64,000 nt of DNA, from contig QCJE01000002.1 of the NCBI GenBank assembly GCA_003216235.1, positions 1-64,000 of the forward strand. The letters are read 5' to 3'. This document shows positions 1 to 64,000 of this stretch, piece after piece. Positions within the stretch are counted from its first letter, which is position 1, and each line of letters opens with the position of its first letter. The notes beneath the pieces are model-generated. The model saw nothing but the letters and a program-made list of their open reading frames with translations. It did not search any database and was not told the origin of the DNA. The position numbers and the translations under genes were made by a program. Source of the DNA: Pelagibacteraceae bacterium AG-404-P07. Its GTDB lineage: Bacteria > Pseudomonadota > Alphaproteobacteria > Pelagibacterales > Pelagibacteraceae.

Positions 1-44
1 ATCAAACTAAGCCCAGTGAAGAAACCTAATATTAGGTATTCCAT
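1..44 (-). CDS. 5' fragment of a membrane protein running off the left edge (MEYLILGFFTGLSL...)
   Basis: Reverse strand ATG at 44-42 followed by an open hydrophobic frame to the window edge, just downstream of the 57-467 gene. Confidence 0.4.
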   Translation of the reverse strand, partial: MEYLILGFFTGLSL

Positions 45-56
45 TTAAGATTAAAA

Positions 57-467
57 TTATTCTGCGTTAGCAGTTAATGTCTTAATCTCTAAAATATTTT
101 CGTTAGGATCTTTTACAAAAAAAGTTTCTTGCTCATACTTGGTGCCTTTAAATCTTAAATAAGGCTCATCATAATATTTTGCACCTTTTTCTTTTAATCT
201 TTTTTTAAGAGTGTCAAAGTCTTTTCTAGATAAATGAACTCCAAAGTGAGGAACAGAAACATTTCCCATATCAACATCATGTCTTTCGTTATCTAGCTTA
301 TGTTCACTTGCGTGAAGAGTTAATTCATTTCCCCAAAAATCAACATCAGCCCATTCTTGAGCAGAGTTATCAAGTCTGCAGCCAAGAGTTTCGCTGTAAA
401 ATTTCTTTGCTATCTCTAAATCTCCACATGGTATAGCTAAGTGGAAACAATTTGTATTTTTGTACAT
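57..467 (-). CDS. VOC/glyoxalase-fold family protein
   Basis: N-terminal FHLAIPCGDLEIAKKFYSETLGC and C-terminal FFVKDPNENILEIK are typical VOC motifs. Confidence 0.85.
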   Translation of the reverse strand: MYKNTNCFHLAIPCGDLEIAKKFYSETLGCRLDNSAQEWADVDFWGNELTLHASEHKLDNERHDVDMGNVSVPHFGVHLSRKDFDTLKKRLKEKGAKYYDEPYLRFKGTKYEQETFFVKDPNENILEIKTLTANAE

Positions 468-550
468 TTTAACCCTCTTTAAATTAAGTATTTGATTACT
501 ATATAAAGTATATACTTTTTTTTATCAACTGTTAGAAAAACCCAAAAAAT

Positions 551-1120
551 ATGAATGATTTTTTACAATCTATAATTGACCGAGATCCTGCGGCAAAATC
601 TAAGTTAAGTTTAATCTTAACTTACCCAGGTGTTAAGGCTATTTTATTTTATAAAATTGCAAATTTTTTTGCTGTTGCTAAATTTGATTTAGTTGCAAGA
701 ATTATTTCTCAATTCGCGAGATTTTTAACAGGAATAGAAATACATCCAAAAGCAAAAATTGGAAAAAATTTATTAATTGATCATGGTATGGGAGTAGTAA
801 TTGGAGAAACTTCAGAGATTGGTGACAATGTTACTATCTACCACAATGTTACTTTAGGTGGAATCGCACCAAGTATTAATTCAAATGACCAAAGAGATAT
901 GAAAAGACATCCAACTTTAGAGGACAATGTTGTTGTTGGGTCTGGTGCACAAATATTAGGTCCTATAACAATAGGTAAAAATTCATTAATTGGATCTAAT
1001 TCAGTAGTAACTAAAAATGTTCCTGAAAAATCTGTTATGGCAGGCATTCCTGCTAAAAAAGTTGGTGATGCTACAAAAGGATTTAAACCTTATGCTGTTA
1101 CTGATGAAGAAAAAGAATAA
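551..1120 (+). CDS. cysE: Serine O-acetyltransferase
   Basis: Left-handed beta-helix hexapeptides, [44 protein letters not shown]; adjacent to cysK. Confidence 0.93.
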
Positions 1121-2121
1121 TGACAAGCATTAGAAATAATTTTATCGACTCAATTGGTAATACCCCTCTTATAAAGTTAAAAGCAGCTTCTGAAATAACT
1201 GGATGTAATATTTATGGAAAAGCTGAATTCTTAAATCCAGGTGGTTCAGTTAAAGATAGAGCTGCATTAGCACTAATCAAAGATGCTCAAGATAAAAAGT
1301 TAATCTCAAAAGGCGGTATTGTTGTTGAAGGTACAGCTGGTAACACTGGTATTGGTTTAGGTCTATTAGGTAATTCACTTGGTTACAAAACAATTATTGT
1401 AATGAATGATAATCAAACTCAAGAAAAAAAAGATACATTAAAAAACTTAGGTGCAGAATTAAAGTTGGTTCCAGCAAAACCTTATAAAGATGATGGGAAT
1501 TATGTAAAGGTTGCTGCAAGGCTGGCTGATGAATTACGACCCTCTAACAACAATGGAGTTGTCTGGGCTAATCAATTTGATAACACCGCTAATGCAAAAG
1601 GTCATTATGAAGGAACTGGAAAAGAAATTTGGGATCAAACTAAAGGTAAAGTTGATGGTTTTGTTTGTTCATCAGGAACAGGCGGAACTATTTCGGGAGT
1701 TAGTAATGCTCTTAAAGAAAAGAATAAAAATATAAAGATCTATTTATCCGATCCAAAAGGTTCTGCTCTTTATAATTATATTAAAAATGGCAAATTGAAA
1801 TCTGAGGGAAATTCAATTACTGAAGGAATTGGCTCTAGTAGAATTACTAAAAATTTTGAAAATGCTAAAATTGATGGCGCTTTCTCAATTGATGATCATG
1901 AGGCTCTCCCTATTCTTTATGATTTAATTCAAAATGAAGGTTTAAGCTTAGGAACAAGCTGTGGAATTAATATTGCAGGAGCAATTAGACTTGGAAAAGA
2001 GTTAGGTCCAGGAAAAACTATTGTCACTATTCTTTGCGACAAGTCAGATAAATACAACTCTAAGATGTTTAACAAATCATTTTTACAAGAAAAAAAACTA
2101 CCTATCCCTAGTTGGCTATAA
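1120..2121 (+). CDS. cysK: Cysteine synthase (PLP-dependent)
   Basis: NPGGSVKDRAAL PLP-lysine motif, EGTAGNTGIGL, SSGTGGTISG; start overlaps cysE stop. Confidence 0.92.
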   Translation: MTSIRNNFIDSIGNTPLIKLKAASEITGCNIYGKAEFLNPGGSVKDRAALALIKDAQDKKLISKGGIVVEGTAGNTGIGLGLLGNSLGYKTIIVMNDNQTQEKKDTLKNLGAELKLVPAKPYKDDGNYVKVAARLADELRPSNNNGVVWANQFDNTANAKGHYEGTGKEIWDQTKGKVDGFVCSSGTGGTISGVSNALKEKNKNIKIYLSDPKGSALYNYIKNGKLKSEGNSITEGIGSSRITKNFENAKIDGAFSIDDHEALPILYDLIQNEGLSLGTSCGINIAGAIRLGKELGPGKTIVTILCDKSDKYNSKMFNKSFLQEKKLPIPSWL

Positions 2122-2126
2122 TATCG

Positions 2127-2165
2127 CATAGCTGCTATGTAACAAAATTGTTACTTTTTTATTTT
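2127..2165 (+). terminator. Probable rho-independent terminator after cysK
   Basis: GTAACA-AAAT-TGTTAC hairpin followed by TTTTTTATTTTAT; an additional CATAG-CTG-CTATG hairpin directly upstream. Confidence 0.7.
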
Positions 2166-2187
2166 ATAATTAATTAATTTAAAATTA

Positions 2188-2232
2188 AATAAAGATTAGC
2201 GGAGATCTTTATTAACCAGATATGGAGATCTT
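2188..2232 (+). promoter_or_regulatory. 5' leader hairpin with duplicated ggagatctt element next to the ribosome-binding site
   Basis: AATAAAGAT-tagcggag-ATCTTTATT stem (2188-2213); second ggagatctt copy abuts the ATG at 2233. Confidence 0.4.
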
Positions 2233-2622
2233 ATGCTAAAAAATATTTTAAAAATCTTTGCCACCTACTGTTTTACAATTTTAATTTCTACCTCATCAAT
2301 TGCTGGTATGAGTGACAACGACAAGTCTAAAGCTTGGGATTGCACTGGTATTTATATGGCTAACTACTTTCTTCCCTCTGGTGAAACATTTGAATACGCC
2401 ATGAAAGAAAAATCAATATCAACTGTCAAGGTCCTTAAAACATATGCTCTTGAAATAGGCATTCCTGAAAAAGAATGGGATGAGGGAGTTAATAAAGCAG
2501 TAGATAAACATTACGGCTCTAAATATGATAAAGCTAAAACCGATAAATGTCATACATTTGTAGAAGCTTTGGTTCCAAATGGAGCTGAAAGAGTCAAAAA
2601 AGTAATTCAAACTTTATATTAA
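2233..2622 (+). CDS. Small exported protein of unknown function, paralog of the next gene
   Basis: Signal-peptide-like N-terminus; WDCTGIYMAN ... DKCHTF shared pattern with 2625-3005. Confidence 0.75.
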   Translation: MLKNILKIFATYCFTILISTSSIAGMSDNDKSKAWDCTGIYMANYFLPSGETFEYAMKEKSISTVKVLKTYALEIGIPEKEWDEGVNKAVDKHYGSKYDKAKTDKCHTFVEALVPNGAERVKKVIQTLY

Positions 2623-2624
2623 TT

Positions 2625-3005
2625 ATGAAAAAAATAATTTTAACTTTATTGTTTGTATTCTTTACATTTTCTGCATTAGCAGATGGTCATTTAAGCAAAG
2701 CAGATAAAGAGAAAACAATAGAATGTACCGGAATTTATTATGCTAATAGCATGATACCCCAAGGAGAGCTTGAATTAGACAAGATTGTTCACTCTTTCGC
2801 AGCTAAAAAGTTTTTAAATTCTTATTTGATAAAGGAAGGTGTTAAGGAAGAAAAACTTAACGAAGAATTATTAAAAGTTGTCGATATTCGTTACGGTAAA
2901 CCATATGAAGAAAAAACAACAAAAAAATGTGATGAATTTATCTTTAAATTAATTTCTGGATCTAAAGATGAAATTAAGAAAATAGCAGAATCAGGAATAT
3001 ATTAA
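2625..3005 (+). CDS. Small exported protein of unknown function, paralog of the previous gene
   Basis: Signal peptide; IECTGIYYAN ... KKCDEF. Confidence 0.75.
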   Translation: MKKIILTLLFVFFTFSALADGHLSKADKEKTIECTGIYYANSMIPQGELELDKIVHSFAAKKFLNSYLIKEGVKEEKLNEELLKVVDIRYGKPYEEKTTKKCDEFIFKLISGSKDEIKKIAESGIY

Positions 3006-3022
3006 TAAACAAGGAGAAAAAA

Positions 3023-3307
3023 ATGGAAAAAGAAATGTTGGTGGTGGCTAAATTAAAAGAAGGTATGTTTGAAAAATTTATGGGATTTATGCAATCACCA
3101 GAGGGCTTAGCAGAAAGAGCTAAAGTTGCAGTAGTAGAAAAAACTATTGGAACGGTAACCCCAGATAAAAGCACTGTAATGTTCAAGATATTTTGTACTG
3201 ATGAACCTGCATTACACAAATTTATTGAAGGAACTGAAGTATCAAAACCTATCATGGATGCTGTTTTAGATAGCTATTCAATCTATGATTTAACAAAAGT
3301 AAAATAG
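3023..3307 (+). CDS. Small uncharacterised protein (possibly dimeric alpha/beta barrel-like)
   Basis: Clear ORF with RBS (aaggag) in operon context. Confidence 0.65.
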   Translation: MEKEMLVVAKLKEGMFEKFMGFMQSPEGLAERAKVAVVEKTIGTVTPDKSTVMFKIFCTDEPALHKFIEGTEVSKPIMDAVLDSYSIYDLTKVK

Positions 3308-3314
3308 GAAAAAA

Positions 3315-3623
3315 ATGAAAGTAATTTACACAAGAACAATGAGAGTAAAAGACGACGGCTTAGGAAAAGCAATGGAAATTGGGAAAGGTTTGGCTGCAGT
3401 TAGAAAAAAACATTATCCTAACCATGATGTCTATTTTTCTTTTCAAATGGGTGGAGACCCAAGAACAATAAGAGAAACTTTAATTGGAACTATGTTTGAA
3501 GGTGATAATGATGCTGACGCTAACATGTCTGCAGATCCTGAATATATAAAACTTTTAGAGCAATTAAAAGAAGTTGCAATAGAAGGGACTATTGAAGACG
3601 AGATTAGACCAATATTCAGTTAA
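3315..3623 (+). CDS. Small uncharacterised protein, possibly ABM/dimeric alpha-beta barrel fold
   Basis: Clear ORF in operon context. Confidence 0.65.
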   Translation: MKVIYTRTMRVKDDGLGKAMEIGKGLAAVRKKHYPNHDVYFSFQMGGDPRTIRETLIGTMFEGDNDADANMSADPEYIKLLEQLKEVAIEGTIEDEIRPIFS

Positions 3624-3635
3624 GGAATTTAAAAT

Positions 3636-4052
3636 ATGATAGAAAAATTTAATGGAATAATTTACTTAGCTGTATTTCTAATTCACTTTATTGGCTTTGC
3701 TTACTATGGATTTAGATGTGTGTTTCAAACACAATCTTTTTTAAATCAATATGGAATGCATGATACAGGTGCTGGGATTGTTAGATTTTTTGGATCTATA
3801 TTTATTGGATCAACTGTAATGGCAATTTATGTAGGTTTCATCAGACCAAATGGTTTAGAGGCTACTTGGGCTTTCTTTAATCTAATATTCTTGCAAAATT
3901 TGTCAGCATTTATAGTTGGTTTTTATAGTACAAAAATAAACAAACTTGGACATACAGATAAAACTTCGGATGAAGCGATTTATGCCCCTTTATTTTTAAC
4001 TATTTTAAGTGCTGTACTTTGTTACGGTTTAGCTGATAAAATATACGTTTAA
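3636..4052 (+). CDS. Uncharacterised integral membrane protein
   Basis: Four hydrophobic segments. Confidence 0.7.
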   Translation: MIEKFNGIIYLAVFLIHFIGFAYYGFRCVFQTQSFLNQYGMHDTGAGIVRFFGSIFIGSTVMAIYVGFIRPNGLEATWAFFNLIFLQNLSAFIVGFYSTKINKLGHTDKTSDEAIYAPLFLTILSAVLCYGLADKIYV

Positions 4053-4067
4053 ATAAAAGGAGGGGTT

Positions 4068-4418
4068 ATGGCAGGAGTAGAAGTAAAATCTTTCGAAAAA
4101 GCAGACGAGGTTAATGATAATTTTAATAACGCAAAAATAGAAGCTGTAAAAGTTGGAAACCAGAGGGTAATGAAACTTACATTGCAACCTGGATGGAAAT
4201 GGTCAAAAGATATTAAACCAACAGTTGGGGGTGATAGCTGTCAAGCAACACATCTTGGTGTAATTGTTTCAGGAGCTGTTTGTGCAAAACATAATGACGG
4301 AACAGAAATAACTTATAAATCTGGAGACGCATATGCTATTCAGCCAGGACACGATGGATGGGTAGTGGGAAATGAACCAGCTATTGTTTATGAGTTTCAC
4401 GGAATGTGGGGTGAATAA
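4068..4418 (+). CDS. Cupin-domain protein
   Basis: THLGVIVSGAVCAKHNDGTEITYKSGDAYAIQPGHDGWVVGNEP resembles cupin motifs. Confidence 0.75.
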   Translation: MAGVEVKSFEKADEVNDNFNNAKIEAVKVGNQRVMKLTLQPGWKWSKDIKPTVGGDSCQATHLGVIVSGAVCAKHNDGTEITYKSGDAYAIQPGHDGWVVGNEPAIVYEFHGMWGE

Positions 4419-4738
4419 TGTCGATATTAAAAAGATACACTGATGCAATAGATAAGAAAGACGAAGCAACTATGAATGAGCTTTTGCATGATGATTTTAA
4501 GTTCACAATGCATAAATCAGGAAATTCTCTTGGAAAAGCTGATGTAATTAAATGGGCAATGAGTGGTGATATAAACCAAGATAAAGCTCGCATCGTGTAT
4601 GAAAATGATGAAGTTGGTGTACATCATTCAATCGTAACTTTTAATGATGGAAATGTGGAAGCTGTAATGGCAGTTTATAGATATAAAGATGGAAAGATTA
4701 CTAGTTTAGAAACTGGTGCTACTCCAATGTCTAAATAA
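4418..4738 (+). CDS. SnoaL/NTF2-like fold protein
   Basis: YTDAIDKKDEATMNELLHDDFKFTMHKSG; start overlaps previous stop. Confidence 0.7.
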   Translation: MSILKRYTDAIDKKDEATMNELLHDDFKFTMHKSGNSLGKADVIKWAMSGDINQDKARIVYENDEVGVHHSIVTFNDGNVEAVMAVYRYKDGKITSLETGATPMSK

Positions 4739-4959
4739 TGTTTTCAAAAAAATATTTTGATTTCATATTCATTTTAATTATGGGTTTTGGCATGAGTTTA
4801 CTAATGACTCTTATAATAACTTATATTAACACTGGAATGGATGACAAGTATATTAATAGATTTTTAAAAGCATGGTCAGTAAGTTTGCCTATAGCAATAA
4901 TAGCTGCACTTGTTCTTGGTCCACCAATCAAAAAATTTGTAGATAAAATTACTAAATAA
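4738..4959 (+). CDS. Small two-TM protein, DUF2798-like
   Basis: Two TM segments with MTLIITYINTGMDDKYINRFLKAWSVSLPIA; start overlaps previous stop. Confidence 0.65.
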   Translation: MFSKKYFDFIFILIMGFGMSLLMTLIITYINTGMDDKYINRFLKAWSVSLPIAIIAALVLGPPIKKFVDKITK

Positions 4960-4974
4960 TAATAATCTTTAATT

Positions 4975-5310
4975 GTGAGTAACATTGTTGCATATATAGT
5001 CCTTATTCTTGCAGTTATTTTAGGTACTGCAGCGAATGGTTTTGCCAAAGGTGCAAATGGTTTTACATTATTAATGCCAAGTTTATTAACGGCAATAACA
5101 ATAGTTGGCTGTATGTTTACATTGTCTATAGTTATGAAAACTATTCCTGTTAGTATAACTTATGCTTCTTTTGCAGGTCTATGTATAATAGCTACAACAC
5201 TTGTTGGAATATATAAATTTAATCAAATACCAGATCTTTATACTATCATTGGTTTGGCTTTGATTATCTCAGGAGTATTGATAGTAAACCTACTTGGTAA
5301 AACAGGTTAA
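4975..5310 (+). CDS. Small multidrug resistance (SMR/EmrE-like) transporter subunit
   Basis: Four TM, IPVSITYASFAGLCIIATTLVGIYKFNQIPDLYTIIGLALIISGVLIVNLLGK; GTG start. Confidence 0.8.
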   Translation: MSNIVAYIVLILAVILGTAANGFAKGANGFTLLMPSLLTAITIVGCMFTLSIVMKTIPVSITYASFAGLCIIATTLVGIYKFNQIPDLYTIIGLALIISGVLIVNLLGKTG

Positions 5311-5314
5311 ATTT

Positions 5315-5650
5315 ATGACAAATTTATCTGGATATATTTTTCTTCTTTTGGCTATCATTCTTGGAATAACTTCTAATGGTTTTTTAAAATCTACTAATGG
5401 ATTTACAAATCTGGGACCAACCATTTTTTGTGCAATTTCAATAGTAGCCTGCATTTTTTGTTTATCAAAAGCTATGAATATTATTCCCGTTGGTTTTACT
5501 TATGCAACATATGGAGGATTGACTATTACTGCGGTCACTTTATTTGGAGTCTTTAAATATAATCAAATACCAAATTTGTATGGAGTCATTGGAATAGCAT
5601 TAATCATTGTTGGTGTAATTTTGCTTAATACACTTGGAAAAACTACTTAG
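5315..5650 (+). CDS. Small multidrug resistance (SMR/EmrE-like) transporter subunit, tandem paralog
   Basis: Strong similarity to the preceding ORF; start moved to ATG 5315 giving the same 111-aa length. Confidence 0.8.
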   Translation: MTNLSGYIFLLLAIILGITSNGFLKSTNGFTNLGPTIFCAISIVACIFCLSKAMNIIPVGFTYATYGGLTITAVTLFGVFKYNQIPNLYGVIGIALIIVGVILLNTLGKTT

Positions 5651-6449
5651 AAACAGGTTTTAAAATTTTGAGCATTTTTTTGTGAAGATTTTTATTTGCT
5701 GAACAAATTATATTTCCAGCTTTTTTCGCATCAAAATTTTTCCAAGTTGTTACTATACCCCCAGCAGATTTAATAATAGGTATCAAAGCATGAATATCCC
5801 AAATTTTATTTCCACATTGTATAACAACATCAAGTTTACCCTCAGCAAAATGAGAGTAACTTAAAGCATCTGAGCAAGGAAATTGCATTCGTTTTAATAT
5901 TTGAGGAATTTTTTTTTGTTGATTTAAGGATAGACTTCCATGAAATGCTGCTGATAATTTCATGTTTGAAAAGATTGCTTTACGATTAACTTTTATTTTT
6001 CTTTTTTTTCCATTATCTGAAACATACGCTGAGTTTAAAGAAGTATTGAAATAATATTTTTTAAGTATTGGGAAATTAGCAAGACCTAAAATAGGATCTC
6101 CTTTGTAATTTAAAGAAATTAAATTACTCCATGTTGGGTTGCCAATAACAAATGATCGCGTTCCATCAATTGGATCAATTACCCAAGAATAGTCACTCTT
6201 TGATTTTTTAAAACCAAATTCTTCCCCTATCACTTGGTGAGTAGGAAATTTTTTATTAATTTCTTTCCTAATAAACTTTTCAAATGCTTTATCCGCACTA
6301 GTTACTGGATCATAACCTCTTCCTTTAAGTTTATTGGATGTTTTAAATGGTTTATTCAATTTAGAATAATAGAATTTAGTTAGTTTTTTAGCCAAACTCT
6401 CAATGAATTTAGAATAAGCTTTATAATCTGAAGATTTTAACATTAGCAC
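5643..6449 (-). CDS. Inositol monophosphatase family protein (possibly histidinol-phosphatase)
   Basis: IGEEFG, WVIDPIDGTRSFVIG, and C-terminal CGNKIWDIHALIPIIKSAGG. Confidence 0.88.
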   Translation of the reverse strand: MLMLKSSDYKAYSKFIESLAKKLTKFYYSKLNKPFKTSNKLKGRGYDPVTSADKAFEKFIRKEINKKFPTHQVIGEEFGFKKSKSDYSWVIDPIDGTRSFVIGNPTWSNLISLNYKGDPILGLANFPILKKYYFNTSLNSAYVSDNGKKRKIKVNRKAIFSNMKLSAAFHGSLSLNQQKKIPQILKRMQFPCSDALSYSHFAEGKLDVVIQCGNKIWDIHALIPIIKSAGGIVTTWKNFDAKKAGNIICSANKNLHKKMLKILKPVSK

Positions 6450-6514
6450 AAGGACTATTACTATTTTATTCCTGTTGATTAAAGCTAAATTTTAAATAAT
6501 GATTTAAATAAATT

Positions 6515-7615
6515 ATGAAAATTGAATTAGAAAATAATAAGGTATTTTTTGAAAATGAGGGATTAAAAAAAGAAATACATCCCTTTTGGCTAAGAGAAAG
6601 AGTAAATGGGGACGACTTTGTAGACAAAGGAACCCAACAAAGATTATTTGATCCAACAGAACTTCAAAAAAACATTAAAATTGACTCAATAAATCAATCT
6701 AATGAATATCTAGAAATTACTTTTAATGACGGAGTTCATACTAAATTGGCAATACAAAATATTCTAAAAGAATTTTCTAATATTAATGATGTGAAATTCA
6801 TTAAAAAAGTTAAATGGGATTCATCGTTAAAAGATTTAAATAATTTCGAATTTAGTGAAAATTTTTTTGAAAATAAAGAAATGTATAAAGCGTTAATAAA
6901 TTTCTATCAATATGGTTTTGTGATTTTTACAAAAGTTCCTACTAAAAATAATTTTATTATCAACTTTGCAAACTCAATTGGAAGTATAAGAAGAACTAAC
7001 TTTGGTGAGTTTTTCAACGTTAAATCTAAGCCAAACCCAAATGATTTAGCGTATACTTCTTTACCACTAGCACCTCATACAGATAATCCATACCGTAATC
7101 CAGTCCCTTGTATTCAAATTTTACATTGTATTGAAAATGAAGTTAGTGGTGGGTTATCAACTTTAGTTGATGGCTTCACAGTTACTGAACAATTAAAAAA
7201 AGATTGTCCTGACTATTATAAAATTTTAACTGAAATAAAAGTAAGATTTCAATTCATAGATCAAAGTGTGGTTTTGGAAGATTGGGCTGAGATGATTCAA
7301 TTAGATGAACTTGGGGAATTTAAACAAGTAAGATTTAGCCCAAGATTAGATTTTGTACCTTTAATGGATAAAGAAAAATTAGATTTATATTATGCTGCAA
7401 GAAAAAAAATATCTGAACTTTATAATTCTAATGATTTTAGAATTGAATTTAAGCTTAAACCTGGTGATTTATTGATGATAGATAACTACAGATTGCTCCA
7501 TGGAAGAACGACCTATGATGCAAATGAAGGAAATCGTTTCCTACAAGGATGTTATATTGATTATGATAGTACAGAGGGAAAATTAAAACATTTGAAAAGA
7601 AAATTTAATTTTTAA
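6515..7615 (+). CDS. TauD/gamma-butyrobetaine dioxygenase-like 2-oxoglutarate oxygenase
   Basis: BBOX-type N-domain (FWLRERV), PHTDNPYRNPVPCIQILHC, LLMIDNYRLLHGRTTY. Confidence 0.85.
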   Translation: MKIELENNKVFFENEGLKKEIHPFWLRERVNGDDFVDKGTQQRLFDPTELQKNIKIDSINQSNEYLEITFNDGVHTKLAIQNILKEFSNINDVKFIKKVKWDSSLKDLNNFEFSENFFENKEMYKALINFYQYGFVIFTKVPTKNNFIINFANSIGSIRRTNFGEFFNVKSKPNPNDLAYTSLPLAPHTDNPYRNPVPCIQILHCIENEVSGGLSTLVDGFTVTEQLKKDCPDYYKILTEIKVRFQFIDQSVVLEDWAEMIQLDELGEFKQVRFSPRLDFVPLMDKEKLDLYYAARKKISELYNSNDFRIEFKLKPGDLLMIDNYRLLHGRTTYDANEGNRFLQGCYIDYDSTEGKLKHLKRKFNF

Positions 7616-8193
7616 GAAATATTTTCAATTTGTTTTTCCGCATCTTTAATTGATTTTTCATAGTCTAAAGCCATCTGATCTGCACAAATAATATCAATTT
7701 TTTCAATTCCAAAAAAATTTAAAATAAATTTTAACCAAGGAGTCAAAAAATCTTCATCACTATTAAGTTTTGTCCCTCCAGAAGTAATTACAAGATAAGC
7801 TCTTTTATTCTTTAAAAGACCTTCTCTTCTACCGTTAGGTTTAAATCTAAAAGTCTCTCCAACCCTTGCGGCCAAATCTGACCATGCTTTTAAGGTTGCA
7901 GGTGGACCATAATTGTAAATTGGTGCTGAAATTATAATCACATCACTTTCCTTAAGCTCTTTAACCAATTGATCTGAGAGTTTAAACATTTTTTTATGGT
8001 TTTCATTTTGATCTTTTTCATCAATATTCATTCCAGATTCTGTTAATCCAGAAACAAAAACCATTTCATCATTTAGATCTCTATAAATTACTTCATCTTC
8101 AGATTTTTTAATCTTATTTAATAATTTTTTTGCTAATGCTCTTGAGGTTGATCCATCTTTTCTGGCACTTGAGTCTATTTGATAAATTTTCAT
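7612..8193 (-). CDS. FMN-dependent NADH-azoreductase/flavodoxin-fold reductase
   Basis: SSARKDGSTSRALAKKLL, APIYNYGPPATLKAWSDL. Confidence 0.8.
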   Translation of the reverse strand: MKIYQIDSSARKDGSTSRALAKKLLNKIKKSEDEVIYRDLNDEMVFVSGLTESGMNIDEKDQNENHKKMFKLSDQLVKELKESDVIIISAPIYNYGPPATLKAWSDLAARVGETFRFKPNGRREGLLKNKRAYLVITSGGTKLNSDEDFLTPWLKFILNFFGIEKIDIICADQMALDYEKSIKDAEKQIENIS

Positions 8194-8200
8194 ATATTAA

Positions 8201-8908
8201 TTATCCAAAATTCTGTAGAAAAGGAAACACATTAAGTAGATAAAAACCTAAAGCTTGTAGTTGATTTGAAATTATTAAGACTCCGGTTATTAATAATATT
8301 ATTCCACCAATTTTTGAAACTTTATTAATATTCTTTTTAAAATTTTTTGAAAATATAAGAAATTTTTGAATTAGATATCCTGATAAGATAAATGGTATAG
8401 CTAAACCAATCGAGTAAAATGATAAAAGTAAAATACCTTGAGCTAAACTTTCTTCGGTTGATGCAAGTACTAAAATTGATCCAAGAATAGGCCCTATACA
8501 AGGTGTCCATCCAAATGCAAAAGCCATACCTATAAAAATTGGACTAAAAAGATTCTTACTAATATTTGTTTGAATTCTTTTCTCGTAATTCAAAAATTTT
8601 AAATTAATAACTCCAATTAAGTGAAGAGATAAAATAATAATAATTAAACCGGCTATTATTCTTAACTCATAAGAATTTTGCAATAAAACTTTTCCTAAAA
8701 AGGTTGAGGCTGCTCCAAAAATTATAAAAACTATAGAAAATCCAATGGTAAACAAGACGATTGGAAATAAATTTACATTTTTTTTTTCAATTAGTTCATT
8801 TAATGAACTGCCTGAAATATAGGAAATATAACCAGGTATAAGTGGTAAAACACATGGAGATAAAAAACTTATTAGACCCGCTCCTAAAGCAATAGTTAAT
8901 TCAATCAT
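8201..8908 (-). CDS. Cytochrome c biogenesis CcdA/DsbD-like membrane protein
   Basis: GLISFLSPCVLPLIPGYISY, GMAFAFGWTPCIGPILGSIL. Confidence 0.9.
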   Translation of the reverse strand: MIELTIALGAGLISFLSPCVLPLIPGYISYISGSSLNELIEKKNVNLFPIVLFTIGFSIVFIIFGAASTFLGKVLLQNSYELRIIAGLIIIILSLHLIGVINLKFLNYEKRIQTNISKNLFSPIFIGMAFAFGWTPCIGPILGSILVLASTEESLAQGILLLSFYSIGLAIPFILSGYLIQKFLIFSKNFKKNINKVSKIGGIILLITGVLIISNQLQALGFYLLNVFPFLQNFG

Positions 8909-8921
8909 TAAATTTTAATAA

Positions 8922-9770
8922 TTAATCTTTATAAGGAACAACTTGATGTTTTTGTTGCCCCAACTTATCAATACCCAAAACAACTTCTTCTCCGCCTTTT
9001 AGAAAATATGGTGGTTTCATATTTTCTCCAACACCAGGAGGAGTTCCAGTGCAGCAAATATCACCAGGATGTAAACTCATACAAGAACTCATGTATGACA
9101 CTAAAGTTTTTACATCAAATATCATTTTTTCAGTATTACCAGTCTGCATTCTCTTTCCGTTTACATCTAAAAACATTTGTAGCTTTTGAAAATCTGGTAA
9201 TTCATCTTTTGTAATAATATATGGACCTATTGGACCAAAAGTGTCAAAACCTTTACCTTTATCCCATGTTAATCCTTTATTCTTTTGAAAATTTCTTTCA
9301 CTTACATCATTTACAAGAAAGAAACCTAAGACATAATCCAAAGCTTTATCGACACTTATGTTAATTGCTTTCTTTCCAATTACAAAACCTAATTCAACTT
9401 CCCAGTCTGTATGAGCAGATCCTTTTGGTACAATTATAGGATCATTTGGCCCTGTTATACAACTTGTAAATTTTGAAAAAATGATGGGTTCTTTTGGAAT
9501 TGGTAAATTTTGTTCTTCTGCGTGATCTTTAAAATTTAAACCAATTCCAATAAATTTTGATGGTTTGGATACACATGCCCCAACTCTAAGGTTCGAGTCT
9601 AAAACTGGAAGTTTAGATGTGTCTATTGCTTTAATTTTTTCTAAAGTTTCAAAATTTAAAGTATCAGGATCTAAATCTTTTATTATTGATGATAAATCTC
9701 TGTATTTATTTTCATTGTCTAATAAAGCAGGTTTCTCGGATCCAACTTCTCCTATTCTTAATAATTTCAT
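8922..9770 (-). CDS. Fumarylacetoacetate hydrolase family protein
   Basis: IGIGLNFKDHAEEQNLPIPKEPIIFSK, DWEVELGFVIGKKA, CCTGTPPGVG. Confidence 0.9.
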   Translation of the reverse strand: MKLLRIGEVGSEKPALLDNENKYRDLSSIIKDLDPDTLNFETLEKIKAIDTSKLPVLDSNLRVGACVSKPSKFIGIGLNFKDHAEEQNLPIPKEPIIFSKFTSCITGPNDPIIVPKGSAHTDWEVELGFVIGKKAINISVDKALDYVLGFFLVNDVSERNFQKNKGLTWDKGKGFDTFGPIGPYIITKDELPDFQKLQMFLDVNGKRMQTGNTEKMIFDVKTLVSYMSSCMSLHPGDICCTGTPPGVGENMKPPYFLKGGEEVVLGIDKLGQQKHQVVPYKD

Positions 9771-11213
9771 TTATCCTTTCAATCCCATATGAGTATATTT
9801 TACATTTAAATAATCTTTGATTGCATTTGAGCCACCTTCTCTACCATATCCACTTTGTTTAATCCCTCCAAATGGTGCTTCAGCTATTGCAATCATGCCA
9901 GTATTTACACCGACAGTTCCAGTTTCTAATTGTTCAGAAGCAAGATGTGCTTTTTCCATAGAATTAGTACAGACATAACTACATAAACCAAGTTCGTGAT
10001 TATTCGCTCTTTCGATTACTTCATCAAAAGATTTAAATGAAAGCATCGGTACCAATGGTCCAAAGGGTTCTTGTTTCATTATTGTGTAATCATCTTTTAC
10101 ATTATCAAAAATTGTTGGTTCATAATAAAATCCTTTATTAAATCCAGCTGGTCTCTTTCCACCATATAAAACTTTAGCACCCTCTTGTTTAGTTTTTTCA
10201 ACTAATTCTTCTATTTCATTTAATCTTTTCTTTGTAGTCAATGGTCCTAATTGAGTTTCAGGATCCATACCATCACCAATCTTTAATTTTTTTGTTTTAT
10301 CTATAAACAAGTTTACAAATTCATCTTTTTTACTTTCATGAATGTAAAATCTATTTGGGGATATACATACTTGACCATTATTTCTAAATTTTGCAGCAAT
10401 AGCCATATCAGCGGCTTTTTTTATGTCTGCATCATCAAAAACAATAAAAGGTGAATGCCCGCTAAGCTCCATAGTTACTCTTTGAACCTTGTCAGCAGCT
10501 TGCTTTAAAATAAGTTTACCAACTCTTGATGATCCAGTAATTGAAATTTTTTTAATTATATCTGAAGCTATTAGTTGCTGTGCAATACTTGGAGGGTCAC
10601 CTGATAAAAGATTTACCACACCTGGTGGCACTCCACATTCTCGACAAATATCTATTATTTCCATAACAACACCAGGTGTTATTACATCTGGTTTAATGAT
10701 AACAGAGCAACCAGCTGCTAAGGCAGTTGAAATTTTTCTAGCTGATAATACAGCTGGAAAATTCCAAGGTGATAGTGCTGCTACAACACCAACTGGCTGG
10801 TAATGAACATGTACTCTTGTATCTTCAAACCTACTTTCAACAGTTTGACCATAAATTCTTTTTGTTTCTTCGGCATTCCATTCAAAAATATCTGCTGCAC
10901 CATTAATCTCTCCCTTGGCTTCAGCCAATGGCTTTCCAACTTCAAGTGTCATCCATTTTGCTAAGACATCTTGTTTTTCTCTCATCTTATCAGCAATCCT
11001 TCGTATGATATAAGATCTTTGCCATGGTGCAGTTTTCTTCCAAACTTCTAACCCTTTAGCTGCAGACTGTAATGCTGCCTCAACTTCTTTAGGGGTTGCT
11101 TTAGATGCGTGCCCTATAACTTCTTCATTTGCAGGATTGATAACTTCGTAAGTACCCTTATCTGAAGATTGTTGCCACTTACCATTGATAAATTGTCCAA
11201 ATTTTTCGTACAT
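9771..11213 (-). CDS. NAD(P)-dependent aldehyde dehydrogenase, succinate-semialdehyde dehydrogenase-like
   Basis: SPWNFPAVLSARKISTALAAGCSVIIKP, GSSRVG, ELSGHSPFIVF, GQVCISPNRFYIH. Confidence 0.92.
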   Translation of the reverse strand: MYEKFGQFINGKWQQSSDKGTYEVINPANEEVIGHASKATPKEVEAALQSAAKGLEVWKKTAPWQRSYIIRRIADKMREKQDVLAKWMTLEVGKPLAEAKGEINGAADIFEWNAEETKRIYGQTVESRFEDTRVHVHYQPVGVVAALSPWNFPAVLSARKISTALAAGCSVIIKPDVITPGVVMEIIDICRECGVPPGVVNLLSGDPPSIAQQLIASDIIKKISITGSSRVGKLILKQAADKVQRVTMELSGHSPFIVFDDADIKKAADMAIAAKFRNNGQVCISPNRFYIHESKKDEFVNLFIDKTKKLKIGDGMDPETQLGPLTTKKRLNEIEELVEKTKQEGAKVLYGGKRPAGFNKGFYYEPTIFDNVKDDYTIMKQEPFGPLVPMLSFKSFDEVIERANNHELGLCSYVCTNSMEKAHLASEQLETGTVGVNTGMIAIAEAPFGGIKQSGYGREGGSNAIKDYLNVKYTHMGLKG

Positions 11214-11315
11214 AAATTAATTTAACATTACTATAAGTTGTGTCTACTATGCATTTTTTTCAGATTAAATTATCTTATAACAATGATACTCTGTTAAATA
11301 AAGAAAGGAGTGTAT

Positions 11316-11639
11316 ATGAAGTTTGTTGTATTAGGTAAATACTCAAGTCAAGGTCTTGCTGGTTTTGTTAAGAACCCTTCAGATAATAGACAGGAGGCCG
11401 CAAGAAAAATAACTGAGGCTGCAGGTGGAAAACTTTTAGAGATGATGACTTTAAGAGGTGCGTATGATTTCATCGCAATTATTGAAGGATCAGATTTTGA
11501 GACCATGGCTGGCATGAAAATGTTAATGCAATCTACAGGTACCATTGAAGATATGAGTATTATGGAAGCTGTTGATTTTAACAAGGCTGCAGAAAAAGCT
11601 GCAAAAGCTGCTGGATCATATAGACCGGTTGGAAAATAA
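11316..11639 (+). CDS. GYD-domain protein
   Basis: GRAYDFI-like LRGAYDFIAIIEGSD; RBS gaaaggag upstream; start moved to ATG 11316. Confidence 0.75.
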   Translation: MKFVVLGKYSSQGLAGFVKNPSDNRQEAARKITEAAGGKLLEMMTLRGAYDFIAIIEGSDFETMAGMKMLMQSTGTIEDMSIMEAVDFNKAAEKAAKAAGSYRPVGK

Positions 11640-11651
11640 TTCTAGAATAAT

Positions 11652-11683
11652 TTTACCTCCCTATCATAATTTCGGGAGGTAAA
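11652..11683. terminator. Bidirectional stem-loop terminator between convergent genes
   Basis: TTTACCTCCC-(12 nt)-GGGAGGTAAA, 10-bp perfect stem between convergent stops. Confidence 0.75.
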
Positions 11684-11689
11684 GTTAAA

Positions 11690-12016
11690 TTACTTATTAA
11701 CAGAATTAACTACAAAGTAAGATACTATTTCTATTTCTTCTTTGGTTAACATTTCACCTTCGCCGAAAGCCGGCATGACCCCTAAGCCATTAGTAACCAT
11801 GTCTATAACAGACTCAATCGTCATACTTACTGTATCTAAATTTGGTCCTATATTACCTTCAGATCCTGCTGCCTTTAAAACATGACACGCAGCACATGCA
11901 GCAGTCTCATTAAAAATTTCTAATCCTTTTTTCATTTTTGCTTCATCAGCAAAAGTATTTATATTGTTAACTAAGAATACAAAAAAAGTGATTAATAAAA
12001 ATTTAAAAATTTTCAT
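11690..12016 (-). CDS. Secreted monoheme cytochrome c, putative electron acceptor of the sulfite dehydrogenase
   Basis: Signal peptide, CAACH heme motif, MPAFGEG axial Met region; downstream of molybdoenzyme. Confidence 0.85.
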   Translation of the reverse strand: MKIFKFLLITFFVFLVNNINTFADEAKMKKGLEIFNETAACAACHVLKAAGSEGNIGPNLDTVSMTIESVIDMVTNGLGVMPAFGEGEMLTKEEIEIVSYFVVNSVNK

Positions 12017-12043
12017 TAACTGATTTTAAAACTTTTTATAGTT

Positions 12044-13261
12044 TTATACTACTGTAATATTAACGCTATGATCCTTCCAGCCATTATGAGCATATCCTCT
12101 TCTGTTCTCCATTCTCAATTCTGGTTGTCTGTCTGAACCATTTGAAGCTAAACTAGCAATATTATAAGTTCCAGCTGTTAAAGTTGTCTCTAAAACAAAT
12201 TGTCTCCAAGCAAATTTGCCAAGATTTGGCCCGATAAATTTTGCTTTCTTCCAGCTGTTGCCACCATCAACTGATACCTTAACACTTCTTACTTTTTTAG
12301 TGCCACCCATAGCCACACCAACTATTTGAACTTTTCCTGCTTTAACAGTTCCAGTTTCATCTGTAGGTCTTGTTATCCATGATTTAACTGGCATTTCCCA
12401 ACATGAAGGATATTGCGATCCCTTTTTTCCTATTGGAGAAATTCTATAACTTTTTTTCATGTATTTTACCGAAGACTCTTTGCTGGTAAAAGCCACTTTT
12501 CCTAAATGTTTTACATTGTTAATTCCAAAGTAACCAGGTGTTACCATTCTTAATGGACCACCATGAGCGTTCGGTACTGGTACGCCATTCATTTCCCATG
12601 CAAGCATCGCATCTTTAAAAACTTTTTTAGGAACAGATCTTTCTATCATTGCTTTTTTTGGATCTAAACCAGTTGGTACGTGATCAACACCCGCAGATGT
12701 CATATACACTGCATCACTATTTATTCCTCCACAAGCCTCAACAACTATTTTCATTGGTACTCCAGTCCATAGCACACATGCAGCTGCACCTGTTTTCCAC
12801 TGAGATCCTCTTGGTTTATGTTTAAAAAAGCCTCTTCCATTTCCTGAACACTGTAAAATCGTTGCCATAGTTGCGTGACCTAATTTTTGTAATTCAGCTA
12901 ATGTAAAAGTCTTTGGATTTTTTACGCCTTCGATTGAAACTTTCCAATTTTTTCTGTCACCAATTTGATCATCAGTCATTGTAGGCATATTATTTCTAAT
13001 ATAAATATTTCTATTTGGAGTGATTAAACTTTCACCAATGGCACTTCTATGAGTTTCAATACCTTTGTCTGAATGCACAATCAGAGCGTCACGATCTTTC
13101 CAACTTATAAAATCAGGTAAACCTTTTTTTCCTTCTGAATGATTTGCATTAGCAATTGTAATTGGAACAACAGAAGCTGTAGCAGCAATACCTGCTAATG
13201 TTGCAGTTCCAGTTAAGAAATTTCTTCTAGATAAATTTAATTTTTTTAATTTTTTTTTCAT
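12044..13261 (-). CDS. TAT-exported sulfite dehydrogenase/SoxC-like molybdopterin oxidoreductase
   Basis: SRRNFL Tat motif; LQCSGNGR Moco cysteine; C-terminal Mo-co dimerisation domain. Confidence 0.88.
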   Translation of the reverse strand: MKKKLKKLNLSRRNFLTGTATLAGIAATASVVPITIANANHSEGKKGLPDFISWKDRDALIVHSDKGIETHRSAIGESLITPNRNIYIRNNMPTMTDDQIGDRKNWKVSIEGVKNPKTFTLAELQKLGHATMATILQCSGNGRGFFKHKPRGSQWKTGAAACVLWTGVPMKIVVEACGGINSDAVYMTSAGVDHVPTGLDPKKAMIERSVPKKVFKDAMLAWEMNGVPVPNAHGGPLRMVTPGYFGINNVKHLGKVAFTSKESSVKYMKKSYRISPIGKKGSQYPSCWEMPVKSWITRPTDETGTVKAGKVQIVGVAMGGTKKVRSVKVSVDGGNSWKKAKFIGPNLGKFAWRQFVLETTLTAGTYNIASLASNGSDRQPELRMENRRGYAHNGWKDHSVNITVV

Positions 13262-13433
13262 TTGACCCCCTAAACAGGATTTATTTTACCAAAAAAGTGT
13301 GCGACGAAAAAGTGAAATTAAAAAATTAATTCAATCAAAGGTTTTGCAATCAGTAGTTGAAATATTTAGTTTTTAAAGGAAGTGTTTAATCATTTAAATT
13401 TATTAATCTTAAATTCTATTATAAGTTTATTGT

Positions 13434-14426
13434 GTGAAACATTTAGAGGACAATTTTGGAAGAAAATTTCCTTACATAAGGATGTCCATCACTGAGGTAT
13501 GCAATTTCAAATGCGGATACTGTTTACCTAATGGTTATCAAGCAGATAAGAGTGATAATAGAAAATTTCTCAACATAGATGAAATAAGAAGATTAGCAAA
13601 AGGGTTTTCAGAGTTAGGAGTTCAAAAAATTAGATTAACTGGCGGAGAACCAACGGTTAGAAAAGATTTCTATGAAATTGTTAAAATTTTAAAAAATGAA
13701 ACATCTATTAAAAAGATTGTTATTACAACTAATGGCTATCATCTTGATCAAAAAGCAAAGCTGTTAATTGATAGTGGCTTAGATGGAATTAATATCAGTA
13801 TTGATAGTTTAGACAGAGAAACATTCAAAAATATTACAAAACATGACAGATTGCCAGAAATTCTAAAAGGTATAGAGATTTTACAAAGTTTAAATTTTGA
13901 TAATATTAAAATTAATGCAGTTCTTTTAAATGGTGTTAATGCATCTAAAAAAGATTTTGATGCATGGGCTGAATATATAAAAATTAACAAAGTAAATTTT
14001 AGATATATTGAATTGATGCAAACTGGAGATAATTTAGATTATTTTAATAGATATCATATTTCATCTAAAATATTTAAAAATTACTTAAATGAAAATAAGT
14101 GGATTTATCAAACCTTAGGCCATGATGCTGGACCTTCATTAAACTATATTAATCCAGAATACAAAGGCAAGTTTGGAATTATTGCACCATATTCTAAAGA
14201 TTTTTGTAAATCATGTAATCGTCTGAGAATTACATCAAAAGGTGATTTAAGACTTTGTTTATTTGGAAATACTGGAATTAGTATAAGACATTTATTACAA
14301 AAAGATGATCAAACCGAAGAGTTGAAAGATTTAATTTTAGGACAAATGAAATTTAAAAAAGAGTCTCATTATCTTGAACTTGGAGAAACTGGGTTAACAA
14401 AAAATCTATCAAAAACGGGTGGTTAA
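13434..14426 (+). CDS. moaA: GTP 3',8-cyclase MoaA
   Basis: Radical SAM CNFKCGYC; C-terminal CKSCNRLRITSKGDLRLC; terminal GG; GTG start. Confidence 0.95.
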   Translation: MKHLEDNFGRKFPYIRMSITEVCNFKCGYCLPNGYQADKSDNRKFLNIDEIRRLAKGFSELGVQKIRLTGGEPTVRKDFYEIVKILKNETSIKKIVITTNGYHLDQKAKLLIDSGLDGINISIDSLDRETFKNITKHDRLPEILKGIEILQSLNFDNIKINAVLLNGVNASKKDFDAWAEYIKINKVNFRYIELMQTGDNLDYFNRYHISSKIFKNYLNENKWIYQTLGHDAGPSLNYINPEYKGKFGIIAPYSKDFCKSCNRLRITSKGDLRLCLFGNTGISIRHLLQKDDQTEELKDLILGQMKFKKESHYLELGETGLTKNLSKTGG

Positions 14427-14972
14427 ATGAAAAATTTAAAAATTGTTAATCAAGAAGATCTTAAAGATTGGGCAAAAGAAATATTCCAAAAGAATTCTTT
14501 TAATATGGTTGATGTTTCATCTAAGAAAGAGACATTTCGTAGAGCATTAGCATCAGGAAAAATTTATGTAGGTAAAGAAGTTTTTGATTTAATTAAAAAC
14601 AAAAAGATGCCTAAAGGAGACCCAATTACTTTAGCTGAGGTATCAGCTGTATTGGGAGTTAAAAAAACAAGTGAACTAATTCCTTTATGTCATCCACTTC
14701 CAATTGATCATACTGCTACTAAGATTATAATGAATGAAGTAGATAATTCACTTGAAGTTTTTTGTGTAGTATCTGCGGTCGCTAAAACAGGTGTTGAGAT
14801 GGAAGCAATCATGGGTGTAAATGCTGCGTTAATAACTATTTATGATTTGAGTAAAATAGTTAATCCCCATTTAAAAATTGATAACATCAAATTGTTAATT
14901 AAAGAAGGTGGAAAAAGCGGATTATGGAAAAATCCAGATGGCCTACCTGAGTTCCTAAAAAATATTTTTTAG
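14427..14972 (+). CDS. moaC: Cyclic pyranopterin monophosphate synthase MoaC
   Basis: MVDVSSKKETFRRA, LIPLCHPLPI, AKTGVEMEA. Confidence 0.95.
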   Translation: MKNLKIVNQEDLKDWAKEIFQKNSFNMVDVSSKKETFRRALASGKIYVGKEVFDLIKNKKMPKGDPITLAEVSAVLGVKKTSELIPLCHPLPIDHTATKIIMNEVDNSLEVFCVVSAVAKTGVEMEAIMGVNAALITIYDLSKIVNPHLKIDNIKLLIKEGGKSGLWKNPDGLPEFLKNIF

Positions 14973-14978
14973 TATTTA

Positions 14979-15449
14979 ATGTCAGTTTATTTAAGTTCTC
15001 AAAAAGTGATTAAAGATTGGATTGATTACAATGATCATATGAATGTTTCATATTATCTTTTAATTTTTGATAAGTATGGTGCAGATACTTTAAATAATAT
15101 TTTTAAAATGGGGGAAGAGTCCGCAAAAACAACTAAAAAAAGTACTATGATTGTTGAGTCTTATATCACTTATAATCAAGAACTTCAGCTAAATGATGAA
15201 ATTGATATCAATTGTGTTTATTTTGATCACGATAAAAAAAGACTTCAATATAAAATGGAAATGATACATAAAGAGAAAAAATTTATAGCTTCAACAATTG
15301 AAATTCTAGCTTTATATGTTGATCTCAACGAAAGAAAAGTTGCAGAATTTGAGGAAGAAAAAATCAAAATTATGGATGATTTTATTAATAGAAATAAACC
15401 TAAATTTAATAATGAAAACTTAAAATTTTCACCAAAATTAAAAAAATGA
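14979..15449 (+). CDS. Thioesterase-like (hotdog fold) protein embedded in the moa cluster
   Basis: WIDYNDHMNVSYYLLIFDKYG resembles acyl-CoA thioesterase DxNxHMN motif. Confidence 0.75.
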   Translation: MSVYLSSQKVIKDWIDYNDHMNVSYYLLIFDKYGADTLNNIFKMGEESAKTTKKSTMIVESYITYNQELQLNDEIDINCVYFDHDKKRLQYKMEMIHKEKKFIASTIEILALYVDLNERKVAEFEEEKIKIMDDFINRNKPKFNNENLKFSPKLKK

Positions 15450-15715
15450 AAATAAAATTGGAATTATTCGGAGCTAGTAGAGATTTTAGTGACAAAGATT
15501 ACTTGGAACTTGAAGTTCAAGATAAAGCTTCAATGAGTGATTTGCGTAATGAGATTATTAAATATATAGATAAAAATTTTCAAGGTAATGAAAACTTTAT
15601 CAAAGTTGTAAAATCTTCATCATTTTGTTCAGAAAATAATGAAATAATTAGCGACAATTATAAAATCACAAAAGATCAAAAGATTGGTATTATACCTCCT
15701 ATCGGAGGAGGTTAA
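15446..15715 (+). CDS. moaD: Molybdopterin synthase sulfur carrier subunit MoaD
   Basis: ThiS/MoaD fold, C-terminal IIPPIGGG. Confidence 0.9.
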   Translation: MKIKLELFGASRDFSDKDYLELEVQDKASMSDLRNEIIKYIDKNFQGNENFIKVVKSSSFCSENNEIISDNYKITKDQKIGIIPPIGGG

Positions 15716-16167
15716 TGCTTCATACAAAAATTGTAGATTCAAAAAAAGAGAAAATACTTCACTCTAATGCTGAAAAATTTATTAAAAATTCTAAATTTGG
15801 AGCATCAATTTATTTTTTAGGCACTGTCAGAAATATTAATGACAATAAGACAGTAAAAGGAATTACATATGATAGTCATGACGAAATGGTAATCAAAAGT
15901 TTTGAGGAGATTTACAATGAAGCAGATCAAAAATTAGATATCAAAGACAAAGCTGTATTTATCGAACATGCTAAAGGGCACCTTAAATTAGGTGAGATAA
16001 GTATTATTATCGCAGTTGCTTGTAAACACCGTGATCAAGCATATGTCCTATCAAGATATATTATTGAAGAAATAAAAAAAAGATCTCCGATTTGGAAGAA
16101 AGAACATTATGAAAATGAAGAAAGTGAATGGTTAAAAGGAAATCCAATATCTAATGAAAAAATTTAA
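15715..16167 (+). CDS. moaE: Molybdopterin synthase catalytic subunit MoaE
   Basis: GASIYFLGTVRN, IEHAKGHLKLGEISIIIAVACKHRDQAY, PIWKKE. Confidence 0.94.
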   Translation: MLHTKIVDSKKEKILHSNAEKFIKNSKFGASIYFLGTVRNINDNKTVKGITYDSHDEMVIKSFEEIYNEADQKLDIKDKAVFIEHAKGHLKLGEISIIIAVACKHRDQAYVLSRYIIEEIKKRSPIWKKEHYENEESEWLKGNPISNEKI

Positions 16168-17053
16168 ACATTCTGAAATTACACCTGAAAAAATTTATAA
16201 TAAAAGAAGATCATTTATTAAATCTATGGGTTATGGTTTGGGTGCGCTAACTTTAAGTTCAGTACCTTTAATCAATTCTAAAGCCAGTAATTTTAATGAG
16301 CCAACTAGCTATCAGGACATAACCACATATAATAATTACTATGAGTTTGGCACTAGTAAGAGCGATCCGCACAGAAGAGCAAAAAATTTTACCACAAAAC
16401 CTTGGAGTGTAAAAATTGAAGGTGAAGTTGAAAAATCGTTAGAACTTTCAATTGAAGAAGTTTTAGCTATTAAATCTGAAGAAAGAATTCTTAAACTTAG
16501 ATGCGTTGAAGGTTGGTCTATGGTTATTCCATGGTTGGGTTTTTCATTAAGTGAATTGCTTAACAAAGTGGAGATTAAACCAACTGCAAAATTCGTTGAA
16601 TTTGAAACAATTTATAATCCAGAGGAAATGGTTGGCCAAAGATATCCAGTTTTAAACTGGCCCTACATTGAGGGTTTAAGACTAGATGAAGCAATGCATC
16701 CTCTTACAACTGTTGTAACAGGTTTATATGGTAAACCTTTGCCTAATCAAAATGGAGCTCCTCTAAGAATATTCATTCCATGGAAGTATGGATTTAAAAG
16801 TGCGAAATCAATTGTAAAAATTAGATTAACTAAGAATATGCCAAACACTGCCTGGAAAAATGCTTCACCAAGAGAATATGGTTTTTATTCAAATGTAAAT
16901 CCTGAAGTTGATCATCCAAGATGGTCTCAAGCAACTGAAAGGGTAATTGGAGAAAGTATATTAGCTCCAAGAATAAAAACTTTAATGTTCAATGGTTATG
17001 GAGATGAAGTAGCTAATCTTTATAGCGGTATGGATTTAAAAAAAAATTATTAA
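16154..17053 (+). CDS. msrP: Periplasmic methionine sulfoxide reductase molybdopterin subunit
   Basis: Tat motif RRSFIK; LRCVEGWSMVIPWLGF; PREYGFYSNVNP typical of YedY/MsrP. Confidence 0.94.
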   Translation: MKKFKHSEITPEKIYNKRRSFIKSMGYGLGALTLSSVPLINSKASNFNEPTSYQDITTYNNYYEFGTSKSDPHRRAKNFTTKPWSVKIEGEVEKSLELSIEEVLAIKSEERILKLRCVEGWSMVIPWLGFSLSELLNKVEIKPTAKFVEFETIYNPEEMVGQRYPVLNWPYIEGLRLDEAMHPLTTVVTGLYGKPLPNQNGAPLRIFIPWKYGFKSAKSIVKIRLTKNMPNTAWKNASPREYGFYSNVNPEVDHPRWSQATERVIGESILAPRIKTLMFNGYGDEVANLYSGMDLKKNY

Positions 17054-17059
17054 AGTAAA

Positions 17060-17641
17060 TTGAGAAACTATTTTAAGCCTGCTGTTTTCTTTTTATCACT
17101 TTGGCCAATTTACATAATTACTTATCAATTATTTAATAATAAATTAGGTCCTGAACCAGTCGATAGGATCATAAATCATTTTGGAGAATGGACTTTGATC
17201 TTTATTCTTTTAACTCTTTCAATGACACCACTTAGAAAAATTACAAAATCATTAGAATGGATTAAATTTAGGAGAATGCTTGGACTGTTTACCTTTTTTT
17301 ATGCATCGATACATATGCTTAGTTATGTTGGACTTGATTATAGATTTGATTTTGAACCATTAATTAATGATGTCTTAAAAAAGAAATTTGTATTTATTGG
17401 TTTCTCTGCTTGGCTTTTATTAATACCATTAGCAATTACTTCATCAGATAGAATGACAAAACTTTTAAAACAAAATTGGAAAAAACTTCATAGGTTAATT
17501 TATGTAATCTCAATTTTTGGAGTATTACACTTTATTTGGTTATCCAAAACAATATTCTTTAAACCACTTATTTTTTTAATAATTTTAATTATTCTTTTAC
17601 TTTTTAGAATTAACTTTAATAAATCAAGTTCTAAAATCTGA
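17060..17641 (+). CDS. msrQ: MsrQ/YedZ heme-binding membrane subunit
   Basis: Multi-TM, FRRMLGLFTFFYASIHMLSY, WKKLHRLIYVISIFGVLHFIW; adjacent to msrP; TTG start. Confidence 0.92.
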   Translation: MRNYFKPAVFFLSLWPIYIITYQLFNNKLGPEPVDRIINHFGEWTLIFILLTLSMTPLRKITKSLEWIKFRRMLGLFTFFYASIHMLSYVGLDYRFDFEPLINDVLKKKFVFIGFSAWLLLIPLAITSSDRMTKLLKQNWKKLHRLIYVISIFGVLHFIWLSKTIFFKPLIFLIILIILLLFRINFNKSSSKI

Positions 17642-18199
17642 GGCTATATCAAAGTCTTTAAAAGATTTTACACTACTTGTTTTAATAAACTTTGTTCTAT
17701 TCTTAAGTCTTTTAACCATAAATTTTGCACCAAATTTACCTTTAATATTTTTAAATTTCTTTGTAAGTGAAATATCAAAACCAATCGGATTACCTATCTT
17801 ATTCTTAAATCTTAAGACATGAACTAGATATATTTTTGATTTAATTGATTTATAAATCTTATTAATATCTGATGTCTTAATAAATGGCATATCTGATTGA
17901 ATGATAATAAATCCTTTATCATTTCTAGATACTTTTTTTAAACCAGCTTTAATTGATGATGCCATACCTTTTTTATAATTTTTGTTATAAATAAAAATAT
18001 TTTTTTTGTTTTTTTTAATAATTTTTTTTACTTCTTTATGTTGATGACCAAGAACAATGATGACTTTATTAACTTTGCTTTTGTGTAATGCATTTAATGA
18101 ATGATTTATTAAAGGTATTTTTTTATATAACTTAATTAATTTATTTTCAAATTTTAATCTCTTAGATTGACCGGCGGCAAGCAAAATTGCTTTAATCAT
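17624..18199 (-). CDS. MobA/MocA-like nucleotidyltransferase
   Basis: ILLAAGQSKRL, GMASSIKAGL, QSDMPFI; next to xdhC/cox genes. Confidence 0.85.
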   Translation of the reverse strand: MIKAILLAAGQSKRLKFENKLIKLYKKIPLINHSLNALHKSKVNKVIIVLGHQHKEVKKIIKKNKKNIFIYNKNYKKGMASSIKAGLKKVSRNDKGFIIIQSDMPFIKTSDINKIYKSIKSKIYLVHVLRFKNKIGNPIGFDISLTKKFKNIKGKFGAKFMVKRLKNRTKFIKTSSVKSFKDFDIASDFRT

Positions 18200-18876
18200 T
18201 TTTTGTAAGTTTCCGAAACTAATTGGGCTATAATTGATAATGCTATCTCGGGTGCAGATCTTCCACCTAACTTAATTCCAATCGGCCCATGAATTGAATT
18301 AATTTGATCATCACTAAAACCTGCTTCTTTTAATCTTTGACATCTATTCTCGTGAGTTTTTTTACTTCCAAGAGCGCCTATATAATAAAATTTTTTATTT
18401 AAAGCATGTTGTAACGCAGGATCATCAATTTTTGGATCGTGAGTTAAAGCAATTAAAGCTGTATTTTCATTTGTTTCAATTTCTTTGAAAGCTTCATCTG
18501 GCCATTTGTTGATTATTTTCATATCAGGAAATCTTTGTTCAGATGCGAAATAACCTCTAGGATCAATTATAGAAATTTCAAAATTTAAACTCTTTGCAAA
18601 ATCTACCAGGTATTGTGCAATGTGAACTGCTCCAACCACAATTACTTTTATTGGTAATATGTATGTCTCAACAAAAATTTCGGAATTTTCAATTACTCCA
18701 TTTTTTTTTGATTTAAAAAATTCATTAATTTGATTTAAATAAACATGCATTTCTTTACTTAATGGTTTATCTTTTTCAAAAATTTCACTTTCTCCAGTTT
18801 TAAGATTAGTAATTATTGCAAATTCAGATTTATTTTTCTTTTTTTCAATAATTGATTTTAATGTTTGTAATTTCAT
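18196..18876 (-). CDS. XdhC/CoxI family protein, C-terminal Rossmann part
   Basis: VVGAVHIAQYLVDFAKSLNFEISIIDPRGYFASEQRFP, YIGALGSKKTHENR, GIKLGGRSAPEIALSI. Confidence 0.9.
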   Translation of the reverse strand: MKLQTLKSIIEKKKNKSEFAIITNLKTGESEIFEKDKPLSKEMHVYLNQINEFFKSKKNGVIENSEIFVETYILPIKVIVVGAVHIAQYLVDFAKSLNFEISIIDPRGYFASEQRFPDMKIINKWPDEAFKEIETNENTALIALTHDPKIDDPALQHALNKKFYYIGALGSKKTHENRCQRLKEAGFSDDQINSIHGPIGIKLGGRSAPEIALSIIAQLVSETYKK

Positions 18877-19205
18877 TAATTAACTTGTTCTAAATAGACG
18901 GCGATTTCTCCACCACAAGCAAGGCCTACTTCCCAGGCACTTTCGTTTGAAACTTTAAATTCTATTTTTTTACAAGGTTTATTGTCTTTAATAAGACCAA
19001 TGCATTCTCTTACAACTGCTGACTCTACACATCCTCCTGAAACAGAACCTGAGAAGTCTCCCTTCTCATTAACTATCATTCTACTACCAACTTGTCTTGG
19101 AGAAGATCCCCAAGTTTGAATTACTGTAGCTAGGACAACTTTTTGATTAGCTTTTACCCAGTCGTTTGCTTCTTCTAAGATTTTTTCATCAAATGAATTT
19201 TTCAT
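18876..19205 (-). CDS. XdhC/CoxI family protein, separate N-terminal part
   Basis: VVLATVIQTWGSSPRQVGSRMIV, GSVSGGCVESAVV, GLACGGEIAVYLE. Confidence 0.9.
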   Translation of the reverse strand: MKNSFDEKILEEANDWVKANQKVVLATVIQTWGSSPRQVGSRMIVNEKGDFSGSVSGGCVESAVVRECIGLIKDNKPCKKIEFKVSNESAWEVGLACGGEIAVYLEQVN

Positions 19206-19226
19206 TTGGTGAAATATAAATCTTAA

Positions 19227-20012
19227 CTAACAACCTTCAACAGCTTTTTTTGCGTATAGCGATACCAAATTAGCTCTGTATTCTGCAGACGCATGCATAT
19301 CAGAATTCATACCCGAAGATTTTACTTCCGTACCTTCAATCGCTGATACTGAAAAATTAGAGCTTAATTTTTTTGATAAATCTTTATCAATATAAACACA
19401 AGATTTTGCCCCTGTTACAGCAACATTCACATCTTTTTTGTGTTTTGCAACAAACACTCCAATTATTGCATATCTTGATGCTGGGTTTGGGTGTTTTTGA
19501 TAATCAGCTTTTTCTGGAATTTGAAACTCTACAGCTTCCACAAGTTCTCCACTTTTTAAGGCAGTTTCAAACATTCCTACAAAAAACTTTTCTGCATCTA
19601 TCTTTCTTTTATTGGTATGAATAACTGCGTTAAGTGCCATACAAGCAGATGGGTAACAAGCTGAAGGATCATTATTTGAAATTGATCCTCCAATAGTTCC
19701 TCTATTTCTCACTTGAGCATCACCAATATTTCCAGCTAACTTTGCAAGAGCAGGAATAGCCTTTTTAACATCTTTTGATGCAGCAACTTCTGCATGTTTA
19801 GTGGTAGCCCCTATCGTTACAGACTTTCCACTTACTTTGATGCCTGATAATTTTTTAATATTTTTTATATCAATTATATCTTTGTAGCTAGCTAATCCTA
19901 ATTTCACAGAAGGAATAGTTGTCATTCCTCCTGCTAAAAAAGCAGAATTAGAAGAAGCTAACTTTGAAGCATCTTTAACATCTTTTGGTGCGTGATAATT
20001 AAATGATTTCAT
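19227..20012 (-). CDS. coxM: Xanthine dehydrogenase-family FAD-binding subunit (CoxM-like)
   Basis: AGGMTTIPSVKLGLASYKDIIDI, RNRGTIGGSISNNDPSACYPSACMAL. Confidence 0.9.
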   Translation of the reverse strand: MKSFNYHAPKDVKDASKLASSNSAFLAGGMTTIPSVKLGLASYKDIIDIKNIKKLSGIKVSGKSVTIGATTKHAEVAASKDVKKAIPALAKLAGNIGDAQVRNRGTIGGSISNNDPSACYPSACMALNAVIHTNKRKIDAEKFFVGMFETALKSGELVEAVEFQIPEKADYQKHPNPASRYAIIGVFVAKHKKDVNVAVTGAKSCVYIDKDLSKKLSSNFSVSAIEGTEVKSSGMNSDMHASAEYRANLVSLYAKKAVEGC

Positions 20013-20021
20013 ATTTTCCTC

Positions 20022-22400
20022 CTATGCTGCTTTAGCGTTTGATTTTTTCATTGTCTTACAAGCTTTCCAAACTTTTTCAGCTGTTGCTGGCATTGAAATT
20101 TCTTGACCACCCAATGCATCTATAACTGCATTCATTACTGTTGGCGGTGAAGCAATCGCACCTGCTTCTCCACAACCTTTAACTCCTAAAGGATTTGATG
20201 TTGCGTGAGTGCAAGTGAAACCTAAGTTAAACTCAGGAAAATTATCAGCTCTTGGCATTGTATAATCCATATATGAAGCAGTCATTAGCTGTCCTGTTTC
20301 ATCATATTGAGTATTTTCATGCAAAGCCTGTCCTATTCCTTGAGCAATTCCTCCATGAACTTGTCCCTCAACGATCATTGGATTTACTATTCTTCCAAAA
20401 TCATCAACGGCAGTATATTTTTCAACTTTTACATTTCCAGTATCAGGATCTATTTCTACTTCACAAATATGTGAGCCTGCTGGAAAAGAAAAATTTGTTG
20501 GATCAAAAAAAGAAGACTCTATTAACCCTGGTTCATCACCCTCTGGTATTGGTGATTTCATTTCATCTCTTTGTCCAGGTAGATAACAAGCGAAAGCAAC
20601 TTCACCTATAGTCTTTTTCTTGTTAGACTTAATTGCAACGAACTCTCCATTTTTGAATTCAATTTCATCCAAATTTACTTCAAGCATTTTTGCTGCAACT
20701 CTTTTACCTTTTTCTACAATCTTTTTACAAGCATTTACAATTGCAATACCACCTACTGTTAATGATCTTGAACCATAAGTCCCCATTCCAAATGTTCCTT
20801 TATCGGTATCACCATGAACAACATCTATATTTTCCATTGGTACACCTAACTCATCAGCTGCAATCTGTGCAAAAGTAGTGTCATGACTTTGACCATGACT
20901 GTGAGCACCAGTAAATACTGATATCTGTCCTGTTGGATTAAATCTTACTTCAGCAGACTCCCAAAGTCCTACTCCACAACCTAAAGACATAACTGCTGCA
21001 GATGGTGCAATACCACATGCTTCAAAATAAGATGAAACACCTATTCCTCTTAGTTTTCCATTAGCTTCAGATTGTTTTCTTCTAGCTTCAAAACCAGCAT
21101 AATCTGCCATCTGTTTTGCTTTTTCTAAACCAGCAACATAATCACCAGAGTCAACTGTGTGCACTAGTGTTTGTTTAAACGGAAACTGAGTAGGAAAATT
21201 TTTCATTCTTATTTCAGTTTTGTCCATACCTAATTCCATTGCAGCTTTTTCAACTAATCTTTCAATTGTATAAGTTGCTTCTGGTCTTCCAGCACCTCTG
21301 TAAGCATCTACTGGAGCAGTGTTAGTATATACTGCTTTAACATTAGAATATGCAGCAGGAATAACGTAAACACCTGTGGCGCAAGGACCAAATAAATAAG
21401 TGGGCGTAACTGTTCCGAAAACTCTTGCATAAGCACCTAAATTTGCAATAGTTTCATTTTTAAATCCCAAAAACTTACCATCTTTAGTTACAGCAAGTTC
21501 TGCATGTGTAACGTGGTCTCTACCATGAGTGTCGGTTAAAAATGACTCTGTTCTTTCTGCGACCCATTTAATTGGTCGTTCAATTTTTTTTGAAGCCCAG
21601 CTACATACTATCTCTTCATTATAAACATTAATTTTAGAACCAAATCCACCACCAACATCTGGTGCAACAACTCTTAATTTATTTTCAGGCGCAACGCCAC
21701 CAAATGCTGACATTACTAATCTGGACAAGTGTGGATTCTGACTTGTTGTATATAAAGTAATTTCCTCTGATGCTGTATTATAATCTACAACACAAGCTCT
21801 TGGTTCCATTGCATTAGGAACAAGTCTATTGTTTATTAAATCAACTTTAATAATTTTATCAGCTTTAGCAAAAGCTTCATCAACTGCTTTTCTATCTCCA
21901 AGCAACCAATCATAACAAAGATTTTTATCTACACCGTCATGAATAGCATCGCTTTTCATTGCATCAGCTGGATCAACCACAGCTTTTAAAACTTTGTAAT
22001 CAACTTTTACTTTTTCAGCACCTTCCTTAGCTTCATCTAAAGTTTCAGCAAAGACAACTGCAATAGGCTCACCTACGAAGTTAGCAACATCTTTCGCTAA
22101 AGGTGGGTTTGCGGGAACTTTCATTTCAGATCCATCTTCACTTCTTATTGCCCAACCAGCAATCAAACCTCCAATTTTATCTTCAGCTATTTCTTTACCA
22201 GTTAATACAGCAACAACTCCTGATGATTTTAAAGCCTTTGAGGTATCTACACTTTTAATCTTTGCTCTTGCGTGTGGAGATCTAACAAACACTGCATATG
22301 TCTGATTAGCTATATTAATATCTGCTGTATATCTTCCTTTTCCTTGTAAAAATCTTGTATCTTCTTTTCTTTCTACTCTAGATCCAACTAAACTTGCCAT
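20022..22400 (-). CDS. coxL: Xanthine dehydrogenase-family molybdopterin subunit, form II CoxL-like
   Basis: AYRGAGR active-site loop (21285-21305), VRSPHARAKI, GGGFGSK, GCGEAGAIASPP. Confidence 0.92.
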   Translation of the reverse strand: MASLVGSRVERKEDTRFLQGKGRYTADINIANQTYAVFVRSPHARAKIKSVDTSKALKSSGVVAVLTGKEIAEDKIGGLIAGWAIRSEDGSEMKVPANPPLAKDVANFVGEPIAVVFAETLDEAKEGAEKVKVDYKVLKAVVDPADAMKSDAIHDGVDKNLCYDWLLGDRKAVDEAFAKADKIIKVDLINNRLVPNAMEPRACVVDYNTASEEITLYTTSQNPHLSRLVMSAFGGVAPENKLRVVAPDVGGGFGSKINVYNEEIVCSWASKKIERPIKWVAERTESFLTDTHGRDHVTHAELAVTKDGKFLGFKNETIANLGAYARVFGTVTPTYLFGPCATGVYVIPAAYSNVKAVYTNTAPVDAYRGAGRPEATYTIERLVEKAAMELGMDKTEIRMKNFPTQFPFKQTLVHTVDSGDYVAGLEKAKQMADYAGFEARRKQSEANGKLRGIGVSSYFEACGIAPSAAVMSLGCGVGLWESAEVRFNPTGQISVFTGAHSHGQSHDTTFAQIAADELGVPMENIDVVHGDTDKGTFGMGTYGSRSLTVGGIAIVNACKKIVEKGKRVAAKMLEVNLDEIEFKNGEFVAIKSNKKKTIGEVAFACYLPGQRDEMKSPIPEGDEPGLIESSFFDPTNFSFPAGSHICEVEIDPDTGNVKVEKYTAVDDFGRIVNPMIVEGQVHGGIAQGIGQALHENTQYDETGQLMTASYMDYTMPRADNFPEFNLGFTCTHATSNPLGVKGCGEAGAIASPPTVMNAVIDALGGQEISMPATAEKVWKACKTMKKSNAKAA

Positions 22401-22422
22401 TTTTATTTTTCCTTTCGTTAAA

Positions 22423-22887
22423 TTACATTTTTGTTGCAGCTTCTTTTACTGCAGCGACAATATTTTGGTAACCTGTACATCTACAGATATTACCTTCTAG
22501 CCATTCTCTAATTTCTTGGTCACTTGGATTTTTTTTAGTCTGAAGCAAATCAACTGCACTCATAACCATGCCTGGTGTACAATATCCACATTGTAATCCA
22601 TGAGTTTTTTTGAATGCTGCTTGCATTGGATGAAGCTTCCCATCTTTAGCTAAGCCTTCAATAGTTGTTACTTTAGATCCTTCAATATCTGCTGCTAACG
22701 TAGAACAACTTTTTATTGATTTACCATTTACATGAACTACACAAGCACCGCATTGGCTCGTATCACATCCAACATGTGTGCCTGTTAAATTTAAATTATC
22801 TCTTAAAAAAACTGATAAAAGTGTGTGGTCTGGAACCTCTTTGCTGACCTTTTTACCATTTACTTCTAATGTTACTTTTGTCATCAA
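22423..22887 (-). CDS. coxS: (2Fe-2S)-binding small subunit (CoxS-like)
   Basis: [43 protein letters not shown]. Confidence 0.94.
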
Positions 22888-23011
22888 GTGTCTCCTTCCT
22901 GATTAGATTATAAGTACACCACAAGTAATATGGAGAAGCAATTACTAATTTAATATCATTTCTACTTCTACTAGAAATTTAAATTCTATTTATTAAGATT
23001 TTTCTAAGTTT

Positions 23012-23590
23012 TTAAAAAAACGAATAAACCAAAATTGCTAAGATTGCCACAACACCAGCGTAAATTAAAATTTTTTGATTTTGTTTTTTAGGTTTAACTT
23101 CGGTTGTTTGGTCGACTTTTTCTTCAGACATCTGTTCGCTAGATGAACTGTCGTCAGTTGAAATCAATTCTGAAAATTTACCAAAAAATATATCCGCCAT
23201 TTTCTTTGCTGTCATATCTATTAATCTAGATCCAACCTGTGCAATTTTTCCACCAACATTCGCCTCAACTTCATAAATAAGATTAGTTCCATTTTCATGA
23301 TCCTCTAATTTAACTTTTGCTTCACCTGATGCAAAACCAACTGGGGAATTGCCAGAGCCAGTAATTTTATAGCTGTTAGGTGGATTAAGATCAGTAAGCT
23401 CAATATCACCTGTAAAACTAGCATTAAAAGGACCAATTTTATTTGTAGCCGTAGCGGTAAACTCTGTATCAGAATTTTTCTTAAATTCCTCACATCCAGG
23501 TATAGCTTTTTTTAAAATTTCAGGATCATTTAATGCTTCCCATACTTTTTGTTTAGATAAATTAATTTGATAGGATCCAGAAAGTTTCAT
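23012..23590 (-). CDS. coxG: CoxG/SRPBCC-family protein with C-terminal TM anchor
   Basis: LSGSYQINLSKQKVWEALNDPEILKKAIPGCEEF, C-terminal ILIYAGVVAILAILVYSFF. Confidence 0.9.
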   Translation of the reverse strand: MKLSGSYQINLSKQKVWEALNDPEILKKAIPGCEEFKKNSDTEFTATATNKIGPFNASFTGDIELTDLNPPNSYKITGSGNSPVGFASGEAKVKLEDHENGTNLIYEVEANVGGKIAQVGSRLIDMTAKKMADIFFGKFSELISTDDSSSSEQMSEEKVDQTTEVKPKKQNQKILIYAGVVAILAILVYSFF

Positions 23591-23613
23591 ATGATATTTA
23601 TATATAAAATTTT

Positions 23614-23859
23614 ATGGATGATAAAACAAAAAAAGAATTACAGTCTGCAACTTTTGATAGATTAATAAATCATCTTCGGGAGAGGAAAGATGTTCAAAAC
23701 ATAGATTTAATGAATCTTGCAGGATTTTGTAGAAACTGTTTGTCAAAATGGTATCGAGAAGAAGCGGAAAAAAAAGGAATTACTATTTCAGATCCTGATT
23801 CAAGAGAGCATGTTTATGGAATGCCTTATTCAGAATGGAAAGATAAATACCAAAAATAA
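23614..23859 (+). CDS. DUF1244 family protein
   Basis: RLINHLRERKDVQNIDLMNLAGFCRNCLSKWYREEA. Confidence 0.88.
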   Translation: MDDKTKKELQSATFDRLINHLRERKDVQNIDLMNLAGFCRNCLSKWYREEAEKKGITISDPDSREHVYGMPYSEWKDKYQK

Positions 23860-24360
23860 TTATTTCTCTTTTAATCTTGGAAATAACTCAACAAAATTAC
23901 AAGGTTTATGGTTAACATCTAACTGATGTTTTAAAATTCCATCCCATGCATCAGTAACACCACCAGATGAACCTGGTAAAGCAAAAACATATTTTCCATT
24001 TGATAAAACAGCACAAGCTCTTGATTGTATAGCTGAAGTTCCAACTGTTTTTAAACTTATATTTCTGAATACTTCCCCAAAGCCAGGAATATGTTTATCT
24101 GCAATTTCATCTAATGCTTCTGGAGTTATATCTCTTCCAGTTAAGCCCGTTCCACCTGTTGTGATGATAGTATCAATTTTTTCATTTTTAAGCCACTCTT
24201 TTAGTATTATAACTATTTCATCTTTGTTATCTTTGCATATTTTTCTATCAATTAAGTTATGATTAGCTTCTTTAATTTTATTAACTAAAATTCCACCAGA
24301 TTTATCATTATCAATCGTCCTGGTATCTGTTACAGTTAGTAGTGCAATATTTATTTTCAT
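23860..24360 (-). CDS. moaB: MoaB/Mog family molybdenum cofactor biosynthesis protein
   Basis: TVTDTRTIDNDKSGGIL, TTGGTGLTGRDITPEAL, ALPGSSGGVTDAWDGI. Confidence 0.92.
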   Translation of the reverse strand: MKINIALLTVTDTRTIDNDKSGGILVNKIKEANHNLIDRKICKDNKDEIVIILKEWLKNEKIDTIITTGGTGLTGRDITPEALDEIADKHIPGFGEVFRNISLKTVGTSAIQSRACAVLSNGKYVFALPGSSGGVTDAWDGILKHQLDVNHKPCNFVELFPRLKEK

Positions 24361-24374
24361 AAAATTTTATTTGT

Positions 24375-25118
24375 ATGATTATATTATCAATATTATTTTT
24401 TATAACAGCTATTTTATACTCAAGTGTTGGTTTTGGTGGTGGGTCTACTTATTTAGCTTTACTATTAATATGGGACATTCCTTACTATATTCTACCAGTC
24501 ATAGCTTTGTTTTGTAATATAATTGTTGTTACAGGAAACTCTATTAACTACATAATAGCTGGGAATCATAATTTCAAATTGATAGTTCCTTTTTTAATTG
24601 GTTCAATTCCTTTAGCATTTTTTGGTGGAACTTTAGAAATTAATAAAGAAATATTTGAAATTTTATTATTTATTGTTTTAACAATTGCGGGTTTTTTATT
24701 ATTAGTAAACAATAAATCTTATGAAAAAGAAATTATAATTAAAGATATTAATTTCTTAATTTCAGTTTTGATTGGATCTGTTTTGGGTTTGATTTCAGGG
24801 TTAGTGGGGATTGGAGGAGGTATTTTTTTAAGCCCTATTCTTTTTTTACTAAATGCAGATAAACCTAAAAATATTGTAACTACCGCATCATTGTTTATAC
24901 TTATTAATTCAATATCTGGAATTTTTGGCCAATTAACTAAAGAAAACGTTCTTAATGAATTCTATTTATACTGGCCATTATTTTTTGCAGTTTTAGCCGG
25001 TGGTCTTTTAGGGAACTTTCTAAATCTTAAAATTTTTTCAAATAGAGTATTAGCACTTATAACATCTATATTAGTAATTTTTGTTGCAATTAGAATGGGT
25101 TTTAAAATATTTGCTTAA
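24375..25118 (+). CDS. TauE/SafE family sulfite/anion exporter
   Basis: YSSVGFGGGSTYLALLL, GLISGLVGIGGGIFLSPIL repeats. Confidence 0.88.
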   Translation: MIILSILFFITAILYSSVGFGGGSTYLALLLIWDIPYYILPVIALFCNIIVVTGNSINYIIAGNHNFKLIVPFLIGSIPLAFFGGTLEINKEIFEILLFIVLTIAGFLLLVNNKSYEKEIIIKDINFLISVLIGSVLGLISGLVGIGGGIFLSPILFLLNADKPKNIVTTASLFILINSISGIFGQLTKENVLNEFYLYWPLFFAVLAGGLLGNFLNLKIFSNRVLALITSILVIFVAIRMGFKIFA

Positions 25119-26020
25119 TGATGAATTTAGATTTTTTTAAAAAAGTCAGAATTTTGGATGGTGGTATGGGGCAAGAACTCCTAGCACGAGGTATGAGGCC
25201 AAAAGGAACATTGTGGAGTGCAAGTGCATTAATAGATGAAAAATATCATAAACTTTTATTTGATACTCACATTGATTTCATAAAAGCTGGTGCTGAAGTA
25301 ATTGTAACAACAACTTTTGCCTCAAGAAAAATCCGTTTAATTGAAAACAATTGCGAAAATAAATTTGAATATATAAATAGAAAAGCCGGTGAGATTGCAA
25401 AAAAAACAAAAGATCAATTCCCAAATGTGCTGATAGCAGGTGGATTACCCCCACAAAATTTAACTTACAGAGCTGATAATAGGCCTGATAATGAAATCAG
25501 AAATGATTTTCTTGATCAAGCTAAATTAATAGAACCTTACATAGATTTTTTTTATTTTGATGTCTTAAGTAGTATTAATGAAATTAAGATAGGTATCGAG
25601 AGTATCAAAAAATTTAATAAACCTTATTTAGTGGGTATTCATATATCTGAAGGCACAAAATTACCAAGTGGTGAAAAAATTTCAGATCTAATAAATAATT
25701 TAGATACTGATAAATTACTTGGTGTAACACTTTCTTGTGTCTCGCCAGAAAATTTTCAAATAAATCTTTCTGAAATTAAAAATCTAGGTATTCCTTTTGG
25801 TTTTAAATTAAACGGTTTTGTGAAAACAAATCCTATTCCTAAACTTGATAATAATAAAAAAACAAAAAATCCAAAAGAATTACTCGGTATTCGCAAGGAT
25901 TTAACTCCTGCGAAGATGGCTGATTTTGCTAAAAGATTTAAAGATGCAGGCGCAACTATTCTGGGCGGGTGTTGTGAAACAAGGCCATCACATATTGAAG
26001 CTTTTTCTAAACTTAAATAG
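25118..26020 (+). CDS. Homocysteine S-methyltransferase family protein
   Basis: ILDGGMGQELLARG, ATILGGCCETRPSHI zinc-Cys motif. Confidence 0.9.
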   Translation: MMNLDFFKKVRILDGGMGQELLARGMRPKGTLWSASALIDEKYHKLLFDTHIDFIKAGAEVIVTTTFASRKIRLIENNCENKFEYINRKAGEIAKKTKDQFPNVLIAGGLPPQNLTYRADNRPDNEIRNDFLDQAKLIEPYIDFFYFDVLSSINEIKIGIESIKKFNKPYLVGIHISEGTKLPSGEKISDLINNLDTDKLLGVTLSCVSPENFQINLSEIKNLGIPFGFKLNGFVKTNPIPKLDNNKKTKNPKELLGIRKDLTPAKMADFAKRFKDAGATILGGCCETRPSHIEAFSKLK

Positions 26021-26900
26021 TCTTTTGAAAGTCTGCTTTTCTTACGAAATAAATTCCAACACAAACTGCAATTAATGAAATTAATACTTTAAAAGTAATT
26101 AATTCTTTTAAAAAGATATAACTTAATATTGTTCCAAAAATTGGAATTAAATAAGAAACCTGTGACTGAAAAATTAATCCATTATTAACCAGTATTCTAA
26201 ATCTCAACAACCAAGCTATACCTGTTGAAACAAGGCCAAGATAAACGACTGAAATAGTGGAGTCTAATCTTGGTGTTAGTTGCCAAGGCTGTTCAATAAA
26301 ACTTACAAGTGGTATCAAAATAATTGTCGCCCAAATTAAGATTGATCCTGTTACATTTTCATTTTTTTTCTTACTAATTTTTAAAGTTAAAACTCCTCCA
26401 ATAACATAACATGTTGAGCCTAATAAAATTAATAATGCTGATGTAAAGTTATTTTCATCTATCAATAGATTATCAGAAAATAGAAATATAATACCTGAAA
26501 ATCCAATTAAAATTCCTATAGTTTTTATAAAATTAAATTTTTCATTTTTTGTATAAAAATGTGCAAGCACTGTCGAACTTAAAGGAGTGGTAGACATCAA
26601 TATTGCAGCTAAATTACTTTGAACAGATTTTACTCCATAGGCTATTAGAAAAAATGGAGCAACTAAATTAATAAAACCAATCATTGCAAACCAATGCCAA
26701 TCTTTAGAAAAAGCCTCAATTTTTATCTTTTTAAAATAACAAAGTAATAAAACAGGTATCGCACCAAAAAAAACTCTTAAAAAAGCTATAGTTACAGGTC
26801 CAAATGAATAAGTTGCAATCTTTATATTAAAAAATGCAGAAGCCCAAATCAATGCAAGTAAAGTTAATAATAGATAATCTAATAATTTTGGCTGTTTCAT
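26013..26900 (-). CDS. EamA/DMT family transporter
   Basis: Ten TM, LIWASAFFNIKIATYSFGPVTIAFLRV. Confidence 0.9.
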   Translation of the reverse strand: MKQPKLLDYLLLTLLALIWASAFFNIKIATYSFGPVTIAFLRVFFGAIPVLLLCYFKKIKIEAFSKDWHWFAMIGFINLVAPFFLIAYGVKSVQSNLAAILMSTTPLSSTVLAHFYTKNEKFNFIKTIGILIGFSGIIFLFSDNLLIDENNFTSALLILLGSTCYVIGGVLTLKISKKKNENVTGSILIWATIILIPLVSFIEQPWQLTPRLDSTISVVYLGLVSTGIAWLLRFRILVNNGLIFQSQVSYLIPIFGTILSYIFLKELITFKVLISLIAVCVGIYFVRKADFQKTI

Positions 26901-27376
26901 TCTGAAATTTCTTTAATTAAACCTTGAGTTATTTTTTGTAGATTTAAATAGTCAATTTTAAATACACAATTGGGATGACCAGCAGCAGCATATAAATTAT
27001 CAAATCTTTTTAGCGAATTATCAATATAAATATTAATTTCTTTCAAATGACCAACTGGTGAAACACCTCCAATAGTAAAACCTGTTACATCTTTAACTTC
27101 ATCAGCAGAAGCCATTGATACATCTTTAATATTTAAGATTTTTTTAATCTTATTTAATGAGCCTTTTTTGTCTCCAGCTACTAAGCATAAAATAAATGTA
27201 TTTTTTGCTTTAAAAAGTAAACTTTTTACTATTGCTCCAACTTCACAATCTAAAGATGCTGCTGCTTCCAAAGCAGTTCTGGCAGAAGTATTAAGTAAAA
27301 TAACATTCAAATTTGAGTCATATTTTTTTAAATATTTTTTAACCCTTATAACTGGCTCTTTATCTAATATAGACAT
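26897..27376 (-). CDS. YbaK/EbsC (aminoacyl-tRNA deacylase) family protein
   Basis: GAIVKSLLFKA, GFTIGGVSPVGHLKEINIYID. Confidence 0.9.
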   Translation of the reverse strand: MSILDKEPVIRVKKYLKKYDSNLNVILLNTSARTALEAAASLDCEVGAIVKSLLFKAKNTFILCLVAGDKKGSLNKIKKILNIKDVSMASADEVKDVTGFTIGGVSPVGHLKEINIYIDNSLKRFDNLYAAAGHPNCVFKIDYLNLQKITQGLIKEISE

Positions 27377-27417
27377 AATTCAACTTTAAATTGTTAGTTT
27401 TTACCCTGTAAAACGCG

Positions 27418-27442
27418 CACTTATGTAAAAAATGCATAGGTG
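27418..27442 (+). promoter_or_regulatory. Imperfect inverted repeat in the glnA leader/promoter
   Basis: CACTTATG-N9-CATAGGTG upstream of glnA. Confidence 0.35.
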
Positions 27443-27514
27443 TTATTATGTAAAAGAACATTATCTATCAGTCTTTTTTTGATACTACAACCAAGGAATT
27501 ACACAGGAGAAATT

Positions 27515-28921
27515 ATGAGTGCTAAAGATGTTTTAAAATTTATTAAAGATAAAGAAGCTGAATTCGTTGATTTGAGATTTACTGATCCTAGAGGAAAACT
27601 TCAGCATTTAACTATGGATGTTACTGCTGTCGATGACAGCATGTTGAATGATGGTGTATTTTTTGACGGATCTTCAATAGCTGGATGGAAGGCTATAAAC
27701 GAGTCTGATATGATTTTAAAACCTGATTTAACAAGATTTTTTCTAGATCCATTTGCTTCTCATAACACTGTCGTTCTCTTTTGTGATATCTTAGATGCAA
27801 TTAAGAAAACACCTTATGAAAGAGATCCAAGAGGTGTTGCAAAAAAAGCTGAAGAATATTTAAAGAAATCTGGAATTGGTGATAAAGCATTTTTTGGTCC
27901 TGAACCAGAATTTTTTGTATTCGATGATGTTAGAATTAAAAATGATATGAATGAATGTGGGTTTAAGATTGATAGTAAAGAAGGTCCATATAATTCAGGT
28001 AGAGAATATGAAAATGGAAATATGGGACATAGACCACCAATCAAAGGTGGATATTTTCCAGTTCCTCCTGTTGATAGTGAACAAGACATGCGAGGAGAAT
28101 ATTTAAAAAATTTAAAAGAAGTTGGAATTAAAGTAGAAAAACATCATCATGAAGTTGCACCTAGTCAACATGAACTTGGAATGTATTTTGGTACATTAGT
28201 AAATCAAGCTGATAACGTTCAGCTATATAAATATGTAGTTCAAATGGTAACACACTCTTTTGGAAAAACAGCAACATTTATGCCCAAACCTGTGGCAGGT
28301 GATAATGGTTCAGGTATGCATATCCACCAATCTATTTGGAAAGGTGATAAACCAGTTTTTTCAGGTGATGCATATGCAGGATTATCTGAAACTGCACTTC
28401 ATTACATTGGTGGTATTTTAAAACATGCAAAAGCAATTAACGCATTCGCTAATTCTACTACAAATAGTTATAAAAGATTAATACCAGGTTTTGAAGCTCC
28501 AGTTCTATTGGCATATTCTGCTAGGAACAGATCAGCATCATGTCGTATCCCAATTACTTTGAATAAAAAAGGTGCTAGATGTGAAATCAGATTTCCAGAT
28601 GCTGCAGGAAACCCCTATTTAACTTTTGCTGCAATGTTAATGGCTGGATTAGATGGAATAAAAAATAAAATACATCCTGGAGAGTCATTTGATAAAGATT
28701 TATACGAGTTGCCACCAGAGGAAGTTAAATCTATACCAACTGTGTGTGGATCTTTAAGAGAGGCTATGGAAAGTTTAGATAAAGATAGAGAATTTTTAAC
28801 TCAGGGTGGTGTATTTACTGATGATCAAATAGATGCTTATATTGCTCTTAAGTTTGAGGAAATTCATAAGTTTGAACATGCACCTCATCCAGTAGAGTTT
28901 GAGATGTATTACAGTAGCTAA
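27515..28921 (+). CDS. glnA: Glutamine synthetase type I
   Basis: [43 protein letters not shown] adenylylation region; start moved to ATG 27515 with RBS caggaga. Confidence 0.96.
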
Positions 28922-29092
28922 TTACTGTTTAGTTGTAGCAATAGTATCTTTATTAACACCTTTTTTAACTACGTAGTCTTGTGTGCCGTTTGCACCAGTG
29001 TCAACCTCTTTACGTAGATCTTTAAAGAAAGTTTTTTCTTTTAAAGAATCTTTTAGGCCTTTAACAAGATTTTTAAATTCAAACTTATTCAT
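28922..29092 (-). CDS. Small uncharacterised protein
   Basis: ORF after glnA; probable internal start MNKFEFKNL (56 aa). Confidence 0.5.
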   Translation of the reverse strand: MNKFEFKNLVKGLKDSLKEKTFFKDLRKEVDTGANGTQDYVVKKGVNKDTIATTKQ

Positions 29093-29158
29093 ATGAATCT
29101 TATACACTAGATATGCATTTTGAACAATACTGTTATGCAACTTATGGGATACTACTAT

Positions 29159-29494
29159 TTAGCCTATTTTAAACGACTCTCCACAGCCACAACGCTCTGT
29201 TTCATTGGGATTATTGAATACAAAAGTAGAAGAAAAATCCTCTTTTTTATAATCCATTTCAGTGCCTAATAAATACATAACTGCTGCTGAATCTATAAAT
29301 ACTTTTACCCCTTTATCTTCAATAACTTCATCATTAGGATTTATTTTTTTCGAATATTCCATTACGTAAGACATGCCTGCACAACCACCTGATTTCACAG
29401 AAACTCTTACCCCTAAAGCATTTTTTTCAGCACCAGACATTATTTCTTTTATTCTATTTGCGGCGTTATCACTTAATGTAATAATTGAATTCAT
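29159..29494 (-). CDS. sufA: A-type Fe-S carrier protein
   Basis: VKSGGCAGMSYVMEY and C-terminal CGCGESF. Confidence 0.93.
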   Translation of the reverse strand: MNSIITLSDNAANRIKEIMSGAEKNALGVRVSVKSGGCAGMSYVMEYSKKINPNDEVIEDKGVKVFIDSAAVMYLLGTEMDYKKEDFSSTFVFNNPNETERCGCGESFKIG

Positions 29495-29790
29495 TATAAA
29501 TTTAACTCCAATTTAGCTGCATCTGACATCATATCTTTTGTCCATGGTGGATCCCAGACTAATTGTAAATCAACGTCATCGATTTCTTCTACTTGCATAG
29601 CTCCTTCTTTCACTTCTTTAGGCAAACTTTCAGCAACTGGACAATTTGGTGTTGTAAGTGTCATTTTTATTTCTGCTTTTTTGCCTTTTACTTGAATATC
29701 ATAGATCAAACCAAGTTCATAAATATTTACAGGTAATTCAGGGTCATAAATTTTTCTTATTTCATTAATTATTTTATCTTTAATTTCCAT
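29494..29790 (-). CDS. sufT: SufT/DUF59 (MIP18-like) Fe-S assembly protein
   Basis: IRKIYDPELPVNIYELGLIYDI, TTPNCPVAESLP, LVWDPPWTKDMMSDAAKLELNL. Confidence 0.9.
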   Translation of the reverse strand: MEIKDKIINEIRKIYDPELPVNIYELGLIYDIQVKGKKAEIKMTLTTPNCPVAESLPKEVKEGAMQVEEIDDVDLQLVWDPPWTKDMMSDAAKLELNL

Positions 29791-29795
29791 AAAAA

Positions 29796-30260
29796 TTAAT
29801 CCTCAGTACTAACTTTCTTTCCATCATTTTCCATTGCCGAAACTAATGTGTGCCATGATAGTGTAGCACATTTAACTCTCATAGGAAATTGTTTAACTCC
29901 TGAAAGACACATAAGTTTTGTTTTGTCATCTTCTTTTAAAATCTTATTTTTAAGTTCTGGATTTTCTTTTATCATTCCTAAAAAATCTTTAATTATTTCT
30001 TTAGCCTCATTATCACTTTTTCCTTTTATAAGATCTGTCATTATAGAAGCTGATGCCATAGATATTGCACAACCACTTCCTTCAAAAGATATATCTTCTA
30101 CTTTTCTTTGATTGTTTAATTTTAAATACACATGAACGTTATCTCCACATAAAGGATTGTTTCCTTTAGCATCTTTATTAAAATTTTCTGTCTTTCCTAA
30201 ATTCCTAGGATTTTTACCATGTTCTAAAATTATTTCTTGATATAAATCTTTTAAGTTCAT
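29796..30260 (-). CDS. sufU: SufU/NifU-like scaffold/sulfurtransferase
   Basis: NPLCGDNVHVYL, FEGSGCAISMASASIMTD, RVKCATLSWHTL. Confidence 0.93.
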   Translation of the reverse strand: MNLKDLYQEIILEHGKNPRNLGKTENFNKDAKGNNPLCGDNVHVYLKLNNQRKVEDISFEGSGCAISMASASIMTDLIKGKSDNEAKEIIKDFLGMIKENPELKNKILKEDDKTKLMCLSGVKQFPMRVKCATLSWHTLVSAMENDGKKVSTED

Positions 30261-31477
30261 TTTAATTCAAAAATTTTTTTACAATTGTTAATACCTTCAT
30301 TTAATTTATCCAAATCATCTTTAGTATTATAAACTCCCAAAGAAGCTCTAGCACTAGCGGAAATACCTAATTTATCATGAAGTATTTGACAACAATGATG
30401 ACCTGCTCTTATCGCAACTCCCGTTTCATCTAAAATAGTTGCAATATCATGTGGATGAACACCTTCGATGGTAAAAGATAATACCCCACCTCTTTCCTTT
30501 GGATTTCCAATTAATTTTACAGAATTATTTTTTTGTAAAATTTCTTGTCCATATTCAATTAATTCCTTTTCATGTTTAATAATATTTTCAATTCCTATAC
30601 TTTCAATAAATTTTATCGATTGATCAAATGCAATTACTTGTGCAGTTGCCATTGTTCCTGCTTCATACTTATTAGGAAGATCGCCATATGAAATTCTATC
30701 TTTTTTAACTTCATTTATCATTCCTCCACCACCTTGATAAGGAGGAAGTTGTTCAAGCCATTTTTTTTTTCCATACAAAACACCAAGTCCTGTTGGTCCA
30801 TACATCTTATGACATGAGATTGCATAGAAATCACAATCTAAGTCTTGCATATCTAACTTTAAATGTGGACCACCTTGACAACCATCAACTACTACAACTA
30901 TTCCTTTCGAATGAGCTAATTGAGTAATTTCTTTTATAGGTAAAACTGAGCCAGTAACATTTGATAAATGAGTTATTGCTATTATTTTTGTTTTATCTGT
31001 TATTTCTTTTTCTATATTTTCAATAGGAATATCACCATCTTCATTGATTTCAGCAAATTTAATTTTAATATTTTTTGATTTTCTTAAAAAATGCCAAGGA
31101 ACATAATTAGAATGATGTTCTAATTCTGTGATTAAAACTTCATCATTTGGCTCCAGAATTGATTGGCCCAGCGTATTTGCTACTAGATTCAATGCTTCAG
31201 TAGCTCCTTTAGTAAATACAATTTCATTTTTATCTTTAGCATTAATATACTTTTGAACTGAAGATCTTGTATTTTCATATAAATTTGTTGCTGCAACTGC
31301 CAAATAATGAACACTTCTTCCAACATTAGAAAATTGTTTTGAGTAAAAATCATTTATTCTATCTAAAACAATCTTAGGTTTTTGCGATGAGTTAGCACTG
31401 TCTAAATAAACTAAATCGTTATTTTGAATTTTTTCATCAAAAATTGGAAATTCTTTTTTAATATCACCTATATTCAT
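30257..31477 (-). CDS. sufS: Cysteine desulfurase
   Basis: VYLDSANSSQKP, SCHKMYGPTGLGVLYG, RAGHHCCQ. Confidence 0.95.
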   Translation of the reverse strand: MNIGDIKKEFPIFDEKIQNNDLVYLDSANSSQKPKIVLDRINDFYSKQFSNVGRSVHYLAVAATNLYENTRSSVQKYINAKDKNEIVFTKGATEALNLVANTLGQSILEPNDEVLITELEHHSNYVPWHFLRKSKNIKIKFAEINEDGDIPIENIEKEITDKTKIIAITHLSNVTGSVLPIKEITQLAHSKGIVVVVDGCQGGPHLKLDMQDLDCDFYAISCHKMYGPTGLGVLYGKKKWLEQLPPYQGGGGMINEVKKDRISYGDLPNKYEAGTMATAQVIAFDQSIKFIESIGIENIIKHEKELIEYGQEILQKNNSVKLIGNPKERGGVLSFTIEGVHPHDIATILDETGVAIRAGHHCCQILHDKLGISASARASLGVYNTKDDLDKLNEGINNCKKIFELK

Positions 31478-32721
31478 TCCTTTAATCCAATCATATTTTT
31501 AATCAAATTTTTAATCTCTGAGTCTGTAATCTTTTCAACAACATCTAGTAAAAAACCATTAATCAAAAGTTCTTTAGATTGTTTGTAACTCAGGCCCCTA
31601 GACATTAAGTAAAAAATTGAATTTTCGTTTAAACTTCCAGACGCCGAACCATGAGAACATTTCACATCATCAGCATATATTTCCAATTCTGGCTTAACAT
31701 TAAACTCTGAAGTTTCATCTAATAAAATTGCTTTACTTAACTGATAACCATCAGTTTTTTGTGCCTTAGAATTCACAAATATTTTTCCTTGGTAAGCAGC
31801 TTTTGAATTTTTTCCAAGAACGCTCTTGATAAGTTGATAACTTTTAGTGTTTTCTACTAAGTGATTAATTGTAGTTCTAATTTCATGTTGTTGATTTTCT
31901 CTTAATGAAAAAACACCATTTACAAAAGCAGATGAAAATTCACCATTTAAATTACAATTAACTTCATTTTTAAAAAAATTTGATCCTGCAGATAAAATAA
32001 ATGTTTCTGAAATACTATTAGAGTCTTGCTCTATATTGTTAAATGAGTATTTTAAATTATCATTTTTGAAATTATCAACTTTAAAATTCTTAAGAATTGA
32101 GTCCTTTTTTAAATTAAAGCTATATAAAATATTCGAAAAATTTTTAGCTGATTTATCAGTAAAAAAATCAATAAGTCTTAATGAACTATTTTTCTCTAAA
32201 TCAAAATCTAATCTTAAATTAACATTTTTTGATTTTGTTTTTTCATTAGTTGAATGATAAATTATGAGGGGTTTCTTTAAAGAATAATTCTCTTTAATTA
32301 CAATTTTAAAAGCCTTATTTGTAAACGCGTTATTTAAATCTATTAATGAGTTTTCATTATCAAATGTAATTTTTTTTTCTATTTCATCACTAATTTCAAT
32401 CTTGTTTTTATCCTCGTAATTAAAATCAATTTTTTCAATTCTTCCATTGATAAAAATAATTTTATTATGCTCTAAACCATCAACAAAAATAGATGAATCA
32501 ATTTTATTTGGTAATGAATAATCATTATAAAAACTTAAATTTCTTATACTTTTTTTAATAATTTGATTAATGTCTAAAAATTTCCAATTTTCTTGTTTTT
32601 TATTTGGAAATCCATTCTTCATAAACTTTTCCAAAAATTTCCTTTTCAGCTTGATGTCTTTTTCAGAAATGTCTAGTTTTTTTGCTATCTTATTAAAATC
32701 TAATTCTAATTGTTCAGTCAT
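31474..32721 (-). CDS. sufD: Fe-S assembly protein SufD
   Basis: C-terminal AYQGKIFVNSKAQKTDGYQLSKAILLDETSEFNVKPELEIYADDVKCSHGSASG. Confidence 0.93.
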   Translation of the reverse strand: MTEQLELDFNKIAKKLDISEKDIKLKRKFLEKFMKNGFPNKKQENWKFLDINQIIKKSIRNLSFYNDYSLPNKIDSSIFVDGLEHNKIIFINGRIEKIDFNYEDKNKIEISDEIEKKITFDNENSLIDLNNAFTNKAFKIVIKENYSLKKPLIIYHSTNEKTKSKNVNLRLDFDLEKNSSLRLIDFFTDKSAKNFSNILYSFNLKKDSILKNFKVDNFKNDNLKYSFNNIEQDSNSISETFILSAGSNFFKNEVNCNLNGEFSSAFVNGVFSLRENQQHEIRTTINHLVENTKSYQLIKSVLGKNSKAAYQGKIFVNSKAQKTDGYQLSKAILLDETSEFNVKPELEIYADDVKCSHGSASGSLNENSIFYLMSRGLSYKQSKELLINGFLLDVVEKITDSEIKNLIKNMIGLKE

Positions 32722-33456
32722 TTAATTAAAGCTTTCATATCCTTTTTTTTCTAATTCTATTGCAAGTTCTGGACCTCCAGATTTTATTATTTTTCCATTC
32801 ATTAAAACATGAACGAAGTCTGGTTTGATATAATCTAATAATCTTTGGTAATGAGTAATAATTAAGAAAGAATTATCTTTATTTCTAAGAGTATTGACAC
32901 CATCAGCAACTGTTTTTAGAGCATCAATATCTAAACCTGAATCTGTTTCATCTAAAATAGATAACTTTGGTTCTAACATAGACATTTGTAAAATCTCATT
33001 TTTCTTTTTTTCACCCCCAGAAAAACCAACATTCAATTGTCTGTTTAATTTTTCTTCATCAAATTTTAGTTCTTTTGCTTTTTCTTTAACAAGCTTTAAA
33101 AATTCGATAGCATCTAGCTCTTTCTCTCCACGTGCTTTTCTTACTGCATTCAGAGATGTTTTTAAAAAGATATTTGTATTTACTCCTGGAATTTCTAAAG
33201 GATATTGAAATGCTAAAAATATACCTTTATGTGCTCTTTCTTCTGTTTCAAGATCGAATAAATCTTTATTCTCAAATAAAATCTCACCTGATACCTCGTA
33301 TCCTTTTTTACCGGAAAGAATATTGGATAATGTGCTTTTGCCTGAACCATTAGGACCCATAATTGCATGCACTTCACCTGGATTAATATTTAGAGAAAAA
33401 CCCTTTAAAATTGACTTGTTTTCCACGTTTGCATTAAGATTATTAATTTTCAGCAT
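32722..33456 (-). CDS. sufC: Fe-S assembly ATPase SufC
   Basis: Walker A GPNGSGKST, NVGFSGGEKKKNEILQM, ILDETDSGLD. Confidence 0.96.
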   Translation of the reverse strand: MLKINNLNANVENKSILKGFSLNINPGEVHAIMGPNGSGKSTLSNILSGKKGYEVSGEILFENKDLFDLETEERAHKGIFLAFQYPLEIPGVNTNIFLKTSLNAVRKARGEKELDAIEFLKLVKEKAKELKFDEEKLNRQLNVGFSGGEKKKNEILQMSMLEPKLSILDETDSGLDIDALKTVADGVNTLRNKDNSFLIITHYQRLLDYIKPDFVHVLMNGKIIKSGGPELAIELEKKGYESFN

Positions 33457-34898
33457 TAACCTACGCTCCCTTCAAGACTGATGCCTACTAACTTTTGTGC
33501 CTCTACAGCAAACTCCATGGGTAATTGCTGTAGCACCTCTTTACAAAATCCATTTACAATTAATCCTACTGCATCTTCCGGGTTTAATCCTCTTTGCTGA
33601 CAATAATGTAATTGTTCCTCGCTAATCTTTGATGTAGTTGCTTCATGAGCTATATTTGAGTCAAAATTTTTGTTTTTAATATAAGGTACTGTGTGAGCTC
33701 CACATTTGTTCCCCATTAATAAAGAGTCACACTGAGTATAATTACTAGAATTTTTTGCTTTAGAATGAATATCAACTAAACCTCTATAAGTCATGTCAGA
33801 AAATCCAGCACTAATACCCTTTGAAATTATTTTGCTTTTAGTATTTTTTCCTAAATGGATCATTTTAGTTCCAGTATCTGCTTTTTGATGGTTATTAGTA
33901 ATAGCTATTGAATAAAACTCACCAATTGAGTTATCACCTTTTAATATGCAGCTTGGATATTTCCAAGTTATAGCGGAGCCAGTTTCAACTTGAGTCCAAG
34001 AAATTTTAGAATTTTTTCCTTTGCACAAACCTCTTTTAGTTACAAAATTATATATTCCACCTTTTCCATTTTCATCACCTGGATACCAGTTTTGAACAGT
34101 TGAGTATTTAATTTCTGCGTCGTCTAATGCTATTAATTCAACATTAGCTGCATGCAGTTGATTTTCATCTCTCATCGGCGCTGTACAACCCTCCAAGTAA
34201 CTTACATAACTTCCTTTGTCAGCAACAATTAGTGTTCTTTCAAACTGTCCAGTTTCAGATGCATTTATTCTAAAATAAGTTGAAAGTTCCATCGGACATC
34301 TTACTCCTTCAGGAATATAAACAAATGAACCATCAGTAAAAACAGCTGAATTAAGAGTAGCAAAGAAATGGTCTGTTAATGGAATTACTGATCCTAAATA
34401 TTTTTTTACTAATTCAGGATGCTTTTGTATTGCTTCTGACATAGAACAAAAAATAATTCCATGTTTAGTCAATTCACCTTTAAATGTAGTTGCAACAGAA
34501 ACTGAGTCAAATACTGCATCTACAGCAATACCATTAAGCCTTGCTTGTTCTTGAAGTGGTATGCCTAATTTATTATAAGTTTCTAGGAGTTTAGGATCAA
34601 GTTCGTCAAGACTCTTAGGCTTATCTTTCATGCTTTTTGGGGCTGAATAATAATATAAATCTTGATAATCAATTTTTGGGTATTTTGGTTTTTGCCAATT
34701 AGGTTCTTTTAATTGTTTAAATCTTTCAAAAGCTTTTAACCTAAAATCTAACATCCATTTTGGCTCTTTTTTAATATTTGAAATAAATTTAATTGTATCT
34801 TCGTTTAGTCCCTTAGGGGCCTTTATATTTTCTATATCAGTAGTAAAACCGTATTTGTAATCTTTTAATTTTTCTATATCTTTTTGTCTTGTATCCAT
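33456..34898 (-). CDS. sufB: Fe-S assembly protein SufB
   Basis: [74 protein letters not shown]. Confidence 0.96.
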
Positions 34899-34899
34899 T

Positions 34900-35325
34900 T
34901 TAAATTCTTTTCTCAGAATTATCTTTGACTAAATCCTCTAAACTTTTTTCATTAAAAAAATTGTTTATATGGTTTTCTAATTCATCCCAAAGATTGTGTG
35001 TTAAACATTTTGTCAATTTACCATTACAACCTTTTTTAGACTCTTTCTTGCATTTAACAGTCTTTACTTTTTCATCTACAGCATCAAAAATATTATTTAG
35101 TTTAATCTCTTTAGCTTTTTTATTTAAAATATAACCACCTTGAATACCTCTCACGCTTTGGACTATTTCTTTTTTTCTTAATTTAGAAAAAATTTGTTCC
35201 AAATAGTCTAAGGAAATACCTTGTCTTAAAGAAATATCTCTGAGAGAAACTGGGTTGATATTGTCAAATCTTGCCAGGTCCGCTAAAGCCATTACCGCAT
35301 ATCTGCCTTTAGATGTAAGTTTCAT
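34900..35325 (-). CDS. iscR: Rrf2-family Fe-S regulator IscR
   Basis: [18 protein letters not shown]; Cys-x7-Cys-x5-Cys-LTH-NLW cluster ligands; first gene of suf operon. Confidence 0.92.
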
Positions 35326-35351
35326 AATCCTTTATTTTACTGGGTATATAT

Positions 35352-35376
35352 AAACCTGAGTAAAATAGTCAAGTAT
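35352..35376 (-). promoter_or_regulatory. IscR type-1-like operator overlapping the iscR-suf promoter
   Basis: Minus strand ATACTTGACTATTTTACTCAGGTTT matches the remembered E. coli type-1 consensus ATASYYGACTRWWWYAGTCRRSTAT at 23/25; contains TTGACT -35 with TATATA 16 nt downstream. Confidence 0.75.
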
Positions 35377-35458
35377 CATAGTAAAAAAAAAACTAACATA
35401 TTGTCACGCAGTTGTGGTAAATGTATTTTTTTTTTGAGAATAATAATCAATTACAATT

Positions 35459-36115
35459 ATGGATAACAAAATATTAGACATATTTATTCCAGGGCCAGCA
35501 GGAAGATTAGAGGCTAAATATTTTAAAAGTAAAAAAGCTACATCACCAATTGCTCTAGTGTTGCAACCACATCCTCAATATGGAGGAACAATGAACAACA
35601 AAGTTGTAGTTGAGACTTTCAATACATTCATGGAAAATAACTTTTCTGTATGTAGAGTAAATTTTCGTGGAGTTGGAAAGAGTGATGGTGAATTTGATGA
35701 TGGACAAGGAGAATTAGCTGATGCGGCAGCTGCATTAGATTGGTTAGAGAGAGAAAATTTTGATAATTCACAATGCTGGGTTTCTGGTTTCTCTTTTGGT
35801 TCTTTAATCGCAATGCAATTACTTATGAGAAGACCTGAAATAAACAGATTTGTAGCTATTTCTCCTCAACCTAATGTTTATGATTTTTCTTTTTTATCGC
35901 CATGCCCTACCTCGGGAATAATGCTTTATGGAAAAAAAGATGAATTAGTTCCTGTTGAATTTATTAATGAACTTAATAAACGTTTAAGTTCACAAAAAGG
36001 AATAAAAGTTGAATTCCAATCTATAGCCGATGCAAACCATTTTTTTGCTAAAAGTGAAAGTGTTCTTATAAAAAATTTAGATAAATATATTAAAAAAGAA
36101 ACTGCCTTATATTAA
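35459..36115 (+). CDS. Alpha/beta hydrolase
   Basis: LVLQPHPQYGGTMNNKVV, RVNFRGVGKSDGEFDDGQGE, GFSFGSLIAMQ. Confidence 0.9.
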   Translation: MDNKILDIFIPGPAGRLEAKYFKSKKATSPIALVLQPHPQYGGTMNNKVVVETFNTFMENNFSVCRVNFRGVGKSDGEFDDGQGELADAAAALDWLERENFDNSQCWVSGFSFGSLIAMQLLMRRPEINRFVAISPQPNVYDFSFLSPCPTSGIMLYGKKDELVPVEFINELNKRLSSQKGIKVEFQSIADANHFFAKSESVLIKNLDKYIKKETALY

Positions 36116-37254
36116 AAATTTTTATTTATTTCACCACCAACAGTAGGATTTTTGCATCTCGTAGTTTCTGGAAAAGATATAGGCAATCCTAAATAAGATC
36201 TTACAGCCAAATAACCAAAAGCTTGAGCTTCAATGAAGTCTCCATCAAAACCAAACTCATCAATATTCTTTAATTTAATATTTGTATCAGATAAATATTT
36301 TTCAACTAGCTCTATTAAATAAGTATTTTTTCTCCCCCCTCCACTCAATAAAAAATATCCATAATCTTTTTTTTTTACAGAATTTATATACCTCACTCCT
36401 TCTGAGATTGAGTATGCAGTAAAATCGGTTATTGTAGCACAACCATCTTCAAATGATAATCCTCTTACAAACGATAAATCAAAATCTTTAACATCTAAAG
36501 ATTTTTCATATGAACTAATAGCAAAATTTTCTTTTGCTTGATTTACTATCAATTCATTTACTTTTCCAGATTTAGCGATATTACCATTTTCATCAAATCT
36601 TAATTTTGAATTTTTTCTAACCCATTCATCTATCATACAATTGCCAGGACTAATATCTCGTGCTTTTAAATTAATTTCATTTTTATCTTCAAAAACAATA
36701 GTGACATTACTAATACCTCCAATGTTAATCACGCTGATTGGAAGATTTATTTTTTTTTTTTGACAAATAATTTTAGAGATTACTTTGTGGAATATTGGTG
36801 TTAATGGAGCACCTTGGCCACCCTTTTCTAAGTCATTTTTTCTAAAATTGTTAATAACAATTTTTTTTGTCAATTGAGATAATAATTTTCCATCACCTAA
36901 TTGTTTTGAAATTTTAAGATCAGGATTATGATAAATAGTTTGACCATGAAATCCTATCAAATCTATATTGTCTTTATAATTACTCAAAACTTCATTAACA
37001 ACCTTGCTGTGAAATAATGTAATTTCCCTCTCTAAATCATCTAATTCATTTGAATTATCAATAAGGTCTTTATTGTCTGAAATCTTACTTCGTAAATTTG
37101 CTATTTTTTTTTGCAATTTATCATCGAATTTATAGTATTTGTCTAAAATACAAGTAAATTCATTATATCCATCAGATTTTACCAATGATAAATCTACACC
37201 ATCTAAAGAAGTACCACTCATTAATCCAACAGCCGTGAATACTTTATTTGTCAT
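36112..37254 (-). CDS. anmK: Anhydro-N-acetylmuramic acid kinase
   Basis: GLMSGTSLDGVD, IGFHGQTIYHNP, NIGGISNVT; divergent to tyrS. Confidence 0.93.
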   Translation of the reverse strand: MTNKVFTAVGLMSGTSLDGVDLSLVKSDGYNEFTCILDKYYKFDDKLQKKIANLRSKISDNKDLIDNSNELDDLEREITLFHSKVVNEVLSNYKDNIDLIGFHGQTIYHNPDLKISKQLGDGKLLSQLTKKIVINNFRKNDLEKGGQGAPLTPIFHKVISKIICQKKKINLPISVINIGGISNVTIVFEDKNEINLKARDISPGNCMIDEWVRKNSKLRFDENGNIAKSGKVNELIVNQAKENFAISSYEKSLDVKDFDLSFVRGLSFEDGCATITDFTAYSISEGVRYINSVKKKDYGYFLLSGGGRKNTYLIELVEKYLSDTNIKLKNIDEFGFDGDFIEAQAFGYLAVRSYLGLPISFPETTRCKNPTVGGEINKNF

Positions 37255-37301
37255 TAATATTTTTTTTTAATAAATTTTGTATATTGTAGAACTATAATCT
37301 T

Positions 37302-38531
37302 ATGAATAAATTTTTAAAAGAATTTAAAGATAGAGGATTTTTCTTTCAATGTACTGATGAAAATGAATTATCTAATTTATTGAATAAACAAAGAGTTAAA
37401 GCCTATATTGGATTTGATTGCACCGCTGAAAGTTTACATGTTGGAAGTTTGCTTCAAATAATGTGTTTAAAACTTCTTCAAAGTCACGGTCATCAACCCA
37501 TAGTTCTTTTAGGTGGAGGAACAACTAGAATAGGAGATCCATCCGGAAAAGATAAAACAAGAAAAATTTTAACAGATAAAGAAATTAATAAGAATTCAAA
37601 GAACATAGAAAAAATATTAAAAAAATTTTTATCTACTAAAGATAAAAAAACAAAACCAATATTCGTTAATAATTTTAAATGGCTTAAAAATTTAAATTAT
37701 ATCTCTTTTCTTAGAGATATTGGAAAACATTTTACAATAAATAAAATGTTAACTTTTGATAGTGTAAAAACAAGATTGGATAGAGAACAATCACTCAGTT
37801 ATATGGAGTTTAATTACATGATTTTACAAGCATATGATTTTTTAGAATTAAATAAAAAAGAAAAATGTGTATTGCAAATTGGTGGATCTGATCAATGGGG
37901 TAATATTGTTAATGGAGTTGACTTAATCAAAAGACATTTGAGCAATCAAGCTTACGGTTTAACAACACCATTAATCACCTTAGCTTCTGGAGCAAAAATG
38001 GGAAAAACTGAAACTGGAGCTATTTGGTTAGATAAGAAATTTTTATCATCATATGATTACTGGCAATTTTGGCGAAATACTGATGATAGAGATGTTATTC
38101 AGTTTTTAAAATTTTTTACAGATATTGAAGTTGAAGAAATTGAAAACTTAAAAAATAAAAACATAAATGAGTTAAAAATATTGCTTGCAAATAAAACGAC
38201 TGAAATGCTTCATGGCAGAGAAGAGGCTAAGAAATCAGAAAATATAGCTAGAGAGACATTTTCAGGAAACTCAATTGGTTCAAACTTACCGTCGATTAAA
38301 GTTAAAGAAAATTTAATTAATAATGAAATTAATATTGTTGATTTAGTTATTATATCAAAGTTAGAAAAGTCTAAAAGTGAAATTAGAAGACTAATCAAAG
38401 GAAACGCTGTGAAAATAAATAATGATGTTATTAATGATGAAAAATTAATTATTAATAAAAAATTTTTTAATGAAAATTACTGCAAACTTTCTATTGGAAA
38501 AAAAAGACATTTAAAAATAGAATTAATTTAA
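37302..38531 (+). CDS. tyrS: Tyrosyl-tRNA synthetase
   Basis: YIGFDCTAESLHVGSLLQI, GGSDQWGNI, KMGKT; C-terminal S4-like. Confidence 0.96.
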   Translation: MNKFLKEFKDRGFFFQCTDENELSNLLNKQRVKAYIGFDCTAESLHVGSLLQIMCLKLLQSHGHQPIVLLGGGTTRIGDPSGKDKTRKILTDKEINKNSKNIEKILKKFLSTKDKKTKPIFVNNFKWLKNLNYISFLRDIGKHFTINKMLTFDSVKTRLDREQSLSYMEFNYMILQAYDFLELNKKEKCVLQIGGSDQWGNIVNGVDLIKRHLSNQAYGLTTPLITLASGAKMGKTETGAIWLDKKFLSSYDYWQFWRNTDDRDVIQFLKFFTDIEVEEIENLKNKNINELKILLANKTTEMLHGREEAKKSENIARETFSGNSIGSNLPSIKVKENLINNEINIVDLVIISKLEKSKSEIRRLIKGNAVKINNDVINDEKLIINKKFFNENYCKLSIGKKRHLKIELI

Positions 38532-38533
38532 AA

Positions 38534-39241
38534 TTATTTTTCTAATATTAGGCAAACCAATTTATCATCAAAATATAATATTTTTTTGTACTCTTTATTA
38601 AATTCATCTATTCCTTTAACTATTTCGTAAGATTTTAGACCTAGCAACGTTGAAATATATCTTTTCTTTATCATTTCTACATAATTTTTTTTTGATATTT
38701 TGACATTAAATACAAATTTTTTTTTTTTAATTTTTGGATAAAAACTGGCTATGAATTTAATTATTTTTTCATCTCTTTTTAAAGACATATTAAGTTTTTT
38801 TTTCATTAATGAAAAAGTAGGTATCTTATTATTTAAAGTATCTAAAGTAAGAATAAATATTTTTCCATTTTGATTTAACATATTTTTACAATTAAAGATT
38901 AGCTCTTTTATTTCTTTAAATTCTAATAAATGAATAGTTTGTTTAATTAAGATTAAATCAAATTTTTTTTTATTTTTTTTAAAGTATCTTGTGGCATCAA
39001 TCTTTTTGAAATAAATTCTCTTGTCTCTATCTTCGAATGCTTCAATATCTATACCTATTGGTTTATTCTTTAGTTTCAATCTTGTAGATAAAGATCCTAA
39101 TATCTTTCCTCTTCCACAGCCAATGTCTAGAATTAATGATTTTCTATGTAATTTAGTATGTTTTAATAAAAAACTGTTAAATGATTGAATATATTTTTTT
39201 GAAGAAATCCAAGTTTTGTTGTCCCAATTCTTTAATGACAC
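38534..39241 (-). CDS. Class I SAM-dependent methyltransferase
   Basis: ILDIGCGRGKILGSLS. Confidence 0.85.
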   Translation of the reverse strand: MSLKNWDNKTWISSKKYIQSFNSFLLKHTKLHRKSLILDIGCGRGKILGSLSTRLKLKNKPIGIDIEAFEDRDKRIYFKKIDATRYFKKNKKKFDLILIKQTIHLLEFKEIKELIFNCKNMLNQNGKIFILTLDTLNNKIPTFSLMKKKLNMSLKRDEKIIKFIASFYPKIKKKKFVFNVKISKKNYVEMIKKRYISTLLGLKSYEIVKGIDEFNKEYKKILYFDDKLVCLILEK

Positions 39242-39678
39242 ACAATACCAAATTTTTTAAGTCTCCAATAATTATATGGCCATGGAGTTAAAAAACCAAC
39301 TAAAAGCATGATTGGTACAATGTACCATGTAAGAATAGCGCCACCTGTTAGAAGATAATCCGTTAGGTTCATTGTAATTTCCATACTAATCATTGATATA
39401 AAGCTCATACTCATAGCTGTTTTAAATGCTTTTGAAAAATCTAAATTTTGTTTCATTAAAACTATTGTTTCTAGAATGATACTAGTGATTAAACCATTAA
39501 TAATAGCTAGTACCATTATACCTAAAACTGGAAATGGAATTAGAGTTAATTGAAAAAATAAAATTGTTCCAAAATCACCTATTGCACATCCGAGTAAACA
39601 CCAACCGGTATTTTTGGCACTTCTTTTCCAAGTGTGTATGCAAGACCAATTAAAATTGGTAGAAGCAGTGTTGTCCAT
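39232..39678 (-). CDS. DUF4396-like membrane protein
   Basis: TWKRSAKNTGWCLLGCAIGDFGT resembles DUF4396 core; several TM. Confidence 0.7.
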   Translation of the reverse strand: MDNTASTNFNWSCIHTWKRSAKNTGWCLLGCAIGDFGTILFFQLTLIPFPVLGIMVLAIINGLITSIILETIVLMKQNLDFSKAFKTAMSMSFISMISMEITMNLTDYLLTGGAILTWYIVPIMLLVGFLTPWPYNYWRLKKFGIVCH

Positions 39679-39682
39679 TTAA

Positions 39683-40186
39683 TTATTTTATATTAACTTT
39701 GGCTATCATTCCAGCTTGATAATGACCAGGAACATTACAAGCTACTTCGATGTTAACAGCATTATCAAATTTCCAAATGATATCTCCTTTTTGTTTTGGT
39801 TCTAACAAAACACTGTTACTGTGTGAATGACCCATAGACTTATCCATTTTTGCCATCTTCTTCATTTTTTCTTTATCAATAGAGAAAGCAAGAAGAATTC
39901 CATTCTCAGCCATTTTTATCATCTCTGGCTGATGCTTCATATGCATCATTTTGTTTGCAATATTAAATTCATGAACAAGCATACCTGCATTTTCAACTTC
40001 AAACTTAATTGTTTCACCTTCTTTAATCTGAAATGAACTTGGTTCGTAATAATTATCATACATGACAACTTTTATAACTCTTGTTACATCAGTTTCATCA
40101 CCTTTTGAACCAATTTTCATATTCTTATCTGCATAAGCTATTGAGTTTAAAAGTAGGATTGTAAATAAAATTGTGATTATTTTCAT
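39683..40186 (-). CDS. Secreted cupredoxin-like copper protein
   Basis: Signal peptide; AGMLVHEFNI, His/Met-rich middle, VACNVPGHYQAGM. Confidence 0.88.
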   Translation of the reverse strand: MKIITILFTILLLNSIAYADKNMKIGSKGDETDVTRVIKVVMYDNYYEPSSFQIKEGETIKFEVENAGMLVHEFNIANKMMHMKHQPEMIKMAENGILLAFSIDKEKMKKMAKMDKSMGHSHSNSVLLEPKQKGDIIWKFDNAVNIEVACNVPGHYQAGMIAKVNIK

Positions 40187-40255
40187 AATACAGAATTAAT
40201 ATAGATTAAAATTTTAACAATGGGTCAATTTGTACTTATGTGTTAGTATTAAATT

Positions 40256-40936
40256 ATGATTTTTAAACAATTATTTGATTCTAAATCCTCAACCTATACT
40301 TATTTAATTTCGTCTGGCAATGGAAGAGAGGGCTTAATAATTGATCCAGTTTTGGAAAATGTAAATGAATATATTGATGTTCTTAAAGAATTAAATTTAA
40401 AATTGGTAAAAGTAATTGATACTCATATCCATGCTGATCATGTGACTGGTGCCTCTAAACTAAAAGATATTACAAAATGTTCAACCATCATGGGTGCTCA
40501 TACCCCAGCAGAGTCTGTGGAAATAAAAGTAAAAGATGATGAGTATATAGATTTAGATAATCTTAAAATTAGAGCCATGTATACTCCTGGACATACATCG
40601 GATAGTTATAGTTTTTTAATGAACAATCACCTCTTTTCAGGAGATACATTATTAATTAATGGAACTGGTAGAACTGATTTTCAAAATGGTAATGCTAAAG
40701 ATGCATATAATTCAATATTTAATAAACTTTTAAAATTACCTGAGGAAACTCTTTTATATCCTGCACATGATTATAAAGGTGAAAAAGTGAGTACTATTGG
40801 AAAAGAAAAGAAACAAAATCCAAGATTACAAGTTAAGAGTGTTGATGAATATATTGATATTATGAACAATTTAGATTTAAAAAAACCAGCTGAACTTGAG
40901 TCTAATGTCTTTAGAAATATAAAATTAGGGGCTTAA
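40256..40936 (+). CDS. MBL-fold persulfide dioxygenase-like hydrolase (ETHE1/Blh-like)
   Basis: DTHIHADHVTGA, TPGHTSDSYSF, SGDTLLINGTGRTDFQNG. Confidence 0.88.
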   Translation: MIFKQLFDSKSSTYTYLISSGNGREGLIIDPVLENVNEYIDVLKELNLKLVKVIDTHIHADHVTGASKLKDITKCSTIMGAHTPAESVEIKVKDDEYIDLDNLKIRAMYTPGHTSDSYSFLMNNHLFSGDTLLINGTGRTDFQNGNAKDAYNSIFNKLLKLPEETLLYPAHDYKGEKVSTIGKEKKQNPRLQVKSVDEYIDIMNNLDLKKPAELESNVFRNIKLGA

Positions 40937-40938
40937 AT

Positions 40939-41307
40939 CTAAATTGAAGACTGAATAGCTTTATAGATTAAATCTTTACTTGTTTCACCAATACTTCTGT
41001 AAACTAACTTTTTGTCTTTAAAAATTAAAAGTGTAGTTTGATACTGTACATCAAACAATTCTGCTATTTCTTTATTTGTAACATCAAACGCAAAATATTC
41101 TATGTTATCAAAATCATTTTTAGCTTTATCTAAAACTTTCATTTGACTGGCACAAGATGTGCAATATTTGATCCAAGAACTAACTATTACAACTTTGCCC
41201 TCTGCTTGGGCTTTATCGAATAATTCTTTTTTGAAAGTTGTTTCTTTTGTAAGCCCACTTGAACTAAATGATAAAACTAAAAATATATATATAAAAAATT
41301 TTTTCAT
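40939..41307 (-). CDS. Secreted thioredoxin-like protein
   Basis: Signal peptide; SWIKYCTSCASQMKVL, QTTLLIFKDKKLVYRSIG. Confidence 0.8.
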   Translation of the reverse strand: MKKFFIYIFLVLSFSSSGLTKETTFKKELFDKAQAEGKVVIVSSWIKYCTSCASQMKVLDKAKNDFDNIEYFAFDVTNKEIAELFDVQYQTTLLIFKDKKLVYRSIGETSKDLIYKAIQSSI

Positions 41308-41313
41308 AATTTT

Positions 41314-41628
41314 TTATACTACAAAAATTAAGATCCAATAAGAAGCTAATCCTGAAAATATTGTCGCAATTATACTTCTTGAGAAAATTCCAATTAATGT
41401 TGCAATTAACGCTGCAATAATTTTTGGATTATCTTCAATTAGAATTAATCCTGAATTATCTAAAAAAATAGCTGGAAAAATAATTGCTGGAAATATTGCT
41501 GATGGCACATAAGACAAAACTTGTCTAATTCTATTATTAAACATTTCCTTTTTTATTAAAGCTATCATTGAAAATCTTGTTAGATAAGTAATCAATCCAC
41601 AATATATTATTAAAGCCCAGTTACTCAT
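41314..41628 (-). CDS. azlD: AzlD branched-chain amino acid exporter subunit
   Basis: Small 4-TM, YVPSAIFPAIIFPAIF; adjacent to azlC. Confidence 0.87.
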   Translation of the reverse strand: MSNWALIIYCGLITYLTRFSMIALIKKEMFNNRIRQVLSYVPSAIFPAIIFPAIFLDNSGLILIEDNPKIIAALIATLIGIFSRSIIATIFSGLASYWILIFVV

Positions 41629-42316
41629 TTGTTTTAACTATTTTTGTTAATATCATAGCAACTAATAAACCTGATAAACCAGCAACTATTGCATAAGCTT
41701 TAAAAGGTATATAATTATATCCAAGTGTAGCTACCAATCCTGAAACAACTATCACAATAATATTTATAAACTTCCTAAAATCATTAACTAAAAGTGCTAG
41801 AAATGTTAAAGGAACAGCAAAACTTAAACCAAGTTTTTCAGGTATTGCTGCACCTAGTATAATTCCAAAAAAAGTAGTTGATTGCCAAATTACCCAACAT
41901 GTTGCACCAGCACCAACTAAATGAAAATATCTATTTTGATCTTTGTTTTTCTTTAAATACTCATTTGATATTGCATATGCCTGATCAATTAAAAAATATG
42001 AAATGACAATTTTCCAAATCAATTTTAAATCTGACAAATGTTCAGATACTACAGCTCCATAAAGGAGATGGCGTGAATTAACAGCGCCAACTGAGCTTAT
42101 AATTACGATAGATGAAGCTCCTCCAGAAAATAATTGTAAAAGAACTATTTGAGAGGCACCACCAAAAACTATTAATGACATGCCCATTGTCTCTAAGGGA
42201 CTAAATCCAATGTCAATTGCAAGAACTCCAAATATAAGGCCAAAGGGAACTACTGGGATCATTAATGGACTTACATCAACTATACCTTTTAAAAAAACTT
42301 TAAGATTACTTTTCAT
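41621..42316 (-). CDS. azlC: AzlC branched-chain amino acid exporter subunit
   Basis: PLMIPVVPFGLIFGVLAIDIGFSPLETMGMSLIVFGGASQ. Confidence 0.92.
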   Translation of the reverse strand: MKSNLKVFLKGIVDVSPLMIPVVPFGLIFGVLAIDIGFSPLETMGMSLIVFGGASQIVLLQLFSGGASSIVIISSVGAVNSRHLLYGAVVSEHLSDLKLIWKIVISYFLIDQAYAISNEYLKKNKDQNRYFHLVGAGATCWVIWQSTTFFGIILGAAIPEKLGLSFAVPLTFLALLVNDFRKFINIIVIVVSGLVATLGYNYIPFKAYAIVAGLSGLLVAMILTKIVKTNE

Positions 42317-42333
42317 TTTCTAAAAGGTTTTTA

Positions 42334-43395
42334 TTAGAAGCAAACTATATGATCAATATGAATTGGTCTTTTAATACCAAATTTTTCATCAACTTCATGT
42401 TGATGTATATGATGTGAGTGAACAAATACTGGTATTAAGGTATTACTTGGTGTTTTAAGAGTATAGATAAAATTAGTTCCTCTAAATTTTCTATCAACCA
42501 CTTCAAGTTTCAAATTACTTGTATCATCATGTTCTAAATCTTCTGGTTGAAGCAATAATTGCACATTAGAACCTTTAGGATATTCTTTTATAAAATTACC
42601 TTCAATAGTGCCCAAATCCCAATTTTCTAGAGTATTTTTTCCTGTAACCTTTGCAGGAACTAAAATTCCTCTATTTAAAAAATTAACTACCTCAACAGAA
42701 TTTGGCAAATGATAAACTTTATAAGGATCATCAAATTGTTTGAGTTCTTGATTCAAAATTATCCCACATTTAGATCCTAAATAAAATGCTTCATAGGAAT
42801 CATGAGTTACAATAATTGTTGTAATTTTTAGTTTATGTAAAATTTTTTTTAATCTTACTTGAATTTCCTCTTTAAAACTTTGATCAACATTTGATAAAGG
42901 CTCGTCTAATAATAATAAATCTGGCTGAGTTATTAAAGATCTTGCCAATGAAGCGCGTTGAGCTTCACCAGCACTAATTTCATGAGGGTATTTATTAAGT
43001 ATATGAAATATATCTAATAAATCTACTATTTCTTTTAAATTAATTTTTTTTTCTTTTTTTTCCTTATTCCTTTCAGAACCAAGTAATATATTTTTTTCAA
43101 CAGTGTAATGTGGAAATAGGCTGTTATCTTGAAAAGCAAGTGACACGTTTCTATCTTCTGGCTCAAGATTTACTTTTTCTGAGGATAAAGTTTTTCCATT
43201 TAATATAATTGAACCTTTTTTTATTTTTTCTAAACCAGCAATCGTTCTTAATATTGTTGTTTTACCAATACCCGAGGGGCCCAAAAGACAAATTACATCT
43301 CCTTCGTTTTCAATCGAAAAAGTAACATTCTTAACTTTAATTTTGTTACTTACATTAAAATCAACATTTTTGACTTCAAAAAAATTTTTACTCAT
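42334..43395 (-). CDS. fbpC: Iron(III) ABC transporter ATP-binding protein
   Basis: LGPSGIGKTTILRTIAGLEK, EISAGEAQRASLARSL, DEPLSNVD. Confidence 0.88.
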   Translation of the reverse strand: MSKNFFEVKNVDFNVSNKIKVKNVTFSIENEGDVICLLGPSGIGKTTILRTIAGLEKIKKGSIILNGKTLSSEKVNLEPEDRNVSLAFQDNSLFPHYTVEKNILLGSERNKEKKEKKINLKEIVDLLDIFHILNKYPHEISAGEAQRASLARSLITQPDLLLLDEPLSNVDQSFKEEIQVRLKKILHKLKITTIIVTHDSYEAFYLGSKCGIILNQELKQFDDPYKVYHLPNSVEVVNFLNRGILVPAKVTGKNTLENWDLGTIEGNFIKEYPKGSNVQLLLQPEDLEHDDTSNLKLEVVDRKFRGTNFIYTLKTPSNTLIPVFVHSHHIHQHEVDEKFGIKRPIHIDHIVCF

Positions 43396-45007
43396 TATTA
43401 TCTCTTAATATATATTTAGATGTAACAATTATGAAAAAAGTTGCAATCAAAATCAAAAACAATGAAGGAACGGCAGCTGCCTCAAGTAAATCTTCTGATG
43501 CAGAAATATAGGCTGTAGTTGCAAAAGTTTCAAAATTGAAAGGCCGTAAAATTAGAGTTATTGGTAGTTCTCTAATTATTTCTAAAGAGACTAAAATACC
43601 AATAAACAATAAAGAATTTCTTAAAAAAGGTATATGTATATTCATGAAAGTTTTCCTTTTAGAATAACCAAGTAAATACGAACTCTCATCAACTGAAATA
43701 TTTATTTTTTCATAACCCGATTTAATTCCATTATATGCAAGTGAATAAAATCTGATAAAATATACAAGCACTAATCCCAAAATAGATCCTATAAAAACTT
43801 TTTTGATAGAAATAAAACCTAAATTTTTAACTACACTATCATCAAACCATGCAATAAAAGTAATAAAAGCAACAGCTAAAATTACTCCAGGAATTGCATA
43901 TCCTGAGATAGATAACGTAGATAAAATATTTAAAGTTTTATCTTTATTCACTCTATTTCCGTAATTGGAAACTAAACCAAACACTATTAGCATAAGACTT
44001 GATAAAATTACTAAATAAAGAGTATTGGTTAATAAATCTAAAGTATTTAAATCAAATAAATTTTCTGGAAATTTGATTGTCCAATACATCATCTGACTAA
44101 GAGGAAATAAAAAGCTTAAAAATAACACTAAAAAACAAAAAAAGAATGCCAAGAAAGCTTTTTTACCAGAAAGTTGTATTTTTTGTTTTTGTTTAAATCC
44201 TGACCTAGCATTAAAGTGGTACTTAGCATTTTTCCTAGATAAGTTTTCCAAAATAAATAGAGCAAAGATAAACAATAATAAAAAGAATGACAGCTGATTT
44301 GCAAATGCTAGATCATCAAAAGCAATCCATGAATTATAGATACCAGTTGTTAATGTATTTATAGAAAAAAAATCTACTGCACCAAATTCAGCAAGTGTTT
44401 CCATAGCAACTAGGGATAAACCTGCAACTATTGCTGGTCTTGCTGCTGGCAGAATAATTGAATAAAATGCCTTAAACTTTGTAAAACCAAGATTTTTACC
44501 CAAATCAATTATGTTTTGTGATTGATATAAAAATGATGCTCTTGCTAGAATATATACATATGCATAAAGTGAAAAAGAGATTGATAATACCACACCTAAT
44601 AAACCATCAAACTTTGGAATGTTTTGATTGTAATTACCCTCACCAAATAAATTTTTTAAAATAGTATAAGCAGTACCATAATTTTCAAAAAAAGCTGTTA
44701 AAGAATATGCGTAAATATAAGGTGGTACAGCAAATGACAATATTAGCGCCCATTTAAAAAAATTACTGAATGGAAAATTATAAAATGAAACTAAATATGC
44801 TGATCCTGTGCCTATTAAAAAAGTTAAAAGTAAAACACTTACTAATAAGATTAATGAATTAAAAATATATTCCATTAAAAAAGTATCTTTTAATACTTGA
44901 TAGTAATTGGATGTACTCTCAAAAAAACTTGAAAAGACAGTTAGAATTGGAATAATTACAAATAATGAAATTACAAAAGAGGATATATACCAAAAATTTA
45001 TTCTCAT
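43388..45007 (-). CDS. fbpB: Iron(III) ABC transporter permease (fused, two BPD domains)
   Basis: About 12 TM; EAA-like loops (ILPAARPAIVAGL; IHIPFLRNSLLFIG). Confidence 0.9.
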   Translation of the reverse strand: MRINFWYISSFVISLFVIIPILTVFSSFFESTSNYYQVLKDTFLMEYIFNSLILLVSVLLLTFLIGTGSAYLVSFYNFPFSNFFKWALILSFAVPPYIYAYSLTAFFENYGTAYTILKNLFGEGNYNQNIPKFDGLLGVVLSISFSLYAYVYILARASFLYQSQNIIDLGKNLGFTKFKAFYSIILPAARPAIVAGLSLVAMETLAEFGAVDFFSINTLTTGIYNSWIAFDDLAFANQLSFFLLLFIFALFILENLSRKNAKYHFNARSGFKQKQKIQLSGKKAFLAFFFCFLVLFLSFLFPLSQMMYWTIKFPENLFDLNTLDLLTNTLYLVILSSLMLIVFGLVSNYGNRVNKDKTLNILSTLSISGYAIPGVILAVAFITFIAWFDDSVVKNLGFISIKKVFIGSILGLVLVYFIRFYSLAYNGIKSGYEKINISVDESSYLLGYSKRKTFMNIHIPFLRNSLLFIGILVSLEIIRELPITLILRPFNFETFATTAYISASEDLLEAAAVPSLFLILIATFFIIVTSKYILRDNNE

Positions 45008-45042
45008 AATTTATAATTCGCCTTAAAACATGAAAGTATTAT

Positions 45043-45087
45043 GTTCATGGTCTTAGTAAGGAGACATCTTAACTAAGACGCATGAAC
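45043..45087 (-). promoter_or_regulatory. Strong stem-loop in the fbpA-fbpB intercistronic region
   Basis: Plus strand gttcatg-gtcttagt-aag-gagacat-ctt-a-actaagac-g-catgaac: about 18 bp of stem with two single-nt bulges and a 7-nt loop. Confidence 0.8.
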
Positions 45088-45097
45088 ACCCAGAAAA

Positions 45098-45268
45098 TCA
45101 AAAATCAAATACTTTTAGAGTATGCGGAACCTCCTCAGTTTTAATTTCTGACAGCTTTCTGTTATTTACTCTTTTATTGATTTTTTCACACTCCAAATTG
45201 CACGGGAAACATGCTTTGGAAAATTTATTTAAATCAAGTTCAGAAATAAATTTTTTTTTTACTTTCAC
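45098..45268 (-). CDS. Unannotated 56-aa cysteine-containing small protein between fbpA and fbpB
   Basis: GTG start 4 nt after fbpA stop with GGAAG upstream; translation MKVKKKFISELDLNKFSKACFPCNLECEKINKRVNNRKLSEIKTEEVPHTLKVFDF, stop TGA; below length cutoff of the ORF track. Confidence 0.65.
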   Translation of the reverse strand: MKVKKKFISELDLNKFSKACFPCNLECEKINKRVNNRKLSEIKTEEVPHTLKVFDF

Positions 45269-45272
45269 AATA

Positions 45273-46301
45273 TTACTTCCAACCAGCGGCTGTCATGACC
45301 TCTACTGCAGCAGCTTGATTTTTTCCATAAGAAGCAAGCTTAGTTTTCATATCTTGTTTAAAATCTAATCCTAAGTTATTTACTACTAATGGACTTGGTG
45401 AAACACCATCAATCATTGGAAACTCAAAAGTATTGTTTGTAAAGTGCTCTTGAGATTCTGGAGTTAATAAAAACTCTACAAGCTTGATAGCATTATCTTT
45501 GTTAGGTGCCCCTTTTACTAAAGCTGCACAACTTACGTTCATGTGTGTTCCTCTATCATTTTGATTAGGAAAGAAAGCTTTAACTTTTTTAGCTGCTGCT
45601 TGTTGCTCAGGTCCCTTTTTACCAGATAACATAAGAGCTAAATAGTAAGTGTTAGCCACAGCAATATCAGCTTCACCAGCTGCTACCGCCATTATTTGAG
45701 CTCTGTCATTACCCGTTGGTGTTCTTGCCATGTTAGCAACAACTCCCTCAGCCCATGCTGCTGTTGCAGCTTTTCCATTGTTTTTAATCAATGATGCTAC
45801 AAGAGACTTATTGTAAATGTTGCTAGATTTTCTAATTACTAATCTACCTTTCCATTTAGGATCAGCTAAACCCTCATAAGTCATTCCAGATAATTCAGCA
45901 CCTGTAACTCTTTCAGGTGAATAATAAATTATTCTAGCTCTTTTTGCGATTCCAACCCACTTACTTGTTCTAAAGCTTTTTGGAACAGCTGCTTTAATTG
46001 CTGTAGATGTTAAACCATTTTGAAGCGTACCTTTTGAATCCATAGCACCACATCTTCCAGCATCTGCTGTGATATAAAGATCGGCTGAAGAATCTGCACC
46101 TTCACTAATAATCCTTTTTTCTAAAGCACCTGATTTTCCGTTTATCAAATTAACTTTGATACCAGTCAAATTGGTAAACTTAGAATAAAGCTCTCCGTCA
46201 GCTTTATAATGTCTTGCATTAAAAATATTTACCTCATTTGCTGCAACAAAAGTTGAAACAAACAAAGATACAATTAATGTTAAAATTGATATTTTTTTCA
46301 T
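45273..46301 (-). CDS. fbpA: Periplasmic iron(III)-binding protein
   Basis: Signal peptide; NVIFNARHY-like VNIFNARHYKADGELY; IAVANTYYLALML double-Tyr iron-ligand motif. Confidence 0.93.
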   Translation of the reverse strand: MKKISILTLIVSLFVSTFVAANEVNIFNARHYKADGELYSKFTNLTGIKVNLINGKSGALEKRIISEGADSSADLYITADAGRCGAMDSKGTLQNGLTSTAIKAAVPKSFRTSKWVGIAKRARIIYYSPERVTGAELSGMTYEGLADPKWKGRLVIRKSSNIYNKSLVASLIKNNGKAATAAWAEGVVANMARTPTGNDRAQIMAVAAGEADIAVANTYYLALMLSGKKGPEQQAAAKKVKAFFPNQNDRGTHMNVSCAALVKGAPNKDNAIKLVEFLLTPESQEHFTNNTFEFPMIDGVSPSPLVVNNLGLDFKQDMKTKLASYGKNQAAAVEVMTAAGWK

Positions 46302-46355
46302 TTACTCTCTGTTCTTTCTTCCGCATATTTTTTTGAGATTGATAACTATTCGCAA

Positions 46356-46370
46356 TGATAATGATTATCA
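46356..46370. promoter_or_regulatory. Fur box (7-1-7 palindrome) upstream of fbpA
   Basis: TGATAATgATTATCA, perfect 7-1-7 palindrome 55 bp from the fbpA start; overlaps a TTGATA -35-like element on the minus strand. Confidence 0.85.
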
Positions 46371-46414
46371 ATCGCAAGAATGTCGCACCCTTAAGTTGTG
46401 TTTTATTTAATGAA

Positions 46415-47305
46415 TTAAGATTTCCAGTCGCCTATTTTACTGAATAAAAAGTTCCTAAAGGCCTGAACTCTAGCTGTGTTTTTTAATGATTGAGGGTAAA
46501 CAAAATGCGCCTCTGTAATTGGTCCCTCAGATTTAGGCAATACTTTAATGACATTATTTGAGTTACTTACTAAATATTCTGGTAACGCAGCCAATCCTAG
46601 TCCAGATTCTACTGCTAGAAGCAATCCCATAACACTATTTACTTTCATTATTGTTTTTCTTTTTTTACCATCTGGCATGCCTAATTTTAAAGCCCAATCA
46701 GGGTTATAAACTGGTGAAGGAGCTCCTTTTCCAAAAGAAATAAACTTATGTTTATTTAAATCGTTAATTGTTTTTGGCATACCAAATTTTTCGAGATATT
46801 TATTTGAACCATAAATATAATACTTTAAATCAACTAACTTTTTTTGGATATAATTTAACTGCTTTGGTCTTCTCATGAAAATACCAATATCAGCTTGTCT
46901 AGTGCTTAGGTCTAACTCTTTGTCCTCAAAAATTAGTTCTATTTCAATTTCTGGATTCAATCTCATAAACTCCCGAATTCTTGGAGTAAGCCAGTGTGTT
47001 CCAAAACTTCTTACAGTGGTAATTGTTAATTTACCTGTAGGCTTGTTTTTTTGATCACCTAATGAAGTTTCTACTTCTTTTAGTTTACTTATAACTTCAT
47101 GCGCGGTTTTAAAAACATACTCACCATTTTCTGTTAAAGTAAGACCTCTAGCATGCCTTTCAAATAATTGAACTTTTAAATCTTGTTCTAGAGATTGAAT
47201 TTGTCTACTGATGGCTGACTGGCTTAGATTTAAATTAACTGTAGCATTAGTAAAACTACCTGCTTCAGCAACTGCATGAAATATCTTTAATTTATCCCAA
47301 TCCAT
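46415..47305 (-). CDS. LysR-family transcriptional regulator
   Basis: N-terminal HTH LKIFHAVAEAGSFTNATVNLNLSQSAISRQIQSLEQDLKVQLFERHARG. Confidence 0.94.
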   Translation of the reverse strand: MDWDKLKIFHAVAEAGSFTNATVNLNLSQSAISRQIQSLEQDLKVQLFERHARGLTLTENGEYVFKTAHEVISKLKEVETSLGDQKNKPTGKLTITTVRSFGTHWLTPRIREFMRLNPEIEIELIFEDKELDLSTRQADIGIFMRRPKQLNYIQKKLVDLKYYIYGSNKYLEKFGMPKTINDLNKHKFISFGKGAPSPVYNPDWALKLGMPDGKKRKTIMKVNSVMGLLLAVESGLGLAALPEYLVSNSNNVIKVLPKSEGPITEAHFVYPQSLKNTARVQAFRNFLFSKIGDWKS

Positions 47306-48306
47306 TATTTGTTTAAATCGACTAAAACTCTTCCTGAAATTTCACCCTTTAATATTTTAGGATAAGTTTCAACTAACTCCTCTAAACTTACTATTTGAAT
47401 TGATTTTTCCAATAAACTAAAATCAATTAATTTTGCTGCCTCGCTCCAAATAAATTCTCTTCGTTTAATACTACAATTAGCAGAATCTATACCCCATAGC
47501 TTAATTCCTCGAAGCATAAATGGAATAACACTTGTATTAAGTTCGTTAGTATTTGCATTTCCACAAACTGCTATAATTCCATTAGGATTAGTTTGAACTA
47601 TTGCATTAGCTAATATCTTTCCTCCAACAGTATCTACTACACCATCCCACAAACCTTTATCGATAAGTCTTGGATCTTTGTCAAATTCCGCTCGATTTAC
47701 AACAGTTTTAGCACCTAAAGATTTTAAATAATCTGCTTTAGAATCCTTTCCTGTAACTGCAGTAACGTTGTATCCCATTTTATTTAATACAATCACTGCA
47801 ACACTTCCAACACCACCTGTTGCTCCAGTTACTAAAACATTATTTACTTTTTCCCCAAGTAATATTTCTTCTCTTGCTTTAATTGCAAAAGCACTCATTA
47901 ATGAAGTAAAGCCAGCAGTACCAAGTATCATTGCTTGTTTACTAGTTAAATTTTTTGGTTTTTTAACTAAAAAATCTCCATTAACTTTTGCAACTTGAGA
48001 ATACCCACCATAAAAAATTTCACCCACTCTAAATCCTGTTAAGATTACTTCATCACCTTCTTTAAAATTTGAATTTTCACTTTCTAAAACTGTTCCTGAG
48101 AAATCAATACCTGGAATGTGAGGAAACTCTTTAACTAATCTTCCACCATTTTTTAAGATCATCCCATCTTTAAAATTAAGATCTGAGTAATCTACTTTTA
48201 TAGTAACATCCCCATGCTTTAAAAAATTTTTATCTATTGATTTTATCTCACGGGTAAACTCTTCACCTTTTTGATCTAAAATTAATGCTTTAAATTGAGC
48301 AGACAC
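47305..48306 (-). CDS. YhdH/AcuI-family quinone/acryloyl-CoA reductase-like MDR protein
   Basis: DLNFKDGMIL, FPHIPGIDFSGTV, LVTGATGGVGSVAVIVL, PFMLRGIKLWGIDS. Confidence 0.9.
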   Translation of the reverse strand: MSAQFKALILDQKGEEFTREIKSIDKNFLKHGDVTIKVDYSDLNFKDGMILKNGGRLVKEFPHIPGIDFSGTVLESENSNFKEGDEVILTGFRVGEIFYGGYSQVAKVNGDFLVKKPKNLTSKQAMILGTAGFTSLMSAFAIKAREEILLGEKVNNVLVTGATGGVGSVAVIVLNKMGYNVTAVTGKDSKADYLKSLGAKTVVNRAEFDKDPRLIDKGLWDGVVDTVGGKILANAIVQTNPNGIIAVCGNANTNELNTSVIPFMLRGIKLWGIDSANCSIKRREFIWSEAAKLIDFSLLEKSIQIVSLEELVETYPKILKGEISGRVLVDLNK

Positions 48307-48307
48307 T

Positions 48308-48922
48308 TTAATCTTTTGTTATGCTGATAAATCTTAGATATCTGTTTTGATAACTAAGGTCTTCTTTAAATTGACCTAAGTAGTAGTTTGTTACTGTTGT
48401 AGCTTGTTCTTTTTTAATACCTCTCATGGTCATACACTGATGAGTGGAATCTATTGTTACAGCTACTCCTTTTGCATCTAAAGACTCCATAAGGGTATTC
48501 GCAATCTGCATGGTTAATCTTTCTTGGGTTTGCAATCTTTTTGAAAATACTTCTACAACTCTAGCTAATTTACTTAACCCAACTACTCTTTCTTTTGGAA
48601 TATAAGCTACATGAGCTTTTCCAATAATTGGTGCCATATGATGCTCGCAATGACTTTGAACAGATATATTCTTTTGTATGACCATATCGTCATAACCATC
48701 AACGTCACCAAAAGTTTTATCTAAAATTTGATTAGGATCTTCATTGTAACCTTTAAAATATTCTTTAAATGCTTTAACCACTCTTTTGGGTGTTTCTAAT
48801 AATCCTTCTCTATTAGGGTCTTCTCCCATCCAAGATAAAATTGTTTTAAATGCTTCTTCAGCCTCTTTATCTGAAACTTTTTTTGAATTTTCGATGTTAT
48901 TTATATCTTTAACTAATTTCAT
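48308..48922 (-). CDS. folE: GTP cyclohydrolase I
   Basis: SHCEHHMAPIIGKAHVAYIP, GLSKLARVVEVFSKRLQTQERLT. Confidence 0.96.
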   Translation of the reverse strand: MKLVKDINNIENSKKVSDKEAEEAFKTILSWMGEDPNREGLLETPKRVVKAFKEYFKGYNEDPNQILDKTFGDVDGYDDMVIQKNISVQSHCEHHMAPIIGKAHVAYIPKERVVGLSKLARVVEVFSKRLQTQERLTMQIANTLMESLDAKGVAVTIDSTHQCMTMRGIKKEQATTVTNYYLGQFKEDLSYQNRYLRFISITKD

Positions 48923-48998
48923 GAAGAGTTTTATACCTATAAATGTGCGTTTTTAAAATATTTAATATATCTATATATGTGCTACATAATTACCATTT

Positions 48999-49466
48999 AT
49001 GTTCAAAAAAAGAGAAAATGTACTTGAAATCGAGGAAGGGAATCTTCTTTCTCCAAAATTTGATAATGATGGGCTTATTCCAGTCATTACAATGTGTGCT
49101 AAAACAAAAGAAATTTTAATGCACGGATACATGAATGTTGAAGCTTTAAAAAAAACAATTGAAACAAAGGAAGCTCATTATTTTAGTAGATCAAGAAATG
49201 CATTATGGCATAAAGGTAAAACAAGTGGGTTTACGCAAAAAGTTAATGAAATTAGAATTGATGATGACCAAGACTCAATATGGCTAACTGTTGATATTGG
49301 AGAAGGATCAAGCTGCCATGTAGGTTATCGATCTTGTTTTTATAGATCTATCCCTTTAGGACCAATTGATAGTGGTCGAAAAGTAGAAATGAAATTTACG
49401 GAAAAAGAAAAAAAGTTTGATCCCAAAAAAGTATACAAAGGCCAACCCAATCCAACTAAAATTTAA
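48999..49466 (+). CDS. hisI: Phosphoribosyl-AMP cyclohydrolase
   Basis: MHGYMNVEAL, HYFSRSRNALWHKGKTSG. Confidence 0.94.
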   Translation: MFKKRENVLEIEEGNLLSPKFDNDGLIPVITMCAKTKEILMHGYMNVEALKKTIETKEAHYFSRSRNALWHKGKTSGFTQKVNEIRIDDDQDSIWLTVDIGEGSSCHVGYRSCFYRSIPLGPIDSGRKVEMKFTEKEKKFDPKKVYKGQPNPTKI

Positions 49467-49472
49467 ATAATT

Positions 49473-50117
49473 ATGGATAAACTTGATATACAAATTGCAA
49501 AACCTTTTGGACCTACAATCGCTAAAGTAACAATACCAGAGGAAATGATTTTAAAACTTAATAATTACATCGATGAAATTATCAAAGACCAAGAAAAATC
49601 TAAAGCTCAAGATCATGGAAATACACTAGCGGGTCAGGTTACTCAAGAATTAATCCTGGATAATAAATTTTGTGAGTCCTCAGGTTGGTTAAAATTTTTA
49701 GGGATAAGTGTAGGAAACTGGATAAAACTTTCTGGATTACCAGAAATTACAAAATTTAAATTAATAAATTCATGGGCTGTGAGACAATTTGAAGGCGATT
49801 ATAATCCTACTCATTGGCATAATGGACATGTTTCTGGCGTAGGTTATTTAAAAGTTCCAAACGAACTTGGAAATAAAACACAAAGTGGAAAAAAAGATAA
49901 TCCTAATGGAAAATTGGCATTGATCCATGGAACAAAACAATTCTTAAGTCAATCAACTTTTACAATAAAACCAAAAGTCGGTGAATTTTATTTTTTTCCA
50001 AATTATATGATGCACACAGTATATCCTTTTAAAGAAACTGATGAAGAAAGAAGATCAGTTTCGTTTAATGCTTATGTAGATGATCATATTTACAATGTAT
50101 ATGCAGAAAGAGTCTAA
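49473..50117 (+). CDS. Putative 2OG-Fe(II) oxygenase
   Basis: SWAVRQFEGDYNPTHWHNGHVSGVGYL, GEFYFFPNYMMHTVYPF. Confidence 0.82.
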   Translation: MDKLDIQIAKPFGPTIAKVTIPEEMILKLNNYIDEIIKDQEKSKAQDHGNTLAGQVTQELILDNKFCESSGWLKFLGISVGNWIKLSGLPEITKFKLINSWAVRQFEGDYNPTHWHNGHVSGVGYLKVPNELGNKTQSGKKDNPNGKLALIHGTKQFLSQSTFTIKPKVGEFYFFPNYMMHTVYPFKETDEERRSVSFNAYVDDHIYNVYAERV

Positions 50118-50484
50118 TCCTCAAAAAAATGTTCTTGGAGAACATTTAGAAAATTGTTCTAATGATCCTCTTACAGGATGGTATCGAGATGGCTGTTGTA
50201 ATACTGACGAAAATGACCATGGGGCACATACAATCTGTGCAAAAGTAACTACTGAATTTTTAGAATGGTGTAAAGAAGCAGGAAATGATTTAATCACACC
50301 ACATCCTGAATTTGGCTTTCCAGGTTTAAAAGATGGTGATGGGTGGTGCGTTTGTGCAAGTTGGTATGCGAGAGCAGTCGAGGCAGGTAAAGGTTGCCCT
50401 ATATATTTAAAAAGTACACACGAAAATACTCTTAAGATACTGCCAATAGAAACCCTAAAAAAATTTGCGATAGATTTATCTTAA
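50101..50484 (+). CDS. DUF2237 family protein
   Basis: NVLGEHLENCSNDPLTGWYRDGCCNTDENDHGAHTICAKVTTEFLEW; start moved to 50101. Confidence 0.9.
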   Translation: MQKESNPQKNVLGEHLENCSNDPLTGWYRDGCCNTDENDHGAHTICAKVTTEFLEWCKEAGNDLITPHPEFGFPGLKDGDGWCVCASWYARAVEAGKGCPIYLKSTHENTLKILPIETLKKFAIDLS

Positions 50485-52104
50485 TTACATATTACCATAT
50501 TTTGGACCACCACCACCTTCTGGTGTAACCCAAGTAATATTTTGAGAAGGTTCTTTAATGTCACAAGTTTTACAGTGAATACAGTTTTGAGAATTAATCA
50601 CAAATTTATTTAAACCATTTTCATTTTGCACTTCATATACACCTGCTGGACAATATCTTTGTGCAGGTTCATCAAACTTTTCTAAAGTATAGTTTATCGG
50701 TAATGATGGGTCTTTAAGTTTTAAGTGAACTGGTTGATTATCAACATGATTTGTACCTGTTAAATAAACCGAGCTTGTCTTATCAAAAGTAATTACATTA
50801 TCAGGTTTTGGATACTCTATTTTTGGCATTTCACTTGCTAATTTTAAAGTTTCGTGATCGGCATGTTTGTGTTTTAAAGTCAAAGGTAATTTTCCTCTAA
50901 ACAATATTTGGTCAATACCAGTAAATATAATACCTAAAATTAATCCCCAGCTGAAACTTGGCTTAACATTTCTGGCTTCATAGAGCTCTTTATATAGCCA
51001 GCTTTTATTAAATTTTTCCTCAAAGATTGATAAATTTTTGTTATTTTTGATGTGATCAAAAATTGTTTCTGCAGCAATAATTCCACTTTTCATTGCAGTA
51101 TGCGATCCTTTAATTTTTGGCATATTTAAAGTTCCTGCATCACAACCAACTAATAACGCTCCTGGCATAAACATTTTTGGTAAACTTTGAAAACCTCCCT
51201 CTATTAATGCCCTAGCCCCATATGAGATTCTTTTTCCACCTTCAATTATCTTTTTAATAGCTGGGTGTGTTTTAAATTTTTGAAATTCATCAAAAGGTGA
51301 TAAATGAGGATTTTTATAATCTAAACCAATAACATAACCTAAAAAAATTTGTTTGTTTTCCGCATGATACATAAAACTTCCACCATAAGTTTGATTATCT
51401 AAAGGCCATCCTGCTGTGTGCATTACCAAACCTTCCTCATGATTTTTTTCATCTATTTCCCAAATTTCTTTGAAACCTATTCCATATTGTTGTGGGTCTT
51501 TATTTTTATCAAGTTCAAACTTTTTTATCAATTCTTTTCCAAGGTGTCCTCTGCAACCTTCAGCAAAAACAGTAACTTTACCTAAAAGCTCTATTCCTGG
51601 TTCAAAACTATCTTTTTTGTTTCCATCTTTATCAATGCCCATATCCTGTGTTGCAACACCTTTAACTGAACCATCTTCGTTATATATAATTTCACTAGCT
51701 GGAAATCCGGGAAAAATTTCAACACCTAACGCTTCAGCTTGTTCAGCAAGCCACCTACATAAATTTGCAAGACTTATAATATAATTTTTATGATTTTGTT
51801 GCACATTAGGTAATAACCAAGTCGGCCAGCTTAATGATTTATTTTTTCCAAGAAATAAAAATCTTTCTTTACTTACCTTTGTTTTGATTGGAGAATTTAA
51901 TTCTTTCCAATTTGGAATCAATTCATCCAAAGCTCTTGTTTCAAAAACATTTCCAGATAAAATATGAGCTCCAATTTCAGAAGCCTTTTCTAATAAGCAA
52001 ACATTTAAATTAGGATCTAATTGTTTAAGTTTTATCGCCGTAGACAAACCTGAAGGTCCACCTCCTACAATAACTACATCATATTCCATTGTCTCTCTGG
52101 ACAT
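50485..52104 (-). CDS. Electron transfer flavoprotein-ubiquinone oxidoreductase
   Basis: VVIVGGGPSGLSTAIKL; C-terminal INSQNCIHCKTCDIKEPSQNITWVTPEGGGGP. Confidence 0.96.
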   Translation of the reverse strand: MSRETMEYDVVIVGGGPSGLSTAIKLKQLDPNLNVCLLEKASEIGAHILSGNVFETRALDELIPNWKELNSPIKTKVSKERFLFLGKNKSLSWPTWLLPNVQQNHKNYIISLANLCRWLAEQAEALGVEIFPGFPASEIIYNEDGSVKGVATQDMGIDKDGNKKDSFEPGIELLGKVTVFAEGCRGHLGKELIKKFELDKNKDPQQYGIGFKEIWEIDEKNHEEGLVMHTAGWPLDNQTYGGSFMYHAENKQIFLGYVIGLDYKNPHLSPFDEFQKFKTHPAIKKIIEGGKRISYGARALIEGGFQSLPKMFMPGALLVGCDAGTLNMPKIKGSHTAMKSGIIAAETIFDHIKNNKNLSIFEEKFNKSWLYKELYEARNVKPSFSWGLILGIIFTGIDQILFRGKLPLTLKHKHADHETLKLASEMPKIEYPKPDNVITFDKTSSVYLTGTNHVDNQPVHLKLKDPSLPINYTLEKFDEPAQRYCPAGVYEVQNENGLNKFVINSQNCIHCKTCDIKEPSQNITWVTPEGGGGPKYGNM

Positions 52105-52127
52105 AATCTATTTTTTTACAGATTCTA

Positions 52128-53081
52128 TTATTTTTGTATAGTGTTTAATTTGTTCAATTCCTCTAAGAATTGAGGAAGAGCTTCAAAAAGGTCTGCTTCA
52201 AGCCCATAATCTGCAACACTAAAGATAGGTGCCTCACCATCTTTATTAATTGCAACAATCACCTTACTTTCTTTCATTCCAGCTAAATGTTGAATAGCCC
52301 CTGAAATTCCTACTGCAATATATAAATCAGGAACTACAACTTTTCCTGTTTGACCGACTTGATGGTCATTGCTTATATAACCTGCATCAACTGCTGCTCT
52401 TGATGCGCCAATAGCAGCATTCAATTTATCAGCAAGAGATGTAATTAATTTAAAATTATCTCCACTTTGCATACCCCTTCCACCGGAAACAACAACTCTA
52501 GCAGTTCCAAGTTCAGGTCTATCAGATTTGACTTCTTCTCTTTTAATAAATTTTGTTTGTCCAAACTCACCGCTTGGTTCTGCTTTTTCAATAGGTGCCG
52601 ATCCACCAGAACTCTCACAAGGGTCAAAAGACGTTGGTCTTATTGTAACACATTTTTTAGGATCTTTACTTTTTACTGTTGCAAAAGCATTTCCAGCATA
52701 AATTGGCCTCAAAAAAGTATCAGGTGATATAACTTTAGTAATATCACTGATTTGTGAAGTGTCTAAAGCAGCAGCAATTCTTGGCATTAAATTTTTTCCA
52801 AATGTATTTGCTGAACAAACAATATGCGAATAATTTTCAGCAAGTTTAACAATTACCGGTGAAAAATTTTCTGCAACAAAATTTTCATAATAAGGAGCCT
52901 CTACTTGAATTACTTTTTTAATTATTGGCAATTCTGAAAGTGCTTTTGAAGCATCTCCACAGTTTTGACCAACTATTACTGCATGAACATCAGCATCAAT
53001 TTGTGAAGCTGCATTTGCAGCATTTAGAGTAAAAGGTTTGAGTTCTTTATTATTATGTTCTGCTATTAATAAAACTGACAT
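52128..53081 (-). CDS. etfA: Electron transfer flavoprotein alpha subunit
   Basis: VVSGGRGMQSGDNF, GQTGKVVVPDLYIAVGISGAIQHLAGM. Confidence 0.96.
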   Translation of the reverse strand: MSVLLIAEHNNKELKPFTLNAANAASQIDADVHAVIVGQNCGDASKALSELPIIKKVIQVEAPYYENFVAENFSPVIVKLAENYSHIVCSANTFGKNLMPRIAAALDTSQISDITKVISPDTFLRPIYAGNAFATVKSKDPKKCVTIRPTSFDPCESSGGSAPIEKAEPSGEFGQTKFIKREEVKSDRPELGTARVVVSGGRGMQSGDNFKLITSLADKLNAAIGASRAAVDAGYISNDHQVGQTGKVVVPDLYIAVGISGAIQHLAGMKESKVIVAINKDGEAPIFSVADYGLEADLFEALPQFLEELNKLNTIQK

Positions 53082-53831
53082 TTAAATCACCTTTGCTTCG
53101 TTTTTTAATTTTTGCACTAACTCAGCCACACTTGAAACTTTAATACCTGCTTTTCTTTTTGGTGGCTCTTCTACTTTAGTTTGCTCGATTCTAGGAGATG
53201 TATCTACTCCTAAATCTGACGCATTTATTTGTTCAATTGGTTTCTTCTTGGCCTTCATTATATTAGGTAATGAAGCGTATCTTGGTTCATTAAGCCTTAA
53301 ATCACATGTAACTATTGCAGGTACATTTATTTCAATTGTTTCTAGACCTTCATCAATTTCTCTTGTTACCTCTAATGATTTATCTTTTACTTCTATTTTA
53401 GATGCGAAAGTTGCTTGAGGCCAATTAAGTAACGCACTTAACATTTGTCCTGTTTGATTGCAATCATCATCAATTGCTTGTTTACCCATAAAAACTAAAT
53501 CAGGTTTTTCTTTTTCAACTATTTTTTGTAACAATTTAGAAACAGCTAATGGTTCTAAAATCCCATCTGCTTTTATAAGAATACCTCTATCAGCCCCAAC
53601 CGCCAATGCTTTACGAACGGTCTCTTGTGCTTTTTCTTCACCAACACTAACAGCTATTACTTCTGTAGCTTTTCCAGCTTCTTTTATTTTAACAGCTTCT
53701 TCTATTGCATTATCATCAGGTGGATTAGTTGACATCTTAACATTGTCAGTGACAACACCAGTATTGTCCTCTTTAACTCTTACCTGTACGTTATAATCAA
53801 TAACTCTTTTAACTGCGACTAAAATTTTCAT
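53082..53831 (-). CDS. etfB: Electron transfer flavoprotein beta subunit
   Basis: [41 protein letters not shown]. Confidence 0.96.
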
Positions 53832-56263
53832 TAAGCTCTCAATAATTTATTTTCAACATCGTATGGACTTTCCTCTAAAATTGTAGCCTCATACATTTTT
53901 CCTAATATATCAACTGTAAGTTTTTCTCCCACATTTGCTAATTCTGGTTTAACCATTGCTAGTGCTATAGATTTATCCAATCTAAATCCATACTCACCAC
54001 CAGTTGCTCTTCCAATTACCTTATTGTCTTTGTAAATAGGATTATTACCTAATACATCAGAGTCAGTCGTATTATGAACTTCTAATGTTACTAATTTATT
54101 ATCAAAACCTTTTTCTCTCCATTTATTTAAAGCTTCTAAACCAATAAAGTTACCTTTGTTAGGATGAATAAATCTATCTAAGCCTGACTCGTAGGGCGAA
54201 TATTCAATAGATAATTCAGTACCTACAAGTTTATAAGATTTTTCTACTCTTAAACTATTCATTGCTCTAATACCAAAAGGTTTGATCCCTAATTCTTTGC
54301 CAGCTTCCATTAATTTATCAAAAATATGATTTTGATATTCAATTGGATGATGTAACTCCCACCCAAGTTCTCCAACAAAATTAACTCTCATAGCATTTAC
54401 AGGAGCATATCCAACATTAACATTTTTAGCTGTGAGCCATTTAAAATTTTCGTTTGAAAAATCATCTGTTGAAACTTTTTGCATCAGTTGTCTAGATTTA
54501 GGACCTGCCACAACTAATACACCATTACTGTTTGTAAGATCCTCAAATATAACCGATCCATCAGTTGGCATCCATTTTTGAATCCAATCATGATCTAATC
54601 TTAAATTTGCTCCTGCAGACACAAGATAATAACTATTTTCAGCTTCTTTCATTATTGTAAATTCTGAGTGCACACCCCCTTTAGTATTAAGAGCATGACA
54701 TAAATTTATTCTACCAATTTTTTTAGGAAGTTTATTTGCTACCAAATAATCCAAAAATTCCTCAGCTTTTGGACCTTTAATTCTGCATTTTGCAAATGCT
54801 GTCATATCTAATAAGCCAACATTTTCCTTAACGTTTTGACATTCTTTTTTAATTGCATCAAACCATTTTGATCTTCTAAAAGACCAATCATCTTTTTGCT
54901 CCATGCCATCAGTTGCAAAAAAGTTGGGTCTTTCCCATCCAAATTTTTGTCCAAATACTGCTCCTAAATTTTTCATTCTTTCATAACAAGGTGAAGTTCT
55001 TAAAGGCCTCGCGGCTGGTCTTTCTTCATCTGGATAATGAACAATAAAAACATGGCTGTAAGCTTCTTCATTTTTAGCTTTTAAATAAGATTTAGTTGCA
55101 TAATTTCCATAACGTCTAGGTTCAACACCAAGCATATCAATTGTTGGTTCACCATCTACAATCCACTCAGCTAATTGCCAACCTGCACCTCCAGCTGCAG
55201 TTATTCCAAAACTATGTCCTTCATTAATCCAAAAATTTTTTAATCCCCAAGCAGGACCAACTATAGGATTGCCATCTGGTGTATAACAGATTGCTCCGTT
55301 ATAAACTTTTTTTACACCTACTTCTCCAAAAGCAGGAACACGATGTATAGCACCTTCTATGTGTGGTGCGAGTCTATCTAAATCTTCTTGGAATAATTCA
55401 TATTCAGAATTTTTTGATGGTCCTTCAACATAACAAGCCGGAGCTCCATCTTCATAAGGTCCCAAAATTAATCCACCAGCCTCTTCTCGCATATACCATC
55501 TGCTATCACTATCTCTCAAAACTCCCATTTCTGGAAGTCCGTCTTTTTTTCTTTTTTGAATTTCAGGATGTGGCTCTGTTACAATGTATTGATGTTCGAC
55601 AGGTATAACTGGAATGTCTAATCCAACCATTTCACCAGTTTGGCGTGCGAAATTACCTGAACAAGAGATTATATGTTCACATTCAATTGTACCTTTGTCT
55701 GTTTCAACAATCCAGCCATCTTTAGTTTGTTTCATTGCTAAGACAGTTGTGTTTCTATAAATCTCTGCTCCCATATTTCTTGCGCCTGTTGCAAGAGCTT
55801 GAGTTAAATCAGCAGGTTGAATGTATCCATCTTCTGGGTGTTGAATAGCTCCAACTAAATCATCTGTATGACATAAAGGCCAAATTTCTTTTACTTGTTG
55901 GGGTGTTAAAAATTTCACATCAACACCGATTGTTTTAGCTACACCAGCGTATTGATGATATTCATCCATTCTATCTTTAGTGCTTGCTAAACGAATATTT
56001 GATACAATACTAAATCCTACATTCTTTCCAGTTTCTTCTTCTAATTTTTTATAAAGGTCTACTGCATACTTGTGAAGTTGTCCTACAGAGTAACTCATAT
56101 TAAACAATGGTAATAATCCGGCAGCATGCCAAGTTGAACCAGAGGTTAATTCTTTTCTTTCAACAAGAACTACATCAGACCAACCTTTTTTTGCTAAGTG
56201 GTAAAGAGCACTTACTCCTACAACCCCACCACCAACAACAACAACTTTTGTTTTAGATTTCAT
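53831..56263 (-). CDS. FAD-dependent dimethylglycine/sarcosine dehydrogenase-like protein with C-terminal GcvT domain
   Basis: [43 protein letters not shown]; GcvT-like C-terminal half. Confidence 0.9.
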
Positions 56264-56319
56264 TAGGCGATTCCTACTAAATTTTTATTCATTTCGAAAC
56301 AAAATTGTATTGTGGACAA

Positions 56320-56823
56320 TCAAATCGAACTTCCTAAAGCAATGGGGCTCGAAACCATCGTAGTCAGCCAGCAATCTTTTAAAGGCCCTTCTCTTGTATA
56401 TTTTTCTACTTGCCAGTTAAATTTATGATAAATTTTTTTACTATCTAAAATTATCACCTCAAATTGGGCCCATTTATCACTGCTTCCCACCTCAGTAATT
56501 GTATGGCTTAAATGATTTAAAAGCATTTGATAAGATCTTCCTTTAATCATCATCTTAAAATTTGGTAATGGACCTGTATTTTTTTTATTGTCTGGATGCG
56601 CAAAAGTCCATGTCTGTTCAATCCCTCTATCTTTAAACTGGTCATCATTATTCATTAATCCAGTAAGCTGAATTTGAACTACCTCTTTAGGTTTAATCAA
56701 ATTACTTGGTTCAATCAGATCGGCCTTTAATATATGGGTAGAAATAAAATAAAAAAAAATTACACTAAACGTTAAGAGCAGTTTTTTTAACATCTTTGAG
56801 AAACAATTTTCTTTTTTCATCAC
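56320..56823 (-). CDS. DUF4864-like exported protein
   Basis: Signal-like N-terminus; QLTGLMNNDDQFKDRGIEQTWTFAHPDNKKNTGPLPNF. Confidence 0.7.
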   Translation of the reverse strand: MMKKENCFSKMLKKLLLTFSVIFFYFISTHILKADLIEPSNLIKPKEVVQIQLTGLMNNDDQFKDRGIEQTWTFAHPDNKKNTGPLPNFKMMIKGRSYQMLLNHLSHTITEVGSSDKWAQFEVIILDSKKIYHKFNWQVEKYTREGPLKDCWLTTMVSSPIALGSSI

Positions 56824-57334
56824 TTACAAATGGTACAGCAAAATATCTTCTGTAATTAATATTATAAATGCCGCACATATGGAAAACTCCTCTTTTTAAT
56901 CTTCTAATTGGTAAATTTAAAAAGAATGTAGTAATTGCTAACCTTGGAGAGCCATAGGTACAAAAGATAATTGCTTTTTTATCTCTAAGATTTCCAATTG
57001 GATATCCATAGTTGCCCCATAATTGTTTAAATCTAAATGCCCATGGTGGAGCTAAAACTTTATCTATCCAACCTTCAACTATTGCAGGCATCCTAAAATT
57101 CCATATTGGAGCAATTAAAACAATTGTATCACAAGCATCAATTCTTTTTCTATGATCCAAAACTATTTTGTCTGGTTCTTCACCAGCAAAGACTGGATCA
57201 AACTTTTCCTTGTAAAGATCAATTGTATCAACAGAGTGGCCTTTATCTTTAGCGGTTTCAATAAAGGTATCTCTAATAGCTGCATTAAATGATTTGTCAT
57301 CATAATGACCGTATATTAGAAAAATTTTTTTCAT
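56765..57334 (-). CDS. Flavodoxin-fold NAD(P)H dehydrogenase (quinone)
   Basis: IYGHYDDKSFNAAIRD, APIWNFRMPAIVEGWIDKVLAPPWAFRF. Confidence 0.85.
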   Translation of the reverse strand: MKKIFLIYGHYDDKSFNAAIRDTFIETAKDKGHSVDTIDLYKEKFDPVFAGEEPDKIVLDHRKRIDACDTIVLIAPIWNFRMPAIVEGWIDKVLAPPWAFRFKQLWGNYGYPIGNLRDKKAIIFCTYGSPRLAITTFFLNLPIRRLKRGVFHMCGIYNINYRRYFAVPFVSDEKRKLFLKDVKKTALNV

Positions 57335-57335
57335 A

Positions 57336-57770
57336 TTAACTTTGTAAAACTGGAAATGCTTGCCGTACTTTTAAAAAATGTTTTTGATATTCCATTTTAG
57401 TACATTTATCTTCAACATATTCAATCTTATTTTCTTCAACAATTTTTTTTGCCTCTTCACTTTTAATACCCAACTGTAACCATAAAACTTTAGCTTTGAT
57501 ACTGACTGTATCTTTTGCAATATCCAATACTTCTTTTGAAGGTCTAAAAACATCCACGATATCAACTGTGTCTTTAATATCAGTTATTTTTTCAAAAACT
57601 TCCTCTCCTAAAATTTTTTGACCTTTAGCTTTTGGGTTTACAGGAAAAACTTTAAATCCATATTTTTGCATATATTTCATTACAATAGTCGAAGCTTTTG
57701 TTGGGTCATTGCTAACTCCAATCATTGCAATTTTTTTATATTTTGAAAGAATTTCTTTTATATCATTCAT
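57336..57770 (-). CDS. CoA-binding domain protein
   Basis: IAMIGVSNDPTKASTIVMKYMQKYGFKVFPVNPKAKGQKILGE. Confidence 0.9.
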   Translation of the reverse strand: MNDIKEILSKYKKIAMIGVSNDPTKASTIVMKYMQKYGFKVFPVNPKAKGQKILGEEVFEKITDIKDTVDIVDVFRPSKEVLDIAKDTVSIKAKVLWLQLGIKSEEAKKIVEENKIEYVEDKCTKMEYQKHFLKVRQAFPVLQS

Positions 57771-57955
57771 TAATTTTTCATAATCTCTTTTTTGCAGAAT
57801 ATTTTAGCTTCTTCTGTGGTCATTGGTTTATCTAATTTTTGACTCCCAGCAACACAGGCATCTATAGCTCTTTTAAAATTATGTTCCCTAAAAGTAAAAA
57901 TTAAATAAAGTCCCAAAATTATTAAAATAATAGTTATAATATTTTTTATTTTCAT
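57770..57955 (-). CDS. Small single-TM protein
   Basis: 61 aa, one TM, two Cys in the distal part; overlaps neighbouring genes by start/stop. Confidence 0.55.
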   Translation of the reverse strand: MKIKNIITIILIILGLYLIFTFREHNFKRAIDACVAGSQKLDKPMTTEEAKIFCKKEIMKN

Positions 57956-58725
57956 CTATTTTTCCATTTTGGTTTTCTTTTTTCTAAAAAAGCAGAAATC
58001 CCCTCTTTTGCATCCATTGCCATCATATTAAGAGTCATCATCTTGCTAGTGTAAACATATGCTTTTCTCAATGGCATCTCTAATTGTTTATAAAAAGCTT
58101 GTTTACCAATTTTAATTGTAAGATTTGATTTTGACGCTATTTTTTTAGCTACTTTAAGAACCTCAGTATTTAATTTAGATTTTGAAAAATAATCATTAAT
58201 TAATCCAATTTCTTTTGCATAAGATGCTTTAATAGGTTCTCCGGTTAACAGCATTCTCATCATTGGTTTTCTATTTATTTTTCTGCTTACAGCGACCATT
58301 GGAGTGCTACAAAATAATCCAATATTTACACCTGGTGTTGCAAACAAAGCATTATTTGAACTATAAGCTAAGTCGCAACTTGCAACTAATTGACACCCAG
58401 CTGCATATGCAGCTCCATGAACTTTAGCTATAACTGGTTTTTTTCCTTCCACAATTTGTAGCATTAATTTTGAGCAAAGATTAAATAACTTTTGATATTT
58501 ATTTCTAATTTTTAAGTTCTTTACCTCTTTCAAATTATGTCCGGCACTAAAACCCTTACCTGCTCCCTCAAGAATAATTACTTTTGTTTTTTTATCTTTA
58601 TCAAGTTTTAAAAAAACTTTAATCAAATCATTCAAATTTTTAAATGATAATGAGTTATATGTTTTAGGCTCATTAATGGTGACTATAGATATTCCGCCAG
58701 ACAAATTTTTAACTTTTACATTCAT
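57952..58725 (-). CDS. Enoyl-CoA hydratase/isomerase family protein
   Basis: VIILEGAGKGFSAGHNLKE, KPVIAKVHGAAYAAGCQLVASCDLAYSS. Confidence 0.92.
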   Translation of the reverse strand: MNVKVKNLSGGISIVTINEPKTYNSLSFKNLNDLIKVFLKLDKDKKTKVIILEGAGKGFSAGHNLKEVKNLKIRNKYQKLFNLCSKLMLQIVEGKKPVIAKVHGAAYAAGCQLVASCDLAYSSNNALFATPGVNIGLFCSTPMVAVSRKINRKPMMRMLLTGEPIKASYAKEIGLINDYFSKSKLNTEVLKVAKKIASKSNLTIKIGKQAFYKQLEMPLRKAYVYTSKMMTLNMMAMDAKEGISAFLEKRKPKWKNR

Positions 58726-58733
58726 TAAAAATT

Positions 58734-59108
58734 TTATTTAAGTTTCCCTTCTTTTCTCATTTTGGCTCTTATTTTAGTTGCTGAAATTTCTTGAATTTCT
58801 TTAGAAAGTTCAATTTCTTCAATTTTATAACCCACACCTCTACCATAACAAATATTAGTAATATTTGGCACCATCATAATCTTGAAATGTCCCTCAAACT
58901 CTGGGTTCAATCTATCTTCGATATTTTTTTTTACTGTCTCAAAATCAAATGGATTGTCATCAACTCCCTGAACGTCTCTAATTTGAATGCAAACCTGGCC
59001 CGTTTTTTTTATAATTTCTTTAAATAAAGTATAATGACCATCGTGAAACGGTTGCCATCTTCCCAACATTTGTGCAGTTGGTTTTTTATTATCCCACTTG
59101 TAAGTCAT
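58734..59108 (-). CDS. Cytidylyltransferase-like nucleotidyltransferase
   Basis: LGRWQPFHDGHYTLFKEII (HxGH-type motif), ISATKIRAKM. Confidence 0.82.
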   Translation of the reverse strand: MTYKWDNKKPTAQMLGRWQPFHDGHYTLFKEIIKKTGQVCIQIRDVQGVDDNPFDFETVKKNIEDRLNPEFEGHFKIMMVPNITNICYGRGVGYKIEEIELSKEIQEISATKIRAKMRKEGKLK

Positions 59109-59515
59109 TATTTTATCTCCTTTAATATTTTTGGTGCCCAGTTTTTAGCATCTTGAGTAGTAACATGAAAGTCATACTTATCTGGTTTAACAAACATTTT
59201 ATTAGTATCATCAAATCTTCCTTCTTTTATCGTGTCCATCCAAATTATATAATCTGCTGGGAATAAACTTCTTGCTTCAGGTGTAGGACAAATAAAGTCT
59301 GCTACAACATAACTTCCATCTTGTTTCATCTTAACAGCAAACTCAGCCATTCTTTTTGATTGTCTTTTTCTTCCTTCTTCAGAAAAATCCCAATCATTAG
59401 CTTCTTTTCGAACCTCATCTGCATTCAATCTTTTTGCTTTTAACATTGGAGCTAACTCATTTGCTAAAGTTGTTTTGCCAGATCCAGGTAATCCCATAAC
59501 TAAAATAATCTTCAT
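59108..59515 (-). CDS. P-loop kinase, adenylylsulfate kinase-like
   Basis: MGLPGSGKTTLANELAPML, RLNADEVRKEANDWDFSEEGR. Confidence 0.82.
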   Translation of the reverse strand: MKIILVMGLPGSGKTTLANELAPMLKAKRLNADEVRKEANDWDFSEEGRKRQSKRMAEFAVKMKQDGSYVVADFICPTPEARSLFPADYIIWMDTIKEGRFDDTNKMFVKPDKYDFHVTTQDAKNWAPKILKEIK

Positions 59516-60705
59516 ATTAAATTATTTGCTACCCATTTATGAAACTGATGAGTAGGTTGATCCATAATAGGTGAAAAGTTTCCACCATTGTAAACTGGTG
59601 AGTTTCTTCCATCTTGCATCCCTTCAATTGCATTTATGTCTTCTAACATAACATCTTTCCAAAATCTTGAATTTTCTTTTCTTAATTCTTTTAACTCTTC
59701 TCCTTGAGCACTTTCATTTCCAACATAATATATTTGCATATGTTCTTTTGTTTTATTCATTGCCAAAGGTTCTAACCAAAAAACATAAAAGTGATCTAAA
59801 TGTAAACCTATCATTACATTTGGAAATAGAGCAATATACTCTGAATGTTTCAACATACCTTTGTCCCAATTAGGGAAAGTATTAAATTTTTTATTTCCTT
59901 TGACAGGTTGTTCATATTTCCTGCTTCCTTGACCAGCAAATCTATTAGGTAGTCCTTGTATATGATAATGATCGTCTATATTCGAAACTTTATTTAATTC
60001 TGGATGAATTGTTGGTAAATGATAACTCTCACAATAATTTTCAATTGCAAATTTCCAATTACACTTTACTTCTAAATTAAAATAACCATAATCATTTGAA
60101 TAAACTAAAGATTTGTAATCTTCTTTATTTATAAATTTTAACCATCTATTTTCCAAGGGTTTAATATATTCATCAAATTCAATTTCATTTGAATTGATAT
60201 TAACAAAAATTATATCCATCCAAACTATAGTTTTAACTTCCTTTAAATTATTTTTTGCTTTATCAAATTTCTCTGATTGATGATTGTTTAGCCCGCCAAT
60301 ATGTGGAGTAGCTAAAAGTTTTCCGTTAAAATCATAAGACCAGGAGTGATAAGGACATCTAATTACATTTTTTAAGGCACATGATTTATCTAAAAGTTTA
60401 TAACCTCTATGGCTACAAACATTGTGGAATACTCGAATCTTCTTTTCTTTATCTCTTAATATAATAAGTGGTACCCCCAGCAGATTGTGTGGTCTGGCAT
60501 CTCCAATATTTGGTACAGAGCTTGCTACACCAATGACTGTCCATTTATTGAAAAAAATCTTCTCTTTTTCATACGCTAAATAATCATTATTTATGTAACA
60601 CTCATTTGGTAGGCCATTAGCTACTTCTATTGGTTTATCAACATTATTTAGTTTCTTAATATCTAGTATTTCTGAGAGAGGTTTTTTTTTGAGATTTTGA
60701 TCCAC
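59512..60705 (-). CDS. Rieske non-heme iron ring-hydroxylating-type oxygenase
   Basis: CSHRGYKLLDKSCALKNVIRCPYHSWSYDFNG, NWKFAIENYCESYHLPTIHPEL; likely GTG start at 60705 (VDQNLKKKPL) rather than 60741. Confidence 0.88.
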   Translation of the reverse strand: MDQNLKKKPLSEILDIKKLNNVDKPIEVANGLPNECYINNDYLAYEKEKIFFNKWTVIGVASSVPNIGDARPHNLLGVPLIILRDKEKKIRVFHNVCSHRGYKLLDKSCALKNVIRCPYHSWSYDFNGKLLATPHIGGLNNHQSEKFDKAKNNLKEVKTIVWMDIIFVNINSNEIEFDEYIKPLENRWLKFINKEDYKSLVYSNDYGYFNLEVKCNWKFAIENYCESYHLPTIHPELNKVSNIDDHYHIQGLPNRFAGQGSRKYEQPVKGNKKFNTFPNWDKGMLKHSEYIALFPNVMIGLHLDHFYVFWLEPLAMNKTKEHMQIYYVGNESAQGEELKELRKENSRFWKDVMLEDINAIEGMQDGRNSPVYNGGNFSPIMDQPTHQFHKWVANNLI

Positions 60706-60759
60706 AAAAAAAATTATCATGAGCATATTTTTTGGCAACAAATTTCGCCATGCTTTTAA

Positions 60760-61533
60760 ATGAATTTCTTTGACAGCTTTTTTAAAAAATATAATGATCG
60801 GGTTATGAAATTTTCTTTAGAAATAGGTCCTCAAACTGATTTATCAACAGTGCCCCCTGTAAATGATGTTTATATTACTATGTTGCCTGGTGGAGATTAT
60901 AAGGAAACTGCTCAACAAGCGGTTGAGTTGGTTAAAAAAGGATTTAATCCAGTTCCTCATTTTCCGGCGAGATCAATGAAAGATGAAATAGAGCTAAAAG
61001 ATTATGTTTCTAGATGTAAAGATGGAGGTGTAAAACAAATTCTTGTTATTGGCGGTGGTCGAGAACCGTTAGGTAAATTTGATAGCTCATTCCAACTATT
61101 GGAGACTGGTTATTTTGAGAAGATGACAATAGGAATTGCTGGACACCCAGAGGGGAGTCCTGATATATCCGAATCAAATTTAGAAAAAGCTATGATAAAT
61201 AAAAAGCCTTATGCTGATTATATTGTAACTCAATGGTTACTTGACCCTCAGCCTATTATAGACTTTATATCTAAACAAAGCGTACCAGTGCATGTAGGAA
61301 TTACTGGGCCATTAAAAATATCTAGCTTAATAAAATTTGCTAATATAGTTGGGGCGAAAAATTCTATTAACTTTCTTAAATCTAATTTTACTAAGGCGTT
61401 AGATTTATTGAAACCTAAAGACCCTAATGAACTAATTGGGAAAGTTAAATCGCATACAGATTTTTTTCACATTTATACATTCGGCGGCTTGAAGGAAACT
61501 AACAAGTGGTTGAAGGAGAATGGTTATGTCTAA
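60760..61533 (+). CDS. Methylenetetrahydrofolate reductase-like (MetF-fold) protein
   Basis: FSLEIGPQTDLSTVPPV, DYIVTQWLLDPQPIIDFI, PVHVGITGPLKISSLIKFA. Confidence 0.82.
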   Translation: MNFFDSFFKKYNDRVMKFSLEIGPQTDLSTVPPVNDVYITMLPGGDYKETAQQAVELVKKGFNPVPHFPARSMKDEIELKDYVSRCKDGGVKQILVIGGGREPLGKFDSSFQLLETGYFEKMTIGIAGHPEGSPDISESNLEKAMINKKPYADYIVTQWLLDPQPIIDFISKQSVPVHVGITGPLKISSLIKFANIVGAKNSINFLKSNFTKALDLLKPKDPNELIGKVKSHTDFFHIYTFGGLKETNKWLKENGYV

Positions 61534-62884
61534 AGAATTTGACTATACTAAACTAAAACATGTTACTTCAGTTGATCAGTCAGATCGACAAGTACCATAC
61601 AATTTAAGACAAAGTGGGCCAACAAAAGTTGAGATGTTAATTTCAACAAGGGTTAGAAAATCACCTTATTGGCATTTATCAATGCAAGCAGGTTGCTGGA
61701 GAGCAACTGTTTACAATCGAATTTATCATCCAAGAGGATATGTAAAACCAGAAGATGGTGGAGCAATGGTTGAATATGATGCAATTGTAAATCACGTTAC
61801 AATGTGGAACGTTGCTGTTGAAAGACAAATAAGAGTTAAAGGTCCAGATGCAGAAAAATTTACAGACTATGTTATTACTAGGGATGCTACCAAAATTTCT
61901 CCCATGAGAGCCAGATACGTAATTTTATGTAATGCTTATGGTGGAGTTTTAAATGATCCAATTCTCTTAAGAATTTCAAAAGATGAATTTTGGTTTTCTT
62001 TATCAGATTCAGACATTGGAATGTACCTTCAAGGTGTTAATGCTGATGGAAGATTTAATTGTACAGTGGAAGAAATAGATGCTTGTCCTGTACAAATCCA
62101 AGGTCCAAAATCTAAAGCATTAATGAAAGATTTATGTGGAAATCAAGTTGATTTTGATAACATGCCTTTTTATGGTCTAGCAGAAGTTAAGGTTGGGGGA
62201 AGAAGTTGTGTAATTTCACAATCAGGTTTCTCTGGTGAAGCTGGATATGAAATTTATTTAAGAGATGCTACACTGTATGCAGAAGATATGTGGAATGCAG
62301 TTCTTGAAGCTGGAAAAAAACATAAACTTATGGTTATTGCACCAGCACACCATAGAAGAATTCAAGCTGGAATTCTTTCTTGGGGTCAAGACATGGATCA
62401 ACAACATAATCCTTTTCAATGTAATTTAGGTTATCAAGTTTCTTTATCTGGAAAAGGAGAATGGAATAAAAAAGCTGATTATGTTGGTAAAGCTGCATTA
62501 GAAAAAATGGGTAAAGAACTTAAAGATGGTAAAAAACCATACAAATTACAATTAGTTGGTTTTGAACTTGGAGGAAAACCAATTGAGGATTATGCACCAG
62601 ATTTTTGGTTAATTTCAAGTGAAAATGGTGGTGATCCAATAGGTTTTATAACTTCTCCTTGGTATCACCCAGAGAAAAAAACAAATATTGCAATGGGATA
62701 TGTACCTTTTGATGGAACTTTAAATGCAAATGGATTTCCTAAAGGAAAAGTTGGAACAAAATATAAAGTTCATTTACCTGAAAAATACTCAGAAACTCCA
62801 GGTAAACCTGTAGATGCTGTTATAGTGGATATTCCTTTCAAAGAATCTTTTAACGCAAATACAAGAGAAGTTGTAAAAGGTTAA
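61526..62884 (+). CDS. dmdA: DMSP demethylase (GcvT family)
   Basis: FDYTKLKHVTSVDQSDRQVPYNLRQSGPTKVEMLISTRVRKSPYWHLS and YNRIYHPRGYVKPEDGGAMVEYDAIVNHVTMWNVAVERQI are characteristic of SAR11 DmdA. Confidence 0.93.
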   Translation: MSKEFDYTKLKHVTSVDQSDRQVPYNLRQSGPTKVEMLISTRVRKSPYWHLSMQAGCWRATVYNRIYHPRGYVKPEDGGAMVEYDAIVNHVTMWNVAVERQIRVKGPDAEKFTDYVITRDATKISPMRARYVILCNAYGGVLNDPILLRISKDEFWFSLSDSDIGMYLQGVNADGRFNCTVEEIDACPVQIQGPKSKALMKDLCGNQVDFDNMPFYGLAEVKVGGRSCVISQSGFSGEAGYEIYLRDATLYAEDMWNAVLEAGKKHKLMVIAPAHHRRIQAGILSWGQDMDQQHNPFQCNLGYQVSLSGKGEWNKKADYVGKAALEKMGKELKDGKKPYKLQLVGFELGGKPIEDYAPDFWLISSENGGDPIGFITSPWYHPEKKTNIAMGYVPFDGTLNANGFPKGKVGTKYKVHLPEKYSETPGKPVDAVIVDIPFKESFNANTREVVKG

Positions 62885-62892
62885 ATTTTTTA

Positions 62893-62919
62893 GGAGGGGT
62901 TTTAAAACCCCTCCCTTTT
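62893..62919 (+). terminator. Rho-independent terminator after dmdA
   Basis: Perfect GGAGGGGTTTTAAAACCCCTCC palindrome followed by CTTTT. Confidence 0.85.
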
Positions 62920-62927
62920 CAATTTAA

Positions 62928-63032
62928 ATGTCTAAAGTCTTTTTAATTGCAATTTGCTTTATTATTATTATTGCATTAATAATCTTTCCATTAGTTGTTT
63001 CTTACAAAGAGCAGATAAATAAAAAAAAATAA
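62928..63032 (+). CDS. 34-aa single-TM microprotein, abutting the next gene
   Basis: MSKVFLIAICFIIIIALIIFPLVVSYKEQINKKK; TAA directly followed by ATG of 63033. Confidence 0.5.
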   Translation: MSKVFLIAICFIIIIALIIFPLVVSYKEQINKKK

Positions 63033-63575
63033 ATGTTTGGTGAATTTCTTAATATCCTTTTTAAATCTATAAAATTAGATAGGTCTCTATATAGTGATAA
63101 CAGAAATTTTGGTGAAGCTTCAATATATTTTGCTGGCTTAATAATGATTTTAGATGGAATGGCAGGCGCAGTTGCAGCAAACACAATCGTCAAAACTGCT
63201 ATAGCTATGTCGGGATTAACAGCAATCCTTACCTGGTTTGTTTGGGCAATATTTATTTTTGTAATAGGGGCTAAACTTTTTCCTGACAAACAAACAAAAG
63301 TTTCTTTTAAAAAAGTATTAACTGCAGTTGGATTTGCGCATGCTCCAGGTATATTAAGATTCTTTGCTGTAACTCCTGATTTAATGATCCCAATTATTTT
63401 CTTAACTCAATTTTGGATATTTGCAGCCCTAATAATATCAACAAAACAAATTTTAAATCTTAAATCTAATTTTAAATCATTTGGAATTGTATTTTTATCA
63501 TTTTTAATAATAGCTTTTTTATCTATTTCTTTTGTAATGAGTAGAATGGATGCTTTGCCGATCAATCATATTTAA
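63033..63575 (+). CDS. Yip1-domain-like membrane protein
   Basis: Several TM; GEASIYFAGLIMILDGMAGA, KVLTAVGFAHAPGILRFFAV. Confidence 0.8.
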   Translation: MFGEFLNILFKSIKLDRSLYSDNRNFGEASIYFAGLIMILDGMAGAVAANTIVKTAIAMSGLTAILTWFVWAIFIFVIGAKLFPDKQTKVSFKKVLTAVGFAHAPGILRFFAVTPDLMIPIIFLTQFWIFAALIISTKQILNLKSNFKSFGIVFLSFLIIAFLSISFVMSRMDALPINHI

Positions 63576-63733
63576 ATTGGAAATATAGTTTTAGATATTC
63601 TACATGATTTGCAAATTTTAAAACCTGTTAGTATAAGGTTTTGAGAAACACTTTCATGTTCTTGGTTACATTCATCGCAAATATTATTAAAATCTTCTAA
63701 ATCTTTTTCTTTTATTAATTTTTCGTCAATCAT
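63572..63733 (-). CDS. 53-aa protein with two CxxC motifs (zinc-ribbon-like)
   Basis: MIDEKLIKEKDLEDFNNICDECNQEHESVSQNLILTGFKICKSCRISKTIFPI; start overlaps stop of the upstream gene. Confidence 0.6.
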   Translation of the reverse strand: MIDEKLIKEKDLEDFNNICDECNQEHESVSQNLILTGFKICKSCRISKTIFPI

Positions 63734-64000
63734 TATCTGTTAATCCTGCACCAGCAGCTCCATGTTTTAAACTTTCAGTTTCATCTACAAAAGTATTTTC
63801 AGATAATCTATATAGATCCTTCCAATCTTTTTCTGTAAAAGAATCTTTATTTTCTAAAAAAATTACTTCACCTTTTTTTGCAGTTGATGGGAATTCTTTT
63901 TTAGAAAAATTTGATAAGATGTTAACATTAAAATTAAATAAAAAATTTTTTTTTTCAAATGTAAATAATATTTTTTTTCCAATCACTTCTGAACCCCTGC
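63726..64000 (-). CDS. C-terminal part of a protein resembling DUF3726, continuing past the right edge
   Basis: C-terminus KHGAAGAGLTDND; frame stays open upstream of the listed start to base 64000 (RGSE-VIGKK). Confidence 0.5.
   Translation of the reverse strand, partial: RGSEVIGKKILFTFEKKNFLFNFNVNILSNFSKKEFPSTAKKGEVIFLENKDSFTEKDWKDLYRLSENTFVDETESLKHGAAGAGLTDND

Follow-up and report, generated by a model that had tools for sequence, protein, structure and literature searches.

A flexible operon-like slot of tiny genes in SAR11 bacteria, possibly a modular kit for small molecules

The gene run and its borders

The window analysed here is a stretch of 64,000 nucleotides from Pelagibacteraceae bacterium AG-404-P07 (contig QCJE01000002.1, positions 1 to 64,000), in which ten tiny genes, A to J, lie between cysE and cysK on one side and a convergent gene of the inositol-monophosphatase (IMPase) family on the other (Table 1). 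All ten open reading frames described in the earlier note on this DNA are present on the plus strand at 2233-5650, with positive coding scores of 32-94 under a hexamer model trained on long ORFs, and the gaps between them are as small as had been claimed (2, 17, 7, 12, 15, -1, -1, 15 and 4 bp from A to J), including the TAATG stop/start overlaps, which lie at 4416-4420 and 4736-4740. For J, the best start is the ATG at 5315, not the TTG at 5294. The run thus has the co-directional genes and short gaps of an operon, and a single transcript is a likely third trait.

Table 1. Features of the gene run and its borders in the window, with the basis of each assignment.
Feature	Position	Strand	Basis
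cysE and cysK, left anchor, outside the cassette	551..2121	+	Hexapep and PALP Pfam matches; same left border in ~75 loci
Terminator-like hairpin of cysK (GTAACAAAATTGTTAC plus T run), then AT-rich leader	2122..2232	+	hairpin conserved
A, predicted exported helical protein, two invariant Cys (37, 106)	2233..2622	+	signal-like N-terminus, alignment, model
B, paralog of A (32% identity), predicted exported, same two Cys	2625..3005	+	sequence
C, small protein of the cytosol, possibly a dimeric alpha/beta-barrel, without Pfam match	3023..3307	+	sequence
D, predicted dimeric alpha/beta-barrel protein, NIPSNAP/ABM/LsrG-like fold	3315..3623	+	model, fold search
E, four-TM protein, no Pfam match above cut-off	3636..4052	+	TM-like segments
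F, small cupin-like protein	4068..4418	+	weak Pfam match; homologs also outside SAR11
G, SnoaL-like protein	4418..4738	+	Pfam
H, DUF2798 two-TM protein	4738..4959	+	Pfam, two TM-like segments
I, SMR-fold membrane protein, Gly for Glu14, Phe for Trp63, Asn18 invariant	4975..5310	+	Pfam, alignment
J, second SMR-fold protein, lacks Glu14 and has Tyr for Trp63, may pair with I	5315..5650	+	Pfam, alignment
IMPase-family gene, right anchor, convergent	5643..6449	-	border comparison, Pfam

The hairpin and T run 3' of cysK are kept across the cysK-A gaps of relatives, and we infer that the AT-rich leader before A is the likely promoter of the cassette. Promoter and terminator scans of the region stayed at chance level, and no Rfam RNA was found in the leader. 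The hairpin itself (GTAAC...GTTAC followed by the T run, within 2122-2160) has the form of a low-GC terminator and was overlooked by a simple terminator scan.

Predicted proteins of the run

A and B had been taken for exported two-cysteine paralogs, and both indeed have a signal-like N-terminal helix, which suggests export, and the two invariant cysteines. The model of A consists of five helices after the signal, with block pLDDT values of 87-98 over most of the mature part, and its fold found no match among PDB and viral models at E <= 0.001; among 289 sampled genomes of the class, the only matches to A were the two from the genus Pelagibacter. In the genera of group g5 (L154, L159, L161), A/B relatives adjoin a run of suf-like iron-sulfur assembly genes and otherwise stand alone, except in L161, which has one G relative.

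None of A to E has a Pfam match above cut-off, and sequence profile searches of A, C and D against the PDB gave nothing significant. C exists in two forms that are about 45% identical. The alpha/beta-barrel label is borne out for D, whose AlphaFold2 monomer model (pLDDT 81) has a ferredoxin-like b-a-b-b-a-b fold and finds NIPSNAP, ABM, LsrG and SnoaB with Foldseek (best E ~2e-6, TM 0.77-0.80). D is therefore predicted to be a NIPSNAP/LsrG-like dimeric alpha/beta-barrel protein, alike to the NIPSNAP, ABM and LsrG proteins in predicted fold but different in sequence, with only 9-17% identity to them and no Pfam match. Also among the fold matches is the glyoxal-modified PA0709, whose operon is a published glyoxal response (PMC12274486). 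When the families of the cassette were compared with each other by HHalign, only c41 and c48 proved clearly related; the matches among exported families cover about 20 aligned columns and are best read as common signal peptides.

Further along the run, E has the four TM-like segments expected of it, and the assignments of G (SnoaL_2, 35 bits, cut-off 27) and H (DUF2798, 73 bits, cut-off 23.5) are upheld by Pfam. The cupin label of F stands less firmly: a Pfam match was found, but at 17 bits it falls below the cut-off of 27, and a phmmer search against the PDB returned no significant sequence match.

I and J had been called SMR transporters and, in function, drug/metabolite exporters. Their homology to the family is clear (PF00893, 51 and 64 bits, cut-off 23.7), whereas the drug-export mechanism finds no support in the residues aligned with those of EmrE: in all 130 SMR-like proteins of the cassette, Glu14 (TM1) is replaced by Gly, Trp63 by Tyr or Phe, and Gly67, the second fulcrum glycine of the TM3 GXG motif, by Thr, Cys or Ala. 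The same 130 proteins all have Asn18 and Lys22, and 129 of them keep the tyrosine switch, Tyr60. A third SMR gene of the genome, outside the cassette, has both Glu14 and Trp63. I and J thus share with known SMR transporters (EmrE/Qac, Gdx, MdtIJ, ArnEF; PMC9574504) the sequence family, the four-TM size, the conserved tyrosine switch and frequent gene pairing, but differ from them in the lost glutamate, tryptophan and glycine and in the combination of Gly14 with an invariant Asn18. Lipid-type SMRs, which carry noncationic substrates, are often without the central glutamate (PMC9574504), and it is this glutamate-poor type to which the mechanism of I and J would come nearest, yet Qac models score best. 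The glutamate-less pair would let a non-cationic compound move down its gradient, not pump drugs with protons. Of the earlier interpretation as a whole, the operon-like conserved unit is supported, and the drug/metabolite exporters are not.

Conservation, content and turnover of the slot

One genome per species was scanned with protein D, which yielded 80 loci, almost all of them assigned to Pelagibacteraceae or Pelagibacterales and, as D was the search query, enriched for D; the window genes were mapped onto these loci, and all genes were called and clustered. The loci closest in identity to the window are from genomes of Pelagibacteraceae, which agrees with its place in this family. In nearly all 80, spanning much of Pelagibacteraceae, the slot between cysK and the IMPase gene carries a run of tiny genes. 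With such a run present in some 75 further species, a chance origin can be dismissed, and on the conservation half of the refutation test set by the earlier note the neighbourhood is found to be conserved beyond its own genome.

The 66 complete slots hold 8-16 genes each (median 11). Of these genes, 99.7% encode proteins of less than 200 aa, a share that drops to 44% among the remaining genes of the loci. Plus-strand genes make up 98% of the total (839 of 858), with a median gap of 15 bp; elsewhere in these compact genomes, genes that follow each other on one strand are just as tightly spaced (median 9 bp), and short gaps alone are therefore weak evidence for an operon. The majority order is kept in 98.0% of 3077 ordered pair observations, compared with 59% when the order is shuffled. 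Content is far more variable, with 44 distinct architectures in the 66 slots. Around a usual skeleton of A-C-c7-D-E-G-H-I/J we find the optional genes B, c20, c37, c30, c18, c41, F, c28, c22, c43, c47 and c48; by type, the optional modules include DUF1330, DUF3764, GYD, CMD, DSBA/HCCA-isomerase and TPR proteins, a second SnoaL protein and other cupins. In a deep group (L097, L098, L100, L104), the cassette begins with a reversed E and ends with DUF952 and DUF924 genes. Genes of these last two types also stand convergent between cassette and IMPase gene in several SAR11 lineages (L104, L097, L098, L100, L113, L135). Near 10116 in L029 and near 5628 in L045, an SMR gene was split by the gene caller and a small reversed ORF, c51, was called; c51 is most likely a calling artefact and was excluded from the counts.

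Content distance tracks cysK divergence only loosely (r 0.42), and no core gene of the cassette is universal: in 147 genomes of the family, drawn evenly but many of them incomplete, the A/B family was found in 61, C in 40 and D in 9. Nor does the operon have any fixed gene that belongs to a known pathway. In G086, which we take to be HTCC1062, the slot is nearly empty, so the kit is dispensable at least there.

In comparisons of close relatives, whole genes are present or absent between flanks that are 85-97% identical. Those gained or lost whole are c20, c20 with c37, E, C, c7, c18, c30, c41, c78 and an SMR gene. All 29 junction pairs have both ends no more than 40 bp from a gene boundary, where random placement would give 8%; the 29 events were counted by carrier genome and are not independent, representing about ten distinct gene sets. 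The junctions often lie in similar ribosome-binding and start contexts (43% pairwise identity, against 29% for random 26-mers), a similarity that would supply short homology, although their position at gene boundaries may merely reflect the purging of broken genes.

The complete genome G077 shows movement of a larger piece. It has an intact cysK at 342 kb without a cassette behind it (L183), and a cassette at 662 kb that directly follows a 52-codon cysK 3' remnant (L115, 6650-7330). The remnant has 75% DNA identity to the genome's own cysK and is followed by a stretch like the cysK terminator; the simplest reading, judging from these sequences, would be that the piece was imported from the cysK slot of another lineage. 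Just upstream of the remnant, L115 has a tRNA-like 3' stretch, in which ARAGORN calls no tRNA. As vehicles, a phage or virus was rejected, D relatives being absent from phage records and viral contigs and A from viral contigs, and so was a tRNA-targeted island, there being no tRNA in the window or in L115.

Recurrence elsewhere and competing explanations

Families of the cassette also cluster at sites unlinked to the slot, where the association with cysK is gone. In the genera of group g7, A, C, c7, c18, E and a GYD protein are gathered at a different site (L153, L156-158); in those of g6, C is joined by E or G at two more sites (L173, L174, L177); and in g9 the run is more complete, with E, a cupin, C, F, G, H and SMR (L175). 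Even outside the SAR11 order, in a distant marine alphaproteobacterium (G235, presumably HIMB59), four consecutive genes are relatives of G, D, F and C at 60-64% (C-F-D-G in L112), and a relative of that genome has C-F-G (L178). In another family of the order, F stands beside relatives of c47, GYD, ABM or c7 (L121, L123). C is the cassette gene that recurs most often in this way, and, by our reading, of the 22 sampled genomes with both A and C, 21 have the two genes within about 1.3 kb of each other. We consider this recurrence the best evidence for a functional tie between the families.

We accordingly read the locus, with confidence that is about evenly balanced, as a flexible SAR11 operon with a fixed slot, a near-fixed order and swappable single-gene modules that would together serve as a small-molecule kit. 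The modules, most with their own ribosome-binding site, come and go singly or in pairs, as the comparison of relatives shows, and would most likely be expressed as one transcript from the cassette's own promoter behind the cysK terminator. In the cytosol the kit would comprise small, single-domain proteins of dimeric alpha/beta-barrel, SnoaL-like, cupin and DSBA/HCCA-isomerase-like type; in the membrane, one four-TM protein, one two-TM protein and a pair of SMR-fold proteins; and beyond it, exported helical two-cysteine, c20 and TPR proteins. As a working hypothesis, the likeliest role would be to deal with several small organic molecules that occur around phytoplankton, for instance through isomerisation, oxidation or detoxification of reactive carbonyl, quinone or oxylipin-like compounds, with gene-content variation tuning the chemistry to the niche; the route would probably be one that apparently nobody has described. 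A fuller version, in which an order-locked plug-in operon obtains niche chemistry from shared one-gene modules swapped at ribosome-binding-site seams, and in which a novel exported two-cysteine fold and a non-proton-coupled SMR subtype moving the compound take part, is tentative and as a whole somewhat unlikely.

The slot might instead be a replacement-type flexible genomic island and nothing else, that is, a permissive and well-expressed landing site for unrelated small genes without joint function, whose order is kept by homologous recombination between shared neighbours. The many architectures, the loose correlation with cysK divergence, the clean whole-gene insertions and deletions and the nearly empty slot of HTCC1062 all suit this explanation, and variable content could indeed stem from independent functions with nothing in common but a favourable site of expression; yet the same families re-cluster away from the slot, both in other genera and beyond the order, A and C remain linked, and almost every gene of the slot is of one tiny type, which makes it a serious but unlikely alternative. 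With the SAR11 regions HVR1-4 and replacement flexible genomic islands (PMC2217521, PMC4033161), the slot has in common a variable content at a fixed position between conserved genes, but it is unlike them in its locked order, its tiny genes on one strand and its change gene by gene. It lies outside the four HVRs listed for HTCC1062, and the HVR gene lists of SAR11 hold other genes and leave cysteine synthase unmentioned (PMC2217521), just as a word search of the SAR11 island papers checked found no mention of cysK. In the open-licence literature searched (family names with Pelagibacter; SAR11 island papers), no description of the locus was found, in keeping with the earlier proposal of an undescribed system; an earlier account elsewhere is possible.

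A single defined pathway acting on one metabolite, with A, C, D, E, G and I/J as its core and optional side enzymes, would agree with the recurrent core of most slots and with the minimal recurrences C-E, C-G, C-F-G and C-F-D-G at new sites. We find it improbable, however, as its core genes are not universal (D in particular is much rarer in the family than A/B or C), C comes in two divergent forms, and the variety of gene sets, 44 among 66 slots, speaks against a fixed pathway. One pathway for one molecule suits the data less well than a modular kit made up of small enzymes and binding proteins. More doubtful still is a stress or redox kit, in which the two-cysteine, DSBA-like and barrel proteins would buffer reactive electrophiles or oxidants beside cysteine synthesis. 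The adjoining cysE and cysK in the genus Pelagibacter, the invariant cysteine pair of A and B and the similarity of D to PA0709 of the glyoxal response (PMC12274486) would favour such a kit, but the cysK link is lost at other sites, and neither cysK nor cysE was induced in a study of sulfur limitation (PMC5069961). An integron- or phage-borne gene-cassette array, which the slot resembles in having variable content, as single-gene modules, at one fixed site, is hardly credible, because gaps of about 15 bp are too short for attC sites, the order is conserved, unlike in integrons, the genes form one tight run with their own ribosome-binding sites, no integrase was noticed in the slots, the run in the window has no long repeats and the window no tRNA, and relatives of D are absent from the phage records and viral contigs, as are those of A from the viral contigs.

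SAR11 are the most abundant bacteria of the surface ocean, and their genomes are among the most streamlined known, so that eleven tiny uncharacterised genes kept together under selection must earn their place. If the modular kit is real, its substrate would reveal chemistry done by a very large share of ocean bacteria, and the locus offers a test case of an operon whose content is changed one gene at a time without breakage. Purifying selection is seen on every cassette gene tested, with median dN/dS values of 0.04 for D, 0.05 for c7, 0.06 for E, 0.07 for F, 0.08 for G, 0.15 for A/B, 0.20 for H, 0.26 for I/J and 0.27 for C, compared with 0.07 for cysK and cysE. The dS of D and c7, about 0.5 for the genes in L026-L105, is roughly half that of cysK (1.1), which may reflect exchange, or else strong codon selection or high expression.
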